A DNA stretch of 64,000 nucleotides. It comes from a candidate division SR1 bacterium. GTDB lineage: Bacteria; Patescibacteriota; JACMRA01. The stretch is taken from NCBI GenBank assembly GCA_014377045.1, contig JACMQI010000005.1, positions 1-64,000 on the forward strand, given 5' to 3'. Both the position numbers and the translations under genes were made by a program. Shown here in pieces: positions 1 through 64,000 of the stretch (its first letter is position 1; each line of letters opens with the position of its first letter). The notes beneath the pieces are model-generated. The model searched no databases. It was not told where the DNA came from and saw nothing but the letters and a program-made list of their open reading frames with translations.

Positions 1-1
1 A

Positions 2-268
2 GGAGGTCAGATCTATAACACTTTTCTTAACTCTTCAGGATCAAACGATTTGCTACAGCTCAAATATAGTACGCAACCATTTAGAATATATCCTTTAATA
101 ATAGTAATTATATTTATCTTATTGCAAGTAGTTTTGTTTATTTACTTGAAATATAAAGAAAATGCAGCCTACAAAAGTAGTCAAAAAACTTTAGAAATTT
201 CAAATACTGCCACATACCTACTCAGCGAAAAAAATAAAATTAACAAAAATCAAAATCAATTCTTCTAA
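2..268 (+). CDS. C-terminal end of a membrane protein (gene runs off the left edge)
   Basis: The reading frame is open from base 2 with no stop before it, so this is the 3' end of a gene starting outside the window, not a small gene starting at the internal TTG near base 50. The visible 88 residues have a soluble stretch of about 28 residues, one strong transmembrane helix (about residues 30-50, rich in I, L, V and F), then a polar tail rich in Lys, Asn and Ser. The topology suggests a membrane-anchored protein with a short cytoplasmic or external tail. Function cannot be told from this fragment. Confidence 0.6.
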   Translation, partial: GGQIYNTFLNSSGSNDLLQLKYSTQPFRIYPLIIVIIFILLQVVLFIYLKYKENAAYKSSQKTLEISNTATYLLSEKNKINKNQNQFF

Positions 269-278
269 AATCTAAATC

Positions 279-307
279 TTGACAAATAACACTTATTTTG
301 TTAGATA
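279..307 (+). promoter_or_regulatory. Promoter with no ORF behind it
   Basis: TTGACA at 279-284 is followed after 17 bp by TAGATA at 302-307. The next 120 bases hold no plausible ORF (an ATG-TCT-ATG-TAG run stops at once) and end in a strong terminator at 385-429. It could simply be a stray match in AT-rich DNA. Confidence 0.4.
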
Positions 308-311
308 CTTA

Positions 312-430
312 TGTCTATGTAGTGCTTCCTATAATTCAGCATTGATTTGTTGTAGACTCTTGCTACCCGTGGTATCTTATTTCTTTCCCTTTTTATGAAC
401 AATGCTGCATAAAATAGGGAATTTTTTTAT
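312..430 (+). ncRNA. Putative small RNA between an orphan promoter and a terminator
   Basis: This stretch starts just after a TTGACA/TAGATA promoter and ends in a hairpin (TCCCT and TTTTATG pairing with CATAAAA-T-AGGGA, one bulge) followed by a T run. It has no ORF. The remaining gap to 576 shows nothing else recognisable. I do not recognise the RNA as 6S, SRP RNA, tmRNA or RNase P RNA. It may instead be the 3' untranslated region of the gene ending at 268. Confidence 0.3.
385..429 (+). terminator. Rho-independent terminator
   Basis: A stem of about 12 bp with one bulged A (388-397 with 409-420 approximately) is followed by seven T residues from 422. It ends either the partial membrane gene at the left edge or the putative small RNA. 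Confidence 0.65.
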
Positions 431-576
431 ATGAAGTTAGTCACTACATTGTTACTTTTTTAGTTTATCAGTGTGGGTTGCTATTACTCATTAGTATCTT
501 GGTTGATTTTATGTATTAGATTTGTAGTATTTAAGAAATAATTTGTATTATATGATAGCAAAGATTTATTGTTGCA

Positions 577-1227
577 CTACAACTCTGACTTAATCATATC
601 TAAAAACTTTTTTTGGATAGTTTTACATTCTTCTTTAACCTGGTCTAAATTACTAGACCTTCCGCCTGGTTTATGGTACGCCAATAGGTTTTCGTCAAAC
701 TGGAATCTTCTACCAGTAATCAGCATTTCTAAATTATGGGCATAGTCGCTACAAGTACTGTATTCCAGACTAAATTTACTATGAAACTTTATTGGTGTGA
801 GCATACTTTGATGGTGAAGGGTATTGAATTTATTAAAAATATAATTATGTATAGTACTTTTATAATACCTCGAATTGTCTACTATTGTAGTGCCGTAGTA
901 TACAGTATCATGATCTATTTCTTTTGGTAGCTGGATTATTTTATCTCCTACCCCTAAAAATAGAACATGACCATTTCTGCACAAATTTAGACCTTTGTTC
1001 ATAGCATCATATATGCCATTGTCTTGCTCGACAACCATAATATCTACAATTTTTTTGTATTTGTCTGTGTGCAAAATATCTTGAGTATGATCAGTAGACA
1101 TATTATCTATGATAATCCAGCAGATGGACAAATCCTGTCGAACTTTTTTTATTTCAATGATTGAATTTGCGGTGTCAAGCAAATCTAAATATGTATCAAA
1201 GGTAGGTGTGACAATGTTGATAAACAT
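577..1227 (-). CDS. Family 2 glycosyltransferase
   Basis: A 216-residue protein with the GT-A fold signature of family 2 transferases: an N-terminal TPTF nucleotide-sugar entry strand, DNMSTD at residues 41-46 and the DNGIYDAMNKGL segment at 69-80, typical of transferases building surface polysaccharide. The place where family members carry the metal-binding DD has LGVGD (91-95), a slightly altered form that keeps one Asp. It lies 18 bp downstream of the next glycosyltransferase on the same strand, so the two are probably one transcription unit for cell-surface glycans. Donor and acceptor cannot be predicted. Confidence 0.8.
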   Translation of the reverse strand: MFINIVTPTFDTYLDLLDTANSIIEIKKVRQDLSICWIIIDNMSTDHTQDILHTDKYKKIVDIMVVEQDNGIYDAMNKGLNLCRNGHVLFLGVGDKIIQLPKEIDHDTVYYGTTIVDNSRYYKSTIHNYIFNKFNTLHHQSMLTPIKFHSKFSLEYSTCSDYAHNLEMLITGRRFQFDENLLAYHKPGGRSSNLDQVKEECKTIQKKFLDMIKSEL

Positions 1228-1245
1228 AAAATTTAAAAACTTTAG

Positions 1246-2058
1246 CTAGTTTACGTTATTTATTAAGCTTATAAAAGGCTCCATGAACATAACTAACTTA
1301 TTTATTTTGGTATTGTAGTGAATTTGTACTGGATAAGTTTTGGTGGATTTATTAAAAATTCTTTGATTATCTGTTATCTCGACTTCATCCAAAATAGCTT
1401 CAATGGTTTTGGTAATCGAACTCCTCAAATACAGATCCTCATCTTCTGATAGCGGTTGTTCATTGTTTACAAAATTGTACAAATTTTCTATCGATTTTTG
1501 AGATGTAAAAGTTTGAAATATTTCACAGTTGTGATCTAATACGATGTTTATTTTTTTATCTATTAGTGCTTTTGTCCACATGTACTGATCACACCAAAAG
1601 TAGTGTTTGTTTTCTGTGGAGTTATCGTCTTGTTCCGTTTTAAACAGAGCATCAATTGTTGTAATGATATTGCCAGCATTACCCATGAAACCGCCAGCAC
1701 ACAAAAAATTATATCCGTGAGAAGTGGTTTTGAAAAAGTGGGATTTAGTAGGATCTGGGGCGCAAAATCGATCTGCAGACATTAAAATCGTACCTTCTGG
1801 AGATATTCTTTTATATTTTTCAAGTATTTCATTTTCACCTGATACAAAAACTACATCATATCCATCAGTAAAAAATACAATTTCGTCAGCGTCTAGGGTA
1901 GACAAATATTTTTGGTAAACTTTATTTCTATCTCTAAACGACTTCCAGTTTTGACTTTCTAAAGTTATTAGTTCCAAATTATAGTATTTACAGGATGCCT
2001 GAAGCGCGTGTTTATAGCCTACCTGAGTGAGATTTGTTACACATGTGATGACTTTCAT
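1246..2058 (-). CDS. PLOD/procollagen-type glycosyltransferase-like protein
   Basis: The frame is open upstream, but the protein fold begins at the Met encoded at 2056-2058 (MKVITCVTNL), giving 270 residues; the 28 residues before it read like AT-rich leader. The segment FFTDGYDVVF (62-71) with DGYD at 65-68, the MSADRFCAPD stretch (93-102) and CAGGFMG (120-126) resemble the glycosyltransferase domain of lysyl hydroxylase/procollagen galactosyltransferases, which bacteria and viruses also carry. It is first in a two-gene unit with the family 2 transferase. Confident as a glycosyltransferase, less so for the exact family. Confidence 0.65.
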   Translation of the reverse strand: MKVITCVTNLTQVGYKHALQASCKYYNLELITLESQNWKSFRDRNKVYQKYLSTLDADEIVFFTDGYDVVFVSGENEILEKYKRISPEGTILMSADRFCAPDPTKSHFFKTTSHGYNFLCAGGFMGNAGNIITTIDALFKTEQDDNSTENKHYFWCDQYMWTKALIDKKINIVLDHNCEIFQTFTSQKSIENLYNFVNNEQPLSEDEDLYLRSSITKTIEAILDEVEITDNQRIFNKSTKTYPVQIHYNTKINKLVMFMEPFISLINNVN

Positions 2059-2162
2059 AGTCCTATAATTTATTGTAATATACAATATGTCAATTATTTC
2101 GATTTTAAATTTATTTAACAAGTCTAGTTTTAATTGTTTCAATAGCTACAAAACCTATATAA

Positions 2163-2190
2163 TTGACAAAAAAATACTAATTAGTATACA
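2163..2190 (+). promoter_or_regulatory. ndk promoter
   Basis: TTGACA at 2163-2168, a 16-bp spacer and TATACA at 2185-2190 lie 31 bp before the ndk ATG and read away from the divergent glycosyltransferase unit. Confidence 0.5.
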
Positions 2191-2221
2191 CTTGAATCAC
2201 AATAATAATCAACCATAATCT

Positions 2222-2833
2222 ATGTCAACATATCCACGTACCCAAAATCAACAAACTTTTGTTTTTATAAAGCCTGATGCTATACAACGATCACTCACTG
2301 GAACTTTTATCCAAAAATTTGAAAATGCTGGACTCAAAGTTGTTGCTTCAAAATTTATGATTCCCGAAGAAGCAAAGCTTTGGGTGCACTACAACAAAAG
2401 CGACGAATGGTATACTCAGAAAGGTCAAAATACGATAAACAATTTGCAAGAAAAAGGTATCGAAATTACTAAACCAGCTATCGATTACGGAAAAGATATT
2501 ATCAAATCTTTGATTGAGTTTATGACTGCTGGACCAGTTATGGCTCTTGTTTTGGAAGGAAATGAAGCAGTGGATGTAGTTGTCAAGCTGGTTGGTTCTA
2601 CTGAGCCAAAAAGCTCTGACGTAGGGACTATTCGAGGTGATTATACTACTGATTCATACAAAATATCTAACATTGATAGACGTGCTGTTCGAAACCTTAT
2701 GCACTGTAGTGATACTCCAGAAAATGCGAAGACTGAAATTGGTATTTGGTTTGAACCATCTGAAATAGTGAAGTATAACAATGTAAATGATATTATACTT
2801 TATGACGTAAGTTGGAGTCATATTGCTAATTAA
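2222..2833 (+). CDS. ndk: Nucleoside diphosphate kinase, long-insert form
   Basis: Transfers the gamma phosphate between nucleoside triphosphates and diphosphates through a phosphohistidine. The FIKPDA motif near the N-terminus, the TAGPVMALVLEG strand, GTIRGDY and the active-site segment NLMHCSDTPENA with His161 are all present. At 203 residues it is longer than the usual 140-150. Most of the excess is an insert between the AKLWVHYNK helix and EFMTAGPV (about residues 55-95), with a second short one before the active-site His. The catalytic core is complete, so the enzyme should be active. It has its own promoter upstream. Confidence 0.92.
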   Translation: MSTYPRTQNQQTFVFIKPDAIQRSLTGTFIQKFENAGLKVVASKFMIPEEAKLWVHYNKSDEWYTQKGQNTINNLQEKGIEITKPAIDYGKDIIKSLIEFMTAGPVMALVLEGNEAVDVVVKLVGSTEPKSSDVGTIRGDYTTDSYKISNIDRRAVRNLMHCSDTPENAKTEIGIWFEPSEIVKYNNVNDIILYDVSWSHIAN

Positions 2834-2976
2834 GATTTACTAGAAATTTCGCTGGAAAGTATTTTGATAAAACTAATATTTTTAGGTAGATTTTTTTATT
2901 TTATAGTATTATTTATGTTCATTATAACAATAGAATAATACTATAATTTCTAAAATAAAACTAATTTAGTATTAGG

Positions 2977-4539
2977 ATGGTAATTTACTGGCATAAAAAA
3001 GATTTTAGATTGTTTGACAATCCTGCTTTGCAAAAGGCACTAGATTTGTGTAGTCTTGAAAACTTGGAGCTTTTACCTATCATGGGTATTGAATCAGATT
3101 TGGTAATAGACGCACAAACAAGTTATGAATTTGGTACTTTTTGGCAGTTTGGGATGGCCTCTGCAATACTCCCGTTATATAAAAATTACAATTATTTTGG
3201 TCTTATTGCTGGATTATTTTACGAACCAGTTTTGAACTACCTTCAAAATATATTAAAAGAAAAAAAAATAACATATTTAGTTAGTCACCAAGAACACGGT
3301 ACACACGGCACATATGTTAGAGACAAAAAAGTGGCTGATTTTTGCCGACAAAATGGAATCAAATGGATTGAGATTCAGCCAAGTGGGGTGATTAGAAATT
3401 TGCAGTCTAGGAATACAAGAGATGCTATGGTCAAAAAGTATCTGAATTCGAATATCATTTCTATTCCTAAGTTTGATAAAAATTCACAGTTAGTAATAGA
3501 TAGAAACTTTTGGAAGTCTCTAATAGCCAAAAATAAAATAGTTGAGGTGGAGTTTAACAATCTAGAAAACAATATTGGTTCTAAATATAATCTGAGATCT
3601 GCTTCAGAAAAATCTGCATTATCAACTCTTCAAGATTTTATTAGTAAAAGAGCGAGTGGCTATCGTGGAGGAATTAGTAGCCCGAATACGGCCATCGATA
3701 ATGGATCTAGATTATCACAGTTTTTAGCTTTTGGATCGATTTCTTGTAGATTTGTTCACCAGAGCTACTGGGCGCAAATTAGAGCAAGTAAAGATAATAA
3801 AATCCGTGCAGGAATTCTAGGATCCATGAAACGTCTTTTCTGGCGAGAGCATTTTATCCAACGAATTGAGACTTCTGCTAATATGCCTCAGATTGCAATC
3901 AACCCCGATTTTAATAATATTGTATATGCTGCTGCTGAAGACCTATTCGAAGCTTTTAAAAAAGGCCGCACTGGCGAACCACTTATCGATGCTTGTATCC
4001 GTTGCTTAACTGTTACAGGCTTTATAAATTTTCGTATGCGAGCCTTGCTGATAAGCTATGCTGTCTTTGGACTCGATCTTAATTGGCGTGAAGTAGGAAA
4101 ATTTTTGGCAACACTTTTTTTGGATTACGAACCAGGAATACACTGGAGTCAGGTACAGATGCAGTCGGGTGTCACAGGAATCAATACGATCAGAGTATAC
4201 TCGCCGTCTAAACAACTTTTAGATCAAGATCCTGAGTGTGTTTTTGTAAAGAAGTGGATACCTGAACTTGCTAATATAGACAATATATATATTCTTGATT
4301 ACTTAAAAAGTGATTTATCCAAACAATCAAGTGATATTTATCCAGTGCCTATAGTCGACTATAAAACAACAAGCAAAATAAATAAAGCAAAAGTTTATAA
4401 TATTAGAAAAATTGCTAATAAAGACAATGCAAAAGCTACTTTTATAAAGCATGGTTCTCGCAAAAAACTAATTAAACCAAAAAAACTAAAAAAAGTAAAT
4501 CAAGAAATAGTACTGCAGTCTGAAAGTATATTATTATAA
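2977..4539 (+). CDS. Photolyase/cryptochrome family flavoprotein
   Basis: A 520-residue DNA photolyase/cryptochrome homologue that would use FAD and blue light, most likely to repair UV lesions. The N-terminal alpha/beta antenna domain begins MVIYWHKKDFRLFDNPAL, the family signature. The FAD-binding part has LSQFLAFGS, LFWREHF (about 287), GRTGEPLIDACIRCL (from 330), TGFINFRMRALLISYA and an HWSQVQMQSG stretch near 390 in place of the usual WQW. The last 70 residues form a Lys-rich basic tail beyond the catalytic domain. Photolyase versus cryptochrome function cannot be decided from sequence alone. It stands as a single gene between ndk and the glutathione peroxidase gene. Confidence 0.88.
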   Translation: MVIYWHKKDFRLFDNPALQKALDLCSLENLELLPIMGIESDLVIDAQTSYEFGTFWQFGMASAILPLYKNYNYFGLIAGLFYEPVLNYLQNILKEKKITYLVSHQEHGTHGTYVRDKKVADFCRQNGIKWIEIQPSGVIRNLQSRNTRDAMVKKYLNSNIISIPKFDKNSQLVIDRNFWKSLIAKNKIVEVEFNNLENNIGSKYNLRSASEKSALSTLQDFISKRASGYRGGISSPNTAIDNGSRLSQFLAFGSISCRFVHQSYWAQIRASKDNKIRAGILGSMKRLFWREHFIQRIETSANMPQIAINPDFNNIVYAAAEDLFEAFKKGRTGEPLIDACIRCLTVTGFINFRMRALLISYAVFGLDLNWREVGKFLATLFLDYEPGIHWSQVQMQSGVTGINTIRVYSPSKQLLDQDPECVFVKKWIPELANIDNIYILDYLKSDLSKQSSDIYPVPIVDYKTTSKINKAKVYNIRKIANKDNAKATFIKHGSRKKLIKPKKLKKVNQEIVLQSESILL

Positions 4540-4629
4540 TACAAATAATAATATTATTGATTTTATCAAAATTACCTTTACAAATTACTCAATTATAGTA
4601 AATATATTTGTATAAAAATAAATATTATT

Positions 4630-5118
4630 ATGTCTCAAAATATCTACGAATTTATCACTACTTCACTTATAGGAAAGCCTATAAATTTTATTGATTTTAA
4701 AGATAATGTTATTCTTGTAGTTAATACTGCGAGTCAATGCGGCCTTACTCCACAATATACAGGGCTTCAAAAACTTCATGAAACTTATAGTAATCAAGGT
4801 TTGGTTGTAATTGGTTTTCCATGTAATCAATTTGGAGGTCAAGAACCAGGAGATTCTAATGAAATTAGTGAAAATTGTTTAGTTAATTATGGAGTCACAT
4901 TTTTAATGACTCAAAAGATCGATGTCAATGGATTAAATACTGATCCTATTTTTGTATTTCTCAAAGATTCTTTACCAGGACTATTAGGAAGTAAAGATAT
5001 CAAATGGAATTTTGGTAAGTTTTTAATAAATAAGAAAGGTATTCCATATAAGAGATATGCACCAACTACCGAACCAAAGGATCTTGAAAAAGATATTATA
5101 AAATTACTTGAATCTTAA
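4630..5118 (+). CDS. Glutathione peroxidase family, Cys (thioredoxin-dependent) type
   Basis: A 162-residue thiol peroxidase. The peroxidatic residue is Cys37 in NTASQCGLTPQY (not selenocysteine). GFPCNQFGGQEPG (62-74) and the WNFGKF motif (126-131) are intact. Cys83 in NCLVNYGVTF sits where the resolving Cys of two-Cys, thioredoxin-reduced family members lies, so thioredoxin rather than glutathione is the likely reductant. The gene is convergent with the FAS1 gene, only 11 bp away, and follows the photolyase gene, a pairing that fits light and oxidative stress defence. Confidence 0.93.
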   Translation: MSQNIYEFITTSLIGKPINFIDFKDNVILVVNTASQCGLTPQYTGLQKLHETYSNQGLVVIGFPCNQFGGQEPGDSNEISENCLVNYGVTFLMTQKIDVNGLNTDPIFVFLKDSLPGLLGSKDIKWNFGKFLINKKGIPYKRYAPTTEPKDLEKDIIKLLES

Positions 5119-5129
5119 TTTTATTTAGT

Positions 5130-6683
5130 TTAAATCGGATTACTAGTAAGTACCTGTAACACACCGTTATTAGTCAAAATATCGTCTATAGGTGCTAAAG
5201 AAGCATTTTTAGAGCTTATTGCTTGTGCATAACCACCTTTTGTATTGGTATTTAAAGTTATAGGCTGATTACTTAAAGTTGTTACTACAGTTGAGTTTAT
5301 AAAGTGTTGAAAAGTAATTTTACTGGAAACTGTATGATCTTTTATAAAAGATTGAAGCCTATCTCTGTTTTCTGGTTTAAGTAGCTCATCAATGGATGGC
5401 TGAATCGATTTCATGGCGTCGTCTGTTGGTGCAAAAAGGGTAGTTGGACCATCAGTTTCCAGTGAATCTTTAAGGCCTGAAGCGTTTATAGTAGCAAGGA
5501 ATAATGTAAATCCGCCATCCTTATTTAGTATATCTAGATTACCTCCATTTCTATAAGTTGGTTCACTTTTATTTTCTGCCCCTGAATTGTCTTTAGATCC
5601 ACTAGATGTAGATACTGTTGGTGGCGTGATTGAGTCTAATAAAATATTTGCTTTAACATCCGTTGTTGTGAGTATCTTATTTATCGCATAAACTGAAAAC
5701 CCGTTTGAGTTTTCATCAATAGTTTTATCAACCTCAACGTTACCTATAAATAATTTTTCACCTATAAATTTTACAGGTAAATCTGCTCCAGCTAAACTTT
5801 TTATAGTTGATCCGTCTCTAAGCGATGAAAGATCTAGGTTACCACTAAAAAAATGATTTTTAAGTAGGTTTTGCATTTGTTCTATATTTTCAGGTTTCTC
5901 TAAACTGGCTAAAGTTTCGGGTGGTAATGACTCAAAGGCACTATTAGTTGGGGCTAATAGAGTAAGAGGTGTAGATTTATCTATAGAATCTAGTATTTTT
6001 GATTTTTCAAGATTAGTTTGAAGTTTATCAAAGCTTAATTTTTGCAAACTCCCAATTATACCTTGAGTTCGACTTGAGGATATAGATGAGGTAGATTTAT
6101 TATCTGTAGACTGCTGTGAGTTGAGCTTTTTTACTAATAAGGGAAGCAACCAAAACAATAGGGCTAAAATAAGTGGAATTAAAAGTAACCATTTTAGCCA
6201 CCGCAGTAAATCTAAATTTTCATGCTTTTCTACATATATACTTTTACTTATTACAGGAGGATTTTGATTCGTAGCTTTTGTACTTTGATTTTTTGTTGAC
6301 GCAAATGCTGTCTTTTGAGCATCATCAATTGGTTTAATATTTTCTATATTACTAACTAAGTCGCCTTTATAACCAAATATGACTGCATTTTGAACTGCAT
6401 CAAGTTTATTTTCAAAAGTTTTATGAGAAGCAGCAACATTTTCTTTATTAACAATATTATTAGCCTTCCATGACCAACTTATATCATTATTTTGAATTAA
6501 GTTCCATTCTAATTTTTGTGAATATTTTCCGCTTCTGCCCATAAGATCAGCGTTGTAACGAGCACCATTTCTACTTTTAAAATTTTGCGAAGATTGGCCT
6601 AGAATTTCTCCATTTTTGGATATGGCCTGCCAAACAAACGTTCCATTATCAGTTATATTGAATTTCCAGTTTTTAATAGTCAT
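5130..6683 (-). CDS. Membrane-anchored protein with two fasciclin (FAS1) domains and a YegP-like N-terminus
   Basis: A 517-residue protein in three parts. Residues 1-110 resemble DUF1508/YegP-type repeats (WKFNITDNGTFVWQAISKNGEI). A transmembrane helix lies at 163-186, flanked by Lys and Arg. Two FAS1 domains follow at about 208-340 and 380-515, each with the LLAPTNSAFESLP / LFAPTDDAMKSIQP H1 motif. FAS1 domains mediate adhesion, so the C-terminal half is probably outside the cell and the N-terminal half inside. A YegP-like domain joined to FAS1 through a membrane helix is an unusual arrangement. Adhesion to a host or to matrix is an inference. Confidence 0.8.
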   Translation of the reverse strand: MTIKNWKFNITDNGTFVWQAISKNGEILGQSSQNFKSRNGARYNADLMGRSGKYSQKLEWNLIQNNDISWSWKANNIVNKENVAASHKTFENKLDAVQNAVIFGYKGDLVSNIENIKPIDDAQKTAFASTKNQSTKATNQNPPVISKSIYVEKHENLDLLRWLKWLLLIPLILALLFWLLPLLVKKLNSQQSTDNKSTSSISSSRTQGIIGSLQKLSFDKLQTNLEKSKILDSIDKSTPLTLLAPTNSAFESLPPETLASLEKPENIEQMQNLLKNHFFSGNLDLSSLRDGSTIKSLAGADLPVKFIGEKLFIGNVEVDKTIDENSNGFSVYAINKILTTTDVKANILLDSITPPTVSTSSGSKDNSGAENKSEPTYRNGGNLDILNKDGGFTLFLATINASGLKDSLETDGPTTLFAPTDDAMKSIQPSIDELLKPENRDRLQSFIKDHTVSSKITFQHFINSTVVTTLSNQPITLNTNTKGGYAQAISSKNASLAPIDDILTNNGVLQVLTSNPI

Positions 6684-6813
6684 AAATAATTTTTAAATGA
6701 TGAGTATAATATTGTGACTAATAATCAATTGTCAACACAAATTTAAACTTTTCGGATATTATTAGTACATTTTTACTTGCCAAATTTGATAATTTTCTCC
6801 AATTTTATTGTAT

Positions 6814-7623
6814 ATGGCTAATTGGGATAAAATACAAAGTTCAGGCGATGTAGAAGACAGAAGAGGCAACCAAGTATTAACGGGACTTGGTTCGCTAGGC
6901 ACTATTATTGCTATAGGTGCAGCTTTACTTTTTGGGGGTGATACAGCCCAAATTCAAAGTATTATTAATCAATTGGTTCAATCACAAAGTACTTCTCAAG
7001 GTGAGTTTGTAGATACTAAAAACTATAAAGCTTTTGCTCAAAAAGTTATTGGTTCAAATAATGAGATTTGGAAAAAAGAACTTGATAAACAAAATATTAA
7101 TTATATAGATCCAAAATTAGTTTTATTTCGCGGTGCTACAAATTCAGAGTGCGGAGGAGCAAATTCTCAAGTAGGTCCTCATTACTGTCCCGTTGATAAA
7201 ACAATTTACCTAGACGAGACATTTTTTGAGGAACTAACAACTCGTTTTGGTGCAAAGGGTGGTGACGTAGCTGAAGCGTATGTGATGGCACATGAAGTAG
7301 GACATCATGTACAGAAGCTTAAAGGTGCTTTTTCTAAAGTAGATACATCGGATAACGCAAATTCAATTAAAATAGAGCTGCAAGCGGATTGCTATGCAGG
7401 TGTATGGGCAGGAGATATAACAAGTGAAGGAATAATTAATGAAAATGAAATTGATCAAGCGATAGACGCAGCGGGAGCAGTTGGTGATGATCGTATACAA
7501 AAAGCATCTACAGGTAGAGTTAATCCTGAAACCTGGACACATGGAAGTTCAGCTCAAAGAAAACAATGGTTTTTAACAGGATATAAGTCAAAAGATTCAA
7601 CAAGCTGTAACACTATAAGTTAA
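6814..7623 (+). CDS. Neutral zinc metallopeptidase, YpfJ family
   Basis: I start the protein at the ATG at 6814 (MANWDKI, 269 residues) rather than the TTG two codons earlier, since MxWxxxxxSxxVEDRRG is the family N-terminus. A membrane helix (about 22-42) follows. The peptidase domain has HEVGHH with zinc ligands His160 and His164 and catalytic Glu161, then the downstream ELQADCYAGVWAGD motif giving the third ligand. This is Pfam Zn_peptidase (YpfJ), membrane-anchored, of unknown physiological substrate. Length and motifs are normal for the family. Confidence 0.92.
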   Translation: MANWDKIQSSGDVEDRRGNQVLTGLGSLGTIIAIGAALLFGGDTAQIQSIINQLVQSQSTSQGEFVDTKNYKAFAQKVIGSNNEIWKKELDKQNINYIDPKLVLFRGATNSECGGANSQVGPHYCPVDKTIYLDETFFEELTTRFGAKGGDVAEAYVMAHEVGHHVQKLKGAFSKVDTSDNANSIKIELQADCYAGVWAGDITSEGIINENEIDQAIDAAGAVGDDRIQKASTGRVNPETWTHGSSAQRKQWFLTGYKSKDSTSCNTIS

Positions 7624-7828
7624 TTCCTAAAAACTATTAAATTAGTGTCTTTCGAGTTAAATTTTGTAACCAATTTTATGTGTATTTTTAATAAATTTAT
7701 TAATTCAAATTAGATAGTTAAAGTATATTTTAAATTCAATTAGAACATAAAGTAAATCCAATATTAAATTTTGAGGTTCTTTTTAAGTATAATAAAATAA
7801 TTTTATTAAGTCTAAAAAAAGAATATTT

Positions 7829-7848
7829 TTCGTATTATACGAAGTTAT
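7829..7848. repeat. Palindrome with a loxP-arm-like half site in a 296-bp gene-free gap
   Basis: The gap 7624-7919 holds no ORF. Bases 7829-7843 form a perfect inverted repeat, TTCGTAT-T-ATACGAA. Overlapping it, 7834-7848 reads ATTATACGAAGTTAT, which equals the right arm of a loxP site plus two spacer bases. The matching left arm is absent, so it is not a complete lox site. It lies about 20 bp before a TTGACA at 7864 that probably serves the next gene, so an operator is as likely as a recombination half-site. Confidence 0.3.
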
Positions 7849-7919
7849 AGAACAAATAAGTTATTTGACATTTTACTATTTTTTGTGGTTAGATAAATAC
7901 AAACTAATATTTATTCTCA

Positions 7920-9587
7920 ATGCTATTTAAGTCTTTTTTTGAAAAATTTCAGCCAACACCAAAAATGAAGAATAATTGGCTTTTGCCATTTAGAAAAAGT
8001 GGTGTAAGGGTAAATATGAAATCAGTAAAATTTGACAGAGTAGGAGGGTTTAAGACAAAAAAAAATAATAATATATTTACTGAAAGTGGGCGACCTTCTA
8101 TATTCACTAATTTACAAGAGATTGATTCATCTGTAATAAAATCTACACCTGCTTCGCCAAGAGATAACCTAATACCAAATATATCAAAAGATGAAAAGTT
8201 GTTTTCAAAGATTCATAATGTTCGTAAAAATAATATAAATTTTGGATTGATTGGATTGATATTGCTAATTTTAGCAGTAAGTTCTGTTGGCCTATATTTT
8301 TATACGTCTAATAAGTTAAAAGATAAACAGCAGATAGTAGAAGCCTGCAAAAAATATGTTTCTGAGCAAAAAACAAAAGGATTTGTGGTTGACAAATCTT
8401 GTGATATAAATTTATTCTGGTATGACAGTATATTTGCTGATTCTAAAGTTTCATCTCAATTTGAAGACATAAAGAAGAATGTAAACAAACAAGCAAATGA
8501 TCAGCAGACTCTATTAGTTCAGCTTGATAAAGATATCCGAGCTACAAAACAAAATTTAGCAAGTCTTGGTACAAATTTCGAAAGAGATTTGCAAGGTGTC
8601 CCAAATTTGTATCCTACAACAATTACTGATAAACAAAATTTATTAACCTTTCTAAAAAATTTATTGATTCAAAAAGATAAAAGTGTAACTACTACAATAA
8701 ATCAATTCAATTATTTAATTAAAATCTCTACTGAAATTGATTCTCAAAAAGAACAAAATCAGTTAAAAAACTATGATAATTTAGCTAAATCTGAGAAGTA
8801 TAGTCAATATGCAAGCTTATCTGAACTATTTTATACTTATAAACAAAAATTGATAGAAAAAAATAGTGACGATTGGTTTAAAAAAGCATTAGAAAATCCA
8901 GAATTATACAAATATAAACCATTTCTTGGTGAGGAATTCAAAAATTTAATCGATAATTCAAAGTTTGAAAATACTAGCTTACCAAATAATGATCTGATTC
9001 CTGTTCTTGGAGATGATGCTGTAGATAAGCATATTATAGAAATTGCGGAGTCAAGAGGATATAAAAAGCGACCATTGGCGATAGAGACAAGTTTAACTAG
9101 TATAGGAACAGATAGACTACAAGTAGCTGCCAAAGAGGGTTATGAAAAAATGATCGCATCTGCTGAAGAAGATGGTATTCGTATAGGTTTAGTATCAGGG
9201 TTTAGATCTTTAAACGATCAGAAAAGTCTTTTTCAGACTAGATTTAGAAATGAGTCGCTGAATATTAATAAAGGTAGGGTATATACAAATGCAGAAGTAG
9301 TTTCAGGAAAAGCGGACGATGCGATAAATAAAGTACTTAGTTCATCATCTATTCCTGGTTATTCACGTCACCACACTGGTTATACGATAGATATTACTGA
9401 TCTAAATGCAAAGAATGACTTTACTCTTTTTGCTGATACACAAGGCTATAAGTGGATGTCAGCAAATAATTATTTTAATTCAAAGCGATTTGGTTTTATA
9501 CCTAGTTATCCCCCAGGAGCAAGTAATCAAGGACCAGAACCTGAATCATGGGAGTATGTATATGTCGGTGTCGACGTGTTGAAATAA
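7920..9587 (+). CDS. VanY/LAS-family D-Ala-D-Ala carboxypeptidase-like protein with altered zinc site
   Basis: A 555-residue membrane-anchored protein: about 105 polar residues, one transmembrane helix (about 108-130), a long helical linker and a C-terminal VanY-type domain (from about 370). The first part of the metal site fits SxHxxGxxxD: Ser482, His484, Gly487, Asp491. GLVSGFRSLNDQ is also typical. Family members end in EPWHW, whose His binds zinc; here the matching residues 540-546 read EPESWEY, so Ser543 replaces the ligand. It may be a non-catalytic murein-binding domain or use another ligand. Expected role: trimming peptide stems in the cell wall. Confidence 0.75.
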   Translation: MLFKSFFEKFQPTPKMKNNWLLPFRKSGVRVNMKSVKFDRVGGFKTKKNNNIFTESGRPSIFTNLQEIDSSVIKSTPASPRDNLIPNISKDEKLFSKIHNVRKNNINFGLIGLILLILAVSSVGLYFYTSNKLKDKQQIVEACKKYVSEQKTKGFVVDKSCDINLFWYDSIFADSKVSSQFEDIKKNVNKQANDQQTLLVQLDKDIRATKQNLASLGTNFERDLQGVPNLYPTTITDKQNLLTFLKNLLIQKDKSVTTTINQFNYLIKISTEIDSQKEQNQLKNYDNLAKSEKYSQYASLSELFYTYKQKLIEKNSDDWFKKALENPELYKYKPFLGEEFKNLIDNSKFENTSLPNNDLIPVLGDDAVDKHIIEIAESRGYKKRPLAIETSLTSIGTDRLQVAAKEGYEKMIASAEEDGIRIGLVSGFRSLNDQKSLFQTRFRNESLNINKGRVYTNAEVVSGKADDAINKVLSSSSIPGYSRHHTGYTIDITDLNAKNDFTLFADTQGYKWMSANNYFNSKRFGFIPSYPPGASNQGPEPESWEYVYVGVDVLK

Positions 9588-9608
9588 TCTATCAACTATA
9601 ATGCTATT

Positions 9609-10367
9609 TTATTCATGTGTTGAAAGTGGATAACGCATCTCCAGTACTTTTAAGCCATATTTTGCCGCTTCTGCTTCAGCATCTTGCTTACTTCTCCCTT
9701 GCCCTTCCGATAGTTTCTCTGCTCCTATCCAAACGCCTATTATAAATGTTTTTTCGTGATCTTTTCCTTCTGTGTGTAACACACGATAGTGTGGAGTAAT
9801 CTTGACGTGCTTTTGACAAAATTCCTGAATCAAAGTCTTACTATCTTTATATAACTTATTTGCTAAAATATCAGGTAAATGAATCAATACAAATTGATGG
9901 ATAAAATTAATACAAGGTTGAATGCCTCCATCTTTGTAAATAGCACCGATTATCGCTTCCATACAATCTGCAACTATAGTTAGCCTTGCTTTACCTAATT
10001 CTTCGCGCTCGCCTTTACTGAGTAATATAAGATCATCAAGACCTAAATTATTGCCGACAGAACCAAGTAATTTATAGTTTACAACACTTGACCGAAGTGA
10101 TGTCATAACACCTTCGCTAACTCCCATTTTTTCATACAGATAATCTGTTACAATAAGCTCCAAAACAGCATCACCAAGAAATTCAAGTCGTTCGTTATGA
10201 TTTTTTATTGTAGGGTTTTTATCTTTATCATTTAGATAAGATCGATGTACCAATGCCTCAAGTAATAAGCGAGAATCCTCAAAATGATAACCGACAATAC
10301 TTTGAACTTGTTCTAATTTTTCTTCTATTTGTACTGCTGTGTGTAATGGGTTGAGTTCTTTATTCAT
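9609..10367 (-). CDS. rnc: Ribonuclease III
   Basis: A 252-residue double-strand RNA endonuclease for rRNA and mRNA processing. The catalytic domain has the family signature HNERLEFLGDAVL (57-69; Glu62, Asp66) and the second metal-site pair Asp134 and Glu137 in VADCMEAIIGAIY. A double-stranded RNA-binding domain follows from about residue 178, ending in the KQDAEAEAAKYGL helix. Length and residues are normal. It is 32 bp downstream of the orphan gene at 10400-11092 and probably shares its transcript. Confidence 0.96.
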   Translation of the reverse strand: MNKELNPLHTAVQIEEKLEQVQSIVGYHFEDSRLLLEALVHRSYLNDKDKNPTIKNHNERLEFLGDAVLELIVTDYLYEKMGVSEGVMTSLRSSVVNYKLLGSVGNNLGLDDLILLSKGEREELGKARLTIVADCMEAIIGAIYKDGGIQPCINFIHQFVLIHLPDILANKLYKDSKTLIQEFCQKHVKITPHYRVLHTEGKDHEKTFIIGVWIGAEKLSEGQGRSKQDAEAEAAKYGLKVLEMRYPLSTHE

Positions 10368-10399
10368 GATTTCGTTTTAGATGTACAATTTTTATTGAT

Positions 10400-11092
10400 T
10401 TACGTCAAGTCTGGAAGTTCAATTTTTTGATATAGGTAATTATTTTTTCGATATATATATCCTTTTACTACAAAATCTTCACCAAACAAAATCTTCCACT
10501 GTAAATTACCAGAATCGTTAAATATAAGGTAAGGATTGAGCTCCCAATCTACTAACATTTGGCTCAAATTTTCTATAAAAATGACAGTTTCTTGATCAAT
10601 AAAATCAGCTACTATTTTCATTGTACTTTCTATTTGATTTGAATAGTTGGCTATTTTCCAGGTATTTTCTAACAAGTCTTGATTATCTATTTTTTCTAAA
10701 AACTCTGCGTTATCCTGATTTTGCCAAAAAAATTCTTGGAGATAATCGAAATACCTTTTTTTTTCTTCATTTTTACCTAAATAGTTCCATTCGGTTTTCA
10801 CCTCGTCTTGATTTTGTTTTCCAGTATGTTTATTTATTTGCTTTATACTGTTAGAAATTATTTTTACTAACTGCTTAGGAATAAGTAGTCCAGAGGGTAT
10901 ATCTTGCAATTTTTCAACAACAAAAGATTTTTTGGAAATAACTAGCATCTTATCAAACTTACTAAAAGACTCATTGTCAAGCCATTTTGCTTCAGGAGAA
11001 ATATAAAAACCGTTCTCTACAAAGTATCGAAACATATTTTGAAGTATAAAAAAATGGGAAGTAAGTCTGAGTTTCTCTCTGTGTGGTGGCAT
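10400..11092 (-). CDS. Hypothetical protein upstream of rnc
   Basis: A 230-residue protein I do not recognise. It has no signal peptide or membrane helix. It is rich in Lys, Asn, Gln and aromatic residues, with a predicted helical centre (about 80-150) and a C-terminal part with beta character (WKILFGEDFVVKGYIYRKNNYLYQKIELP). It starts with MPPHREKLRL; Met20 is a possible alternative start. The spacing to rnc suggests an operon, which might tie it to RNA metabolism, but that is only context. Confidence 0.6.
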   Translation of the reverse strand: MPPHREKLRLTSHFFILQNMFRYFVENGFYISPEAKWLDNESFSKFDKMLVISKKSFVVEKLQDIPSGLLIPKQLVKIISNSIKQINKHTGKQNQDEVKTEWNYLGKNEEKKRYFDYLQEFFWQNQDNAEFLEKIDNQDLLENTWKIANYSNQIESTMKIVADFIDQETVIFIENLSQMLVDWELNPYLIFNDSGNLQWKILFGEDFVVKGYIYRKNNYLYQKIELPDLT

Positions 11093-11229
11093 CTACGAAA
11101 ACTTAAAAAGGATTATAGTTTAGGTCAAGCTGACAATTTAGTATAGGATAGTCATGACTTTTATACTAAAATAAATTAACCGTATGGCTACTAAGCATCA
11201 TTTTAGTTTACTGATATAGTACAAATACC

Positions 11230-11258
11230 TTGACAAAAGCATAAATGGCTGTTATTAT
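11230..11258 (+). promoter_or_regulatory. Promoter of the secreted protein gene at 11295
   Basis: TTGACA at 11230-11235, a 17-bp spacer and TATTAT at 11253-11258, 36 bp ahead of the GTG start. This is one of the cleanest promoters in the window. Confidence 0.65.
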
Positions 11259-11294
11259 GATGGTAGTTCTTGTCTAGAATATTGGAAAAAATTT

Positions 11295-11702
11295 GTGAAA
11301 ATCAAATCTATTATTTGTGTATTTTTCAGCTTGATAGTTTTTGTGCCTGGTAAATATGTTTATGCGCATCATAATTACAATAATTCAGATGACATGGAAT
11401 CATTTTTTAACTACGGTCCTTATTGTAAAACTGAAGAGTATCCAAAATTTACTTTCAAACGCAGCACGAAACTTTATCGTACAGATCAGTTTCCAGTGGC
11501 AACAATAAATTGTCGCGTTCGAAAAAATGAAACTCAGAAAATTGATTTTTATAATCGAGAAGGTTTGTTTTATTATGAATATTTAATTAGCAAAGGTAAG
11601 GTTAGTTTCAAATCTCTCGATGGTCGCTATTTTTGTTTACAAGACGTTAAAAAAGTCTGGTTTAGACCAGAATACGGTGAAATTATTTTCGATATTAGAT
11701 AG
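11295..11702 (+). CDS. Small secreted protein of unknown function
   Basis: 135 residues from a GTG start. The N-terminus is a clear signal peptide: KIK, a hydrophobic core to about residue 17, and a probable cleavage after VYA (24). The mature part of about 110 residues is basic and aromatic-rich and carries three Cys. I do not recognise the family. It has its own promoter and terminator and is therefore monocistronic. Confidence 0.65.
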   Translation: MKIKSIICVFFSLIVFVPGKYVYAHHNYNNSDDMESFFNYGPYCKTEEYPKFTFKRSTKLYRTDQFPVATINCRVRKNETQKIDFYNREGLFYYEYLISKGKVSFKSLDGRYFCLQDVKKVWFRPEYGEIIFDIR

Positions 11703-11712
11703 TATTATTGTT

Positions 11713-11743
11713 CCTCTTAGTTTTATATTAAGGGGATTTTTAT
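11713..11743 (+). terminator. Rho-independent terminator
   Basis: CCTCTTA (11713-11719) pairs with TAAGGGG (11729-11735) and is followed by a T-rich run, just after the secreted protein gene. Confidence 0.7.
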
Positions 11744-11870
11744 TATAATTAAATATAATATTTTACATCGTAAATATTTTAAGGTTAATTAATATTTTTG
11801 TGTCACTAGCAATTCGATTTGACAATTTTACTATCTATAAAATAGTATTTCTATGTTATTTCATTTTATT

Positions 11871-12706
11871 ATGTCTACAGGTAGCGAAAGTCAGTATCAA
11901 AATTTAAGATTATGGAACGGCGTAATGGGTGCTCTCCATCTAATCCAAGGCATTGCAATGCTTATACTTTCTAAAAAAATACTCTTTATCGTATATTTGT
12001 ATTTGCCAAAACCAAGCTCATTAACGCGATCAGTATCAATAGTGGGAGAAAAATGGTATGAAATTAATCTTGGCTACACAATATCAGTATTTTTATTTTT
12101 ATCTGCGTTAGCTCATTTTATTACGATCACACCAAAAGTCTACGAATGGTATATTGCAAAACTTCATGATAAAATTAATCTCATTCGATGGTATGAGTAT
12201 GCGCTATCTAGCTCAGTGATGATATTTGTAATCGCTGCACTTTGCAATGTTAATGACGGAATAATAATATTCTTACTTGTAGTTGCAAACATTTGTATGA
12301 ATTTATTTGGTGCTATGATGGAGCTTCACAATTTTTCACTACGTAAATTAGCTAAAAAAAATAATGTAGACTATAAACCAAATTGGACTGCTTTCGTATA
12401 CGGTTGCTTTGCTGGTGTAGCTCCTTGGATAGTGTCCTAGCAACGTACTTTTTTGTATCGCTTAATCGCCTTGGTGAGTTACCTGATATTCCGCAAATGC
12501 TTAAAGATACCCTAAATACAGTACGATTTGGATTTCCTGGTTTGTTCTTTTTCTTCAATCTTTTTGCTATCAATATGGTCTTACAGTACAAGGGCATAGG
12601 TAAATGGAAAAATTACCTATTTGGAGAAAAAGTCTATATTATACTTAGTTTGCTTGCTAAATCATTTTTAGCTTGGTTCGTATGGGGTGGAACCTTGAGG
12701 CCGTAA
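11871..12706 (+). pseudogene. Heliorhodopsin gene interrupted by a frameshift
   Basis: The two overlapping frames together encode a seven-helix heliorhodopsin, a retinal protein with inverted topology. The first frame holds helices 1-5 (LRLWNGVMGALHLIQG, RWYEYALSSSVMIF with the counterion-position Glu109) and stops at 12438-12440 after GVAPWIVS. The second resumes with LATYFFVSLN and ends LLAKSFLAWFVWGG, containing the retinal Schiff-base Lys. Removing one GT from the GTGT at 12432-12435 restores PWIVLATYFF and a 277-residue protein (Lys263). Start chosen at ATG 11871; ATG 11853 is an alternative, and TTGACA lies at 11819. Either a real pseudogene or a sequencing error; all diagnostic residues are otherwise intact. 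Confidence 0.88.
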
Positions 12707-12818
12707 TATTTAAGTAAAATGTAACTTATTCTTCATTAACAAATTTAAAACGTATTTGACAGATGGCTGGTATTAAAGTGATATAAAGTAGGTAAGGCTT
12801 TTTTTAGGAGAAACTATT

Positions 12819-13388
12819 TTGACTAACGAATTAAATGGTGTAAATTTATATCTAGTTCGTCACGGACCATATAATTCTTATTTTGGAAATAAAGGTCAAC
12901 CGGATCATCAAAAAAATATTCAGGAAGCCTGCAGTCTAAATCAAGCTGGTGAGCAACAGAGTACTAGTCTTGGAAAGTATTTAAAAGAGAATAGGGGATC
13001 GGTTGATTTAATATTGTGTTCTAATACTAAATATATACGTCAGTCTGCTAATATTTTAGGTCGTCTCTTAGAAGTGGCTATAGTTCAAGATTTAGAGCTT
13101 ATCGAGTTCAATTCAATAGAGTGCAAAACTTTCTATAAAAATCAAAACCAAGCTATTGCTTTAGGAATTACGAGAATTATCAATTGGCTAAATGATTTGG
13201 TGAGAAATCAAAAATATGCTGGTAAGACAATAATGATTGTAACTCATGCGGCACCTATTTCCTGGATAATTAACTACATTGACCCTACTATAAGTGTTAA
13301 TGTAGTGAATGGCTCTTTTACTTATATTACTTATAATATCAAAGGAGGTTTCAAACTAGGTATTTATGACTGCGTCAACCATCTATAA
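12819..13388 (+). CDS. Histidine phosphatase (phosphoglycerate mutase-like) superfamily protein, copy 1
   Basis: 189 residues from a TTG start preceded by AGGAGA. LYLVRHGPYN carries the RHG motif (14-16; phospho-acceptor His15), SNTKYIRQSA gives the second Arg, and IVTHAAP contains the second catalytic His143. All core residues of the superfamily are present, so it is probably an active phosphatase; the substrate is unknown. TTGACA at 12756 and TATAAA near 12782 form its promoter. The next gene is a diverged tandem copy with a near-identical terminator. Confidence 0.8.
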   Translation: MTNELNGVNLYLVRHGPYNSYFGNKGQPDHQKNIQEACSLNQAGEQQSTSLGKYLKENRGSVDLILCSNTKYIRQSANILGRLLEVAIVQDLELIEFNSIECKTFYKNQNQAIALGITRIINWLNDLVRNQKYAGKTIMIVTHAAPISWIINYIDPTISVNVVNGSFTYITYNIKGGFKLGIYDCVNHL

Positions 13389-13412
13389 GATACTTAGATT
13401 ATCTTTATTTAT

Positions 13413-13445
13413 ACCTATTTCATACGTTTGAGGTGGGTTTTTTTA
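13413..13445 (+). terminator. Terminator after histidine phosphatase copy 1
   Basis: ACCTATTTCA (13413-13422) pairs over 10 bp, with wobbles, with TGAGGTGGGT (13429-13438) and is followed by a T run. The 3' arm is identical to that of the terminator after copy 2. Confidence 0.8.
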
Positions 13446-13476
13446 TCAGTACTTTATATATAGTAAAGTTTAAATA

Positions 13477-13505
13477 TTGACATTTTTATATTTTGGTGAT
13501 AATAT
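13477..13505 (+). promoter_or_regulatory. Promoter of histidine phosphatase copy 2
   Basis: TTGACA at 13477-13482, a 17-bp spacer and TAATAT at 13500-13505, 40 bp before the GTG start. Confidence 0.65.
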
Positions 13506-13545
13506 TTTTAGTGGAGTTTAAATTGATTTTCAAGGAAATAAGTTC

Positions 13546-14115
13546 GTGAATTTATCAAATATTCAATCAGTAATAGTTATCGCAGTTAGCCATGGAGAGG
13601 CAGAGTCATTTGACGGGTTTCCAAATTTTCATGAGGAAAAAAAAGATCGAAAACTTCTTACTGAAGCAGGTAAAGCTCAAGTAAAGAAACTCAGTGAGCA
13701 TTTTGTTATTAAAGGTTTGAAAGTAGATACAATCATCACTTCTAATTTTAAACGTGCTCGTCAAACTGCAATAATTTTGGGTGATCATTTGGGAATTCAA
13801 AAGCGCTATATTTTATCTACTGATTCTCTAGTTGAATTTAATGAAAGCGAGGAATTAGTTTTCCAAACTTCTCAAGATAAAGCAATTTTTCTAGCTTCAG
13901 ATCGGATAAGTTCTTGGTTCTTAAGCTTTGTGAATAATCCGCTAAATAATGGTAAAACCATATTATTAGTAACTCATGGACTTAATATAGAATCTATGAT
14001 ACGCTGTGCTACTAGTATTGATGATCAAATTAAAGTAGATCCTGCAACCTATACAGAATTCATTTTCAAGGAAGGAATAATCTGTGCCAACCTAATGAAT
14101 TGTAAAGTCGACTAA
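13546..14115 (+). CDS. Histidine phosphatase superfamily protein, copy 2, with SHG in place of RHG
   Basis: 189 residues from a GTG start, exactly as long as the preceding paralogue. The catalytic His16 is kept, but the motif reads AVSHGEAE, so the Arg of RHG is Ser15. SNFKRARQTA and LVTHGLN (His144) are intact. Loss of the phosphate-binding Arg should weaken or change catalysis. The shared length, orientation and terminator point to a tandem duplication followed by divergence. The substrate is unknown. Confidence 0.75.
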   Translation: MNLSNIQSVIVIAVSHGEAESFDGFPNFHEEKKDRKLLTEAGKAQVKKLSEHFVIKGLKVDTIITSNFKRARQTAIILGDHLGIQKRYILSTDSLVEFNESEELVFQTSQDKAIFLASDRISSWFLSFVNNPLNNGKTILLVTHGLNIESMIRCATSIDDQIKVDPATYTEFIFKEGIICANLMNCKVD

Positions 14116-14133
14116 GTTTAAACTTTCTATTAC

Positions 14134-14167
14134 ACCCATTTCATTTAATTGAGGTGGGTATTTTTTT
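14134..14167 (+). terminator. Terminator after histidine phosphatase copy 2
   Basis: ACCCATTTCA (14134-14143) pairs with TGAGGTGGGT (14150-14159), then seven T residues. The end of the T run doubles as the start of the next gene's -35 box. Confidence 0.85.
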
Positions 14168-14196
14168 GACAAAAATATGTATCCGAGAAATATTGA
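14166..14196 (+). promoter_or_regulatory. Promoter of the lepA fragment, apparently leaderless
   Basis: TTGACA at 14166-14171 and AATATT/TATTGA around 14189-14196. The ATG at 14201 follows within 4-6 bp of the -10 region, so the transcript would start at or inside the first codons. Confidence 0.5.
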
Positions 14197-14200
14197 TTGT

Positions 14201-14776
14201 ATGTTAGACAAAATTCGTAATTTTTCCATTATTGCACATATTGATCATGGTAAAAGCACACTTGCAGATCGTCTTATGGGTATCACTGGCACCATATCAC
14301 AGCGTGAGATGAAAGAGCAAACCCTCGATAAAATGGATTTAGAGCGAGAACGCGGTATTACTATTAAGTTGCAGCCAGTTCGTATGGAATATACTTACGA
14401 TGGGTCAAGTGAAATATATAATGGTCAAAAATTTATTCTTAACCTGATTGATACTCCGGGACATGTCGATTTTGCATATGAAGTAAACCGCTCACTCGCT
14501 GCTTGTGAAGGAGCTATCTTAGTAGTAGATAGTACCCAAGGTATCCAGGCACAAACATTGGCAAATCTTTACGCAGCTATGGAGTTGGATTTAGTTATAA
14601 TCCCTGTTTTAAATAAAATTGATCTACCTGCTAGTGATGTGGAAACACGCAGTGAGGAAATAGAAAAAATATTAGGCTACAATCGAGATACTATACTTAA
14701 AGTAAGCGGGAAAACGGGACAGGGTGTTGAAGAGCTTTTGCGTGCTATCGTAGAGAGAATTCCAGCCCCTAAATAA
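14201..14776 (+). CDS. lepA: G-domain-only fragment of elongation factor 4 (LepA)
   Basis: 191 residues match the GTPase domain of LepA/EF4: P-loop AHIDHGKST (12-20), the RGITI switch I segment, DTPGH (84-88) and NKID (138-141), ending at VERIPAPK. Normal LepA is about 600 residues; here a TAA stops the gene exactly at the end of the G domain, and no domain II-V or C-terminal sequence follows before the convergent ssb terminator. I place the start at 14201 ([13 protein letters not shown], the usual N-terminus), not 14177. It could be a truncated pseudogene or a stand-alone GTPase domain. All nucleotide-binding motifs are intact. Confidence 0.85.
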
Positions 14777-14796
14777 CTAGAAAAAGACATAAAGAA

Positions 14797-14822
14797 AATA
14801 AAAAACTAGCATAAAGCTAGCA
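14797..14822 (-). terminator. ssb terminator
   Basis: On the minus strand CTAGC-TTTAT-GCTAG is followed by a run of T residues (the A run at 14796-14805 on the plus strand). It lies 20 bp after the ssb stop. Confidence 0.75.
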
Positions 14823-14845
14823 CATCTTGTCCAAACTAAATTCGT

Positions 14846-15301
14846 TTAAAATGGCATTTGAATATTGATGTCATTGATGTCTATCTCAGGTAGCTCATCA
14901 TTGATTTTCTCTTCTTTTGGTTTCTTTGGTGCAGTGGAAGAGCTATCATCATTTGGAGGTGTAGGTACAGAATCTCCACTAGATTCATTTTTACTTGAAA
15001 GTATTTCCATTTCACGAGCTAAGATATCTGTCGCATAGCCTTTTGTACCGTCTTGTTTATCCCAGCTACGGTTTTTAAGCGATCCAAAGATAGCAACTTT
15101 AGTACCTTTTTTTACATACATTTCGATAATTTCCGCAAGTCTTTCCCAGGCACTACCATTAAAAAATTGTGTTATTTCTTGTCCATTTTGGTCCTTACCA
15201 TCACTTATAGCCAAACTAAAACTAGCAACTTTTTTACCAGTAGTTGTAGTACGGATTTCTGGGTCTTTGACTAGTCTACCAATTAAAAATACTTTATTCA
15301 T
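14846..15301 (-). CDS. ssb: Single-stranded DNA-binding protein
   Basis: 151 residues. The N-terminal OB fold begins MNKVFLIGRLVKDPEIR and continues with VASFSLAIS, FFNGSAWERLAE and GTKVAIFGSLKNRSW, the standard SSB pattern to about residue 105. A Ser/Pro/Lys-rich linker follows and the tail ends in acidic DINDINIQMPF, the conserved interaction tip that recruits replication and repair proteins. Length and tail are normal. TTGACA on the minus strand about 35 bp upstream is its probable promoter. Confidence 0.95.
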   Translation of the reverse strand: MNKVFLIGRLVKDPEIRTTTTGKKVASFSLAISDGKDQNGQEITQFFNGSAWERLAEIIEMYVKKGTKVAIFGSLKNRSWDKQDGTKGYATDILAREMEILSSKNESSGDSVPTPPNDDSSSTAPKKPKEEKINDELPEIDINDINIQMPF

Positions 15302-15355
15302 AGTTAATATGGTAACTTTGATTATTAGCTTTTGTCAAGACAAATTAGTTGTGAT

Positions 15356-15389
15356 AAAAAAAAGCCCTCAAATTATTAGTTTGTGGGGT
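15356..15389 (-). terminator. Terminator of the 15410-16333 gene
   Basis: On the minus strand CCCCACAAA pairs with ATTTGAGGGC, then eight T residues (A run at 15356-15363 on the plus strand), 20 bp after the stop. Confidence 0.75.
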
Positions 15390-15409
15390 TGATAAAAGTA
15401 TAATTTATA

Positions 15410-16333
15410 TCAAAAATACATTACTTCTGTCATCATATCTACTACTTTGGAGATAAGTCTACACTTACTTATTTGATACGTTTCTGGCGTTATACTTTGA
15501 AAAATTGCAGGGAGCTGTTTGATGGCTTCACTAGATAATTTCATCAAAGTGTCAGAATTTTGCTCACTTTTAGGTAATTCTATCGTAGATATATATCTAG
15601 TTGCAATAGCACGAAGGGTACTTTCTAAAACTAATTTATTACCTACTTTAAAATTTTTTGATTTTTTTTGGGTTAAATTTAGGCATTGAGTCAAGCAATC
15701 AGCTAATTTTATACTTATTAACTTAGAGTTTTCAGAATGACTATCAAATACTTTACAAATACTTTTAATATCATTTGCACCAGCAGCTAAAAATATCAAG
15801 TTAATATCTTCTGACTTTGGCATATAACGACAATCATTAGTAGCAATAATAGTTTCTGCCATAGCCTTATATGTTTTAAATACTTTGACCACTATGCGGA
15901 TTTTAGCAGCTAAATATGCTTCTTCAAGTATATCATTATAATGGCACAAAGTAAGAAAAACTACATGACGGTGGCGACCGCTTATTATTTCTATGTTTGT
16001 GTCTTCAAGGGATGGATTTTCATTATTCCAATCAGATTCTAGTACGCCAACTACGATATCTTCAATAATATATCCTAAGTCTACAATAGGATAAACACCC
16101 GAGAATAAGAGTTGTTTTACCCTTTTAGGTTGAATAGAATACTGCTCATGAGCTTCATTCCCTAGGCATAGCGCTAGTTTACCTAAACTAATAATACATT
16201 GATTTTGACCGTAAGTGACTGTTTCAGATTGTAAATGAAATAACGTACCGTCTTTTATTGAGATATTAAGAATTTTGATTTGTTGAATCTGATTGTCTTT
16301 CAATTCAAAACTATCTAAAGCTTGATAAATCAT
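15410..16333 (-). CDS. Hypothetical protein with a ParB-like motif
   Basis: A 307-residue cytosolic protein. Residues 80-130 look like a ParB/sulfiredoxin-type fold: a YPIVDLGYIIEDIVVGVLES stretch, then EIISGRHRHVVFLTL, resembling the GxxR motif of ParB-like nuclease domains. AETIIATNDCRYMP around 157-170 also fits that superfamily. The C-terminal half is helical. It lacks a helix-turn-helix I can recognise and is not next to parA or an origin, so a partition role is not supported. A ParB-like NTP-binding or nuclease role is a guess. Confidence 0.5.
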   Translation of the reverse strand: MIYQALDSFELKDNQIQQIKILNISIKDGTLFHLQSETVTYGQNQCIISLGKLALCLGNEAHEQYSIQPKRVKQLLFSGVYPIVDLGYIIEDIVVGVLESDWNNENPSLEDTNIEIISGRHRHVVFLTLCHYNDILEEAYLAAKIRIVVKVFKTYKAMAETIIATNDCRYMPKSEDINLIFLAAGANDIKSICKVFDSHSENSKLISIKLADCLTQCLNLTQKKSKNFKVGNKLVLESTLRAIATRYISTIELPKSEQNSDTLMKLSSEAIKQLPAIFQSITPETYQISKCRLISKVVDMMTEVMYF

Positions 16334-16419
16334 CTAGAGATTCTCCAAAAAAATATAACTTTACCTAAGTTAATTCATATTACAATAATATATAAATGTC
16401 AAATTGGTTAAATGATTAG

Positions 16420-16698
16420 TCACTTATCATTATTTTCCTCAGCTATTTTAATAGACTCCTGAATAACCTCATCATCTTTTTTTGAAGCAGAAAAATATCT
16501 AAATGTTTTAAATAAGAAATAGCTGAGTAGCTCGTACAAAAACCAAAAAAGTGCTAAATAGCCTGAAATCTGAAACCAATCAAGTGAGACTATTCCTTTT
16601 GCCCATCCATATACTGCAAATAGGCCAAGGGTAATAAAGAGGCTTCCAAAACGACCGCCCACTTCTTCTAAACCAGCAAAAAAATTGTTTTCTTTCAT
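16420..16698 (-). CDS. Small two-helix membrane protein
   Basis: 92 residues with two predicted transmembrane helices (about 17-34 and 42-62) and a charged C-terminal tail rich in Lys, Asp and Glu. Family not recognised. It ends about 80 bp before the 15410-16333 gene begins and may share its transcript. Confidence 0.55.
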   Translation of the reverse strand: MKENNFFAGLEEVGGRFGSLFITLGLFAVYGWAKGIVSLDWFQISGYLALFWFLYELLSYFLFKTFRYFSASKKDDEVIQESIKIAEENNDK

Positions 16699-16802
16699 AT
16701 TGTTTTGATAGTATGAGTTTTAGGGTAATCTGTCAATCTTTAAATAAATTTTGCTCATAATAAATAAGAATTTCATTATAAAGATGTAAAACATGAAATA
16801 TT

Positions 16803-16842
16803 TTTTTATAAAAAGACCAGCTTATAAAAATATAAAGCCGGA
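16803..16842 (-). terminator. Terminator of the 16863-17246 gene
   Basis: Minus-strand CCGGCTTTATA pairs with TATAAGCTGG with one bulge, followed by a T-rich stretch, starting about 22 bp after the stop. Confidence 0.65.
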
Positions 16843-16862
16843 GATTATTAATTAACGTTAAT

Positions 16863-17246
16863 TTATTCAACTAGATAAAAATTATAAATATCTTCTTGCT
16901 TGTGATGGCAACCGATAACAAAGCACTCTTTACGAGTCTTTAAATTTATACAGCTATAAGCAAGTACAACTTTTTGATCTACTAAAAGTCCCATAAATGA
17001 AATAAATAGTAGGGTTATCCATTTTCTTGGTGTAATTTTTTTATCAATTACTTTAAGTTCGACAAATTCGGTTGGTTTTCCAAAAATATTGACTGATTGA
17101 TACATTAAGATAGTTCCTACTTTCACCAAATCTCGCTCTTCGTAGCTCACTAATGAATAACCATTTTTAAGAGATAAAAGTCCCATTTTTTTGTTTCCAA
17201 ATGAAGTTACTAATATAGTTGTTGCATGAAAATTAGATTTCGTCAA
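16863..17246 (-). CDS. Hypothetical protein, one possible membrane segment
   Basis: 127 residues, mixed alpha/beta composition, with a hydrophobic stretch at about 75-97 (WITLLFISFMGLLVDQKVVL). Three Cys and paired His lie near the C-terminus (CFVIGCHHKQ), which could bind a metal. Family not recognised. It has its own terminator. Confidence 0.5.
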   Translation of the reverse strand: MTKSNFHATTILVTSFGNKKMGLLSLKNGYSLVSYEERDLVKVGTILMYQSVNIFGKPTEFVELKVIDKKITPRKWITLLFISFMGLLVDQKVVLAYSCINLKTRKECFVIGCHHKQEDIYNFYLVE

Positions 17247-17285
17247 ATGATTGCTCGCTTATATTAAATGAAAGTAAATATAAAA

Positions 17286-17318
17286 AATACCCTAATTCCG
17301 TAGAAAAAGGGTGTAACT
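17286..17318 (-). terminator. Terminator of the 17334-17765 gene
   Basis: Minus-strand ACCCT (17308-17312) pairs with AGGGT (17289-17293), with a T run opposite the A run at 17282-17287. Confidence 0.55.
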
Positions 17319-17333
17319 TAAAATTTTTAGGTT

Positions 17334-17765
17334 TTAGTGCCATTCATCGATAGATTGAATTTCGTCATAAATTGACATAACACGTTCACGAGCTTGCTCT
17401 AAAACAATGTTATACCCATTATATTTTTCTAGGCCTGCAATACCAAGATTACCCTTTGGTTCATCTTTTTGTGTTTTCCAGTATGAAACTGAAAATGTCC
17501 AAAGACCCCAAATGTTTCCTAATTTTAGAGTGCTTTGATCAAGCATAATGGTAACTATTTCTCCAAATTCATGGTTTAGTGAGGGGTATTTAAAGAAATC
17601 TAACTGATTTTGGTTTTCGTTATAAAACTTCTGAGTAGTTTGAAGAAATACTACATACTCATCAAGATTTTCAATCGATGGAGAGAGAGCTTTTATTTCA
17701 CTTAATCCAATTAGTTTATTTTTATTACCAGTATTTTGAAATAAAGCAAAAATTTTATTCAGCAT
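17334..17765 (-). CDS. Hypothetical soluble protein
   Basis: 143 residues without signal peptide or membrane helix, rich in aromatic residues, with a Trp-rich centre (NIWGLWTFSVSYWKTQ). Family not recognised. It is divergent from leuS, with about 106 bp between the two starts, and has its own terminator. Confidence 0.5.
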   Translation of the reverse strand: MLNKIFALFQNTGNKNKLIGLSEIKALSPSIENLDEYVVFLQTTQKFYNENQNQLDFFKYPSLNHEFGEIVTIMLDQSTLKLGNIWGLWTFSVSYWKTQKDEPKGNLGIAGLEKYNGYNIVLEQARERVMSIYDEIQSIDEWH

Positions 17766-17833
17766 TTTGATACTTTAAAGTAGCGTTACCAAAAAAATAT
17801 TAGCATGAAAAAAACTCTTTGTCAACCCCACAT

Positions 17834-17862
17834 TTGACAACTTGCGTCCCTTTCTTTAGGCT
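17834..17862 (+). promoter_or_regulatory. leuS promoter, leaderless arrangement
   Basis: TTGACA at 17834-17839, 17-bp spacer, TAGGCT at 17857-17862. The leuS ATG follows 9 bp after the -10 box, so the mRNA should begin at or within a few bases of the start codon. Confidence 0.6.
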
Positions 17863-17871
17863 CAAACCATT

Positions 17872-20800
17872 ATGTCAAATGCTAAAAATATACCACTTTC
17901 TTTTGATTTTAAAACAGTAGAAAAAAAATGGCAGGATTATTGGCTCACAAATCACACATATGAAGCTAAAGATGGTGACGTAACTCGTGAAAAAAAGTAT
18001 ATTTTAGTTGAGTTTCCGTTTCCTAGTGGAGCTAGTCTTCATGTAGGTCATGTTTTTCGTTACACTGCGCCAGATATTTACAGTAGATTTTTAAGGCAAA
18101 AAGGGTATAACGTTTTGTTTCCGATGGGCTGGGATGCCTTTGGTCTTCCTGCTGAGGAGTACGCACGCAAAACTGGTCAGAATCCACGTATTACCACAGA
18201 ACAAAATATAGATGGTATCAAACAAAATATACAAAAAATGGGTTATAGTATTGATTGGAATCGTGAGTTTAGCACGACTGATCCTGAATATTATAAGTGG
18301 ACACAGTGGATATTTAAGAAGTTTTATGAGCAGGGACTTGCAACGCAAAAAGATGTTGAACTTTGGTACTGTAAAAACCTAGGTACTGTTTTAGCAAATG
18401 AAGAAGTATATGATAGCCTAAACGGTGAAAAACTATCAGAGCGCGGTGACCATCCAGTAGAAAAAAAGAAGATGAAACAGTGGGTTCTAAAGATGCCAGA
18501 GTATGCTGAGAAGCTTCTTACTGGACTTGAAAACACGCATTTTCCTGAACATATCAAGGCTATGCAGCGAACTTGGATTGGTAAAAGTGAAGGGGTTACA
18601 GTAAACTGGGATTTAGTACCTCGGGACTATATCAAAATGGTCAATAACTATCCCGCATTTCCTTACAATACCGAGTTTGGGGTAGGTGAAAAAGACTTTA
18701 CAAAGATTATTCGTGAGCGATCAACTGCATTTATCCGAATCAAAGGTACTGATAAATATTTGAGTTATATCCAGAACCGATATAATGACAAAAATTGGGT
18801 ATTTTTACCTGGAGGCGGAGTTGATATTGGAGAAACATCGTTACAAGCAGCGATCCGTGAAACAAAGGAAGAGCTTGGCTTGAGTGGTCTCGAATATGTG
18901 GCTGATTTAGGTTCTATCAATGCCTTTGGTCACTGGACTGGGCAAGCACAACACAGTACAGAACATTATTTTTTGCTTGAGGTAAGCATGGATAATATAA
19001 AAATGCGAGTAAAAGCTGAAGTGGACGACGAAAAAGACGAAATGTACGGTCATGTCAGAGCGGTTACCCTGGAACAGTACAAAGCAAATAATTGGCCACA
19101 GCTAAATTATATAATTGAAAATTTAGAAGAATATCTGACAACAGGAAAGATTGATAGGCTTGAGCAACATAATCGTGAGATTGTTATTGGTACCACAAAT
19201 AAGGGAAAAATAGATCGCTGGAAGCATCAGCTAAATATAACAGGAGTCAAACTCGTTTCTGCTGGTGATCTTGGGCTGACCGTAGGAGAGATTGTTGAAA
19301 ATGGAAATAGTGAGTTAGAAAATGCTCGAATAAAGGCAAAAGCTTTTTGGCAAATGGCACAGAAACCCTCTATTAGCGGTGATTCTGGGATTTATCTTGA
19401 GGGCGTTCCAGTTAATGAGCAGCCTAGTCAAAATACAAAACGAGCGGCAGGAGTTGTGGAAACAGATGATGAGGCGATGATATGGCAAAAAATGGTAGAT
19501 TTTTATATTTCGAGAGTCGAAAAATACGGTATAAATGGTGAGTTAAATGCATACTTTTTGGATGTTTTTTCATTATATGACGGATTTAATTTTTATGATG
19601 TAGAAGTCAAGCGATCGATTATAATTACCAATCAAATTACGTATCCAGACCGCAAAGTTTTCCCTCTTTGTAATATCTATAAAGTCCCTAAAAATGGTAA
19701 GTACTACTATGATTTGAGCAGCGAGGAAATGGATGATTTTTTGATAGAATACAAAGAGGCTAGAAACTTACTTTCAAGCTATTTGTTTGACGGTGAAGAT
19801 GCAAGTGGACATAGTAGTATAGTTCAAACTTATACAACCCGTGTTGATACCTTACCTTCGGCCACTTTTGTCGTTGTAGCACCAGAATACTCAGGATTAT
19901 TAGAACTTTCTAGTGACGAATATAAGCTAAGTGTCGCTACCTACATCGAACAAACCAAAGCTAAATCTGAGAGAGAACGTCAGATAAATAAAGAAAAAAC
20001 TGGTGTATTTACAGGTCGTTTTGTAACAAATCCTCTTACCAATGAATTATGTCCAGTATGGGTGACCGATTTTGTTCTTGGTAGTTATGGCACTGGAGCT
20101 GTAATGGGAGATGCACATGATTTGAGAGATGCAGAGCTAGCCCTTAAATACGATATTTATTTGAATGAAAATATAAGTAAAGATGGTGAAAAACGTGAAG
20201 ACTTTGTCGAATTATTGAAGGCTGGTGAAGTATTTATTGAGGATGGTATTCTATACAATAGTGGTGAATTTAGTGCACTAAATAGTGATGAAGCTCGGGA
20301 AAAAATAGCTGAAAAATTACTCGAGATTGGTAAAGGTATGACCAAAACAAATTATCGTATGCGCGATTTTGTCTTTAGTAGGCAACGATACTGGGGTGAG
20401 CCGTTTCCATTTGAATACACCAATAATGGTGAGATAAAAGTAATCAGCGACGATAAGTTACCATTAGTTTTACCAGATTTGGAGGATTTTGAACCAAGTA
20501 AAGATGGTCGATCTCCGTTAGCAAAATCTGACTGGATCAATATACGTGATGAGCAGGGGAGTATAGTTGCTACACATGAGGCTGATACGATGCCAAACTG
20601 GGCTGGGTCGAGCTGGTACTATCTTAGATTTACTGATCCAAAAAATGACGAAGAGTTTGCAAGTGAGGAAAATCTCAAATATTGGCTACCAGTTGATCAC
20701 TATTTTGGAGGAAGTGAGCATACCACACTTCATCTTTTATATTCACGTTTTTGGCATAAGTTCCTTTATGATATGGGTAAAGTGCCTACACCAGAGCCTT

Positions 20801-21525
20801 ATGATTACCGTACAAATGGAGGAATACTGCTCGGTCCTGATGGCTCTAAAATGAGTAAATCTAAAGGAAATGTAATCCAGCCTGATGATAAATTAGATAG
20901 TGTAGGAGCTGACGCACTTCGTATATATATAGCTTTTATTGGTCCTTATGATGCAACTGTTATTTGGCAAGATGGAGGCCTTAAGGCGTGTAAAACATTA
21001 GTAGATAGAATTTGGAATTTACAGAGTAGGGTGTCATTTACCTCCAAAAATGATTTAGCAAATAACAAAAAACTGTATATAGCCTACAATAAGTTTGTAA
21101 AATCTGTTTCAAATCTGCTTGAAGAAATGAAGAATAATGTAGCGGTAGCTGAGATCATGACTTTTACTAATCTAATTCGTGAGACTCCTACTATCCCACT
21201 AGATATTTATGAAGGCTTTATCAAAGTAGTAGCGCCATTTGCACCTCATTTATGCGAAGAGTTGTGGAGTGTGCTAGGCAACAAAACCAGTATAGCATTA
21301 TCAAAATGGCCAACATTCGATCCAGAACTATGTATAGATAATGTCGTTAGATATGCTGTACAAGTCAATGGAAAAGTACGAGCAGACTTTGAGATAGAAG
21401 CAAATGTAGCAGATGTGCAAGTACTTGAAGCCGCAAAACTATCTGTAGAGAAATATCTAGAAGGAAAAACAATAAAGTTTAGTAAGATAATACCTAGAAA
21501 GCTGGTTACTTTAGTTGTTAATTAG
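17872..21525 (+). CDS. leuS: Leucyl-tRNA synthetase with Nudix and Ham1/RdgB-like domains inserted in the editing domain
   Basis: Charges tRNA-Leu. The 1217-residue protein has the class I core: HVGH (57-60), KMSKS (993-997), the SSWYYLRF and GGSEHTTLHLLY segments and a C-terminal tRNA-binding tail. Bacterial LeuRS is usually about 800-870 residues. The excess is one insert of about 400 residues (about 249-648), placed exactly between IGKSEGVTVNWDL and the editing motif YTTRVDT (654-660). The insert holds a perfect Nudix box (315-337: GG.....E.......RE..EE.G) and then a Ham1/RdgB-like domain (about 437-600: TTNKGK 441-446, ENARIKAKA 483-491, SGDSG 502-506). Editing residues Thr660 and Asp753 remain, while the Pro of TTRPDT is Val658. 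The frame is uninterrupted, so this looks like a real, possibly multifunctional enzyme. Confidence 0.93.
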   Translation: MSNAKNIPLSFDFKTVEKKWQDYWLTNHTYEAKDGDVTREKKYILVEFPFPSGASLHVGHVFRYTAPDIYSRFLRQKGYNVLFPMGWDAFGLPAEEYARKTGQNPRITTEQNIDGIKQNIQKMGYSIDWNREFSTTDPEYYKWTQWIFKKFYEQGLATQKDVELWYCKNLGTVLANEEVYDSLNGEKLSERGDHPVEKKKMKQWVLKMPEYAEKLLTGLENTHFPEHIKAMQRTWIGKSEGVTVNWDLVPRDYIKMVNNYPAFPYNTEFGVGEKDFTKIIRERSTAFIRIKGTDKYLSYIQNRYNDKNWVFLPGGGVDIGETSLQAAIRETKEELGLSGLEYVADLGSINAFGHWTGQAQHSTEHYFLLEVSMDNIKMRVKAEVDDEKDEMYGHVRAVTLEQYKANNWPQLNYIIENLEEYLTTGKIDRLEQHNREIVIGTTNKGKIDRWKHQLNITGVKLVSAGDLGLTVGEIVENGNSELENARIKAKAFWQMAQKPSISGDSGIYLEGVPVNEQPSQNTKRAAGVVETDDEAMIWQKMVDFYISRVEKYGINGELNAYFLDVFSLYDGFNFYDVEVKRSIIITNQITYPDRKVFPLCNIYKVPKNGKYYYDLSSEEMDDFLIEYKEARNLLSSYLFDGEDASGHSSIVQTYTTRVDTLPSATFVVVAPEYSGLLELSSDEYKLSVATYIEQTKAKSERERQINKEKTGVFTGRFVTNPLTNELCPVWVTDFVLGSYGTGAVMGDAHDLRDAELALKYDIYLNENISKDGEKREDFVELLKAGEVFIEDGILYNSGEFSALNSDEAREKIAEKLLEIGKGMTKTNYRMRDFVFSRQRYWGEPFPFEYTNNGEIKVISDDKLPLVLPDLEDFEPSKDGRSPLAKSDWINIRDEQGSIVATHEADTMPNWAGSSWYYLRFTDPKNDEEFASEENLKYWLPVDHYFGGSEHTTLHLLYSRFWHKFLYDMGKVPTPEPYDYRTNGGILLGPDGSKMSKSKGNVIQPDDKLDSVGADALRIYIAFIGPYDATVIWQDGGLKACKTLVDRIWNLQSRVSFTSKNDLANNKKLYIAYNKFVKSVSNLLEEMKNNVAVAEIMTFTNLIRETPTIPLDIYEGFIKVVAPFAPHLCEELWSVLGNKTSIALSKWPTFDPELCIDNVVRYAVQVNGKVRADFEIEANVADVQVLEAAKLSVEKYLEGKTIKFSKIIPRKLVTLVVN

Positions 21526-21534
21526 TTATGTTGT

Positions 21535-22068
21535 ATGGATGAAATAATCTTTAAATTAAAATATTCGGTTATATCTTCACTTGAGAATGTAATTGATCTA
21601 ATAAATATTCAACCATTTCTAAATACTAATAATTTAGGTGTAATTAGACAATCAACATCTTAGTTTCTGATTCATGAGTTAAATCACATATTGTCTTTCA
21701 CTTATAATAATTATGAAAATGAGTTATCTCAATATGATTATTTATGTGTTTGTGATAACATTAAAGATTTAGTAAATAAAATACGTAATGCCTCTACACA
21801 TCCAAATAGCGGCGATAAGCTCTTTGATAAAGAAAATATTATAATTAGTAGTTTTAATGTATTAATGGGAACAAGTGTTTGCAGCATATCTACTGATTCC
21901 AGAAAAGTTATTTGTGAACTGGATGATGTAATGTTTAATTTTGGTCAATTTAATATTTATTTTAACTATCATATAATCAATGTAACAAAAGAGATAATCA
22001 AAATTCTACAAAAAAATTTAATCGAATTTAACTGCAATCCTCAATCTATACAAAAAATTAATATTTAA
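21535..22068 (+). pseudogene. Hypothetical gene interrupted by an in-frame TAG
   Basis: One frame runs from the ATG at 21535 to the TAA at 22066-22068 with a single internal TAG at 21661-21663. The protein would read ...VIRQSTS-stop-FLIHELNHILSFTY... and be about 177 residues. Sequence on both sides keeps natural composition, so the stop looks recent; translation from the TTG at 21691 would give only the last 125 residues. It starts 9 bp after leuS. Family not recognised; the N-terminal half is helical and a HEPN-like fold is only a guess. Confidence 0.55.
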
Positions 22069-22072
22069 TAAT

Positions 22073-22110
22073 ACCCGAGATGCAAAGTTACAAATCGGGT
22101 TGTTTATTAT
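22073..22110 (+). terminator. Terminator after the interrupted gene
   Basis: ACCCGA (22073-22078) pairs with TCGGGT (22095-22100), then a T-rich stretch. It may also end leuS transcripts. Confidence 0.6.
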
Positions 22111-22162
22111 GTTCTGACGATAGCTATTTTTTAGATTTATTAAATTTGGAAATTGTTACTTT

Positions 22163-22372
22163 TTAAATCCATATAGTGTTTCCATCAGGTAAAATTAAAC
22201 CAATTTTTAATGAATTATCTGCAGAATTTTCGATTATTTTAGAAAATGAAATTCTAAAAATACAATCAAACTTATTGATCTGAAAATATACGAAATCTTC
22301 AATCCTCCAACCAGTTTTTTTATGAATATAACACTGAGTATTAAGACTTTCGATTTGATCAAAAATTGGCAT
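22163..22372 (-). CDS. Small hypothetical protein
   Basis: 69 residues, mostly beta in character (GWRIEDFVYFQINKFDCIFRISF, then LILPDGNTIWI). No signal or membrane segment. Family not recognised. It belongs to the islet of short orphan genes after leuS, and its existence rests only on the frame and composition. Confidence 0.4.
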   Translation of the reverse strand: MPIFDQIESLNTQCYIHKKTGWRIEDFVYFQINKFDCIFRISFSKIIENSADNSLKIGLILPDGNTIWI

Positions 22373-22512
22373 GATTTACCTCGATAAACTACCCAAAATT
22401 AGCATATATTTACTTAGATGTCAAACTACATAGTTTAATGTAAAAGCCTATAGAACTTTGACAAAAAATAAACACAATATTACATATTTGAGTAGCAATT
22501 CATTTTTTTATC

Positions 22513-22926
22513 ATGAGAAATATTTGTTGTTTCCCTTGGTCAGTTTTGCCTTTTGATATTCAGATTCCTCCAAACGGTAACATTAATATTTTGATAAGAA
22601 GTAATAATATAAATATTCCAATGCTTCATCCGAGATATGACAAACCATTTGTTTATTTTGAAGGAAATGTTCCACATGATGGATTTGGAGCAAATGTAGA
22701 TATTATTTATCATTCAACTATTGAAATACCATTACCAGATATATGTAAAACAGTAGAAGAGTTTTGTAATGCAAAAACTGCACAACTAGATATTTACATG
22801 TGTGCATTTCCACCCGATGCACGTGCAATATTTTGGAATTATCATTATCCTTCATTTCGTAGAAGATGGATAACACTCTATTTTAGAGATAAAGTTGCAC
22901 ATTTATTTATTAGTAGCAATCCATGA
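22513..22926 (+). CDS. Hypothetical soluble protein
   Basis: 137 residues with many Pro, aromatic and Arg residues (FPWSVLPFDIQIPPNGNINILIR at the start, WNYHYPSFRRRWITLYF near the end). Probably a beta-rich small domain; no signal peptide. TTGACA at 22458 with an AT-rich -10 region near 22481 precedes it and a terminator follows, so it is a single-gene unit. Family not recognised. Confidence 0.55.
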   Translation: MRNICCFPWSVLPFDIQIPPNGNINILIRSNNINIPMLHPRYDKPFVYFEGNVPHDGFGANVDIIYHSTIEIPLPDICKTVEEFCNAKTAQLDIYMCAFPPDARAIFWNYHYPSFRRRWITLYFRDKVAHLFISSNP

Positions 22927-22943
22927 TTACATTTTTCACAATT

Positions 22944-22974
22944 AGACAGTATGTAATAAAACTGTCTTTTTTAT
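22944..22974 (+). terminator. Rho-independent terminator
   Basis: AGACAG (22944-22949) pairs perfectly with CTGTCT (22962-22967) and runs into six T residues. Confidence 0.7.
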
Positions 22975-23059
22975 CGGTATTTTAAAATTATAGTAGATAG
23001 TTTTTGACAAATTTTATATTAGTATTAAAGATTTAATTAGTTTTGCGATTGGTGATAAA

Positions 23060-23443
23060 GTGATAGTATTAAATAAGATATACAAACTTTTATTACAGCT
23101 AATTGATCAAAAATATAACATTCAATTTCTAATTTTTAAACTAGAAATTATCTTAGCAATCAATAATATAGATCATATTATTTCTTTATTAGAAATTTTT
23201 GATGTTGATAGTCAGGAGGTATTAAATGATTATTTTTTTCTTTGGATGATTTTTTGAAAATTAGTTTAAAAAAATGGAAAAAGTCGATTAATAAGAGAAA
23301 GTTGTTTAGAAAATGGAGTTTACATACTTGCATTTTTGGAGCGATGGTTAGAGATTTTAAGATCTCAAGCAGATATTAGTAATCCTGGTAACATACATAG
23401 TAAAGAAGTCCGTAGTAATTTAATAAAATACTTCAAGTATTAG
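23060..23443 (+). pseudogene. Small hypothetical gene broken by frameshift
   Basis: A GTG-started frame gives 65 helical residues and stops at 23257 in FFLWMIF. A neighbouring frame continues DDFLKIS, and a third frame then reads smoothly from about 23280 (ESCLENGVYILAFLERWLEILRS by segments) to the TAG at 23441-23443, just ahead of a terminator. The pieces together would make a helical protein of about 125 residues. This supports a decayed gene rather than a 65-residue protein. Family not recognised. Confidence 0.45.
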
Positions 23444-23489
23444 AGACTAATCTTCTAAAACTTTTAAAAAAGATAATTTAATAAGTTTA

Positions 23490-23529
23490 AATAGCCTGCA
23501 TAGTAATATATACTTACAGGTTATTTTTT
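23490..23529 (+). terminator. Rho-independent terminator
   Basis: AATAGCCTG (23490-23498) pairs with CAGGTTATT (23517-23525), one wobble, followed by T residues. It marks the old end of the broken gene at 23060-23443. Confidence 0.65.
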
Positions 23530-23604
23530 AGGTAATACATATTTGACTAAAGCCTATTTACATAATAAACTTATGGAGGCCCCTAAGCAAAACTGCCTAT
23601 AAAA

Positions 23605-23997
23605 ATGGACAGCCTTCCAAGCCTTGATAAGTGCATTGCACTTTCAGTTGCTCACCTCTATAAAGAGAAAATTTATAGAACTTTTTTCTTTCGAATAGGA
23701 ATTAATATCTTTATTCGACATCGAGAACAAAGGCTCTTAAAGCTTTTGGGACCTTTCTTCGTAGCTACACAAATCTATAAGGTTTTGCAAAAGCTAGAAG
23801 AAATTAGAACGTTACCACCATTGATTGTTAAACAAGAAATTATTCAATTTCTTGAAAAACAAATCATATGCTATTGTAATCAGATGAAGTCATTAGACCC
23901 AAAGTTTTTTGCTTCTGAAGATTACAATATTGCCATTTATATTGTAGCTTCAAAAGTTTACAATTTATCTTTGGCAATATATAAAAGGCAGGTATAA
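23605..23997 (+). CDS. Hypothetical helical protein
   Basis: 130 residues, strongly helical and basic, with heptad-like segments (IYKVLQKLEEIRTL, KQEIIQFLEKQII). There is no convincing membrane helix, although residues 26-34 are hydrophobic. Family not recognised. It is followed 14 bp later by a 12-bp terminator stem, so the gene boundary is well defined. Confidence 0.5.
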   Translation: MDSLPSLDKCIALSVAHLYKEKIYRTFFFRIGINIFIRHREQRLLKLLGPFFVATQIYKVLQKLEEIRTLPPLIVKQEIIQFLEKQIICYCNQMKSLDPKFFASEDYNIAIYIVASKVYNLSLAIYKRQV

Positions 23998-24011
23998 CAA
24001 TCTTATAAACT

Positions 24012-24050
24012 ATCGGTTCGCTAAGTTATACTAGCGAGCCGATTATTTTA
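24012..24050 (+). terminator. Strong rho-independent terminator
   Basis: ATCGGTTCGCTA (24012-24023) pairs over 12 bp, one wobble, with TAGCGAGCCGAT (24032-24043), then a T-rich tail. Confidence 0.8.
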
Positions 24051-24062
24051 TAAAAGATTCTC

Positions 24063-24094
24063 TTGACAGTAGCTTATATTTGTGCTAGTATAAT
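24063..24094 (+). promoter_or_regulatory. Promoter of the 46-residue gene
   Basis: TTGACA at 24063-24068, then TAGTAT after 17 bp (24086-24091) overlapping TATAAT at 24089-24094. Start codon at 24122. Confidence 0.6.
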
Positions 24095-24121
24095 TGTATC
24101 AATACTTTTTGGAACTAAAAA

Positions 24122-24262
24122 ATGACTAATTTCATCCTCAGCTTTTTAAATAATATTTTTCTTTTTCAGGATTTTATTCCTGAAGGCTACTCGGTTCGTT
24201 CAGAGTTTATTAAGCAATCGATTGCCGATGCCGAATTATCTAAGATAACTATTGAGCTATGA
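24122..24262 (+). CDS. 46-residue protein with its own promoter and terminator
   Basis: The frame ATG 24122 to TGA 24262 encodes 46 residues: a hydrophobic N-terminal half (FILSFLNNIFLFQDFIPEGY) and a polar, helical C-terminal half (SEFIKQSIADAELSKITIEL). It sits alone between a good promoter and a good terminator, which is the main support for its being a gene. A short membrane-associated peptide, an antitoxin-like protein or the remnant of a larger gene are all possible. Family not recognised. Confidence 0.5.
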   Translation: MTNFILSFLNNIFLFQDFIPEGYSVRSEFIKQSIADAELSKITIEL

Positions 24263-24285
24263 AAACCTCATTTTTCATACACCCG

Positions 24286-24318
24286 CCAACCTCTTATTTA
24301 ACAGGTTGGTATTTTTTT
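24286..24318 (+). terminator. Rho-independent terminator
   Basis: CCAACCT (24286-24292) pairs with AGGTTGG (24303-24309), then seven T residues. It ends the 46-residue gene and abuts the convergent gene that stops at 24317. Confidence 0.75.
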
Positions 24319-24640
24319 AATCTATAATATTATTCCTTACTCGTATTGGTCGTTTAAACTCTTTTTCAAATGCCTCAAAATAAACCGTGGGAGTGATACC
24401 ATTTACTGTTACAGCAATAGTCTGGACACTACTTGCACCTATTTTAAAAATTAAGCTCGTTTCTGTAATAGTACAATTCAGAAATGGTTTTTTTGGTTTT
24501 CTGCCTTCTATAATTCCTAATTTTACTCGACTTTTCCAAGGCAATTTTGAAAGTGTTTCTATAAGAAATTCCGTGCCTTCTATAGCTGTAGTGTGCTGAC
24601 CAAATTCGCTATTTCCCATTTTTCCATTATAGTGTGGCAT
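24317..24640 (-). CDS. DUF2103-like small protein
   Basis: I place the start at the ATG at 24638-24640 (MPHYNGKMGNSEFGQ, 107 residues) because a good promoter, TTGCAA-17 bp-TATACT on the minus strand, ends 10 bp upstream of it, the leaderless spacing seen elsewhere here. Met codons 9 and 39 bases upstream are the alternatives. The pattern HTTAIEGTEFLIETLSKLP, GIIEGRKPKK and ASSVQTIAVTV resembles DUF2103 proteins, a small family of unknown function suggested to bind metal. The match is from memory of the pattern and needs a profile search. Confidence 0.5.
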   Translation of the reverse strand: MPHYNGKMGNSEFGQHTTAIEGTEFLIETLSKLPWKSRVKLGIIEGRKPKKPFLNCTITETSLIFKIGASSVQTIAVTVNGITPTVYFEAFEKEFKRPIRVRNNIID

Positions 24641-24728
24641 AATGTCCATAAGTATAGATAAATTTATTAGTTTTTGCAAATATGAAAAAATTTGACCACA
24701 GGCAAAAACCGTAATATACTAGAAGCAA

Positions 24729-25928
24729 ATGGCAAAAGTATTGATTATTATCATAATTTTTAGCACATTTGGAAATTTTTTGTCTAGTCTAGCAGCTAAT
24801 GCTCATGGTTTAGAAGTTGAAGAAACAGATATGGCATTTGTTCAAAACCTTAATCCAAGCGAAAGGATAGCTCAAATAAAAACAAAAACTGAAATCAAAT
24901 CAAGTCAAAATAAAGTTTTACCTTTTTCTCTTGATTTTAAAACTGCAAAACAGTTAGCTTTGGCAAATGAATCTTGGAGATTTCCTTATGTTGCAAAAAC
25001 CCGTATATACGAAACACAGGGTTATAATGGTCCGTATTCTCACCAAGGTGTAAATGCACTTGATCTCTATGCCAACGAAGGTGTTATCGTAGCCGCTAAA
25101 AGTGGAACTGTATCGCTGGTTGAGTTTGGTGGGATACACGATGGTTGGTGTAACTCCAACACAGATTGTTACAATAAGGGTGGTATCTGGCGTGGTAATA
25201 ATATCATAATTAACCATAGCGATGGTTCTAGTTCGTACTATCTTCATCTCAAGCCAGGGTCTCTTAAAGCAGGAATTAGTAATGGACAATACATAGAACA
25301 AGGCACTTCTCTTGCTATCCAAGGTTCTACAGGATATACTTGCAACATTTCATGTACCGAACCCTATTCTCATCTGCATTTTCAAGTAAATAAAAATGGT
25401 ATTTCTATTCCTACACCTTTTGATGATTGTAATTATTTAGGCAATCAATGTGACTCAAGTGGTATACCATTTCCAGATAATTTTTATAGTTCTACCAACT
25501 ATCCTCCCGGCTATTCGGTAAATATACAAGACAAAAATATCTCGCTCTACGCGGGTAATTTCAGTGCATTATTATTTGGTATCAATCGTGGTGATAGTTT
25601 ATATACTGGTGGTAAGGACGAAAATATAACTTCAAAATGGACCTGGCTTCCTTCCGGTGAAATTCGTGGTCTAAATGATTGGTGCTTATCATCAGGTGAT
25701 GGTTCAAATATAGTTGTAAGTGATTGTAATGGAAAAGATGAGCAAAAATGGATGCACACTAACAATAAAACTATAATAAATAAGCAAAATGGCCTTTGCT
25801 GGGATAGCGAGCGTGGTGACACTTATCGATCTAGAGTTTACCTTTTCAATTGTCATGGTGGAAGGAATCAACAGTGGAGGTATGGTAATGAAGGTTATCC
25901 AATAGAAAAATTAAATGAAAATCAGTAA
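24729..25928 (+). CDS. Secreted LytM (M23) peptidase fused to a ricin-type lectin domain
   Basis: 399 residues: a signal peptide (1-25), a linker, an M23 domain (about 85-235) with His105, Asp112, His173 and HLHF (His215 and His217), then a ricin-B-like beta-trefoil (about 270-390) with WCLSS, DEQKW and NQQW repeats of the QxW type. M23 enzymes cut peptide cross-links in murein; the trefoil would bind a sugar on the target surface. The pairing points to an enzyme acting outside the cell on a wall or on a glycan-coated neighbour. Several Cys could form disulfides. It overlaps the next gene by 14 bp. Confidence 0.9.
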   Translation: MAKVLIIIIIFSTFGNFLSSLAANAHGLEVEETDMAFVQNLNPSERIAQIKTKTEIKSSQNKVLPFSLDFKTAKQLALANESWRFPYVAKTRIYETQGYNGPYSHQGVNALDLYANEGVIVAAKSGTVSLVEFGGIHDGWCNSNTDCYNKGGIWRGNNIIINHSDGSSSYYLHLKPGSLKAGISNGQYIEQGTSLAIQGSTGYTCNISCTEPYSHLHFQVNKNGISIPTPFDDCNYLGNQCDSSGIPFPDNFYSSTNYPPGYSVNIQDKNISLYAGNFSALLFGINRGDSLYTGGKDENITSKWTWLPSGEIRGLNDWCLSSGDGSNIVVSDCNGKDEQKWMHTNNKTIINKQNGLCWDSERGDTYRSRVYLFNCHGGRNQQWRYGNEGYPIEKLNENQ

Positions 25929-26508
25929 TATGTTAAGAAACTTTTATATAATGTGTTTAGTATTATTAATTGGAGTAGGTAATGCTCTTATAATGCAGCA
26001 AGTACCTAACGAAAATCAAAATAGACGACCAAGTGTTTTGGGAATTATTGATATCAGCAAAATCATATCTAATAATGATCAAAAAATGCCTATTTCTGGT
26101 AAGATTAAATCCAAGCTTGAGCTAACTGCTAGTCAAACTAAGCAAATCAATAGTGTTGAAATTAATCTTCAAGGGCAGGGCTGTACTAGCAACGTAGCAC
26201 CAAATACTTGTAAATTAGTAAATAATCAAAAGTCAGGGGTGATTCTCAAAAATTGTAGCGATGAAACTTGGGATCAGTGCAACTTTTATACCTATGAGCT
26301 AGGCAAACAGGAAGAAGATATACAGTATATTTTACAAAATTATAGCGAAAATTCAGATAGGTTAGTAGATATTTTAGAATACAATACTAAAACGAATACT
26401 TTTAAACAAATAAAAACGGTTTTATATCAAGATACGTCTGACAAAAATAATGATATAGTAGAATCAAATAACAATTTTACAGCGACTATAGAGCAGTATA
26501 AAAAATAG
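25915..26508 (+). CDS. Secreted hypothetical protein coupled to the LytM-ricin gene
   Basis: 197 residues with an N-terminal signal or anchor helix (about 10-27, MCLVLLIGVGNALI). The polar extracytoplasmic part has four Cys (CTSN, TCKL, NCSDE, QCNF) that probably pair. Family not recognised. The start overlaps the end of the LytM-ricin gene by 14 bp, so translation is probably coupled and the two products may act together. Confidence 0.65.
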   Translation: MKISNMLRNFYIMCLVLLIGVGNALIMQQVPNENQNRRPSVLGIIDISKIISNNDQKMPISGKIKSKLELTASQTKQINSVEINLQGQGCTSNVAPNTCKLVNNQKSGVILKNCSDETWDQCNFYTYELGKQEEDIQYILQNYSENSDRLVDILEYNTKTNTFKQIKTVLYQDTSDKNNDIVESNNNFTATIEQYKK

Positions 26509-26564
26509 TTGACATCAATATTGATTTTTTCATAATTATTGACAGCATACGGAATTTTTATAAT
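26509..26564 (+). promoter_or_regulatory. Tandem promoters before uppP
   Basis: TTGACA at 26509-26514 with CATAAT at 26531-26536 (16 bp), and TTGACA at 26539-26544 with TATAAT at 26559-26564 (a short 14-bp spacer). The uppP ATG follows 10 bp after the second -10 box. Confidence 0.5.
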
Positions 26565-26574
26565 CATATTAGAT

Positions 26575-27405
26575 ATGAACATAATTCAGGCCATTATCCT
26601 TGGCATTGTAGAGGGACTTACTGAGTTTCTTCCTATATCTTCAACTGGACATATTATTTTAGTAGAAAAACTTTTAGGAATAGAAAAAACTAATAGCTTT
26701 TTTACTGTGGTTATTCAGTTTGGTGCTATATTAGCTGCAGTTTGGTTTTTTCGATCTCGGATAAAAGAAATTGCATTTGTAAGCTTTGGAGCAATAAAAG
26801 CCAAAAAGCAATATTCTAAGATGAATCATGAGGAAAAATACGGTATTTGGATTTTAGTTTCAATCATCCCAACACTTGTCGTAGGTTTTTTACTTAGAAA
26901 AAAAATAGATGAGTGGCAGAATTCTACAATCATTATTATAGTTTCTACCATTGTTTTTGGAATCATATTTTACGCAATTGAAAAATACCAAGCAAATCAT
27001 AAAACTATTGACACAAAAGATCTTACCTTAAAAAATTTATTGATAATGGGACTAGCTCAAGCTATAGCTGTCATTCCTGGAGTTTCCAGATCAGGATCAA
27101 CTATTGCAGGAGGTTTGACACAAAAAATATCTATAAAAGACGCTGTTGAGTTATCTTTTATCATGGGTATTCCTGTCATTCTAATTGCTAGTCTTTATAA
27201 AATTGTTACTGGCTTAGATGGTCTGTCTTTTGATATCGTCATAATGACAATTATTGGTACATTGACATCTTTTTGTGTAGGACTTTGGTCCATAAGATTG
27301 ACTCTGGGAGTACTTGTAAAGCATGGTTTTTTTCCTTTTATGCTATACCGTCTTGGTTTAGGAATTGTACTAAGTTGCTTTGTATATCTGGGTATATTTA
27401 GATAA
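26575..27405 (+). CDS. uppP: Undecaprenyl-diphosphatase (BacA type)
   Basis: Dephosphorylates undecaprenyl diphosphate so the lipid carrier of wall synthesis can be reused. At 276 residues with about eight membrane helices it is normal for the family. Both signature motifs are present: EGLTEFLPISSTGH (13-26) and PGVSRSGST in the second half. I start at 26575 (MNIIQAIILGIVEG) because it matches the family and lies 10 bp after a TATAAT; the upstream in-frame TTG at 26539 would place the promoter inside the gene. It is followed 14 bp later by a membrane gene, probably in the same operon. Confidence 0.95.
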   Translation: MNIIQAIILGIVEGLTEFLPISSTGHIILVEKLLGIEKTNSFFTVVIQFGAILAAVWFFRSRIKEIAFVSFGAIKAKKQYSKMNHEEKYGIWILVSIIPTLVVGFLLRKKIDEWQNSTIIIIVSTIVFGIIFYAIEKYQANHKTIDTKDLTLKNLLIMGLAQAIAVIPGVSRSGSTIAGGLTQKISIKDAVELSFIMGIPVILIASLYKIVTGLDGLSFDIVIMTIIGTLTSFCVGLWSIRLTLGVLVKHGFFPFMLYRLGLGIVLSCFVYLGIFR

Positions 27406-27419
27406 TAATTTTTCGATAT

Positions 27420-28265
27420 ATGATTAAAAATAATAAACTAAATCAACTTCTACCATTAGTACTTGCTATAGTAACATTTTTTGGAGTTACTATTCTTTTC
27501 TATATATCAATTAAAGCGTTAAATCTTTTCCCAGGCGAAAAAATAGGCACTGATATTCGGATAGTCGATATTCTAATCGGTCTTACTATTTATCTAAAGA
27601 CAAGTATTGATTTTGCTATTTTTATTGGCTCTTTGATGAAAACTTATCCAGGCGTTAAAAATCGTATTGCTATAGAAGTTGGAACGGCAGTAGGTAATAT
27701 GGCTGGAACTATAGCTGTTATGATAGTCTGGTACTTCTTTAAAGAAATAAAAATACTTCTTGGTCTTATGGTTTTACTTGCTTCACTTGTCTTATTTAGG
27801 CTAGCAGAGAGCAGTGTAGAGCATATTGTAGATACTCATGATGATGGACATGAAAATCAAGATAATCAAATTTTTATTTCAATTGCAAGAAAAATAATAT
27901 CGTTTATAAAACCAATAAATACATTTTTAGCTCCAGTATTAGACAAAATAATACCACATTTTGGGACAAATACAGTTGCTAAAAAAACGGTCCTTGGCTT
28001 ACTTGGAGTTTCATTTTCTATACCATTTATACTGGGTTTAGATGATTTTGCTGGATATGTACCTTTGTTTAATGTAGTAAATATATTTGGCTTTGGTATT
28101 GGTGTATTTTTAGGTCACGCAATTTTAAATATTTTACTCTTTATCAATCCAACAGTAACTATTAAAATCGTAAAGAATCCAGTTATTTCAATTATTGGTG
28201 CCATAGCTTTTGTTGGCCTAGCTTGTTGGGGATTGTATGAAGTAGTCCATATATTTCTTGGCTAA
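27420..28265 (+). CDS. Multi-pass membrane protein, possible TerC/LysE-type transporter
   Basis: 281 residues with about seven predicted membrane helices and a His/Asp-rich loop near the middle (HIVDTHDDGHENQD), which might bind metal. Intramembrane acidic residues (VDILIGLTIYLKTSIDFA in the first half, LGLDDFAGYVPL in the second) give a pseudo-twofold look reminiscent of TerC or LysE superfamily exporters. I cannot assign a family firmly. It is 14 bp behind uppP and probably co-transcribed. Confidence 0.6.
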   Translation: MIKNNKLNQLLPLVLAIVTFFGVTILFYISIKALNLFPGEKIGTDIRIVDILIGLTIYLKTSIDFAIFIGSLMKTYPGVKNRIAIEVGTAVGNMAGTIAVMIVWYFFKEIKILLGLMVLLASLVLFRLAESSVEHIVDTHDDGHENQDNQIFISIARKIISFIKPINTFLAPVLDKIIPHFGTNTVAKKTVLGLLGVSFSIPFILGLDDFAGYVPLFNVVNIFGFGIGVFLGHAILNILLFINPTVTIKIVKNPVISIIGAIAFVGLACWGLYEVVHIFLG

Positions 28266-28366
28266 TTAGTACACTATTGTTTGTTAAAAATTAACTTATT
28301 GACACTTTTAGTGAATTATCCAAATACTTATTTAGCTTCAAAATCTATTTGATTTTTTCATGTTAT

Positions 28367-29542
28367 ATGCATTCTTATTTCACCCATAAAATAAACAATA
28401 ATAGGAAATTTGTAAGCATTCTATTAGTTTTTTCTATAATTTTCTTTAGTATAAGTATAGTATATGTCGTAAAAAAGTCATACCAAAATGCTAAAAGTGC
28501 AGTACCTGGAATTGTAGAAAGCTCATATAATCATCAATTTTACAAGTTTTCATCGCAAAAATTTGTTTCAAGAGGTATTATGCTGTATGCTCAAAGTATA
28601 ATAAAGCAAGAAACAGCAACTCTACCTGAAATTTCTCGATTTTATGCGTATGTTAGTATTACTTTTTTTGATACTTACGAAATAAACGAAAATATGGAAG
28701 CTTCTCTCGTTGCTGTTAGAAAAGTTATCAATACCTTATATCCCAAATATCAGCAGATAACCGATAATGTAATTCAGGTTTTTTCTAAAACACTACTTCC
28801 TCTTCAAATAAACGGTAAAGAAGGTGATACTTTAGATGGTATTTTGAAATGGTTAAATAGCGATAGGCCTTTAAGTATACCATCTGAAGCAACAGTAAAC
28901 AAAGTAGGATGGGAAAATATACCAATGAATAAACTGGATTCACCAACTGCGGGTACTTGGAAACATTGGATACTAAAAGATAATATTAATTTAGATTTTA
29001 TGGATCAACCAGCTGAAAAAAATGGACGGTATGATGAAGAATTAAAAAACTTAAAAAACAGCATTAAGATACTAACACAACTACAAAAAAACACTTCTTT
29101 ATTTTGGCTAGATAATAAAGCAGTCGTAGGAATCTGGCAAGACCGTCTATACGATGAAGTAGATAATTCAAAAATGAGCGAAATACAGTTTGCAAAAATG
29201 CAAAAAAATTTGGCCTTAGCTCTAGCTGATACTGTGATTGAGATTTGGAAAGTGAAATACATATACTGGTCACCACCACTTCGATATACAAACTCTGAAC
29301 TTGCTAATAATTCATTTATGTCTACTAGTCCTAGATTTGTTAGTGAGTTTGCAGCTGTTGGAGCTGTAGCAAGTGAGTTTTTAGCATCTAATTTACCTGA
29401 TCAGAAAGAGGTTTTTATTCAAGACTCAAAAGATGCTCGTGATAGCGGTAAATGGGGAGGTGTATTTCTTGATAGTGATAATCAATCTGGGTATGTTCTT
29501 GGTCAAAAAATAGCAAATGAAATACTTCCAAAATTAAATTAA
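28367..29542 (+). CDS. Vanadium haloperoxidase/PAP2-like membrane-anchored protein, catalytic motif altered
   Basis: I start at ATG 28367 (MHSYFTHK, 391 residues); a TTG lies 18 bp upstream. One N-terminal anchor helix (about 17-38) leads to an external helical domain. FWLDNKAVVGIW, LALADTVIEIWKVKYIYWSPPLRYT and the final ARDSGKWGGVFLDSDNQSGYVLGQKIA follow the vanadium-dependent haloperoxidase pattern. Where that family has PSGH with the catalytic His, this protein has PRFVSEF, so halide oxidation or phosphatase activity is doubtful. TTGACA lies at 28299. The family call rests on motif order only. Confidence 0.6.
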   Translation: MHSYFTHKINNNRKFVSILLVFSIIFFSISIVYVVKKSYQNAKSAVPGIVESSYNHQFYKFSSQKFVSRGIMLYAQSIIKQETATLPEISRFYAYVSITFFDTYEINENMEASLVAVRKVINTLYPKYQQITDNVIQVFSKTLLPLQINGKEGDTLDGILKWLNSDRPLSIPSEATVNKVGWENIPMNKLDSPTAGTWKHWILKDNINLDFMDQPAEKNGRYDEELKNLKNSIKILTQLQKNTSLFWLDNKAVVGIWQDRLYDEVDNSKMSEIQFAKMQKNLALALADTVIEIWKVKYIYWSPPLRYTNSELANNSFMSTSPRFVSEFAAVGAVASEFLASNLPDQKEVFIQDSKDARDSGKWGGVFLDSDNQSGYVLGQKIANEILPKLN

Positions 29543-29556
29543 ACTCTATTCATCTT

Positions 29557-30300
29557 ATGTTTGCTCGTTTAAATTGTATTATTAAAAATAAATATATTCG
29601 CTTTATAGCAGTAATTGCCTTAGTATTAGGACTAATTTTTGTCATATGGTCGTTGATTCCTATTAATCCTATTCAAAAAGATTTAGATGAAATTTTAGAT
29701 GATAAGTCTTTTGTTGTAGAAGACAAGAATGAATATATCGTGTTAAAAAATAAAAATAATACTAGAAAAGTAGGGCTTATTTTTTATCCTGGAGCTAAAG
29801 TTGATTCAAGGGCATATTTGTATAAGCTCTCTTCACTCGCGAGGCAATATAATTTGGCAATTTATATAGCTAAGCCTGCCTTACATTATGCCTTTACAGA
29901 TATAAATGGAGCAAAAAAGATAGTTGACGATAACAGTGATATTAAGAGCTGGGCAATTGGAGGGCATTCGCTAGGTGGGGCAATGGCGTGCACATATATT
30001 AAAAATCAGAATACGATAAAGTATCTTGTACTTGTAGGTGCGTATTGTATCGACGATATAAGCAAAACTGATAAGAAAGTTTTGAGTATTAAGGGTAGCG
30101 AGGATGGCTTAGTTACAGATATGAAAATTGATAAATATAAAATAAATTTACCTTCTAATGCTCAATTTGAAACTATAGAGGGTATGAATCATGCTCAAGC
30201 AGGCAATTATGGCGATCAGATAGGTGATAATTTAGCAAAAAGTTCAGATACATTTACTCGGTTGAGACTAGTAGGTATTATAAATAATTTTTTAAAATAA
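29557..30300 (+). CDS. Membrane-anchored alpha/beta hydrolase
   Basis: 247 residues: an N-terminal transmembrane helix (about 16-34) and an external alpha/beta hydrolase domain. The catalytic triad can be placed as Ser138 in GGHSLGG, Asp183 in GSEDGLV and His212 in EGMNHAQ, the usual order. The lack of a lid insertion suggests a small-substrate esterase or lipase-like enzyme; the substrate is unknown. It lies 14 bp after the haloperoxidase-like gene, likely in one operon. Confidence 0.85.
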   Translation: MFARLNCIIKNKYIRFIAVIALVLGLIFVIWSLIPINPIQKDLDEILDDKSFVVEDKNEYIVLKNKNNTRKVGLIFYPGAKVDSRAYLYKLSSLARQYNLAIYIAKPALHYAFTDINGAKKIVDDNSDIKSWAIGGHSLGGAMACTYIKNQNTIKYLVLVGAYCIDDISKTDKKVLSIKGSEDGLVTDMKIDKYKINLPSNAQFETIEGMNHAQAGNYGDQIGDNLAKSSDTFTRLRLVGIINNFLK

Positions 30301-30368
30301 AATATCGTTATTTATTTTAGTTTTCGATTGTAATAAAATTCTTATTTAAAAATAGTTTAGGTTATATT

Positions 30369-32447
30369 TTAATTGTCACGTCCTCCAGTCCTAATTAGTC
30401 CTAATGAGGTAGGCGAAGAAGTCACAGGATCATTACCACCAAATCCAAAAGGAGGTTTGACACCAATTTTACTTGGACTGATTGGTGTAGTGTTAGGGTC
30501 AGTAGAATTTACAGGTGTTAGTTGAGGAGTATTTACTGAATCTCCACCTCCAAATCCACCCGGGATAGCAGGAATAGTATATGTTTGAGCTTTTGTATAA
30601 TCTTGATTTTCTGTCACATTTGCATCACTCCAAGTTTCACTACCAGTTGGAAAAGCTGTCCAGTTATTAAAGTTATCTACTGCTTTAGCATAATAATAAA
30701 CTGTAGTTCCAGGATCAACTGCAGGAATAGTAGACGTATAATTTGTACCATTAAAATTTGTTGGAATGGTAGCCCAAGATTGTCCTTTATTTATGGTGTA
30801 GACTACTTCAACTTTTTTTATACCAGAACCTGCAAAGTTTATGCTAAGATAAGGTGTAGATAGATCACTAACTCCAGAAATAGTTACAGTAGATGAATTG
30901 TCGGGGTTTACACTATGTACTTTATCTCCAATTATAGGTTTTTTCCAGTCACCAAATGGTATATCATTATCTCCAGAAAAACATGGTTTATAGGGTGCGT
31001 TTACTGCTTCTAGCCAAGCTTGTTGACCGGCAGTATCATCCCAAAGTTTTTCATTTAATACGTCCCAATACTCTTTAGTAGCCTGTGAAAAGTTTGCCTT
31101 AGAAAATACATTTTTGTCAGCTGTTTCTTTGACGTAAAAGCTTTCTGGATTTGCACCGAATGTACTATAAAACCAAATACTTTTCAAAACTCCTGCAAGT
31201 AATTCACGTCCACCTGTATGTTTGAATGCTTGGGACAGCTGATTATCAGTAAAAGAAGAAGCAGATTTAATTCCATAATTATTATTGCTATTTTGCGTAA
31301 TCAGCGGATCCCATCCAAAATCCCACCACTGCGATTTTACTTCATTATTTGGTGAATTTATACCAGCGTCTTTTGCAAAGATAGTACCGCGAGGTAAAGC
31401 AGCTGTATAAGTCTTTTCTTGTAGTGCAAAAGTGCTTTCTTCAAATGGTATGTTAGGTACTGAACCAGTTCCTAATTGAGAATTTGCAAATGGTATAGCA
31501 CCTTTTTTAGACCCATCGTTGTTTTTTGTGCCGTCACCATCCCTATATATATTATCTCCAGTTATCTCTGATAGCACAAATCCTAAAGCTGGATAATATA
31601 AGTCTCGTCCAGCACCTGAAGTAAGCTTTGGACTATATTTTTCGTCAATTTTTACTGCATTACTTGTTCTCCAGTTCCACCAGCGAAGAGCAGCATTTAC
31701 ATAGGGTTGATATTCGTCCAAAGGTAGATCAGCTTTTTTCATCGCCAGTGCAAGTTCTGCAAATGTCCAAGTTAGACTACTCTCGCTTCGATAAGTTTCA
31801 CTAGTATTTACTGGATTTGAATCGTCAAATTTTTTGCTTCCATTAGCAGACACTACACCCCAATAAAAAAGTGTATTTGGATTAAAAGTATCTGCCTGAT
31901 CTTGAGGGGATTGATTCAAGTTTTTATCAGTTATACTTTGAGGGATTTCCATTTTACTAATTGCAAAGTCTGCACAAATTTTAGCCTTTTTTAGTAGTTC
32001 GTTTGATGAATTTACCTTCAAATCACTTGGCAAAAGATTATTTATACCATCTAAACCATTTTCTTTAGTTCTTAATGCCTCATTGATAAAATACCTTATA
32101 CAAGTTGCTTGGCCTACTTGAGTTTTATCAGTTCCGCTAAGTGTATTTGCTTTGTACGCCCAAACTTCACCTGGAATAATGCTGTCAATTTTAGCACCAT
32201 CTTTATTTACTGCAAGATACATTCCACCATTGTCATAGTCTAGAGCATGTTGTAAAATAAATGCAGACTCTCTATTATAAAAGTAATTTGGAGATTTTTC
32301 ACTAAGAGTATTAGTATCTTGTGCCATTATTCCTATAGGTCTTATTCTATAGAGAAATGATAACCCTAAGGTGAGTATCAAGACAAAAGTTATCGTTTTT
32401 ATAACATTTTGTGTAGTCAGGTTGGTTGAGCTTTTAGTATTAGCCAT
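30369..32447 (-). CDS. Large secreted protein, possible six-hairpin glycosidase with C-terminal Ig-like domain
   Basis: 692 residues. A signal or anchor helix lies at about 18-38. Residues 55-480 are Trp- and Tyr-rich and helical, with LQHALDYDNGGMYLAVNKDG near the start and repeated WWNWRTS, QWWDFGWDPL and SIWFYSTFG segments, which suggests an (alpha/alpha)6 barrel as in glycosidases or epimerases. From about 510 to 600 comes a beta-sandwich of fibronectin/Ig type (KKVEVVYTINKGQSW, GTTVYYYAKAVDNFNNW). The last 90 residues are a Pro/Gly/Thr-rich tail with FGGGD and FGFGGND. Catalytic residues cannot be pinned down. Confidence 0.6.
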   Translation of the reverse strand: MANTKSSTNLTTQNVIKTITFVLILTLGLSFLYRIRPIGIMAQDTNTLSEKSPNYFYNRESAFILQHALDYDNGGMYLAVNKDGAKIDSIIPGEVWAYKANTLSGTDKTQVGQATCIRYFINEALRTKENGLDGINNLLPSDLKVNSSNELLKKAKICADFAISKMEIPQSITDKNLNQSPQDQADTFNPNTLFYWGVVSANGSKKFDDSNPVNTSETYRSESSLTWTFAELALAMKKADLPLDEYQPYVNAALRWWNWRTSNAVKIDEKYSPKLTSGAGRDLYYPALGFVLSEITGDNIYRDGDGTKNNDGSKKGAIPFANSQLGTGSVPNIPFEESTFALQEKTYTAALPRGTIFAKDAGINSPNNEVKSQWWDFGWDPLITQNSNNNYGIKSASSFTDNQLSQAFKHTGGRELLAGVLKSIWFYSTFGANPESFYVKETADKNVFSKANFSQATKEYWDVLNEKLWDDTAGQQAWLEAVNAPYKPCFSGDNDIPFGDWKKPIIGDKVHSVNPDNSSTVTISGVSDLSTPYLSINFAGSGIKKVEVVYTINKGQSWATIPTNFNGTNYTSTIPAVDPGTTVYYYAKAVDNFNNWTAFPTGSETWSDANVTENQDYTKAQTYTIPAIPGGFGGGDSVNTPQLTPVNSTDPNTTPISPSKIGVKPPFGFGGNDPVTSSPTSLGLIRTGGRDN

Positions 32448-32575
32448 AACGATTAATATTATTAATATATAAGAAAGTAACTATTAATATCTAGTTATCC
32501 CAATACTGTAGAAAACACTATACATTGTCAAGTTAAGATTGACATATTTACAATTAATAATGTAATATTCCAGAT

Positions 32576-33052
32576 ATGCTAAGTAAATCTATAATTGATT
32601 ATTTTAAGCTTTTCCTTGTATACTTACAAGTAGTTGTGCAATCATTAATTGCTAATATTACTTTGTTTTTGATTAGTAAAAAATTGGGCGGATTTAATGA
32701 TTCTATCGTTACCCCACGTGGACAATCTATAAATCTACTTGGTATTATTACACCTACTGTGATATATCCTATTTTTGGAGTGCTAGTGTTTATCTTTTTA
32801 GTCAAATTTACCTCTAAATCTTTGAAATATTTTAAAATAGCTGGATATGGATTTCTTTTAATCGCTTTCGCTGGTCCCTTAGGCCTTGAAAATGCACTAT
32901 TATCTGACAAAATTATTTTAGAAATAATGCACCTGATAGTTGGAGTTCAGTTTATAGAGTTTGTTTCCTGCTCATATGGCAAGATTGTATTAGAATCAAA
33001 TCAAACTCCTAAGTCAGATAAAGTTAAAAAACCGCAGACTGTAAACTTATAA
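32576..33052 (+). CDS. Four-helix membrane protein, DUF6069-like
   Basis: 158 residues with four predicted membrane helices and a Lys-rich tail. The layout (helix, PRGQSINLLGIITPTVIYPIFGVLVF, helix, AFAGPLGLEN, helix ending MHLIVGVQF) resembles the DUF6069 group of small membrane proteins. Function unknown. It is divergent from the large secreted protein gene, with a 128-bp AT-rich intergenic region containing the promoters of both. Confidence 0.5.
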   Translation: MLSKSIIDYFKLFLVYLQVVVQSLIANITLFLISKKLGGFNDSIVTPRGQSINLLGIITPTVIYPIFGVLVFIFLVKFTSKSLKYFKIAGYGFLLIAFAGPLGLENALLSDKIILEIMHLIVGVQFIEFVSCSYGKIVLESNQTPKSDKVKKPQTVNL

Positions 33053-33133
33053 AGCATATTTGATAAAATCTTGCTTTTCTCTTAATTTAGTTTTTATATA
33101 AGACAATATTTTATACTAAATACTGATTATACG

Positions 33134-33948
33134 GTACTAATATATTATAAATACTTTCCTATAATAAATCCTGAATTGGAGATTACAAAGCACAGGTTTT
33201 TATGCCAAAGTTTAATCTAAAAAAATGTGTTTTGATTGCTAAAGACGGTATAAACATTGTAGTAGAAGGTGAAGATACCGACTTAGAGTCACATAAAAAG
33301 TTACAAAAAGGTGAATTTTATCAAAATATATATTTTAAAAAGTCGAAAGGCACAGGTAAATCTTTTTCTAATCTCCAAGTTTGCTTTCACGATGAGATTG
33401 GAACACTTGTTGGAGTTATAGGTGAATATATCACGTCAAAAGAATTACACTCACTCTTTGATAATACTCAAAAGTTTTACATTATTGATATTCACAATGA
33501 CTACAAAAGTAGTGCAGGGTATTTCCAAAGCTCTATTTTATTTAAAAAATTTCATAATTTTCATGGCTTACCAAAAGTATTACTTGAAATAGAGCATTTA
33601 AAAAATAAAAAAATTATTACTGTATGTGCCAGTGGAGTAAGGTATGAAGAACAGGTGGTTTTTTTTGATACAACATAGCTTTACTTATTTTAACACCTCA
33701 AAGATGATATTATTGAGCATATGTAACAAAACCAAAATAAAGATTTTCTTGGGAAGTTATTTGTTTTTAACAACAGAGTCGTAATTGATTTTAACACAGT
33801 ATCTAAAAATCACCAGATTATCGGTAAATGTACCAAGTGCAGTAAAACTAGCGAACGATTTGTAGATCACTGTGACACCGGTGATAAAAGAAAGTTCCTG
33901 ATTGTTTGTGAAGAGTGTGTTGAGAATGGTATGGTAGTTATAGATTAG
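33134..33948 (+). pseudogene. trhO: Decayed trhO (tRNA uridine 5-hydroxylation, rhodanese-type) gene
   Basis: Pieces in order match TrhO/UPF0176. About 33134-33206 reads VLIYYKYFPIINPEL (N-terminus, another frame, no start codon visible). After a frameshift near 33215-33220, the frame at 33202 gives CVLIAKDGIN, the rhodanese part IDIHNDYKSSAGYF and CASGVRYEEQ, and stops at TAG 33676-33678. The same frame continues past TAA codons to GKLFVFNNRVVID and a zinc-ribbon tail with CTKC and CEEC, ending at TAG 33946-33948. Active-site motifs are also eroded (DxRNxYE became DIHNDYK; the second Cys of CxGGIRC became Tyr). The only intact ORF is 158 residues. Clearly a pseudogene. Confidence 0.8.
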
Positions 33949-33974
33949 ATCAAAACAAAACTATTGTTTAGATT

Positions 33975-36900
33975 TTAGAAAGTAGCGAGTGCGTCTTCAA
34001 AAGCTTTCTGGTATTGATCTAGTTTACCTGTAGACTTAAGATTATTAATATAGTTTGCCAAATCATTGCTATTATGACCATCTCCTTCATTTGGATAATC
34101 TTTACAGAATTTAATCAAATCATTACTTACCGATTTATCCATTCGTGATAAGCAAAGATATGTAAATGAATTATATGAATAACTTCTACTAATGCTTCCG
34201 TCCATTGTATAAGACACAAATCGTAAAATTTGAGTTAGTGTATTTTCAAAGTTTGTAATATTTTTTAAGCTATTTGCTGTATTGGATTCCAATATTGTAA
34301 GTTCGATTGATTTTCGAGGAACATTTAAGCCCATTTGATTTTTAAATATATTTTTTCCATATCCCCAATTAGCTTTAGTAAAATCATACACCTCTTTTGC
34401 AATGGCTTCTTTTTTCTTTGGATCAGTAAATACTTCTTGTATAAGTTTACTTGCAGCATCAGTATATGATTGTACATTAAATTCACGCTTTTCGGCTATA
34501 TCTACCCGCTCTACAACTTTAATATTTTGAGTTATAGTTTCAAAATCTCCACTTGCAAATTTATTCAATATCTCCTTAATCATAGGTGCAGTTGTATTAT
34601 AGAATGGCGGAGTAATACTTTTGCCCGCAATTGCATTTCGCTTATTATAAGTTTCAACAATGTGCTTAGGTAATTGATTTATTATTTCTTCAACAATGTC
34701 TTGGCCACTTATACCATTTGCTTTTTTAGCCGCATTAATATGATCTCTCAAGTCGAACAAGCCATTACATAACTGTTGATTATTAAAGTTAGCAAATAAT
34801 CCAAGTAATTTTTGCGCATCACTCTGTAAATCTGGTTTTTTTTCAGCTTCTGAAGCTTCAGCAGTTTTTTCCTTAACTACCAAGTTACTTACTTGTTTAA
34901 GATTGTCTACCTCAGGACTTGTATTGGTAGGAATAGTAGTCTCCTCAGCGCTTTTTTCTGCTTCATAATTAGTTACTTCAGGTGCTATATTAATATCATT
35001 CTCATTATGTATATCTAGATCTTTGTACTTTTCTAAAACCTTTATAATAGAGTCAGACAACTGACCATATCCAATCGTACTTTTCCATGATCTTCTATTT
35101 TCTGGCATTGTAAGTCTTACTAATCCTAGAGCTGTATAACCAGATTCAGTACCTATTTCTTCTAATAAACCACCACCAGTTATCTCTTGGTCATTATAAT
35201 TTTTTATCATACTCTGCATATTGGCACAAAATATATCAAAAACTAGTTCACTGTATTCAGACTTAGGAACACTTCTAGACTCCTGAAAGATAATTTCAGA
35301 CAACTTCTGGGATTCACGTTTTATAAAGCCCAGTCTTTTAGTTTCTTCTGAACCCACTGGATCAATGTTTTCAGATGAATTAACTGATGACTCTGGTATA
35401 TTTGGATCTTTTTCAACTGGAATAAGTTGACCTGATAGCTCAGATAATACTTCAAGAGCAGCTCGGCTGAATTCTTCAACTCTCTCTGGGTGATTTTGCA
35501 TCCAGCTATCTCTCACTTTTTTCTCTCCAATACCATTTATTGAAAAAGAGTTTTTGACTTTATCTTGAATGAGGTTATAAATATTTTCTCCTTTACCTAC
35601 TTTATTATCATAATCATTAATAAAATCATTCATTTTGATACCAAAGGATCTGAATACTACCTCATTTAAGATTAAATCATGTGAATCATAATCTGAATTA
35701 ATACTCTTCAATAGCTTTATAGAAAAATCCTGTAAATATTGTGTTCTTCGAGCTTCAATAGTATTTAAATTATTATCAGGTTCGTTCGTTTCAGATACAT
35801 TTAAAACAACTGGCATCGTAGTTTTTCCAGCCAATTTCTGCAAAGTTTTTCTATACGATTCAACCATAGCTGTGATAGCCCAAGGCTCCATTTTTGATCT
35901 ATCAACGTCACGAATCTTAAAACTCTCAGGTAGATCAGTAGCTATTTCATCAAATAAGTTTGGACCTGTAATACCCTCATCTTCAAAATTTTGTATAATA
36001 CCACTTCTACTAGCTTTCATATGTTCGAAAGTTTCTTGATTTCCTAGATTAGCAACTACTAAAAGTAAATTATTAGCTTCATTTTTTAGATAATTTACTC
36101 TATTTGCTTCATCTTCCTGATCTATATTATTTCCTAAATCAGACATTTCTTCCATTATTTTTGTACCAGAATATTTTTCTAGTACCTTTATAGAGGCTTC
36201 TGAAAATGTATTTATACCATCTTTACCCCATTTCATACGAACGGTATTATCGCCGATTAAACTAAAATCAAAACCTTTGGGTAATTCATTTTGAATTTCA
36301 TCGAGCAAATTATTTCCTTCTCCACCCCCAATAATAAATCCATTTTGCATACCCTGAAGCATATAACCTACTTGCATGAATACAACTTCGTTTAAAGTCG
36401 TTCCTGGATGAGCAGCAGATAATTGAAATTTTATAGAACTTATAAGTTCTAAAGCTTGATTTTTAATTATTTCCACTCGTTTTGCTTCAGTTTCTTGAGG
36501 TTTTGAAATTTTTTCTGCAATCTGATGAGCTTTGAGCATACCATAATCGATAACAGATATTTTATATTGCCCTTTCGAATCAACACCGAGCTTTATTCCT
36601 ATTTTTCTACATTTTTCTACTTCATCTGCTATTATACTGACAATAAGGGTATCCTTGGACTTATCTCTTATGCTATTTGCATCTACACCGTCATTTATAA
36701 ATCTAATAGCATCAATATTTGCTTTAAGATGTTCGATAGCTTGTTGGGTTTCTTGTTGAATAAATAAATTATTATCAGAAACACTTTTATTTGATATAAG
36801 TTCTTCGAGTTCTTTTGCAATTCTATTACTAAATAGAGCTGTATTTTCAGTTTCTATTTGATCAGGTGTCAACGGTACACTAGGTTGCTGATTAGGTGCT

Positions 36901-38399
36901 TGTTCAGGATCTGGATTTACTATACCTGATGGATCAGGTGCCTGCTGTGGAGTAGACGGATTAGGAACTCCATTGCTAGCGCTCACATTAGGCTGATCTG
37001 GTATATTAATTGGTATGATAGGAGTTACAGGATTGGGCGTGCTACTACCTTCTTCAAAATATTTAAAATTTTTATCGTTTTCATGTAGTTCATAAAAATA
37101 TATATTTTTTCGCCATTTTTGACCTTCAATTTCAAACAGCTCTGGAATATCATCTCCTGGAAATATTTGTCCACTTTGAATTAAGTAGGCGTAAAGGGTA
37201 CTTATGCTTTCATCAACGAACTTTTCAAGTTTTTGTTTATCCAATTTTTTGCCAGCCGTGTTTGCGAGGGTATGTTCAACTATTTTTTTTTGAAGTTTTG
37301 AAATAGATTTTTTAGTTTGATTTTGACCTGCTTCATATTTTTCAGGCTTTTGAAATAGCCGATTTTTAGACATTTTACCAAGAACAGTAGTTATACCACC
37401 TGAAAGTGCAGAGAGTCCAGTGGCAATAGTTCCTGCAGAACCTCCAGCTCCAGCAAGTCCCATTGAGCCAAATGTTCCTATGGAACCTGATCCAAAAGCC
37501 GAAGCAGCAACACCAGTACCTGCTATATATGTACCATTTACAATGCCTCCAGCAAGTCCCATTGCTCCAAGGGCAGAAAGTATTACAGGAGCAGAAACAT
37601 ACATAGTAGTGCCAGCAGCAACCCCGGTGGCAATTAATAACACTTTGTTTTCTATTGCCGCATCACCGACAGCTTTCCAATTTATTTTTCTTGGGTCTGC
37701 ATTTTCAAACCAACTTTTAATTTTGGCAAAAGTTTCTCGCTTTTGAGCTGGGCTCATATTTTCTAATGTTTGCACACCCTGTTCGCGATTTTTCATCAAA
37801 TTTATACTTACCTCTTGTCTTTGAGTCGTAAGAGGGCTTTGTGGTTCTTGTGTCTCACCCTCTGGTTCAGAATTTACTAGACTTAAACTTTCGTCAGGCT
37901 TGACCTGCTTGCTAAATAAATTTTTAATAAATGGGATATTTTTTATTACCTCTCCCATTTTTGCCATACTGTTAGAAATAGTACTTAGCTCTTTGTTAGA
38001 TTTTTCGAAATTTGGAGCTTCTTTTTTTTGTTCTAAATATTCGTTCAACTCTCCTACTCTTTTGGAAAAAAATATTCCCTCTTGTTTTTTAATTTCTTTT
38101 TTATCATCAGATAAAGCCTCATAGTCATCACCATACTCTTTTTGTACTCTAGTTTTTTCTTCTTCTTGATAAATCTCAATTGTTAACTGAATATCATAAT
38201 TCTCCCAACCATTTATATAATTTTTAATTTCTTCTATAGTAATAGCTGGAGTTTTCATTTTTTTAACAGCATTGATCAAACCGCCAGGTTTCATTTTTTC
38301 TGGATTTTTAATAGAGCTTATTTCTTCTGATGGATCGACTATGTTACCTTCTTTTCCTTGATTAAATGATTTACCGAATTTATTAGAAATATTATTCAT
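33975..38399 (-). CDS. Giant protein with repeated helical modules and a Gly/Ala-rich hydrophobic segment
   Basis: 1474 residues, unrecognised. Residues 1-240 are charged and helical. Residues 250-335 are Gly/Ala-rich and hydrophobic, able to form two or more membrane hairpins. A Pro/Asn/Gln-rich spacer spans about 450-540. From about 540 to 1260 at least five diverged copies of a 120-160-residue module follow. Each has a Gly-rich lead, an (N)LxxEIxxxLPxxF core (near 690, 811, 934, 1073 and 1231) and, in most, a VLExxSG-type helix. A separate helical C-terminal domain ends in FEDALATF. The gene is preceded 24 bp upstream by a small helical protein gene. There is no signal peptide. Function unknown; a scaffold, adhesin-like or secreted effector role are all open. 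Confidence 0.75.
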   Translation of the reverse strand: MNNISNKFGKSFNQGKEGNIVDPSEEISSIKNPEKMKPGGLINAVKKMKTPAITIEEIKNYINGWENYDIQLTIEIYQEEEKTRVQKEYGDDYEALSDDKKEIKKQEGIFFSKRVGELNEYLEQKKEAPNFEKSNKELSTISNSMAKMGEVIKNIPFIKNLFSKQVKPDESLSLVNSEPEGETQEPQSPLTTQRQEVSINLMKNREQGVQTLENMSPAQKRETFAKIKSWFENADPRKINWKAVGDAAIENKVLLIATGVAAGTTMYVSAPVILSALGAMGLAGGIVNGTYIAGTGVAASAFGSGSIGTFGSMGLAGAGGSAGTIATGLSALSGGITTVLGKMSKNRLFQKPEKYEAGQNQTKKSISKLQKKIVEHTLANTAGKKLDKQKLEKFVDESISTLYAYLIQSGQIFPGDDIPELFEIEGQKWRKNIYFYELHENDKNFKYFEEGSSTPNPVTPIIPINIPDQPNVSASNGVPNPSTPQQAPDPSGIVNPDPEQAPNQQPSVPLTPDQIETENTALFSNRIAKELEELISNKSVSDNNLFIQQETQQAIEHLKANIDAIRFINDGVDANSIRDKSKDTLIVSIIADEVEKCRKIGIKLGVDSKGQYKISVIDYGMLKAHQIAEKISKPQETEAKRVEIIKNQALELISSIKFQLSAAHPGTTLNEVVFMQVGYMLQGMQNGFIIGGGEGNNLLDEIQNELPKGFDFSLIGDNTVRMKWGKDGINTFSEASIKVLEKYSGTKIMEEMSDLGNNIDQEDEANRVNYLKNEANNLLLVVANLGNQETFEHMKASRSGIIQNFEDEGITGPNLFDEIATDLPESFKIRDVDRSKMEPWAITAMVESYRKTLQKLAGKTTMPVVLNVSETNEPDNNLNTIEARRTQYLQDFSIKLLKSINSDYDSHDLILNEVVFRSFGIKMNDFINDYDNKVGKGENIYNLIQDKVKNSFSINGIGEKKVRDSWMQNHPERVEEFSRAALEVLSELSGQLIPVEKDPNIPESSVNSSENIDPVGSEETKRLGFIKRESQKLSEIIFQESRSVPKSEYSELVFDIFCANMQSMIKNYNDQEITGGGLLEEIGTESGYTALGLVRLTMPENRRSWKSTIGYGQLSDSIIKVLEKYKDLDIHNENDINIAPEVTNYEAEKSAEETTIPTNTSPEVDNLKQVSNLVVKEKTAEASEAEKKPDLQSDAQKLLGLFANFNNQQLCNGLFDLRDHINAAKKANGISGQDIVEEIINQLPKHIVETYNKRNAIAGKSITPPFYNTTAPMIKEILNKFASGDFETITQNIKVVERVDIAEKREFNVQSYTDAASKLIQEVFTDPKKKEAIAKEVYDFTKANWGYGKNIFKNQMGLNVPRKSIELTILESNTANSLKNITNFENTLTQILRFVSYTMDGSISRSYSYNSFTYLCLSRMDKSVSNDLIKFCKDYPNEGDGHNSNDLANYINNLKSTGKLDQYQKAFEDALATF

Positions 38400-38423
38400 A
38401 TAGTACGCAGTTAGATTTTAAAT

Positions 38424-38729
38424 TTATATTAAATAGTTTAGAAAACTTTGATAGGCTTTGTCAAATTTTGCTTGCATTTCTGGAAATTTATCAAAGATAT
38501 TTGTATTTCCTTCTTTTAGGATTTGCTGTATACGCAAGGCATCTCTGGTCTCAAAATTTTCTTTAAAATAACCGACAATATAGTTTTGGTATATGATGAG
38601 ACTTTGCTCGACCATATAATTCTTTTTATCATCTGGAATACTTTCAAGCGATAAGCCTGTTAGGGCTTTTATTAAGGCATCAATAAAAACTAGGTTCTGA
38701 GTTTCGTTTTCGTTTAATTTTGTAGACAT
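38424..38729 (-). CDS. DUF5663-like small helical protein, upstream partner of the giant gene
   Basis: I start at the Met encoded at 38727-38729 (MSTKLNENETQN, 101 residues); an in-frame extension of 10 residues is possible. The pattern FIDALIKALTGLSLESIPDDKK followed by an amphipathic helix with EGNTNIFDKFPEM resembles DUF5663, a small helical family common in CPR genomes, of unknown function. Its stop lies 24 bp before the giant gene, so the two are almost certainly one operon and may form a complex. Confidence 0.6.
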   Translation of the reverse strand: MSTKLNENETQNLVFIDALIKALTGLSLESIPDDKKNYMVEQSLIIYQNYIVGYFKENFETRDALRIQQILKEGNTNIFDKFPEMQAKFDKAYQSFLNYLI

Positions 38730-38943
38730 AAATAAACTATTAAGCATATTATAGCACATTTTTTCATTTAAAGCAAGAGTATTTTATTTAAATTTAGAGA
38801 GTTATTTCTATTCAATTTATAATTAATACTATTATTTTAAGATTAATAAATAAGTTTTTGAAAAATTGCTGTAATTTAAATTACAATTGCTTGACACGGT
38901 TTCAAAAATAAAATTTATTACAAAGTATAATGCAAATTTATTT

Positions 38944-39615
38944 ATGAAAAAAATACTCATCGTTTTATTGATAATAATTAATATATTAGTACTCATAGGC
39001 TTATCTGGTTTAGTTTTCTATCAGTTTAAACAAATTTTAGACAGAGATAATCAAATCAATGTACTTAGTTCAAAAATTTCAAATAATAAAACTGTTAAAC
39101 CTAGTACTAAGTCAGATTCCTCTACAGCTATTACTCAATCCTCTTTGCAAATTAAAGATAATGGTCAGCAAGAAATATTTAATCTATTAAAAAAGAATAA
39201 AGAAGGTCAGGCTATAGTAAATATATTTTTTTTAAAAGACTCTCAAGACAAAAACACAATATTTAGTTTAGAGAGATTAAGCGATCGTCAAGATATATTA
39301 ACTTTCTCATTGGAAGAGCTTATAAAGGGTCCTACGCCAGCTGAACTAACTAAAGGTATCATTTCTCCAATTGTTTTGTCTGGAATATCAAACTGTGGAG
39401 GAGATAATTTCACCTTATTTCTTTCTAATGGTACAGCCACCGTAAAGATGTGTAAAGTACTTTCAAATAGTGCTAACTCAAGTAGTGAGCAAATTAGAAA
39501 CTCAATTGAATTGACTACAAAACAATTTTCAGAAGTAAAAAAAGTAATTATTTTAAATAGCAATAACACGTGCTTTGGAGATTCTTCAAGTCAAGACTCC
39601 TGTAAGAATATATAA
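38944..39615 (+). CDS. Membrane-anchored GerMN-domain protein
   Basis: I start at ATG 38944 (MKKILIVLLIII, 223 residues). One N-terminal anchor helix (about 3-28), a Ser/Thr linker, then a GerMN-type domain: NIFFLKDSQDKNTIFSLERL, LEELIKGPTPAELTKGIISPI and a final KQFSEVKKVIIL. GerMN domains occur in spore-germination proteins and in many non-sporulating bacteria as surface lipoproteins. Four Cys in the domain may form disulfides. The stop directly abuts the start of the next gene, so the two are co-translated. Confidence 0.7.
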   Translation: MKKILIVLLIIINILVLIGLSGLVFYQFKQILDRDNQINVLSSKISNNKTVKPSTKSDSSTAITQSSLQIKDNGQQEIFNLLKKNKEGQAIVNIFFLKDSQDKNTIFSLERLSDRQDILTFSLEELIKGPTPAELTKGIISPIVLSGISNCGGDNFTLFLSNGTATVKMCKVLSNSANSSSEQIRNSIELTTKQFSEVKKVIILNSNNTCFGDSSSQDSCKNI

Positions 39616-40716
39616 ATGTTTATAGATTTACCACAGATATTAGAGCTTAGAAAAGCTTGGAAAAACTCTTTTTTTGAAAACAATATCTTTATAAATAATT
39701 ACTTACAACTTATAAAAAATATTGAAATAGGTGGAACTTTTATACCGGAAAATTTAGCGTATGAAGGTTTGACTGATATTGAAATTATAGCCGCTTTGCA
39801 ATATTTAGTAGTAGATTTAAATATAAAACATTTGAGGATCGGCTTAAGATTAGATAAAATTGATTTAAACAAAGGTGATATAGGCCTTTATAAAAAAATA
39901 CTAAAATACTGTTTTGATAATAATATTAAACTTATATTAAATCTTGGCCCAATAAAATACTGTGGATGGCCTGAATATCATCTTTCTGAAACTATTAAAA
40001 ATAATACCAATACATTACCAAAAATAAAAAGTATTATTAATTCTAATTCCGAAATATCTCTAGTTTCTCGAGCTGAACTTGAAAAACTGTTAATATTACT
40101 AACAACATTGTATAGCGCTAGTGAGTTAAAAAATGTGATTACGTTGCAAGCTGAAAATGAGAGTTTTAATGCCTTTGGAAAATACAAATGGGTTTTTAGT
40201 GAAGATCATCTTACTGAAATTATACATCTTTTTGATATTTATTTTCCTCGCAGATCAATATTAGTTAACAGTGCAGGATTATTTGATACTAATAGCATTA
40301 TTAACTTTATAAAAAAAAGAAGTGATTCTAAAAGATTTACATTAGGACTAAATTATTATTATGATTTTGATAAATTTAGAAACCTTAAATTTTATAGGTG
40401 GCTCGACTTATATGTTTTTTCTTGGAAACTTAAAAATTTTAATCTTTCATTTATAAAAAAAATGCAAACCAAATACTGTTTTAAAACAGAGATTACAGAA
40501 GCTCAAATGGAACCCTGGGGTAGGGCAAACGACCCTGGCAACAGTATTCAGTCACTTAAATTTGTAATCTTAAGATCTGCAATTTTTTTAAAACAAAATA
40601 ACGGATATATTGGTTTATACGGTCTTGATAGACTTGCGATGAAAGCAATAAGAAAAAATTTGAATCATGAACATTTGGAAATGATAGACTTAATAAAAAA
40701 AATTCAAAATAAATAG
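39616..40716 (+). CDS. TIM-barrel glycosidase-like protein (clan GH-A type)
   Basis: 366 residues with no signal peptide. The alternating pattern (KHLRIGLRLDKID, KLILNLGPIKYCGWPEY, VITLQAENESFNAFG, SRRS...LVNSAG, YCFKTEITEAQMEPWG) fits a (beta/alpha)8 barrel. Glu in QAENE at the end of strand 4 would be the acid/base and Glu in TEITEAQ the nucleophile, as in clan GH-A glycosidases. It starts immediately after the GerMN gene stop. The family match is by pattern only; the protein is unusually Lys/Ile/Asn-rich. Confidence 0.6.
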   Translation: MFIDLPQILELRKAWKNSFFENNIFINNYLQLIKNIEIGGTFIPENLAYEGLTDIEIIAALQYLVVDLNIKHLRIGLRLDKIDLNKGDIGLYKKILKYCFDNNIKLILNLGPIKYCGWPEYHLSETIKNNTNTLPKIKSIINSNSEISLVSRAELEKLLILLTTLYSASELKNVITLQAENESFNAFGKYKWVFSEDHLTEIIHLFDIYFPRRSILVNSAGLFDTNSIINFIKKRSDSKRFTLGLNYYYDFDKFRNLKFYRWLDLYVFSWKLKNFNLSFIKKMQTKYCFKTEITEAQMEPWGRANDPGNSIQSLKFVILRSAIFLKQNNGYIGLYGLDRLAMKAIRKNLNHEHLEMIDLIKKIQNK

Positions 40717-40889
40717 TTACTTTAATACATTTATCTCTGATTTGCTATTTTATGCTTGGAGTGATAAACTTTATAGCTTGAATTATATGGCTTTATTTAT
40801 AAGACTATGCAAAAAGTATACTTTACATAAAAAATTATATAGAGTATACTAATAGTATTTAATTAGTAAATATACAAACATACTTAAAT

Positions 40890-42437
40890 ATGGACACAGC
40901 AATTTCACCTATTATCATCAGTTCAAAGTTTCATTGGTTTGACCAGTTCTTGGCAATACTTTGTATTTTCTTTGGACTTTTTATGGTTGCAGGCACAGCT
41001 TCTTCAACGTCTGTCACAATAAGAAACGCAGATGCAAGTCTAGGGATTTTAAAACGTGACGTACCTTTTTATATTAAAAATATAGAAAAAATTGCTCGTT
41101 TGACAAATCCTATCAATGTAAACGCTCAGTTTGCAGTAGCTATCGTCGCAGATTTTGATAAAAATATTAAAGAAATACTGATTTTAGCTTTCAAATTTGT
41201 ACTTAAGTCTATAGTCAAAATATTTCTTGATTCACTTCGTGGCGTTATGAACAAGCTTTTAGTAAGTATTAAAACTTGGGTAAAAACACTTAGCGGTCTT
41301 TTAGATAGTATAAAATCAACAATCTCAGCATTAGCTATCAAAGTATATGCAACGCAGGAATGTTCTGGTAGAAAGTCATTAGATGTGGTCGGTGAAATTT
41401 TTGGATTCAATTTTTCAATTTCAAAAGCAGATACGAATCTTAATAGAAATTGTGCTAATGGCTCTCAAAATATCGCTAATTCAACCTCATCCAATGCTGA
41501 CAGTAATGGTTCAAATTTAAATGCAGATTTTGGTGACCTTACTCAAAGTGACATTGAGACTGTTACTGATTTGGTTGCAAATTATAGATTATCATCAATG
41601 CTTTCAAAATCTACAATGGATTTTTATCCGAGTAATGCGGTTGATGAAGGGGATTCTTTAGATAAAGGTCAAAGTACACAGACTATAAGTTCTGTTCCAA
41701 GTAAACAAGAATTGGCAACATCAAGAGATGAAATTACTAATACGATGGGTATACTAATGTGTAATAAAATAGTACAACCATCTACTGGGTACGGATACTT
41801 TAGTGGTAACGCATATGTGTCAGAATGTACTATGGCAACGATCAATGCTGGTGAAGCATTGGATCAAGCGGTAGCTGGTGATGATGCAGTTGTACAAACT
41901 GCAATGGATAATTTGAAAAATAGTGCACCTTCAGACTGTAAGCTAAACGCCTATGTTGGTAATACTCCAAAAAGTAAAGATCAAAACGGTAACTTTAATT
42001 TTTCACCACTTAGCGATTATTTACCTTCCGGAAGCTTTGCAGATGGTGCTGTCACTTTTTCAAGTACTTATTCGGTTAATGTTCCAAATTTAGAACAATG
42101 CCAAAGTGCAAATCGGTTTAGTGCAGTGCAAACAAATGTTCAGACACAGGTTGCGGCATCTTCTAAAACTGCTGAGCCAGTAGATAGTTCTCTAGATGGT
42201 GCTTTGCAAGGTGCCTTTCAAGAAACGTTAAATGGATTAATTGACAGTGTAGGTCAAATATTAAATGATTTCGTCTCAAAAGTATTTACAATTGTAATAA
42301 ATGTAGTAACAAAATTTTTGGGATCACTCCCTGGTGGAGAGTTTTTATCGGCTTCGCTTACGAGCTCAATTTCGAATTTTAAAGATGAAACTAGAAATAA
42401 AATAACTGATACTTTAAATGGATTGAAACCCCAATAG
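40890..42437 (+). CDS. Membrane-associated protein of unknown function
   Basis: 515 residues. A hydrophobic helix at about 20-40 (FLAILCIFFGLFMVAGTAS) anchors the protein, followed by amphipathic helices (70-150) suitable for membrane lining. The long middle part (170-430) is Ser/Asn/Asp-rich and low in complexity, with six or so Cys. The C-terminus (about 435-500) again has amphipathic helices. I do not recognise it. It is first in a run with a solute-binding protein (11 bp away) and another anchored protein (16 bp), suggesting one surface assembly. Confidence 0.6.
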   Translation: MDTAISPIIISSKFHWFDQFLAILCIFFGLFMVAGTASSTSVTIRNADASLGILKRDVPFYIKNIEKIARLTNPINVNAQFAVAIVADFDKNIKEILILAFKFVLKSIVKIFLDSLRGVMNKLLVSIKTWVKTLSGLLDSIKSTISALAIKVYATQECSGRKSLDVVGEIFGFNFSISKADTNLNRNCANGSQNIANSTSSNADSNGSNLNADFGDLTQSDIETVTDLVANYRLSSMLSKSTMDFYPSNAVDEGDSLDKGQSTQTISSVPSKQELATSRDEITNTMGILMCNKIVQPSTGYGYFSGNAYVSECTMATINAGEALDQAVAGDDAVVQTAMDNLKNSAPSDCKLNAYVGNTPKSKDQNGNFNFSPLSDYLPSGSFADGAVTFSSTYSVNVPNLEQCQSANRFSAVQTNVQTQVAASSKTAEPVDSSLDGALQGAFQETLNGLIDSVGQILNDFVSKVFTIVINVVTKFLGSLPGGEFLSASLTSSISNFKDETRNKITDTLNGLKPQ

Positions 42438-42448
42438 TATATAATTTT

Positions 42449-43888
42449 ATGAATATTCCAGGATTTTTATTAAATAGACGAAACCAGATTGTTATTGCAG
42501 TATTAATAGTAGTAATTATAATTATTGGTTTAGTTTTCAATCAACCAAAACCTAAACCAAAAGCTACAAAAAAAGAGCTGATAAACCTAACGTGGTGGAA
42601 ACCTTACTACGGTAAAGATGTATATGATAAAATAATAGAAGATTTTAAAAAAATTCCTGGAAATGAAAATATAACGATAGATATAATTACAAAAAAATAT
42701 GATGATACATATTATAGTAGCTTATTGTCAGATATGGCTAGAAATGCTGGTCCAGATATTTTTAGTATTCGAAATGATGACCTTCCTGCCTATGAAGAGT
42801 TCATGACCCCACTTACAAATATTACGGGAAGTGAATTATCTGATTATAAAGAGAATTTTGTAGATCTTGTAGTAAAAGAAACTATAGACAGAAATAAGGT
42901 TTATGCAGTTGCTAGTTATGTAGACAATTTACAACTTTATTACAATAAATCTATTTTGTCACAGAGTGGTATTGCTTTACCTCCTTCAACCTGGGCTGAC
43001 CTAGATCGACAACTTCCTTTACTTAATAAAAGAGGAGTAAACTCACCGTTATTTACACAAAGTGCAATTTCATTAGGCGTTGGGGGCAGGGGGTCTGAGG
43101 GTGTTTCAAATATTAATAGACATGAAGATATACTTCCACTACTTCTATTTCAAAATGGTGGTCAATTATACGATGATCTAACAAAAAAAACAATTTTCGG
43201 ATTATCTAAAAATAAGCAAGATTTAAACTCCAATCTTATCACTGGAACAAATTTTAAGTTAGATGAAAGTGATAAACAGCAGAATCCAACTTATAGAGCC
43301 GTTAAATTTTATACAGATTTTGCAGATCAATCAAGTAGCCGGTATAGTTGGAATACAGCACAAGATTATAATACAGATGCATTCATCAATGGAAAACTTG
43401 CTTATATTTTACAGTATAGTTATTTTGGTGAAGAGATTCAAAAACGCAACGATAGGTTACCATTTGGTGTGTCCCCACTACCTCAGCTAGACTCTTCTTT
43501 AAAAAAAACATATGGTTTCTATTTTATGGATGGAATAAATAGAGCACTTGAATCTAATGTTGCAAAAAAAGCCGCAGCTGAAAGCTTTTTAAAGTACCTA
43601 ACAACAAAAGAAGTACAGCAAGCATTTGCTGAAAAAACTAAATTACCAGGCGCTAGAAAAGAAACAATAAATTTACAGTTGAATAGCGATGATTCCATAA
43701 GAATGTTTGCTGCAGGATCTCTCTATGCAGATAATTATTATAAACCTGATGTGGTAGCTGCAGAAAAAATTTGGACTGATATGATTGAAAGAATCCAATA
43801 TGCTGGTCAGCCTCTTACTGAAAGTATAAATCAAGCAGTTAATCAATATAACACTTTAGTTCAAAAAGGACCTAAGCTACGAAGATAA
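42449..43888 (+). CDS. Membrane-anchored extracellular solute-binding protein (family 1)
   Basis: 479 residues: an N-terminal anchor helix (about 13-30), then a bacterial family 1 solute-binding fold: LTWWKPYYGKDVYDKIIEDF, DIFSIRNDDLPAYEEFM, YAVASYVDNLQLYYNKSIL, KLAYILQYSYFGEEI and a C-terminal TESINQAVNQYN. Such proteins hand sugars or peptides to ABC importers, but no permease or ATPase gene is next to it and it lacks a lipobox, being anchored by a helix. The neighbours are unknown membrane proteins, so the binding protein may serve a partner encoded elsewhere or an unrelated surface role. Confidence 0.85.
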   Translation: MNIPGFLLNRRNQIVIAVLIVVIIIIGLVFNQPKPKPKATKKELINLTWWKPYYGKDVYDKIIEDFKKIPGNENITIDIITKKYDDTYYSSLLSDMARNAGPDIFSIRNDDLPAYEEFMTPLTNITGSELSDYKENFVDLVVKETIDRNKVYAVASYVDNLQLYYNKSILSQSGIALPPSTWADLDRQLPLLNKRGVNSPLFTQSAISLGVGGRGSEGVSNINRHEDILPLLLFQNGGQLYDDLTKKTIFGLSKNKQDLNSNLITGTNFKLDESDKQQNPTYRAVKFYTDFADQSSSRYSWNTAQDYNTDAFINGKLAYILQYSYFGEEIQKRNDRLPFGVSPLPQLDSSLKKTYGFYFMDGINRALESNVAKKAAAESFLKYLTTKEVQQAFAEKTKLPGARKETINLQLNSDDSIRMFAAGSLYADNYYKPDVVAAEKIWTDMIERIQYAGQPLTESINQAVNQYNTLVQKGPKLRR

Positions 43889-43904
43889 AATTTTTAGTAA
43901 AAGT

Positions 43905-44720
43905 ATGAATATACATAAAATAGCTAAAAAACAGTATAATATTCAAAAGAGTGCTTTAAAAACTACTCCAAAACAAAAAAACATTGGTAGGCTAATAAAA
44001 AACGCTTATATAGATCGAAAGAAAAAAATAAATAAAGATAATATAATTTACTATTTTGTCGGATTTACATTGTTAATTATATTTATATTATACATAACAC
44101 CTATTATTTACCAAAATTTAACTAAAAAGCGAAGCGAGGTTTTTAAAATAGAATATTCTCAGGCATCAAGAAAAGATAACTTAAAAATTGACGCATCTAA
44201 AATAGGTAATGTCATTGAAGATAATGGTCAGAAAAGTATTATAGAAAATAAAGAAGTAAAAGTAGGAAGTGCAAATGAACTTTTGCAGATATTTCAACAA
44301 AGCCTTAATAATAAAACATTTGATAACTTTAAATCCTATTTGGAAAGAGATGCAAAACTATTTGTATGGAAACCTTCAAAAACTAATGGCTGTTGTATTG
44401 TAGAAAATTCTACAAATGATTATATGATAGGTTTTTTAAAAGTAATAAGTCTTGATAACCCAAGTTGGAATTTTGACCAAAACCAAGCTGATATAAAAGG
44501 CGTACAAGACATCGAAGGCCGATTTAAAGACAATTATATTGGAATAAACAATAAAGATGCCATGATAGGTATAAAAATTTCAAGCAGTAATAAGATATCT
44601 GAAATTAATATAACTATTAGCATTAAAGAGGTATATAATTCTACTATCGATTATAATGCTAGTGGATTTCAAAAAGTATATTTAACAGAAGAACAATTGA
44701 AACAAATTAGTCAGAAATAA
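43905..44720 (+). CDS. Bitopic membrane protein of unknown function
   Basis: 271 residues: about 45 very basic cytoplasmic residues, one membrane helix (about 48-67) and an external domain of about 200 residues. The external part has an NTF2-like flavour (ELLQIFQQSLNNKTFDNFKSYLERDAKLFVW). It is third in the run beginning at 40890, 16 bp after the solute-binding gene. Family not recognised. Confidence 0.6.
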   Translation: MNIHKIAKKQYNIQKSALKTTPKQKNIGRLIKNAYIDRKKKINKDNIIYYFVGFTLLIIFILYITPIIYQNLTKKRSEVFKIEYSQASRKDNLKIDASKIGNVIEDNGQKSIIENKEVKVGSANELLQIFQQSLNNKTFDNFKSYLERDAKLFVWKPSKTNGCCIVENSTNDYMIGFLKVISLDNPSWNFDQNQADIKGVQDIEGRFKDNYIGINNKDAMIGIKISSSNKISEINITISIKEVYNSTIDYNASGFQKVYLTEEQLKQISQK

Positions 44721-44761
44721 ATATTACTTATAGTATTGATTAGTAACTCAATTGTTAGACA

Positions 44762-45409
44762 TTATTTTAATTGATCCTTCATTGCCTGTGCGTTTAGATA
44801 GGCATTATCTTTCATGTGTAATTCTTTATTTTTTTGCCGTAATTGGCTAATTGTAGCTGATATATATGCGGGATTAGGAACATTATTGAAAACAAAACCA
44901 TTTATTTTTCTATCATTTTCTGCTTTTGGATCTGAACTTTGTCCTAAGGTCGATCCAGCAGTTTGAACTATTACATCACCATAGTTAAAAATTGTGCCCC
45001 AGAACCCATTTTGATTGTATGATACATCTTCAATGTTATCTATAGGTAATTCACTAACTTCTCTTAAAAATAGACCTCTCTGGTCGATATCTATAATTCT
45101 TTCACTTGTTACAATTTGTAGTGATAGATAATAATTGTGAAAAAATAGAGTAAAAGTAGTGAGTAGGAGAATATTTACTATATAAAATGTACTATCGATA
45201 GCATCTAATAATATATTATCTAAATAAGCAGCTATAATGACTTTCAAGAGCCAAAAAATTATAAAGGTAAAAATAAAACTAATAAGTTTTACAAACAAAA
45301 AAATCAAATCTTCTCTTGCAATAAGTACAATATCTTCATCAGCTCTAATTTTATTTGGAAAATTTTTGTTTGTCCATAATTTTGAGTCTGCATATTTTTC
45401 ATTTTTCAT
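44762..45409 (-). CDS. Membrane protein with bacterial PH (bPH2) domain
   Basis: 215 residues. Two membrane helices (about 32-55 and 62-90) are followed by a PH-like domain: IVTSERIIDIDQRGLFLREVSELPIDNIEDVSY, then WGTIFNYGDVIVQTAGS, the classic YdbS/bPH2 pattern. Function in the family is unknown; a link to membrane stress or secretion is suspected. It lies 13 bp downstream of the CtpA gene on the same strand, so an operon is likely. Confidence 0.85.
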   Translation of the reverse strand: MKNEKYADSKLWTNKNFPNKIRADEDIVLIAREDLIFLFVKLISFIFTFIIFWLLKVIIAAYLDNILLDAIDSTFYIVNILLLTTFTLFFHNYYLSLQIVTSERIIDIDQRGLFLREVSELPIDNIEDVSYNQNGFWGTIFNYGDVIVQTAGSTLGQSSDPKAENDRKINGFVFNNVPNPAYISATISQLRQKNKELHMKDNAYLNAQAMKDQLK

Positions 45410-45422
45410 AAGGTTTTATACT

Positions 45423-46577
45423 TTAGTTATTTTTTAAAGCTTCTATAGCTTTTTGTATAATATCATCTCCTTCATATGCTTTGATATCTGGAGCCAAGCC
45501 TTCCTTATTTATCTCAGCGCCGTTTGGAGTTAACCATTTAGCTATTGTAAGCTTTAGTGTATCTCCGTTTTTCAGTTTAAATAAGCTTTGAACCACACCT
45601 TTTCCAAAAGTCTTTTGCCCAATCAGTTTTATACTTCTATTGTCTCTTAAACTACCGGCAAGTATTTCGCTTGCCGAAGCAGTGTATCTGTCAGTCAATA
45701 TAACAATAGGGTACGATTCTAATGAAATATTTTTTTGTTTTGTAAACAGCTTAGTTTGTTCCAATTTATTTTGTTCTATTACTACTGTTTGGTCAGGTTT
45801 TTGCAAGTATGATGCTATTTCTACAGTTTCATTAAGCAATCCTCCAGTATTTGACCGCAAATCAAGTATAATAGACTTAATATTTTTATTATCTATAACT
45901 TTTTGAACTATTTCTTTAAATTTGCTACTCACATCATTTCCAAAGGAAGTAATAGTTATAATACCTATATCATTTTTTGTTGTTAATGTAACTAATTCGT
46001 TTGCTATAGGAGCTCTAGTCACGTTAAAATCAATAGTTTCTCCAGTTCGACTAATGGTCAATTTGACGGATGTTCCTGACTTACCTCTTATTTTATCGCC
46101 AATCTTATCGAAATCTAAGTTTTTGATTTCTTCGTTATCTACTTTCTCAATAATATCATCTACCTTTAAACCTAATTTTTCTGCCGGGCTATTTGATAAG
46201 ACTTTAGTAACGATATAACCTTCTTTCTTTTGATTGAACCCTATACCGATACCTTCATACTTTTCGTCTAAACTATTTTGGAAATTGTTATATTCAGTAT
46301 CTGAAAAATATGTACTATATGGATCTTGTAAAGAAGAGACGATACCTTTCAATTCAGCAGTTTCTACATCTTCTTGATTAGTAATATCTTTATCAATATA
46401 GTTTTTAGATATTATATTTAAGATTTCCGCTTTACGATTTTCAAATTGAGAAGTCGATTCGTTATTTTTGAAAGGTAAAATAAGCCTATTGCGATTGATA
46501 TACAATAAGGCTCCTAAGAAAATAAAAATCGCTATTATTGAAATGACTGTTTGGACTAATTTGAAAAGTAGTTTCAT
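45423..46577 (-). CDS. C-terminal processing protease (S41A, CtpA type)
   Basis: 384 residues: an N-terminal anchor helix (about 8-27), a PDZ domain (GIGIGFNQKKEGYIVTKVL, SPAEKLGLKVDDII) and the S41 catalytic domain with IILDLRSNTGGLL, the Ser of YTASASEILAG and the Lys of TFGKGVVQS, a Ser-Lys dyad. Normal in length and residues. It would degrade or trim proteins outside the membrane. The gene for a PH-domain membrane protein follows 13 bp downstream. Confidence 0.95.
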   Translation of the reverse strand: MKLLFKLVQTVISIIAIFIFLGALLYINRNRLILPFKNNESTSQFENRKAEILNIISKNYIDKDITNQEDVETAELKGIVSSLQDPYSTYFSDTEYNNFQNSLDEKYEGIGIGFNQKKEGYIVTKVLSNSPAEKLGLKVDDIIEKVDNEEIKNLDFDKIGDKIRGKSGTSVKLTISRTGETIDFNVTRAPIANELVTLTTKNDIGIITITSFGNDVSSKFKEIVQKVIDNKNIKSIILDLRSNTGGLLNETVEIASYLQKPDQTVVIEQNKLEQTKLFTKQKNISLESYPIVILTDRYTASASEILAGSLRDNRSIKLIGQKTFGKGVVQSLFKLKNGDTLKLTIAKWLTPNGAEINKEGLAPDIKAYEGDDIIQKAIEALKNN

Positions 46578-46648
46578 GTTAAAGTATGATGTGTAAAATA
46601 TAATAATTTGTCAAAAAAAGAATTGTTGATTAAGAAATAATATAAGCT

Positions 46649-47848
46649 ATGAATATTGGTATTGATTTAAGAGGCCTCAATTATATGCCATTGACAGGTA
46701 TAAATACCTATACAATTCATTTTTTATATTGTTTAAGTAACATCAAGTATAACCATCCTAATATGCATTTTACAGCTATAGGGTTGCAATCAGATGTATA
46801 TGACAAAATTAGCTTGGAATATCCATTTATTTACAAATTATTTGAAAGACGGATAACAACCTCGCAGTATTTTGGTTTCCAAAAATTGGCTATACCACAG
46901 TTATTACTATCTATATTTACTATATTCAAGATAAGAGTTACTAAAAATTTGAATTGGGCTAATTGTATTAGCTTTGATTTGATTTTGCAGCCACAACCTA
47001 AACCACTTCTTAAAAATGAGAAAAGTAATCTATTAGTTGTTTTTCATGATATTTATAGTGCAATAAATACTAGCACTATGAGTTTTAAGCAGAGGATATT
47101 AGAAAACGCTTATAGCTATAGGATTATAGCAAAGGCAAGCCGCTATATTTTTGCTAATTCAATTTCAACAGCAATGGATCTAAAAAATTTGTTAAAAATT
47201 GAAGAGTTTAAAATTCAACTTGTTTATCCTGCAAAACCTATTTGGAAAGCTTTTTCTAATAAACAAGTTCAGCCTAAATATAATAAAACTATTATCCCTT
47301 CAGAAAGATATATGTTATGTGTTTCAGGTATAGAGCCTCGTAAAAATTGGATAAATATATTAAAAGCCTTTAAGTACACTCAGCAAAAAAACGATAGTTC
47401 TGGTTATCATTTGGTTTTAGTAGGTAGAATCGTTGATGAAAAATACTATAAAACACTCATCTTACTTATAAAAAGCCTAGATATTAAAAATGTTACATTT
47501 CATTTGGACTTAAACCAAGAAGAAAAGCACGAGTTATATCAAAATTGCGATTTTTTATTATATCCTTCTTTTTATGAAGGTTTTGGGTTTCCTATAATTG
47601 AAGCACTTGAATACGAAAAACCTGTGATAACGTCTAAAATCAGCAGTATGCCTGAACTTGCAAAAGAAAGTGGGCTGTATGTGAATCCGTTAAACTACCT
47701 AGAGATTGCGAGTGCTATGGAGATACTGCAAAAAGATAGAATGTTTTACCAATATTTAGTCAATTCTATCGATGTAGATAAGATAAAATATAGCTGGAAC
47801 GAACTGGAAATAGCTTTAGAAAAAATATTGAAATTTGACGAAATATAG
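46649..47848 (+). CDS. Family 4 glycosyltransferase
   Basis: 399 residues with the GT-B fold. The N-terminus MNIGIDLRGLNYMPLTGINTY is the acceptor-domain entry. The C-terminal donor domain has LCVSGIEPRKNW, YHLVLVGR, the helix LYQNCDFLLYPSFYEGFGFPIIEALEYEKP with the family EGFGFP motif, and SSMPELAKESGLYVNP. Probably adds a sugar to a lipid-linked or surface glycan. It precedes dedA, whose promoter lies inside its 3' end. Confidence 0.9.
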   Translation: MNIGIDLRGLNYMPLTGINTYTIHFLYCLSNIKYNHPNMHFTAIGLQSDVYDKISLEYPFIYKLFERRITTSQYFGFQKLAIPQLLLSIFTIFKIRVTKNLNWANCISFDLILQPQPKPLLKNEKSNLLVVFHDIYSAINTSTMSFKQRILENAYSYRIIAKASRYIFANSISTAMDLKNLLKIEEFKIQLVYPAKPIWKAFSNKQVQPKYNKTIIPSERYMLCVSGIEPRKNWINILKAFKYTQQKNDSSGYHLVLVGRIVDEKYYKTLILLIKSLDIKNVTFHLDLNQEEKHELYQNCDFLLYPSFYEGFGFPIIEALEYEKPVITSKISSMPELAKESGLYVNPLNYLEIASAMEILQKDRMFYQYLVNSIDVDKIKYSWNELEIALEKILKFDEI

Positions 47849-47867
47849 AATATCGGTGTATTATAAT
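47835..47867 (+). promoter_or_regulatory. dedA promoter inside the upstream gene's end
   Basis: TTGACG at 47835-47840 and TATAAT at 47862-47867 (a long 21-bp spacer). The TATAAT ends 9 bp before the chosen ATG at 47877, the leaderless spacing seen at uppP and leuS. Confidence 0.45.
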
Positions 47868-47876
47868 CAAAGATTT

Positions 47877-48503
47877 ATGAACATAAAAGATTATATATTA
47901 TATTTTGGAAATTTTGGATATTTATTCATATATATTATATTATTTGCTATTGTTTTTGCTGAGTCAGGCCTATTTGTAGGTGCTTTATTACCTGGAGACA
48001 GTTTACTTTTTACTGCTGGTATTTTAGCTGCGGAAGAATATATCAATATATATGTACTTTTGATTGTGTTTGCAATTGCGGCAATTGCAGGAGATTCTTT
48101 CGGATATTATTTTGGACGAAAAGTAGGTAAAAAGTTATTTAATAAGCCTGATTCAAAATTTTTTCACAAAGATAATTTACTAATTGCCGAAAAATTTTAT
48201 GAAAAGCACGGAAAAATTACTGTTATATTAGCTAGATTTATACCTATTGTTAGAACTTTTGCACCTATCGTTGCAGGAATAAGTAACATGAGCTATTCAA
48301 TTTTTATATTTTATAATGTAATTGGCGGAATTATTTGGTCATCTGGTATAACACTTGCTGGATATTTTTTGGGCAAGCTTATTCCTGATATAGACAAATA
48401 TTTGTTGCCTTTTATTATTGGAATTATTGTGATTACTATATTGCCTACCATTTTTCATTTTCGGAAAGAGTCTAAAAAATCTAATATTGACAAATTTCTA
48501 TAA
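47877..48503 (+). CDS. DedA/VTT family membrane protein
   Basis: I start at ATG 47877 (MNIKDYILYFGNFGYL, 208 residues), which matches the family N-terminus and sits 9 bp after a TATAAT. Typical motifs: AESGLFVGALLPGDSLLFTAG, AGDSFGYYFGRKVGK and ARFIPIVRTFAPIVAG, the conserved Arg-rich stretch of DedA proteins. Several members flip undecaprenyl phosphate or phospholipids back across the membrane, which fits the nearby mraY and the uppP gene elsewhere in the window. Length is normal. Confidence 0.93.
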   Translation: MNIKDYILYFGNFGYLFIYIILFAIVFAESGLFVGALLPGDSLLFTAGILAAEEYINIYVLLIVFAIAAIAGDSFGYYFGRKVGKKLFNKPDSKFFHKDNLLIAEKFYEKHGKITVILARFIPIVRTFAPIVAGISNMSYSIFIFYNVIGGIIWSSGITLAGYFLGKLIPDIDKYLLPFIIGIIVITILPTIFHFRKESKKSNIDKFL

Positions 48504-48522
48504 ATTTAAGATTATAACTCAA

Positions 48523-48666
48523 ATGTCTAAAATTCAAAAATTATTAGATCGCACACAAGATCTTACTGATAAGCAAAAAATAGTTTTATCTATAGTGATG
48601 TCTGTGTTGGTGATTATTTTTGTTGTCTTAGCATTATCTTTGATAAATAGTTTGCTTAAAATTTGA
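48523..48666 (+). CDS. 47-residue membrane peptide translationally coupled to mraY
   Basis: ATG 48523 to TGA 48666. 47 residues: a polar helix (MSKIQKLLDRTQDLTDKQK) and one transmembrane helix (about 21-42). Its TGA overlaps the mraY ATG as TGATG, a coupling arrangement, and it lies 19 bp after dedA. I do not recognise it. Position and coupling support a real gene, possibly a small regulator or subunit of wall synthesis. Confidence 0.6.
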   Translation: MSKIQKLLDRTQDLTDKQKIVLSIVMSVLVIIFVVLALSLINSLLKI

Positions 48667-49802
48667 TGAACATGGTATACACTGAAATATATTTACAGGC
48701 GGCTAAAGTATTTACTTATTCGGCTCTTTCTTTTGTGTTAGCAATGTGGTGGGCGCCAAGCCTCATTTCTTTACTTAGGTGGTTAAAATTTTGGAAGAAA
48801 TCTAGTCGTAATATTGCAATGACTGGTGAAGAGTTGACAGCAACGAAAGAATTTTATAGTCAAGATGAAGCAAAACTAAAAGTACCAAGGGCAGGGGGAT
48901 TACTCATTTGGATTACTACCTTGACCTTTGCATTTATATTTTGGTTTATTTTAAAATTATCACCTAATGGTAATAAGACTGCCGAATTTCTTAACTTCAT
49001 CGATAGAAGAGAGACTTTCATTCCCATTGGAACATTATTCTTTGCTTCAATCTTTGGTTTTGTAGATGATGCTTTGGCTACATTGGAGACAGGTGGAAAT
49101 TATAAGGCTGGAGGACTCAAGCTTAGCTATAGGCTTTTTTTAGTAACAACCTTGAGCTTTTTTATAGGGCTTTGGTTTCATTTCAGACTTAATCTGAGTT
49201 CTATTTCATTTGGATTCACTAATGTAATATTGACTGATTTTAATGTACCTATTGATACATTTGGTCATAGCTTTAATGGTTCGTGGCTTATCGTTCCAAT
49301 AACAATGGTAATTTTACTAGGACTTTATGGTAGTTCAATGATAGATGGATTCGATGGAATGAGTTCAGGTGTACTAATACCTATCTATTTATGCTTTGCT
49401 GGTATTGCTTTTTCTAAAGGATTTTATGATATTGCTACTCTCTTAATGGTTATTATTGGAAGTATGGCTGCATATTTATGGTATAACATTCCACCAGCTA
49501 AGTTTTATATGGGAGATACAGGTATTATGGGACTTTTACTTACGCTTGGAGTAGTTGCTATACTGTTAGATGTAGTATATTTGCTTCCTGTTGCCGGCTT
49601 TGTACTGGTAATGACGGAGGCTTCTGTGATAATCCAAGTATTTTCAAAAAAATTCTTTAAAAGAAAAGTGTTTTTGGCAGCACCGCTTCATCATCATCTT
49701 GAGTCCATCGGATGGCTGAGGCATCAGGTAACTATGAGATATTGGCTTATATCCATAATGTCTAGCACCGTAGCATTTGCTCTTGGATTACTATTAAGGT
49801 GA
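48666..49802 (+). CDS. mraY: Phospho-N-acetylmuramoyl-pentapeptide transferase
   Basis: Forms lipid I by moving phospho-MurNAc-pentapeptide onto undecaprenyl phosphate. About 378 residues with ten membrane helices. The family motifs are present: FGFVDDALA (the Asp pair), MIDGFDGMSSG, FYMGDTGIMGL and APLHHHLESIGW with the His triad. I begin at the ATG at 48666, which overlaps the TGA of the small gene before it. No other mur genes are next to it, unlike the usual mur cluster. Confidence 0.95.
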   Translation: MNMVYTEIYLQAAKVFTYSALSFVLAMWWAPSLISLLRWLKFWKKSSRNIAMTGEELTATKEFYSQDEAKLKVPRAGGLLIWITTLTFAFIFWFILKLSPNGNKTAEFLNFIDRRETFIPIGTLFFASIFGFVDDALATLETGGNYKAGGLKLSYRLFLVTTLSFFIGLWFHFRLNLSSISFGFTNVILTDFNVPIDTFGHSFNGSWLIVPITMVILLGLYGSSMIDGFDGMSSGVLIPIYLCFAGIAFSKGFYDIATLLMVIIGSMAAYLWYNIPPAKFYMGDTGIMGLLLTLGVVAILLDVVYLLPVAGFVLVMTEASVIIQVFSKKFFKRKVFLAAPLHHHLESIGWLRHQVTMRYWLISIMSSTVAFALGLLLR

Positions 49803-49939
49803 TCTAAACATTAAAAATACTAATTAATTTACTTTCCTCAAAAAGTCACTTGACATATATATGCTTGATTATAGAAAGTAAAGGAATCAATCTAACACAT
49901 TTTCCTTTAAAACATTCATATAAAAGAAGAAAAGCTTAC

Positions 49940-50315
49940 ATGTCAGGTTCAATCAAAAAAGTTATCGTAATATTTACTGTAATAACTTCGACAATTGTAT
50001 TATCTACTGGTATATTTCAAGTCAACATTTCAGCACTTGAAAACTCACAACCAGCTAGTTCAAGTCAAACTTATCGAACTTGGTGGGGTAATTATACCTA
50101 TCTAATCAAGCAAGAAGCTTATAGCTTAGCCAATTGGTTTAAAAGTAAGCAAAGAGATCTGGCAAATACAAGCAAATGCTTCTACGTTTGGACCAGTTAC
50201 ACTTATCGCAATTATTCCTGGAGTTTGGTCAATCCAAGCCGCGGCAGTTGCTGATAACTTAAATTATTGTGCAAATAATCACAATCAAGCTTATTTCAAG
50301 ATTTTGGTTCTATAG
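49940..50315 (+). pseudogene. Small secreted protein gene, probably frameshifted
   Basis: From ATG 49940 (RBS-like AAAGAAGAAAAG just before) a signal peptide (to about residue 35) and a polar stretch read naturally up to about 50160. The frame then turns into Trp/Tyr/Ser-rich noise and stops at 50252-50254. The neighbouring frame, open from 50130, reads ANASTFGPVTLIAIIPG, VWSIQAAAVADNLNY and CANNHNQ, a typical hydrophobic segment, and ends at TAG 50313-50315. A frameshift around 50160-50175 would join them into about 125 residues. A bacteriocin-like or small surface peptide is possible, but the family is not recognised. Confidence 0.5.
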
Positions 50316-50383
50316 TATAAATTATATTTATCCAGTCGCTTGCAGGTAGTTTCTAAATTTCAAAAAGCTCATTTTACAACTTC

Positions 50384-50424
50384 GAGACTAGCAGGTTGAC
50401 AAACCTTGCTAGTCTCTCTTTTTC
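50384..50424 (+). terminator. Strong rho-independent terminator
   Basis: GAGACTAGCA-GGTT (50384-50397) pairs with AACC-TTGCTAGTCTC (50402-50416), 14 bp with one bulge, then a T-rich run. It ends the small secreted gene at 49940. Confidence 0.85.
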
Positions 50425-50441
50425 TAAATAAAAATATTATT

Positions 50442-50711
50442 ATGCTTAACTTGTTTCAATCATTAATTTCAGTCCTAATAGGATTCACAATTTTTACAAC
50501 ATATACTTTTCTTAAAAAGAAAAAACTATACACATTAAATAAGATATATTGGCTTTTATTAGCTATTTCTATTATAGGATTATTCTTGAGTATCTTAAAT
50601 AATCGATTAATATTTGTAGATATAAATCAATCTAATTTATTTTCAGATATTATTTTGTATGTAGCAATTTTAACATCAGTACTCAGTGGGATTTTAAATT
50701 TTAATAAATAA
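50442..50711 (+). CDS. Small membrane protein, three helices
   Basis: From ATG 50442 (MLNLFQSLISVLIGF) 89 residues with three predicted membrane helices separated by a Lys-rich loop (FLKKKKLYTLNK). Family not recognised. Four bases separate it from the next small membrane gene, so the two form a pair. Confidence 0.55.
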   Translation: MLNLFQSLISVLIGFTIFTTYTFLKKKKLYTLNKIYWLLLAISIIGLFLSILNNRLIFVDINQSNLFSDIILYVAILTSVLSGILNFNK

Positions 50712-50715
50712 TAAA

Positions 50716-50913
50716 ATGTCAGAAAATAGTAGAAGGCCAGTAGGTGACGATTCATGGATAAAGATAATTGAGTTTTTACCAGATCGGGTAATTAATTTGT
50801 ATTATTTTATATTTAGAATAAAAAATATTAGTAGAAATACAAGCTTTTTAATATTTGTACTAACTTATATATTTTTGATAGTCTTAATTTTACTTATTGT
50901 ATTCAATCAATAA
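50716..50913 (+). CDS. Small bitopic membrane protein
   Basis: 65 residues: about 40 polar residues starting MSENSRRPVGDDSWIK and one C-terminal membrane helix (about 42-63). It is separated by 4 bp from the preceding small membrane gene, suggesting co-translation and a joint function. Family not recognised. Confidence 0.5.
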   Translation: MSENSRRPVGDDSWIKIIEFLPDRVINLYYFIFRIKNISRNTSFLIFVLTYIFLIVLILLIVFNQ

Positions 50914-50952
50914 ATTATTAAAAATTAATATTTTAACTACGTGTTTAATAGT

Positions 50953-52218
50953 TTATTTTTTAAACTCTTTAATTTCAAGGTTGTTGCTTACAATTACTAC
51001 TTTCATTGTATCTAGGCTATTTGCTAGATTTTCATAAATTTCCTTTATATTCTCTTTAGTCACATTTTTTATTCTATTGGTATAATCTTCATAGGACTCT
51101 AATTTGCCATAGTTTTGTAGTGTGCTTAGGCTAAAATTTATCATGGATCCAGGTGCGTCTTCCGCTATTTCCTGCTGCTTATATAAGACATTTTTGAACT
51201 CATCAAATTTTTGTGGTTTAAAGTATGTTTCAAAGTCTGAAAAGGTTTTTTTGATTTCCTCAATAATAGTATTTATATTTTGTATTTCGGATGAAAAACT
51301 AATAATTGACTGCTGGTGTTTTTTGCTAAATCCACAACTTATACCATAAACTAAACCTAATTCATCTCTTAACCTATCATAAAGTATACCTCCATATTTC
51401 ATATACAAATTATTGAATATTTTGATTGATGGGTCATTTTTCCATGAAATAGGCATATCTAAATATACTGTGACTTCAGCATGTTTGTGAGCCAACTTAT
51501 GAACTATTGGTAATGTAGTGAAGGGTAGATAACTGGACGGTAAGGTAAAGTCAACAGGGTTTTTTAGATTTTCGTTTGCAAATAGTTCATGCTTATCTAG
51601 TATATACGAATTTATTTTATTTATAATATAGTCATTATCTATACCACCACCACTTATACAGATATAAATATGACTTTTTTCAAGATTGTGTTTATGTAAT
51701 CTGCTAAAATCTTCAATCTTAGTCTCAGAAACTAATTTACTATCACCTAAAGTCTCGTGGTTATCACTTGAATCAGGTGTAAAGACTTGCTTCATAATGT
51801 CATAATGAAGTTTATAATTTGGATCTCCTCTTCGCTCACTTATTTCACGAAGTACTATTTCTTTTTCTCTATTGAGATCCTTTTGATCAAATGTAGGCTC
51901 AAAGACTACCTCAAGAATTAAATCTATCATTTTATAAAAATCTAAGTAATGTCCACCAGCTTCAAAACCCATTGTTTTAGGTCCGGTATAAGCATTTACA
52001 TATATATTTTCTCTAAAAGTATAATCTTTAAGTTGTTGAAAATCTAAATCTTTGGTGCGAGATACGATGCAGTGTTCTAAAAGATGCTTTCTACCTCGAT
52101 CTTTTGGATCTTCAAACCAGCTTCCCCCACTTGGTAAGATAACTTCAATATTGACTTTTTTGCGATCTAAGGGTTGCGAGATAAGATGTATAGTAGGGGT
52201 TATATTGATGTAGTTCAT
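50953..52218 (-). CDS. M16 family zinc peptidase
   Basis: 421 residues. The inverted zinc motif HxxEH is present as HLLEH (His45, Glu48, His49), with the distal Glu in EKEIVLREISERR. The first half is the catalytic domain; the second half (from about 220) carries GGILYDRLRDELGLVYGI, the usual non-catalytic M16 domain. No signal peptide, so probably cytosolic, degrading or trimming small peptides. It follows the RND gene after 85 bp on the same strand. Confidence 0.92.
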   Translation of the reverse strand: MNYINITPTIHLISQPLDRKKVNIEVILPSGGSWFEDPKDRGRKHLLEHCIVSRTKDLDFQQLKDYTFRENIYVNAYTGPKTMGFEAGGHYLDFYKMIDLILEVVFEPTFDQKDLNREKEIVLREISERRGDPNYKLHYDIMKQVFTPDSSDNHETLGDSKLVSETKIEDFSRLHKHNLEKSHIYICISGGGIDNDYIINKINSYILDKHELFANENLKNPVDFTLPSSYLPFTTLPIVHKLAHKHAEVTVYLDMPISWKNDPSIKIFNNLYMKYGGILYDRLRDELGLVYGISCGFSKKHQQSIISFSSEIQNINTIIEEIKKTFSDFETYFKPQKFDEFKNVLYKQQEIAEDAPGSMINFSLSTLQNYGKLESYEDYTNRIKNVTKENIKEIYENLANSLDTMKVVIVSNNLEIKEFKK

Positions 52219-52303
52219 ATTATGGATTAAACTTTAAATCACTATAAATGTCAATATGATCAAAGAACTATATCTTATATAATTATTTTTTATGTAAGAA
52301 ATC

Positions 52304-55300
52304 CTAAAACTTCATCGTTTTTTTGGTTTTATTAATATAACTTGGTTTATCAAGAAATCCTAAAACGATTATATAAATAGGGAAAAATGGGAAGAATAAT
52401 ATTTTATTGTACCAATTTAATTTCAAAAATGATCGTGATAACCATCTAAAAAATATAAATAATATCGGAGTAGTAACAAGCGAAACAAATCCCGAAGCAA
52501 GAAGTCCAAAAATAATAACAAGTGAAATGGATCTATAGAATTCTGAAAGAAAGGCTAAAGGTGCAAGTGAAGCTATTGCAGTAATTTTAGTGAGAATAAC
52601 AGGTCTAAACCTTATTCCAGATGCAAGAGCTATGGCACGTTTTTCTTCCATACCAGAAGCAATATTTTGGTTTGCAGCATCTATAAGGAATATAGCAACA
52701 TTTTCAACAATACCTACAAGAATTATCAAACCAATAATTTCTAAAAATCCAAACTCACCGTTTCCAAGCCAGCTAAGAGCAGGAAATATACCAGTAAACG
52801 TTAAAGGAATAGTGTACAATATTACTAATGGCTGAGCAAGTGAATTAAAGAAGATTGCAAGTACTATATAAGTAAATATAATAGCAAGTAAAAGTGCTAT
52901 ACCTAGGTCCTTAAATGATTTGATAGCACTTGCAGATCCTCCTTGAGAATATGATTCGATTGATTTTTCGGGTAAACCAATCTTTTTTGTATTTTCACCA
53001 TTATTTTTATTGTAATACTCTATGACACTTGAAGTAATTTGGCTAGCATAAGCTTCATCATTGTATTCTTTTACAAGTTTTGCTTGAACCAGTCCTACAG
53101 TTTGACCGTTAACACGACCTATGCTTGATTTTGGTTGAGTTTGATCGAAAGTAGCTATTTCAGAAAGTGATTGATTTTGACCATCAAGACTAGAAATTTG
53201 AATATTTTTTATTGCATCTATAGTAGTTGGAGATGCAATGTCATACTTGAAATCAATTAATATTTTTTCACCATTTATATCTATTTCAAGGTTATTTCTA
53301 GGGTTTAAGTTAAAGTTATTTTTGATAGTACCATTTACAAGAATAGTTGCAGGCGCATTTGGTATTATTAAGTTTTTATTTTCTAGCTGAGTTCGATTTA
53401 ATACTATTTCTAGCTGGTTATTTTGCTTGTTTGTAAACCCATTATCTACTTTTTCAATTATTTTACTTTTGCCATTAGTGCATATATTTTCAAAGTTTCC
53501 ATCGTTTTTTGAAATAGGTTTTTCTACACTAATTTTTTTATCTTTATCTATGCAAGTACCGTAGATAAGTAGATCAGCAATATTAAACGAGCCAGTTTTT
53601 ATTTTAGTTAAATCAGTTGTTTTTATCGCTAGTGCCACAGGATATGGGGTACTAGGACCTCCTGTTCCTTCAACGGCTACGTCTAAATCAAATACCTTGC
53701 TACGAATACTAGATAATTTTTCATTTATATTTTTTACAATCTCTATGGATTTAATATTTGGTCTGTCTGTAGGTTTTTTAAGATTTACATAAAAAAATAT
53801 ATCGCTGATTCTTGAATTAAATGGATATATATCAAGTACTTGAGGATTTTCTAAGGTCTTTGAGATTATTTGCAATTCAATTTCTTTGCGTTCTTCAAGC
53901 GGCGTAGTAGTATTGAATGAACCTGAAATAGATACAAGTGGTCCGTTTTGGCTAGACGCAAATTGAACAATTCGAACTTGTTTTGAGTTTGTAAATATTC
54001 CTGCAACGATTATTGATAAAGCTAGAATACTAAAAACAATTACTAACCTAAGTAAACGAGATCCATTTAATAGCCAATCATTAAATTTTATTATAGCTTT
54101 TGCTGCAGACCATAGATTTTCTTCTTCACTTTCAGTTTTTGTTTTATTGCGTTTGAGAACATAACTACCAATCCAGGCTAAAAACACTAGTGGTACAATA
54201 TAACTACCAACTGTTGCAGGGACGATAGTTCGAGGAATCCAGCCAAATATTTGGCCCAAAAATCCAGATATTACACCAAAAGGAAGAAATACAATGATGT
54301 TCGTTAAGGTAGCCAAAAACAGCCCATTACCTACATCTTTTACTGCTTCTAGCGCTGCGTCCTTAGCAGGTAACCCTGTATCAAGTTTGCGCTGTATGGA
54401 CTCTAAAATAACTAATGCTGGATCTACAACTAAACCGATAACTAATACCAACGAAAAGAGTACGAGGGTGTTGAGCGTTCCTCCAGTAAAGAAAATGTAT
54501 ATAGTAGAAAATATAAGACTAAGTGGTATGCTAAAAGCGGCAACAATTGCAGCTCTCCATGAAACAAAAATAACCATTACTAGAAATACAAGTTGGATAC
54601 CACCAAGCAACCATCCTACCCAAGCGATATTTTTATTTTCTATTCTAAGCGGACCGCCAACAAGGCCTTCAATTACTTCATTTACTTGATTTTGATTTTG
54701 TTCATTAGTAGTATAGTGTTCGATAATATTGATTTTATCTGTTATTTTAAAATCACCTTTAGTGCTAAAACTTACGTTTTCAATTTCATTAAATTTAGAT
54801 TCTAAAACTTTTTGGTAACTAGTTTGATCTGTGTTTTCTTTTGTATTTATCTGAAAAACTAAAGATTGCTTGACTATATTACTATTACTTTTAATTCCTA
54901 TTGATTCTATCTCGCTATCAAATGAGTAAGTGTAGGCAAGAGTGGCAAGCTCACTTAGCTTGTACGTATCTTTTGCTTGTGGTGGTTCTGGGCCTGAAGG
55001 AATGTTTGGAGGTGAAGAAGTAAATGTAAGATTTTTAATATCTTCTAAGCTATTTTCTTTAATTTTTGTACTTATTCCTTGTGTTTTACCGTCTATCGAT
55101 ACATTGTTTATAACTGGAATATCCTCGTTTAAAGCTCCCAATTTATCTGTAATATTACTTGGTTTAATATTTAGTTTATTCAGTAAGTTTTTATCCAAAG
55201 TGATTGCGAGTTTTTTTTGTAGATTTGAAATAGGTATAATTTCACTCGTCTCTGGTATTTCTCCTAATTTTGTTTTAAGGGTTGTATAAGTATCATATTC

Positions 55301-55780
55301 TTCTTGCAGTGTTGGTGCTGTTATAGAAAAAATAAAATTTGCTCCAGCTATGCTAATACTGTTTATTTGTGGTTTTTGAGCTCCGAGAGGCAATTTTGCA
55401 TCACTAATAGCACTTTGAATCTTATTTTTAACAGTTTCTACACCGACTGAATCCAAAATACTGACACGAATTATTGAACTACTATTTTGAGAATTACTTA
55501 CATAATTTTCTACTCCCTCAATTCCTTTTATTTTCCCTTCAAGCGGTATGGTTACATCACGATTTACTGTTTCGCTGCTCGCTCCAGGATAGACTGTTAC
55601 GATGAGAGCAGTCTTAACTTCTATTTTAGGAAATCCTGTCGTCTTGAGAAAAAAAACTGAAGCCAAACCTAATAATACTAGCAAAGATAGAGATATAATA
55701 GCAAGTCTAGTATTGCGTAAGAAAAAATGGGTTATTTTATAATTAAAGTTATCCTTTTGAGGTTCAGTTAAAACAGTCAT
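52304..55780 (-). CDS. RND family efflux transporter
   Basis: 1158 residues with the RND layout: one N-terminal helix (about 28-50), a large external domain, helices 2-6, a second large domain, helices 8-12. Signatures include VTVYPGASSETVNRDVT and the central VVDPALVILES helix. The AcrB Asp pair is Asp-Pro here, and the helix-10 Lys of AcrB is Glu in LVGIVENVAIFLIDA. An Asp/Glu arrangement is closer to metal-exporting (CusA-type) RND pumps. No outer-membrane channel or adaptor gene is adjacent. The 55799 membrane gene ends 18 bp upstream. Substrate unknown. Confidence 0.92.
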   Translation of the reverse strand: MTVLTEPQKDNFNYKITHFFLRNTRLAIISLSLLVLLGLASVFFLKTTGFPKIEVKTALIVTVYPGASSETVNRDVTIPLEGKIKGIEGVENYVSNSQNSSSIIRVSILDSVGVETVKNKIQSAISDAKLPLGAQKPQINSISIAGANFIFSITAPTLQEEYDTYTTLKTKLGEIPETSEIIPISNLQKKLAITLDKNLLNKLNIKPSNITDKLGALNEDIPVINNVSIDGKTQGISTKIKENSLEDIKNLTFTSSPPNIPSGPEPPQAKDTYKLSELATLAYTYSFDSEIESIGIKSNSNIVKQSLVFQINTKENTDQTSYQKVLESKFNEIENVSFSTKGDFKITDKINIIEHYTTNEQNQNQVNEVIEGLVGGPLRIENKNIAWVGWLLGGIQLVFLVMVIFVSWRAAIVAAFSIPLSLIFSTIYIFFTGGTLNTLVLFSLVLVIGLVVDPALVILESIQRKLDTGLPAKDAALEAVKDVGNGLFLATLTNIIVFLPFGVISGFLGQIFGWIPRTIVPATVGSYIVPLVFLAWIGSYVLKRNKTKTESEEENLWSAAKAIIKFNDWLLNGSRLLRLVIVFSILALSIIVAGIFTNSKQVRIVQFASSQNGPLVSISGSFNTTTPLEERKEIELQIISKTLENPQVLDIYPFNSRISDIFFYVNLKKPTDRPNIKSIEIVKNINEKLSSIRSKVFDLDVAVEGTGGPSTPYPVALAIKTTDLTKIKTGSFNIADLLIYGTCIDKDKKISVEKPISKNDGNFENICTNGKSKIIEKVDNGFTNKQNNQLEIVLNRTQLENKNLIIPNAPATILVNGTIKNNFNLNPRNNLEIDINGEKILIDFKYDIASPTTIDAIKNIQISSLDGQNQSLSEIATFDQTQPKSSIGRVNGQTVGLVQAKLVKEYNDEAYASQITSSVIEYYNKNNGENTKKIGLPEKSIESYSQGGSASAIKSFKDLGIALLLAIIFTYIVLAIFFNSLAQPLVILYTIPLTFTGIFPALSWLGNGEFGFLEIIGLIILVGIVENVAIFLIDAANQNIASGMEEKRAIALASGIRFRPVILTKITAIASLAPLAFLSEFYRSISLVIIFGLLASGFVSLVTTPILFIFFRWLSRSFLKLNWYNKILFFPFFPIYIIVLGFLDKPSYINKTKKTMKF

Positions 55781-55798
55781 AAAATAGAACGATGATTA

Positions 55799-56752
55799 TC
55801 ATTTATTTGATATAGCTCTTGTATTATTTTCGTGAAGTAATGTGAGATTAAGAAAACTAAGATAGCCAAAAACTTCATAAACGTAATTAACGACCAAGGC
55901 ACACGCAATGCCTACTATTGACATAAAAAGTAAAATAAACATACTCAAAATACTATAGTTTGATATAATTAGTGGAATAAACCATATAGTAGTTGCTAAA
56001 ATAAGAGCAAGATATGTTATAAATATAACTAAACTAAATAGAAACCATCTTAGTATATTGTCCCAGAAATAAGGTTTTGAATATGTAAAAGATTTTATAA
56101 GGCTATCGTTGATAGAGCTATTTTCAAAAATAATAAAATAATGATATAACCCAAAAAGGCCATAAAATAGAAGCATAAAAATGTTCTTTAGTAGTGATGC
56201 AAATGATGTGTCTGATATTAACATATCTAGTACACCTCCTGCAAATGAATAAATAACACCAATAGTGAGAATTCTAAAAAATGGAATGTAAAAGGCGCGA
56301 GTTGTTTTCCAAATAGATGGAATATCTTTATTGTTAAACAGATATAAATTTCTATAATTTAGTAAAGTTAGAAATACTAGAAATGCTACTAAAGCAATCA
56401 GCAGTATCAAAAAACTTATACCGTAATGCTCGGTAATCCAATTTGTATAATTATTAAGTTCATCAGTGCTACTTTTGCTAGTTATTGTCTCGATACTATT
56501 TAGAAACTTATCCTTATCAAAACTTTTGCCAATTACAATTATACAAAAAGATGATAGAATGGAGAAAAGTGGTATAAACACATATACTATTTTTGATAAA
56601 AATGGTCTTAAGAAAAGCCTATCAAATTCCTTTTTAGAAAATTCAAAAGCTAATCCCAATATAGTTCCAAAGCTTAGAAATTGAGTTTTCAGAAGATCGA
56701 TATCCTCAGATTTTAGCGGAATATTTTTGTAGTATATATTAACAGCGGACAT
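55799..56752 (-). CDS. Multi-pass membrane protein of unknown function
   Basis: 317 residues with about six predicted helices, spaced as two N-terminal and four C-terminal. Family not recognised; the layout resembles glycerophosphodiester or DUF975-like membrane proteins but I cannot support either. It lies 4 bp after gatB and 18 bp before the RND gene, so all three are probably one transcript. Confidence 0.6.
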   Translation of the reverse strand: MSAVNIYYKNIPLKSEDIDLLKTQFLSFGTILGLAFEFSKKEFDRLFLRPFLSKIVYVFIPLFSILSSFCIIVIGKSFDKDKFLNSIETITSKSSTDELNNYTNWITEHYGISFLILLIALVAFLVFLTLLNYRNLYLFNNKDIPSIWKTTRAFYIPFFRILTIGVIYSFAGGVLDMLISDTSFASLLKNIFMLLFYGLFGLYHYFIIFENSSINDSLIKSFTYSKPYFWDNILRWFLFSLVIFITYLALILATTIWFIPLIISNYSILSMFILLFMSIVGIACALVVNYVYEVFGYLSFLNLTLLHENNTRAISNK

Positions 56753-56756
56753 AACA

Positions 56757-58220
56757 TTATTTGGTTAGATTTGCTAAGAGTATATCAGTGAATTTTTTAG
56801 GATTACCAGCTCCTTTACTTTCTTTCATGCATTGACCTATAAGAAAACCAATAACTTGGGTTTTACCTAGTTGATATTCTACTACAACGCTTTTATTTGA
56901 TAAAATAACTGCATCTACGATTTTTTGTAAAGCATTATCATCTGACACCTGTATTAGTTGATGTGTTTCTAAAATATCAAACATATTGCTATTTATACTT
57001 GTGGATAAAATTTCAAGAGCTGCCAATAATCCTTGATTGTTGATTTTTCCTTGTTCAAATAAGCTTGCTAATATTATCAAATTTTCACTTGTTGCTATTG
57101 CATCTATTTTCTTTTCTGTTTTTGCAGAAAGTGCAATAAGCGGCCCGCTAATAATATTTGCTATAGTCTTTATAGTTTTTGAGTCTGAAAGTTGATCTGT
57201 TGTATGATCGAAAAAGCTTCCAACCTCGACCTGTGCAATAAGCGTATTTGCTATCTGATGGCTCAATCCCAATTTAAGATATCTACTTCGTTGGGTTGCA
57301 GGAAGTTCAGGAAGATTACTAAATAATGGTTTATCGATAGAACTTATTTCAAGAATTCTTAGATCTGGTTCTGGAAAATACCTATAATCCATAGCTTCTT
57401 CTTTACTTCGTTGGCTGGTTGACTTGTTTAGGTCATCTTTCCATCCTCGAGTTTCTTGCACGGGTCTTTCACCTTTTTCTAGAAGTTCGGTTTGGCGTTT
57501 TATCTCATATTCTATAGCTCTTCCGAGAGAGCGAATAGAGTTAATATTTTTAGTTTCTGTACGATAGGAGGGGAGGGAATCAGTTTTTTGCTGTTCATCA
57601 TTTTGTAATGATAAGTTGCAGTCAAATCTCATTTGACCTTTGTCCATATCTGCATCGGAAATACCAAGCCTGCGTACTAACAGCTGAAGCTCTGATACAA
57701 ATGCCATTGCTTGACTTCCAGATCGTATCATTGGTTCGGTAACAATCTCTATCAGGGGTGCTCCAGATCTATTAAAATCGACAAAAGTTTTAGAATTTGC
57801 GTGAAGTAGTTTAGCTGCGTCTGCCTCTAAGTGTGCACGAGTGAGTACCACTTCAGTTGACTCGAAGTTTCCATTTGTTTTATCTTCTATGTAAAAAGAT
57901 AATTTACCACCTTCAACAATAGGGTTGTCATACTGACTAATCTGATAGCCTGTTGGTAAATCGGGATAAAAATAGTTTTTTCGATCCCAACGGGTTTTTT
58001 CTGGTATATTAGATCCAAGAGCAGTTCCAAAAATAATGGCTTTTTTTACAGCTTCTTTATTGAGAACTGGTAATGCACCAGGTTGTCCGGTGCAAAAAGG
58101 ACATATATTTTTATTCGGTTCGTCTGGAGAATATTCATTATAGCAACTACAAAAGAGTTTAGTTTTTGTATTGAGTTGAACATGGATTTCTAATCCAATG
58201 ATAGGTTTATAACTTGCCAT
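56757..58220 (-). CDS. gatB: Aspartyl/glutamyl-tRNA amidotransferase subunit B
   Basis: 487 residues. GatB transfers amide nitrogen to Glu-tRNA-Gln or Asp-tRNA-Asn in the GatCAB complex. Family signatures are visible from the N-terminus: PIIGLEIHVQLNTKTKLFC, CPFCTGQPGALPVLN, NYFYPDLPTGYQISQYD, the YRFPEPDL-type segment DYRYFPEPDLR, and a C-terminal YqeY/GatB tail ending FLIGQCMKESKGAGNP. A CxxC zinc pair (CPFC) and further Cys near the start are normal. gatA and gatC are not in the window. The gene heads a three-gene transcript with a palindrome at its promoter. Confidence 0.97.
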   Translation of the reverse strand: MASYKPIIGLEIHVQLNTKTKLFCSCYNEYSPDEPNKNICPFCTGQPGALPVLNKEAVKKAIIFGTALGSNIPEKTRWDRKNYFYPDLPTGYQISQYDNPIVEGGKLSFYIEDKTNGNFESTEVVLTRAHLEADAAKLLHANSKTFVDFNRSGAPLIEIVTEPMIRSGSQAMAFVSELQLLVRRLGISDADMDKGQMRFDCNLSLQNDEQQKTDSLPSYRTETKNINSIRSLGRAIEYEIKRQTELLEKGERPVQETRGWKDDLNKSTSQRSKEEAMDYRYFPEPDLRILEISSIDKPLFSNLPELPATQRSRYLKLGLSHQIANTLIAQVEVGSFFDHTTDQLSDSKTIKTIANIISGPLIALSAKTEKKIDAIATSENLIILASLFEQGKINNQGLLAALEILSTSINSNMFDILETHQLIQVSDDNALQKIVDAVILSNKSVVVEYQLGKTQVIGFLIGQCMKESKGAGNPKKFTDILLANLTK

Positions 58221-58228
58221 AATTAAAG

Positions 58229-58269
58229 TCTGATATATATCAGATAAATAAAATGTGGAACATTGTCAA
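58229..58269 (-). promoter_or_regulatory. gatB promoter with a 16-bp palindrome (possible operator)
   Basis: Minus strand: TTGACA (58264-58269), 17-bp spacer, TATCTG (58241-58246). A perfect palindrome, TCTGATATATATCAGA, occupies 58229-58244 and covers the -10 box and the start-site region, a place where a repressor would block initiation. AT-rich palindromes also occur by chance. Confidence 0.45.
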
Positions 58270-58283
58270 GAAAGATTTTATCG

Positions 58284-58309
58284 AAAAAGAAGCCCACCTT
58301 ATGATGGAC
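58284..58309 (-). terminator. mscL terminator
   Basis: Minus strand: GTCCATC (58303-58309) pairs with GGTGGGC (58292-58298), wobbles included, followed by a TTCTTTTTC run. It begins about 23 bp after the mscL stop. Confidence 0.7.
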
Positions 58310-58331
58310 AAAATAAAGAGTAATAACTAAA

Positions 58332-58670
58332 CTACATTCCTAATTTTGCTTTTTCTTCTGGTGTAAGCATTTTACCTACAATTAGTTTAACAGCTGCCCA
58401 TACTACTGCTACAATGATCAAAAAATCTATAAGTGATCCGATAAACATACCGTACATGATTTTACTTTTTCCAACTTGAATAACTAGTCCAGAAAAATCA
58501 CTTCCATTAAGAAGAATTCCTACAATTGGAGTTATGATATTATCTACTAAAGAAGCTACTAGTTTTGTAACTGCTGTTCCAATTACTACGGCAATTGCTA
58601 AACCGATTACGCTGAAACCTTTAATGAAATTTATAAACTCTTGAACTACTGACATGCTTTTATTTACCAT
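58332..58670 (-). CDS. mscL: Large-conductance mechanosensitive channel
   Basis: I start at the Met encoded at 58668-58670 (MVNKSMSVVQEFINFIKG), giving 112 residues; the 14 residues before it are hydrophobic leader unlike the family. MscL opens under membrane tension during osmotic downshock. The pore helix FSVIGLAIAVVIGTAVTKLVASLVDNIITP, by its family pattern, and the second helix (DFLIIVAVVWAAVKLI) are intact, with the cytoplasmic helix TPEEKAKLGM. A terminator follows. Single-gene unit. Confidence 0.95.
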   Translation of the reverse strand: MVNKSMSVVQEFINFIKGFSVIGLAIAVVIGTAVTKLVASLVDNIITPIVGILLNGSDFSGLVIQVGKSKIMYGMFIGSLIDFLIIVAVVWAAVKLIVGKMLTPEEKAKLGM

Positions 58671-58746
58671 AATATTATTTTTAATAAAATAACATATAAT
58701 GAGAATTATCAACTATTGTCAAGCAAGTGCACAAAAATGTTTGAAT

Positions 58747-59268
58747 TTAATTTAAAGTTTGTTCACTTTTTTTCCAGTCAACTGGGCACTCTTTATCTGT
58801 TTGTAGTGCGTCAATAACTCTTAAAATTTCTATGACACTTCTTCCTACATTTTTATCGCTTATTTGGTACCACCTTAAATTACTTTCTGGATCTATGATA
58901 AATGTTCCACGTAAGCTTTGTGCCTCATTTTCATCGTACACACTATAGTCCATGCTAGCAGTATGGTGAGCATCAGATAATAGAGGAAAGGCTATCTTAC
59001 CTAAATCCTTTGCCCATGCAATATGAGCGAATGGAGAATCTACTGAGCAACCCAGTATTTGTGTATTTTTAACATCAAAATCAGCAATACAAGAGTTAAA
59101 TCCCATTACCTCTGTTGGACAAATAGAACTAAAATCAGCTGGATAGAAAAAGAACACTACCCATTTGCCTTTATAATCTACTAGATCATATCTGCTAATT
59201 TGAGAATTCAATGCACCTTTCAATTTGAAACTTGGAGCAGGTTGGCCTATTTTGAGAGTCGAAAACAT
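58747..59268 (-). CDS. Typical two-Cys peroxiredoxin (AhpC/Prx1 class)
   Basis: 173 residues. Peroxidatic Cys50 lies in FSSICPTEV, the conserved Arg is in SLRGTFIIDPE, and resolving Cys161 lies near the C-terminus in KECPVDWK, so it is a typical two-Cys enzyme that reduces peroxides with thioredoxin. Length is slightly short for AhpC (about 187) because the C-terminal tail is trimmed. No ahpF reductase gene is adjacent. It is preceded by AT-rich DNA with no clear OxyR site. Confidence 0.95.
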   Translation of the reverse strand: MFSTLKIGQPAPSFKLKGALNSQISRYDLVDYKGKWVVFFFYPADFSSICPTEVMGFNSCIADFDVKNTQILGCSVDSPFAHIAWAKDLGKIAFPLLSDAHHTASMDYSVYDENEAQSLRGTFIIDPESNLRWYQISDKNVGRSVIEILRVIDALQTDKECPVDWKKSEQTLN

Positions 59269-59375
59269 ATAATTACTATTATTTTACTATTATAAAGTCA
59301 TTTGGTCAAACCAAGATGTTTTGGATTACAGCTTACTTGACAAAAGCCAGTATATGAGATTCAGAGCTTAAATAC

Positions 59376-59875
59376 ATGTCACGTCATTTGATCAAGAACA
59401 ATTTTATACAGAAGAAAAGAATGTTTTTAGAAAGTTTACTGACAAATTTAAAACTATTGATTGGTAAGATAAAACAAGAATTTTTTGATAGATTAAAAGA
59501 TAGTGAAGTCTTCAGAGTCAATCAGGAATCAGCAGACCTTTACAGAAAGTTTGTATGCCTAGTAAAGAAGAACCAGAAGATTCATTTGAATTGGATGAAC
59601 CTCATTTTTATGAAGAGCGTGAATTTGCATTGTAGCGATTAATAGAGCAACATGAAGTACAGCAGCAGAACGAATTAATCACTTGGGAATATGATTTAGA
59701 TAATCTCAACGATTATATACCTGATTTGGCGCTTCATTTGTAAAATAGTCCTCATGATAAAACGTATCAAGAGTATTTAATTAATCCGAATACTCCGATT
59801 TCACCTGAACTACAAAAATATACAGAAGAAGTCAATGAATTAAAGGCTGTAAACGATGATTATCAAAACAGCTAA
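59376..59875 (+). pseudogene. Broken hypothetical gene in the decayed element
   Basis: The frame from ATG 59376 gives a basic helical stretch to about residue 65 (KLLIGKIKQEFFDRLKDSEV). It then shifts near 59550 into the frame of ATG 59555 (MPSKEEPEDSFELDEPHF), which runs through TAG 59633-59635 and TAA (about 59740) and ends at TAA 59873-59875 (NELKAVNDDYQNS). Both stops sit within natural, Glu/Asp/Gln-rich coding sequence. The original was an acidic, helical protein of roughly 165 residues. TTGACA at 59337 precedes it and a terminator follows. Family not recognised. Confidence 0.5.
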
Positions 59876-59922
59876 AATGCTATGAGGCACTTGAGGCTCG
59901 TTGTAGATGATCTTGTCTATCT

Positions 59923-59955
59923 ATCCACTTATTTAATGTAAGCGGATATTTTTTT
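59923..59955 (+). terminator. Terminator after the first broken gene
   Basis: ATCCACTTA (59923-59931) pairs with TAAGCGGAT (59939-59947), one mismatch, followed by a T run. Confidence 0.65.
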
Positions 59956-60028
59956 ATATTTACTATTGACAAAGGCCCAAATACAGCATACTCAAAGTAC
60001 AAACTTCTTGTAAACAAGGAAAGATTAG

Positions 60029-61404
60029 TTGAATAAACCAAAATCTATTTGAGCCATTTTCAACACTATTTGGAATGAGGCCAAAGGCACTGTCAAATCT
60101 GTAGTAAGTGCTAGGACTACAAGTGCTAAAATAGGCGTTATTGCAAACTTTGCATTTCGAACTATTGGTATTTTAGTAAATATCGGAGTAAAAGTAGCTC
60201 AAAAAGCCTTTGAATCCAAATAAACTAAATCAATCAGGAAACAAGTCCAGCAAACTAGATCGGTCGAGTCACGCAAAACGCTCAGAAAACTACTAGTAAC
60301 TAATCTTACCTATGTAGCTCCACCTCCACCTCCTGCAAAAGTCTACTATATGACTGCTGCGATGAAAAAAGCATTGGCAGTTACTAAAGCTCAATCCCTG
60401 AAACAGGAAGAGAAAGAGCGACCAAAACAATAAGAGCTACTAAATAGTGAATTGCCACGGCCATTTCGACAAGCTAGAAATGGTGAAAAATCTCACACTT
60501 TCGAATGTATTCATGTTGCTTGTGAGGGTAATGGATTGTTTACAGTTGCTGATGGTGCTTTGCAAAATATGCTAGAACAAGGTAATCGACGAGTAAACTG
60601 CGATTCTTGTAAACTCTGGATGTATAATACTGAAAGGCAAGATTCGGTTTCAGGTGTCTGTGAAAACTATAAAAACTCAGTAAGTGTCCAACCATCTGAC
60701 TATATCGGTTATTACAAGTATAAGGATAAACCAACCTTTAGTATCTTTTGTAATACTTGTGATCGAAATCGGCAACAGGCCAGACAAGCTACTCATGATC
60801 GTCAAATTACTCTATCTTATCTAGGAAACCGTGAGGATATCCGTAAGTTTGGAATGGAGCATGAAAATGAAGTAGTGAGAGACGAAGCTAAAAGGTTACA
60901 ACTGCAAAGCAAATTTGCCAAGTGTCATCCAATAGCCTTTGATGATTTGGTGGATATCAGTGATGGTTTTTATCACAATTATCATAATCATCCAGTAAAC
61001 GATGGAAATGATAACAAAGAATCAGCGTATACTAACATCAGACATCACCTTGATGGGTTAAATGGAAAAATAGCAAGTCTGCCAGGTTTTGAAAATACGG
61101 TAAGCATAATTAAATACGCACATGGAGTCGCTCAAAACAATGATCCAAGCAGAATTATCAACAGCCATGAAGATAAAGACTGAGCTATAGTCAAAGTAGA
61201 TTTAGAACAGATATCAAACTTGTCTATCACAAAATTGGTGATAAGTGGATGCTCAAAACAGCTTTCCGAAAAAATTACTTTGATAAAGAATTGGAAAGAA
61301 AAGTAGCTTATCCCAAGCTTGAAAGTGCTGTCATATTTACTAACGAAATCTTAGCCAAATATACTAGCCAATATAACAATCCTCAAAATACCCTAAATCA
61401 GTAA
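60029..61404 (+). pseudogene. Broken gene for a Cys-rich, zinc-finger-like protein
   Basis: One plus-strand frame stays coding-like from about 60029 to 61183 but contains TGA at 60050, TAA at 60221 and TAA at 60431, then TGA at 61181. A +1-type shift near 61180 continues with YHKIGDKWMLKTAFRKNYFD to TAA 61402-61404. The longest intact piece (60452-61183) carries several Cys pairs (CIHVAC, CDSC, CNTC), suggesting two zinc sites, then a helical acidic part. Upstream is a Pro-rich patch (VAPPPPPAK). It may have been one protein of about 450 residues or two genes. TTGACA at 59966 may have been its promoter. Function unknown. Confidence 0.55.
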
Positions 61405-61590
61405 TCTAAACCAAGGAAAGTAGGATAATACATACACCGCTCAAATTAATTTTTGGGTGGATTTTTTTCGTTTTTGATCACAAAAAAATTACTTATTACA
61501 ATCTAATGCAATAAGTACAAGTATTTTATGATTCTAGCTATAGAATCTATTATCTTCACGAAGCAACCAAGAAAGCTTGAAACCAACATC

Positions 61591-64000
61591 CTAGATAGTT
61601 TGATCATTCTCGTCTTTACAGATAGTAGGTACCATGATTCCCCAGTAAGTGTAACTATCATCTAGCCAGCAAAAATGATCTTCTTGATCTAAGAGACCAG
61701 TATAGGTTTGACCTTTATAGTCTACAATATACTTGTATTTAAATCCCATTTGATATTTGAGTTTGCACGAAACACCAATAACCTTGTAGATACTAAGGAT
61801 TTCTTGGTAAGCCATTGGATAGAGAGTTTGGCAATATAGGTATCATTTGATCCTGTATGGTAAAATGATCCTGCAGCGCTAAATTCCTCTCCTTCATGGT
61901 CATCCTCAATATCCTTATACCCATCTTCAAAAGCTGCAAAAAAAACTGGATCGAGATCGACTCCATCATTTTTGGCATATACTTTGAGAATTTCCTTGAA
62001 GTTAGTATAATTGGTTTGAGCAAACTTACGGACATTAGTATGATTTAAGCTAGCTTCTTGAGTAACAATATCACCGCTAAATCTGTACAAGCTATCCATG
62101 GTCTTGTGGCCAATTTTTGTTACTTCGCAAACCCCAGAAACCAACTACCCAATTCTCATTAAATCAGAGTTGTTGATTATTTCTGGACGCCTAAAGTGAT
62201 CAGTACGATATCGTGTTTTTCGATAGGGATTTTCTCCAAGTAGGCTAGTAATAGGATAGTTGAGCAGTGTAGCGATATCGTTGTACACCAGAAATACTTC
62301 GTAGTATTTACGATTATAATAGTATGTACCGCGATGCTTCACGATCTATTCCCAGCCTTTTATGACAAATGCGTACCCAGGGGTAACGACCCAATGTTCA
62401 GATAGCTTGACAGCTTCAGAATTGGCTGGATCAGCTGTGCCTAACTTGGTATACATGTCGATAATATCTACGGTCATACAAGCAATATTACACAAATCAT
62501 CTTCTCTGTAAAGAGATGGTAGTTTCATATTTTTTAGATATGCTTTGATAGCCTTGTATTTATCATCAACAGACATCAGTTGCCAGGCTTTAGGTTGCTT
62601 TGGATCATAAATTTATTTGGTGAGTATGCAAAGAAGCTTCATCGGAGCAACTCGTGATAGTGAAAAGCTAATAGCTTGGTTTTTGAGGCCAGTACCATTT
62701 AGCTCTTCATTCGTCATATCTGTATATTTGGTACCGAACTCTTTGTTGATATACCGGCATCTTGCACGTTTGCGACCGATTCGACCTATACGCTGTTTGA
62801 GGGCGTTAGTACCGAGGGGTACAGTGAGCAGGGCTTTATGACCATCTAGATTGACTGTCTCATACTCGCTATCCATAGTTACTACATAGTCAAGTGTAGG
62901 CCATGTTATTCCCATTTCTACGACCGAAGTGAAGATAATGACGTATTTAAGGTTATCTTCTCAATACGATCAAAAGCTTGGTCGAAAAGTTTTTTTTAGT
63001 TTAGGATCTTTGTTGATCTTGCTAGAATAAGTCAATACCACTATGCTATTGTTTTTGCAAAGTCTATAAATTTTTTGCTCAACTTTTTTAGCGTCACTCT
63101 TATCTCCTTCTGCGAATTAATAGTAATTAGCAGGCCAGAAGAACGAGTAGGAAAGCAAGCTATTTTATCAATGCATATAGTGCCTCTTAAAATTTCTCTT
63201 TTTCATTCACTTTGATGAGCTTTATTAGGATAGTATTCACTCAAAATATCAGACTCGATCAAAGTTTTGGTTATAGTATTTTCTATACAATCTAGCATTG
63301 GTTTGCCAGTATTATGATAAAAGTTTTTAAACCTTGCTCTGTCTACTTTGATGATATTGGTTTCTAGTCGTTGTTCTAGCTCGTCTGTTTCCAAGGTTGC
63401 TGACATGTAGTTTACTACTACCACACCTTGCTTTTTAAACAGGCTAATAGCAATCTCTATATCTTCGGTTTCTTCAAGAATACGATGGGCTTCGTCTACA
63501 ATTACTAAGTTTAATCGAGGATTCAGTCCATCATTGTAAGTAATTAGCGGCAATACTCCAGTTGTGGTAAACTGAATTGGAGCATCTGTGTACTTACTTT
63601 CCTTACTGGTGCGATAACCAAAAAACACTTTATCTTTATGATCTTTTTTATCAGATTTTAGGATAGGCTTTTTAGGATTAGACTTAGTTGTAATTGACAG
63701 TACGAACTTAGAATAGAGCTCATTTAAATGATTTGCTTCACTATCCGTGATAGTCACTTTTGGCATAACTACTCAAACAGTTGGCATTATATCAATGTGA
63801 TTTGTATCATTTTCCAATTTTTCAACTAAAAGATAGAGCATGTATACAGGCAATGCTACGGTTTCCCCAATACCAGTAGCAGCAAGCATAAAGAATGACT
63901 TGTCAACAGTAATCTGCGAAAAATACTGACCGATGACTAGATTGTGACTAGAAATAATGAAATCAAGAAATTCTCGAATATGTGAGTTTAAAAGTATGTT
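61591..64000 (-). pseudogene. Decayed SF2 DEAH-type helicase gene (runs off the right edge)
   Basis: Read on the minus strand from 64000, the pieces carry ordered SF2 motifs: a Walker A-like ATGIGETVALP in which the essential Lys is Glu, VIVDEAHRI (DEAH box), NYMSAT (motif III), IFTSVVEMGITWP (motif V) and QRIGRIGRKR (motif VI). TGA codons lie near 63773 and just after 63203; frameshifts lie between 63200 and 62915 and near 61810; TAA at 62613 and TAG at 62346 and 62145 interrupt one otherwise continuous frame down to 61722. The tail to 61591 is an accessory domain of unknown type. QRxGRxGR with DEAH resembles NPH-II/viral-type helicases. Clearly inactive. Confidence 0.75.

Follow-up and report, generated by a model that had tools for sequence, protein, structure and literature searches.

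Between the catalytic half and the editing domain of a leucyl-tRNA synthetase (LeuRS), a candidate division SR1 bacterium encodes some 400 additional residues. This locus raises the question of whether such a protein is real, which enzymes have been built into it, and whether they serve the synthetase that carries them. The window, a contig stretch of 64,000 nucleotides, belongs to a genome (hereafter G000) of 1.04 Mb distributed over 42 contigs and 86% complete. The features discussed below are collected in Table 1.

Table 1. Coordinates of leuS, its insert and the embedded motifs in the window
Feature	Residues	Position	Strand	Basis
leuS (LeuRS ORF)	1,217 aa + stop	17872..21525	+	no internal stops; HVGH, KMSKS
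LeuRS N-terminal catalytic half	1-247	17872..18612	+	PF00133 match, family alignment; stops right after IGKSEGVTVNWD
In-frame insert (397 residues)	248-644	18613..19803	+	alignment with insert-free G005 LeuRS; G001 homologue
Nudix domain	300-412	18769..19107	+	PF00293, E 2.1e-13
Nudix box GGVDIGETSLQAAIRETKEELGL, intact	315-337	18814..18882	+	also intact in G001
Ham1-like domain	434-642	19171..19797	+	PF01725, E 1.1e-8; alignment with G005 stand-alone and G001 embedded copies
Ham1 motif TTNKGK (conserved Lys)		19192..19209	+	motif alignment
Ham1 motif ENARIKAKA		19318..19344	+	motif alignment
Ham1 motif SGDSG (catalytic Asp region)		19375..19389	+	motif alignment
FPLCNIY, subfamily motif where RdgB has FGYDPxF		19660..19680	+	motif alignment
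LeuRS CP1 editing domain, opens with TTRVDT	648-816	19813..20319	+	PF13603, E 8.2e-41
Shortened editing-pocket loop GTGAVMGDAHDLRD, 1 residue shorter than in other relatives		20089..20130	+	motif comparison

A LeuRS with an insert at the CP1 entry

The host enzyme is the single LeuRS of its genome and is recognised by TIGR00396 (leuS_bact) with 832 bits, against a curated cut-off of 548. Its signatures are intact: HIGH and KMSKS are present as HVGH and KMSKS, and the TTRxDT and HDxRD of the editing domain as TTRVDT and HDLRD. It thus shares with bacterial LeuRS, such as that of Thermus thermophilus (PDB 1h3n), the catalytic, editing and anticodon-binding parts, but differs by carrying two enzymes inserted at the CP1 entry and by a shorter editing-pocket loop. 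This loop follows the pattern GTGAxMxVPAHDxRD, and among 61 LeuRS matched by this motif, only those of G000 and G001, a genome of another genus in the same family, have 14 residues, one being missing before HD. Elsewhere in the window, a peptidase M23 and ricin-type lectin protein of 399 aa is encoded at 24729-25928, and an ORF of 1,474 aa lacking any Pfam match lies on the minus strand at 33975-38399.

The initial annotation had read about 400 residues inserted in an unbroken frame between IGKSEGV and TTRVDT, with a very clean joint in CP1, and the alignment supports this, the joint lying after IGKSEG and the catalytic motifs being kept. When compared with the insert-free LeuRS of G005, from the same family, the insert falls exactly between IGKSEGVTVNWD and TTRVDT, and alignment of the G005 enzyme with 1h3n places this site in the loop right before TTRPDT, that is, at the CP1 entry. 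A homologous double insert with the same junctions is present in G001, with 44% identity over the insert. The two share a linker, WDLVPxxYIxxxNNYPxF, past the first joint, and the sequences preceding TTRVDT are also homologous. The leuS gene of G001 is split over two contigs and contains two compensating indels, hence it demonstrates homology and not an intact ORF. The GC content of the insert (0.385/0.367) matches that of the host gene (0.375/0.370), which argues that the insertion is not recent. A fusion of LeuRS to nucleotide-hydrolase genes by chimeric assembly can be given practically no weight, since an independent genome carries the homologous insert with the same linkers and junctions, and analogous LeuRS inserts occur in dozens of genomes. 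Scanning the genome-contig collection with the window insert itself returned no relative.

The embedded Nudix and Ham1-like domains

Both domains proposed for the insert were recovered by profile search, flanked by LeuRS domains. The Nudix box announced at residues 315-337 lies inside the PF00293 match and follows the strict pattern Gx5Ex7REUxEExGU from residue 315 (GGVDIGETSLQAAIRETKEELG). The domain therefore has the intact 23-residue box of Nudix hydrolases, but it is embedded in LeuRS and resembles every solved Nudix structure only weakly, so that no substrate class is assignable; its best PDB match is an Ap4A hydrolase, with a weak score (E 0.0015).

With regard to the second domain, the motifs TTNKGK, ENARIKAKA and SGDSG occur in the order initially reported, and the N-terminal catalytic motifs (Lys, Glu, ENAxxKA, D[ST]G) are all present. 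The PF01725 Ham1p_like match, above the family cut-off, spans residues 437-536 and covers only the first 95 of the 186 profile columns; the N-terminal half matches known profiles, and the C-terminal half is divergent. In this latter half, the base-recognition motif FGYDPxF is absent, FPLCNIY standing in its place, as is the SHR motif near the C-terminus, and the domain misses the TIGR00042 RdgB equivalog cut-off, with 27 bits against 145. The initial assignment to a Ham1/RdgB-type NTP pyrophosphatase consequently holds for the Ham1 superfamily and finds no support as to RdgB function, a canonical ITPase identity being ruled out by the motifs and the cut-off and ITP/XTP cleaning being at most a putative activity. 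TTNxxK, the acidic residue, ENAxxKA and D[ST]G are retained in the embedded domains and in part of the stand-alone copies, as in the RdgB/HAM1 ITP pyrophosphatase (PDB 1k7k). Unlike this enzyme, these proteins have neither FGYDPxF nor SHR, and instead have P[LM]xN[IL]Y...GK in common. By these sequence criteria, they form a subfamily of the Ham1 superfamily that is distinct from RdgB.

Free genes of this subfamily also exist. In G005, a stand-alone copy with 42% identity to the embedded domain lies directly upstream of the insert-free leuS, and others are found in further genomes of the phylum, as well as on phage- and viral-collection contigs that look bacterial. A match in phage record MT837823 belongs to the latter, its DNA, with transporter and phosphodiesterase-like ORFs, looking bacterial. 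The viral-contig scan gave one stand-alone relative, on an IMG/VR contig (L257, 70-4627) where HAD, Nudix and Ham1-like genes lie close together between two serine recombinases. The proximity of rdgB and leuS in Clostridia was set aside as functional evidence, being explained by the smc-ftsY-rdgB-yhbY-nadD-yqeK-rsfS-leuS cluster. The window genome has a canonical rdgB-like sequence (C33:6424-6957, minus strand; L190) with five in-frame stops, and the embedded domain may therefore be the only Ham1-type protein of this incomplete genome. Structure prediction by AF2 gave a pLDDT of 30 for the insert as a single sequence, and of 50 for the Ham1 part when six Clostridia RdgB rows were supplied; the best Foldseek matches of the latter are RdgB/ITPase, towards which the input alignment steers the model.

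Embedded enzymes across LeuRS and IleRS of the phylum

Whether other CPR LeuRS carry inserts at the same point, a search suggested at the outset, receives a clear yes. LeuRS was detected in 359 of the 380 genomes of the phylum, and 84 were fetched and aligned, picked mostly for excess length, the frequencies given here being lower bounds. With a threshold of at least 55 aa and positions in G005 numbering, inserts occupy five sites, namely 221, 251 (that of the window), 380, 465 and 545, all in CP1 or the zinc region. Thirty-six genomes, including G001, have an insert at site 251 and 34 at site 380. The commonest kind at 251 is an RBBP9/YdeN-like serine (alpha/beta) hydrolase, also encountered at 465, 221 and 380, whereas Nudix is the commonest at 380 and is also found at 221, 251 and, in G002, 465. 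Ham1-like domains occur in the LeuRS of four separate lineages, at site 251 in G000/G001, G008, G280 and G364, and additionally at 465 in G008. Further kinds identified by profile are HAD, nucleotidyltransferase (PF10706), ASCH, methyltransferase, IS200-type transposase and two unclassified ones. The loop used in the window is usually filled in relatives by a serine hydrolase, and sometimes by a HAD, ASCH or transposase domain. The identical loop of G002, of the same family, thus contains an RBBP9/YdeN-type hydrolase (PF06821), to which the window insert is unrelated in fold and chemistry.

Several individual proteins deserve description. The LeuRS of G008 (L032, 677-6061; 1,795 aa) has four occupied sites, with HAD + Ham1, Nudix, another Ham1 and a nucleotidyltransferase-like domain. 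IS200-like (Y1_Tnp) transposase domains lie in-frame inside the LeuRS of G267 and G334 (L080, L077), and the open frames of G171 and G328 (L066, L097) reach approximately 450-525 aa upstream of the core, representing candidate N-terminal domains.

A tree built from the core columns of LeuRS requires no fewer than 23 state changes at site 251, 25 at 380 and 8 at 465, and insert content differs even between two members of one genus (G058 and G255). In this phylum, five loops of LeuRS have therefore acquired, lost and swapped enzyme domains time and again. A scan of genome contigs with a LeuRS alignment found long inserts in none of 80 named, mostly non-CPR loci, in which no open frame exceeds 923 aa.

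Such turnover could be taken for tolerated genomic debris, where small mobile genes insert in-frame into loops that accommodate them, and are retained for structural reasons or for none. The in-frame transposase domains, located at the same site in their two LeuRS, would fit this explanation, as would the divergence within one genus and the gene cluster between serine recombinases on L257. We nonetheless find it improbable, since the window insert has an unbroken frame and a conserved counterpart in G001, with a base composition that speaks against recent arrival. The main argument against it is the near-invariance of the catalytic residues. Among 29 embedded Nudix domains, with a mean pairwise identity of 33%, the key Glu in the box never varies (29/29), and the next two are kept in 27/29 and 28/29; among 36 embedded hydrolases (35% mean identity), the nucleophilic Ser is found in all 36 and the His in 35. 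In both G000 and G001, the Nudix box and the N-terminal catalytic half of Ham1 are intact. Near-invariance at 33-35% mean identity suggests that the activity of the embedded domains is under selection.

IleRS was used as a control. In a survey of 145 genomes, roughly 21 IleRS frames are longer than 1,120 aa and show a split match. An RHG-type histidine phosphatase domain is present in all 12 of those fetched; in 11, it occupies the loop following SRNRFWG, which is the zinc-region counterpart of LeuRS site 465. Pfam His_Phos_1 was confirmed on three of these inserts. Among these IleRS (L241-L251, L253), those of G092 and G106 have tandem histidine phosphatases, and that of G049 combines GNAT with a histidine phosphatase. 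The presence of phosphatases in IleRS indicates that the decoration is special neither to LeuRS nor to nucleotide sanitation. An IleRS with an embedded N-acetyltransferase (NCBIfam NF040702) is likewise a class I synthetase into which a small catalytic domain has been built, but there the synthetase and the enzyme are others, and the recurrent multi-site pattern of this phylum is not seen.

What the embedded enzymes may do

The best reading of these data is LeuRS as a chassis for predicted-active, largely autonomous accessory hydrolases. For the window protein, with its two-enzyme architecture, conserved in a second genus, and its intact catalytic motifs, we place about even confidence in a working LeuRS that carries the tandem Nudix and Ham1-like pair in a CP1 loop, as a passenger that folds on its own. 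The pair, set in the loop that separates the first strands of the editing domain, would fold on the CP1 surface, and both domains would cleave pyrophosphate-type bonds of small nucleotides. Judging from sequence, NDP-X or NpnN are the predicted substrates of the Nudix domain, and the Ham1-like domain would act on a nucleotide that is probably not that of RdgB. LeuRS would mainly provide a carrier that is always expressed, and its passengers would operate largely independently of aminoacylation. The role in LeuRS-specific ATP or Ap4A quality that the initial annotation had envisaged is not upheld by the comparison, given the serine hydrolases that mostly fill the relatives' loop, the HAD, ASCH and transposase domains sometimes found there, and the phosphatases of IleRS. 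This variety points to a general chassis rather than to a nucleotide-sanitising synthetase as such.

A closer coupling to the host reaction seems unlikely to us. The embedded enzymes would then act on by-products or contaminants of LeuRS (Ap4A, related dinucleotides, damaged or non-canonical ATP), being placed in CP1 for proximity, and the alpha/beta hydrolases of the relatives would have aminoacyl esters, or a related product, as their substrate. The confinement of every insert to CP1 or the zinc region is consistent with this, as are the prevalence of Nudix at site 380 with its recurrence at three other sites, and the Ap4A hydrolase match of the Nudix part, weak as it is. The recurrence of the same domain families at different loops could reflect an interaction with the LeuRS reaction. 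Furthermore, the editing loop is altered in exactly the two LeuRS bearing the Nudix + Ham1 insert, which hints at a coupling with editing, though as a single evolutionary event. However, methyltransferase, HAD, transposase and ASCH domains have no common LeuRS by-product, histidine phosphatases are found in IleRS, and the nearest relatives manage without the insert.

A defence role against synthetase inhibitors is speculative and, in our estimate, quite unlikely. Embedded hydrolases or transferases would protect their own host enzyme by destroying or modifying nucleotide-like inhibitors of LeuRS or IleRS, Trojan-horse adenylate mimics of the agrocin 84 / TM84 type. TM84 is described in its report as a natural inhibitor of LeuRS (PMC5059758). 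Folds typical of drug-modifying enzymes are indeed embedded (PF10706 nucleotidyltransferase, GNAT, serine hydrolase, phosphatase), the rapid turnover at insert sites fits an arms race, and IleRS with a GNAT domain already has its own NCBIfam entry; this support is nevertheless all indirect. Against it, we know of no inhibitor or producer for these bacteria, and the recurrent Nudix and RBBP9-like families are not, to our knowledge, resistance enzymes.

Domain insertion in synthetases is already known. In a 2026 survey of domain insertions, the LeuRS editing domain counts solely among the inserted modules, and no case of it acting as host is recorded (PMC13114784). Our literature search yielded no account of LeuRS with internal Nudix, Ham1 or hydrolase domains, in keeping with the initial statement that no described enzyme of this composition was known, though database copies may exist, nor of whole enzymes swapped in and out of the same synthetase loops with their active sites preserved. 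The surprising part is this recurrent multi-site exchange, as an enzyme-bearing class I synthetase is in itself already known from IleRS with GNAT.

Beyond the chassis reading of the window protein, we tentatively propose, as a possibility short of probable, that LeuRS and IleRS of this phylum are evolving platforms. Defined surface loops around their editing and zinc regions would repeatedly take up whole catalytic domains that form a second, exchangeable layer of chemistry next to the site of tRNA charging, for by-product clean-up or inhibitor destruction, the Nudix + Ham1 pair being one instance. The inserts represent a natural experiment on the origin and persistence of fusions, and they point protein engineers directly to permissive loops. 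They also call for care in annotation, because some hydrolases in these genomes may be synthetases, and vice versa. Finally, they provide testable hints at what LeuRS and IleRS may need nearby in streamlined bacteria, be it nucleotide clean-up, ester hydrolysis or the removal of inhibitors.
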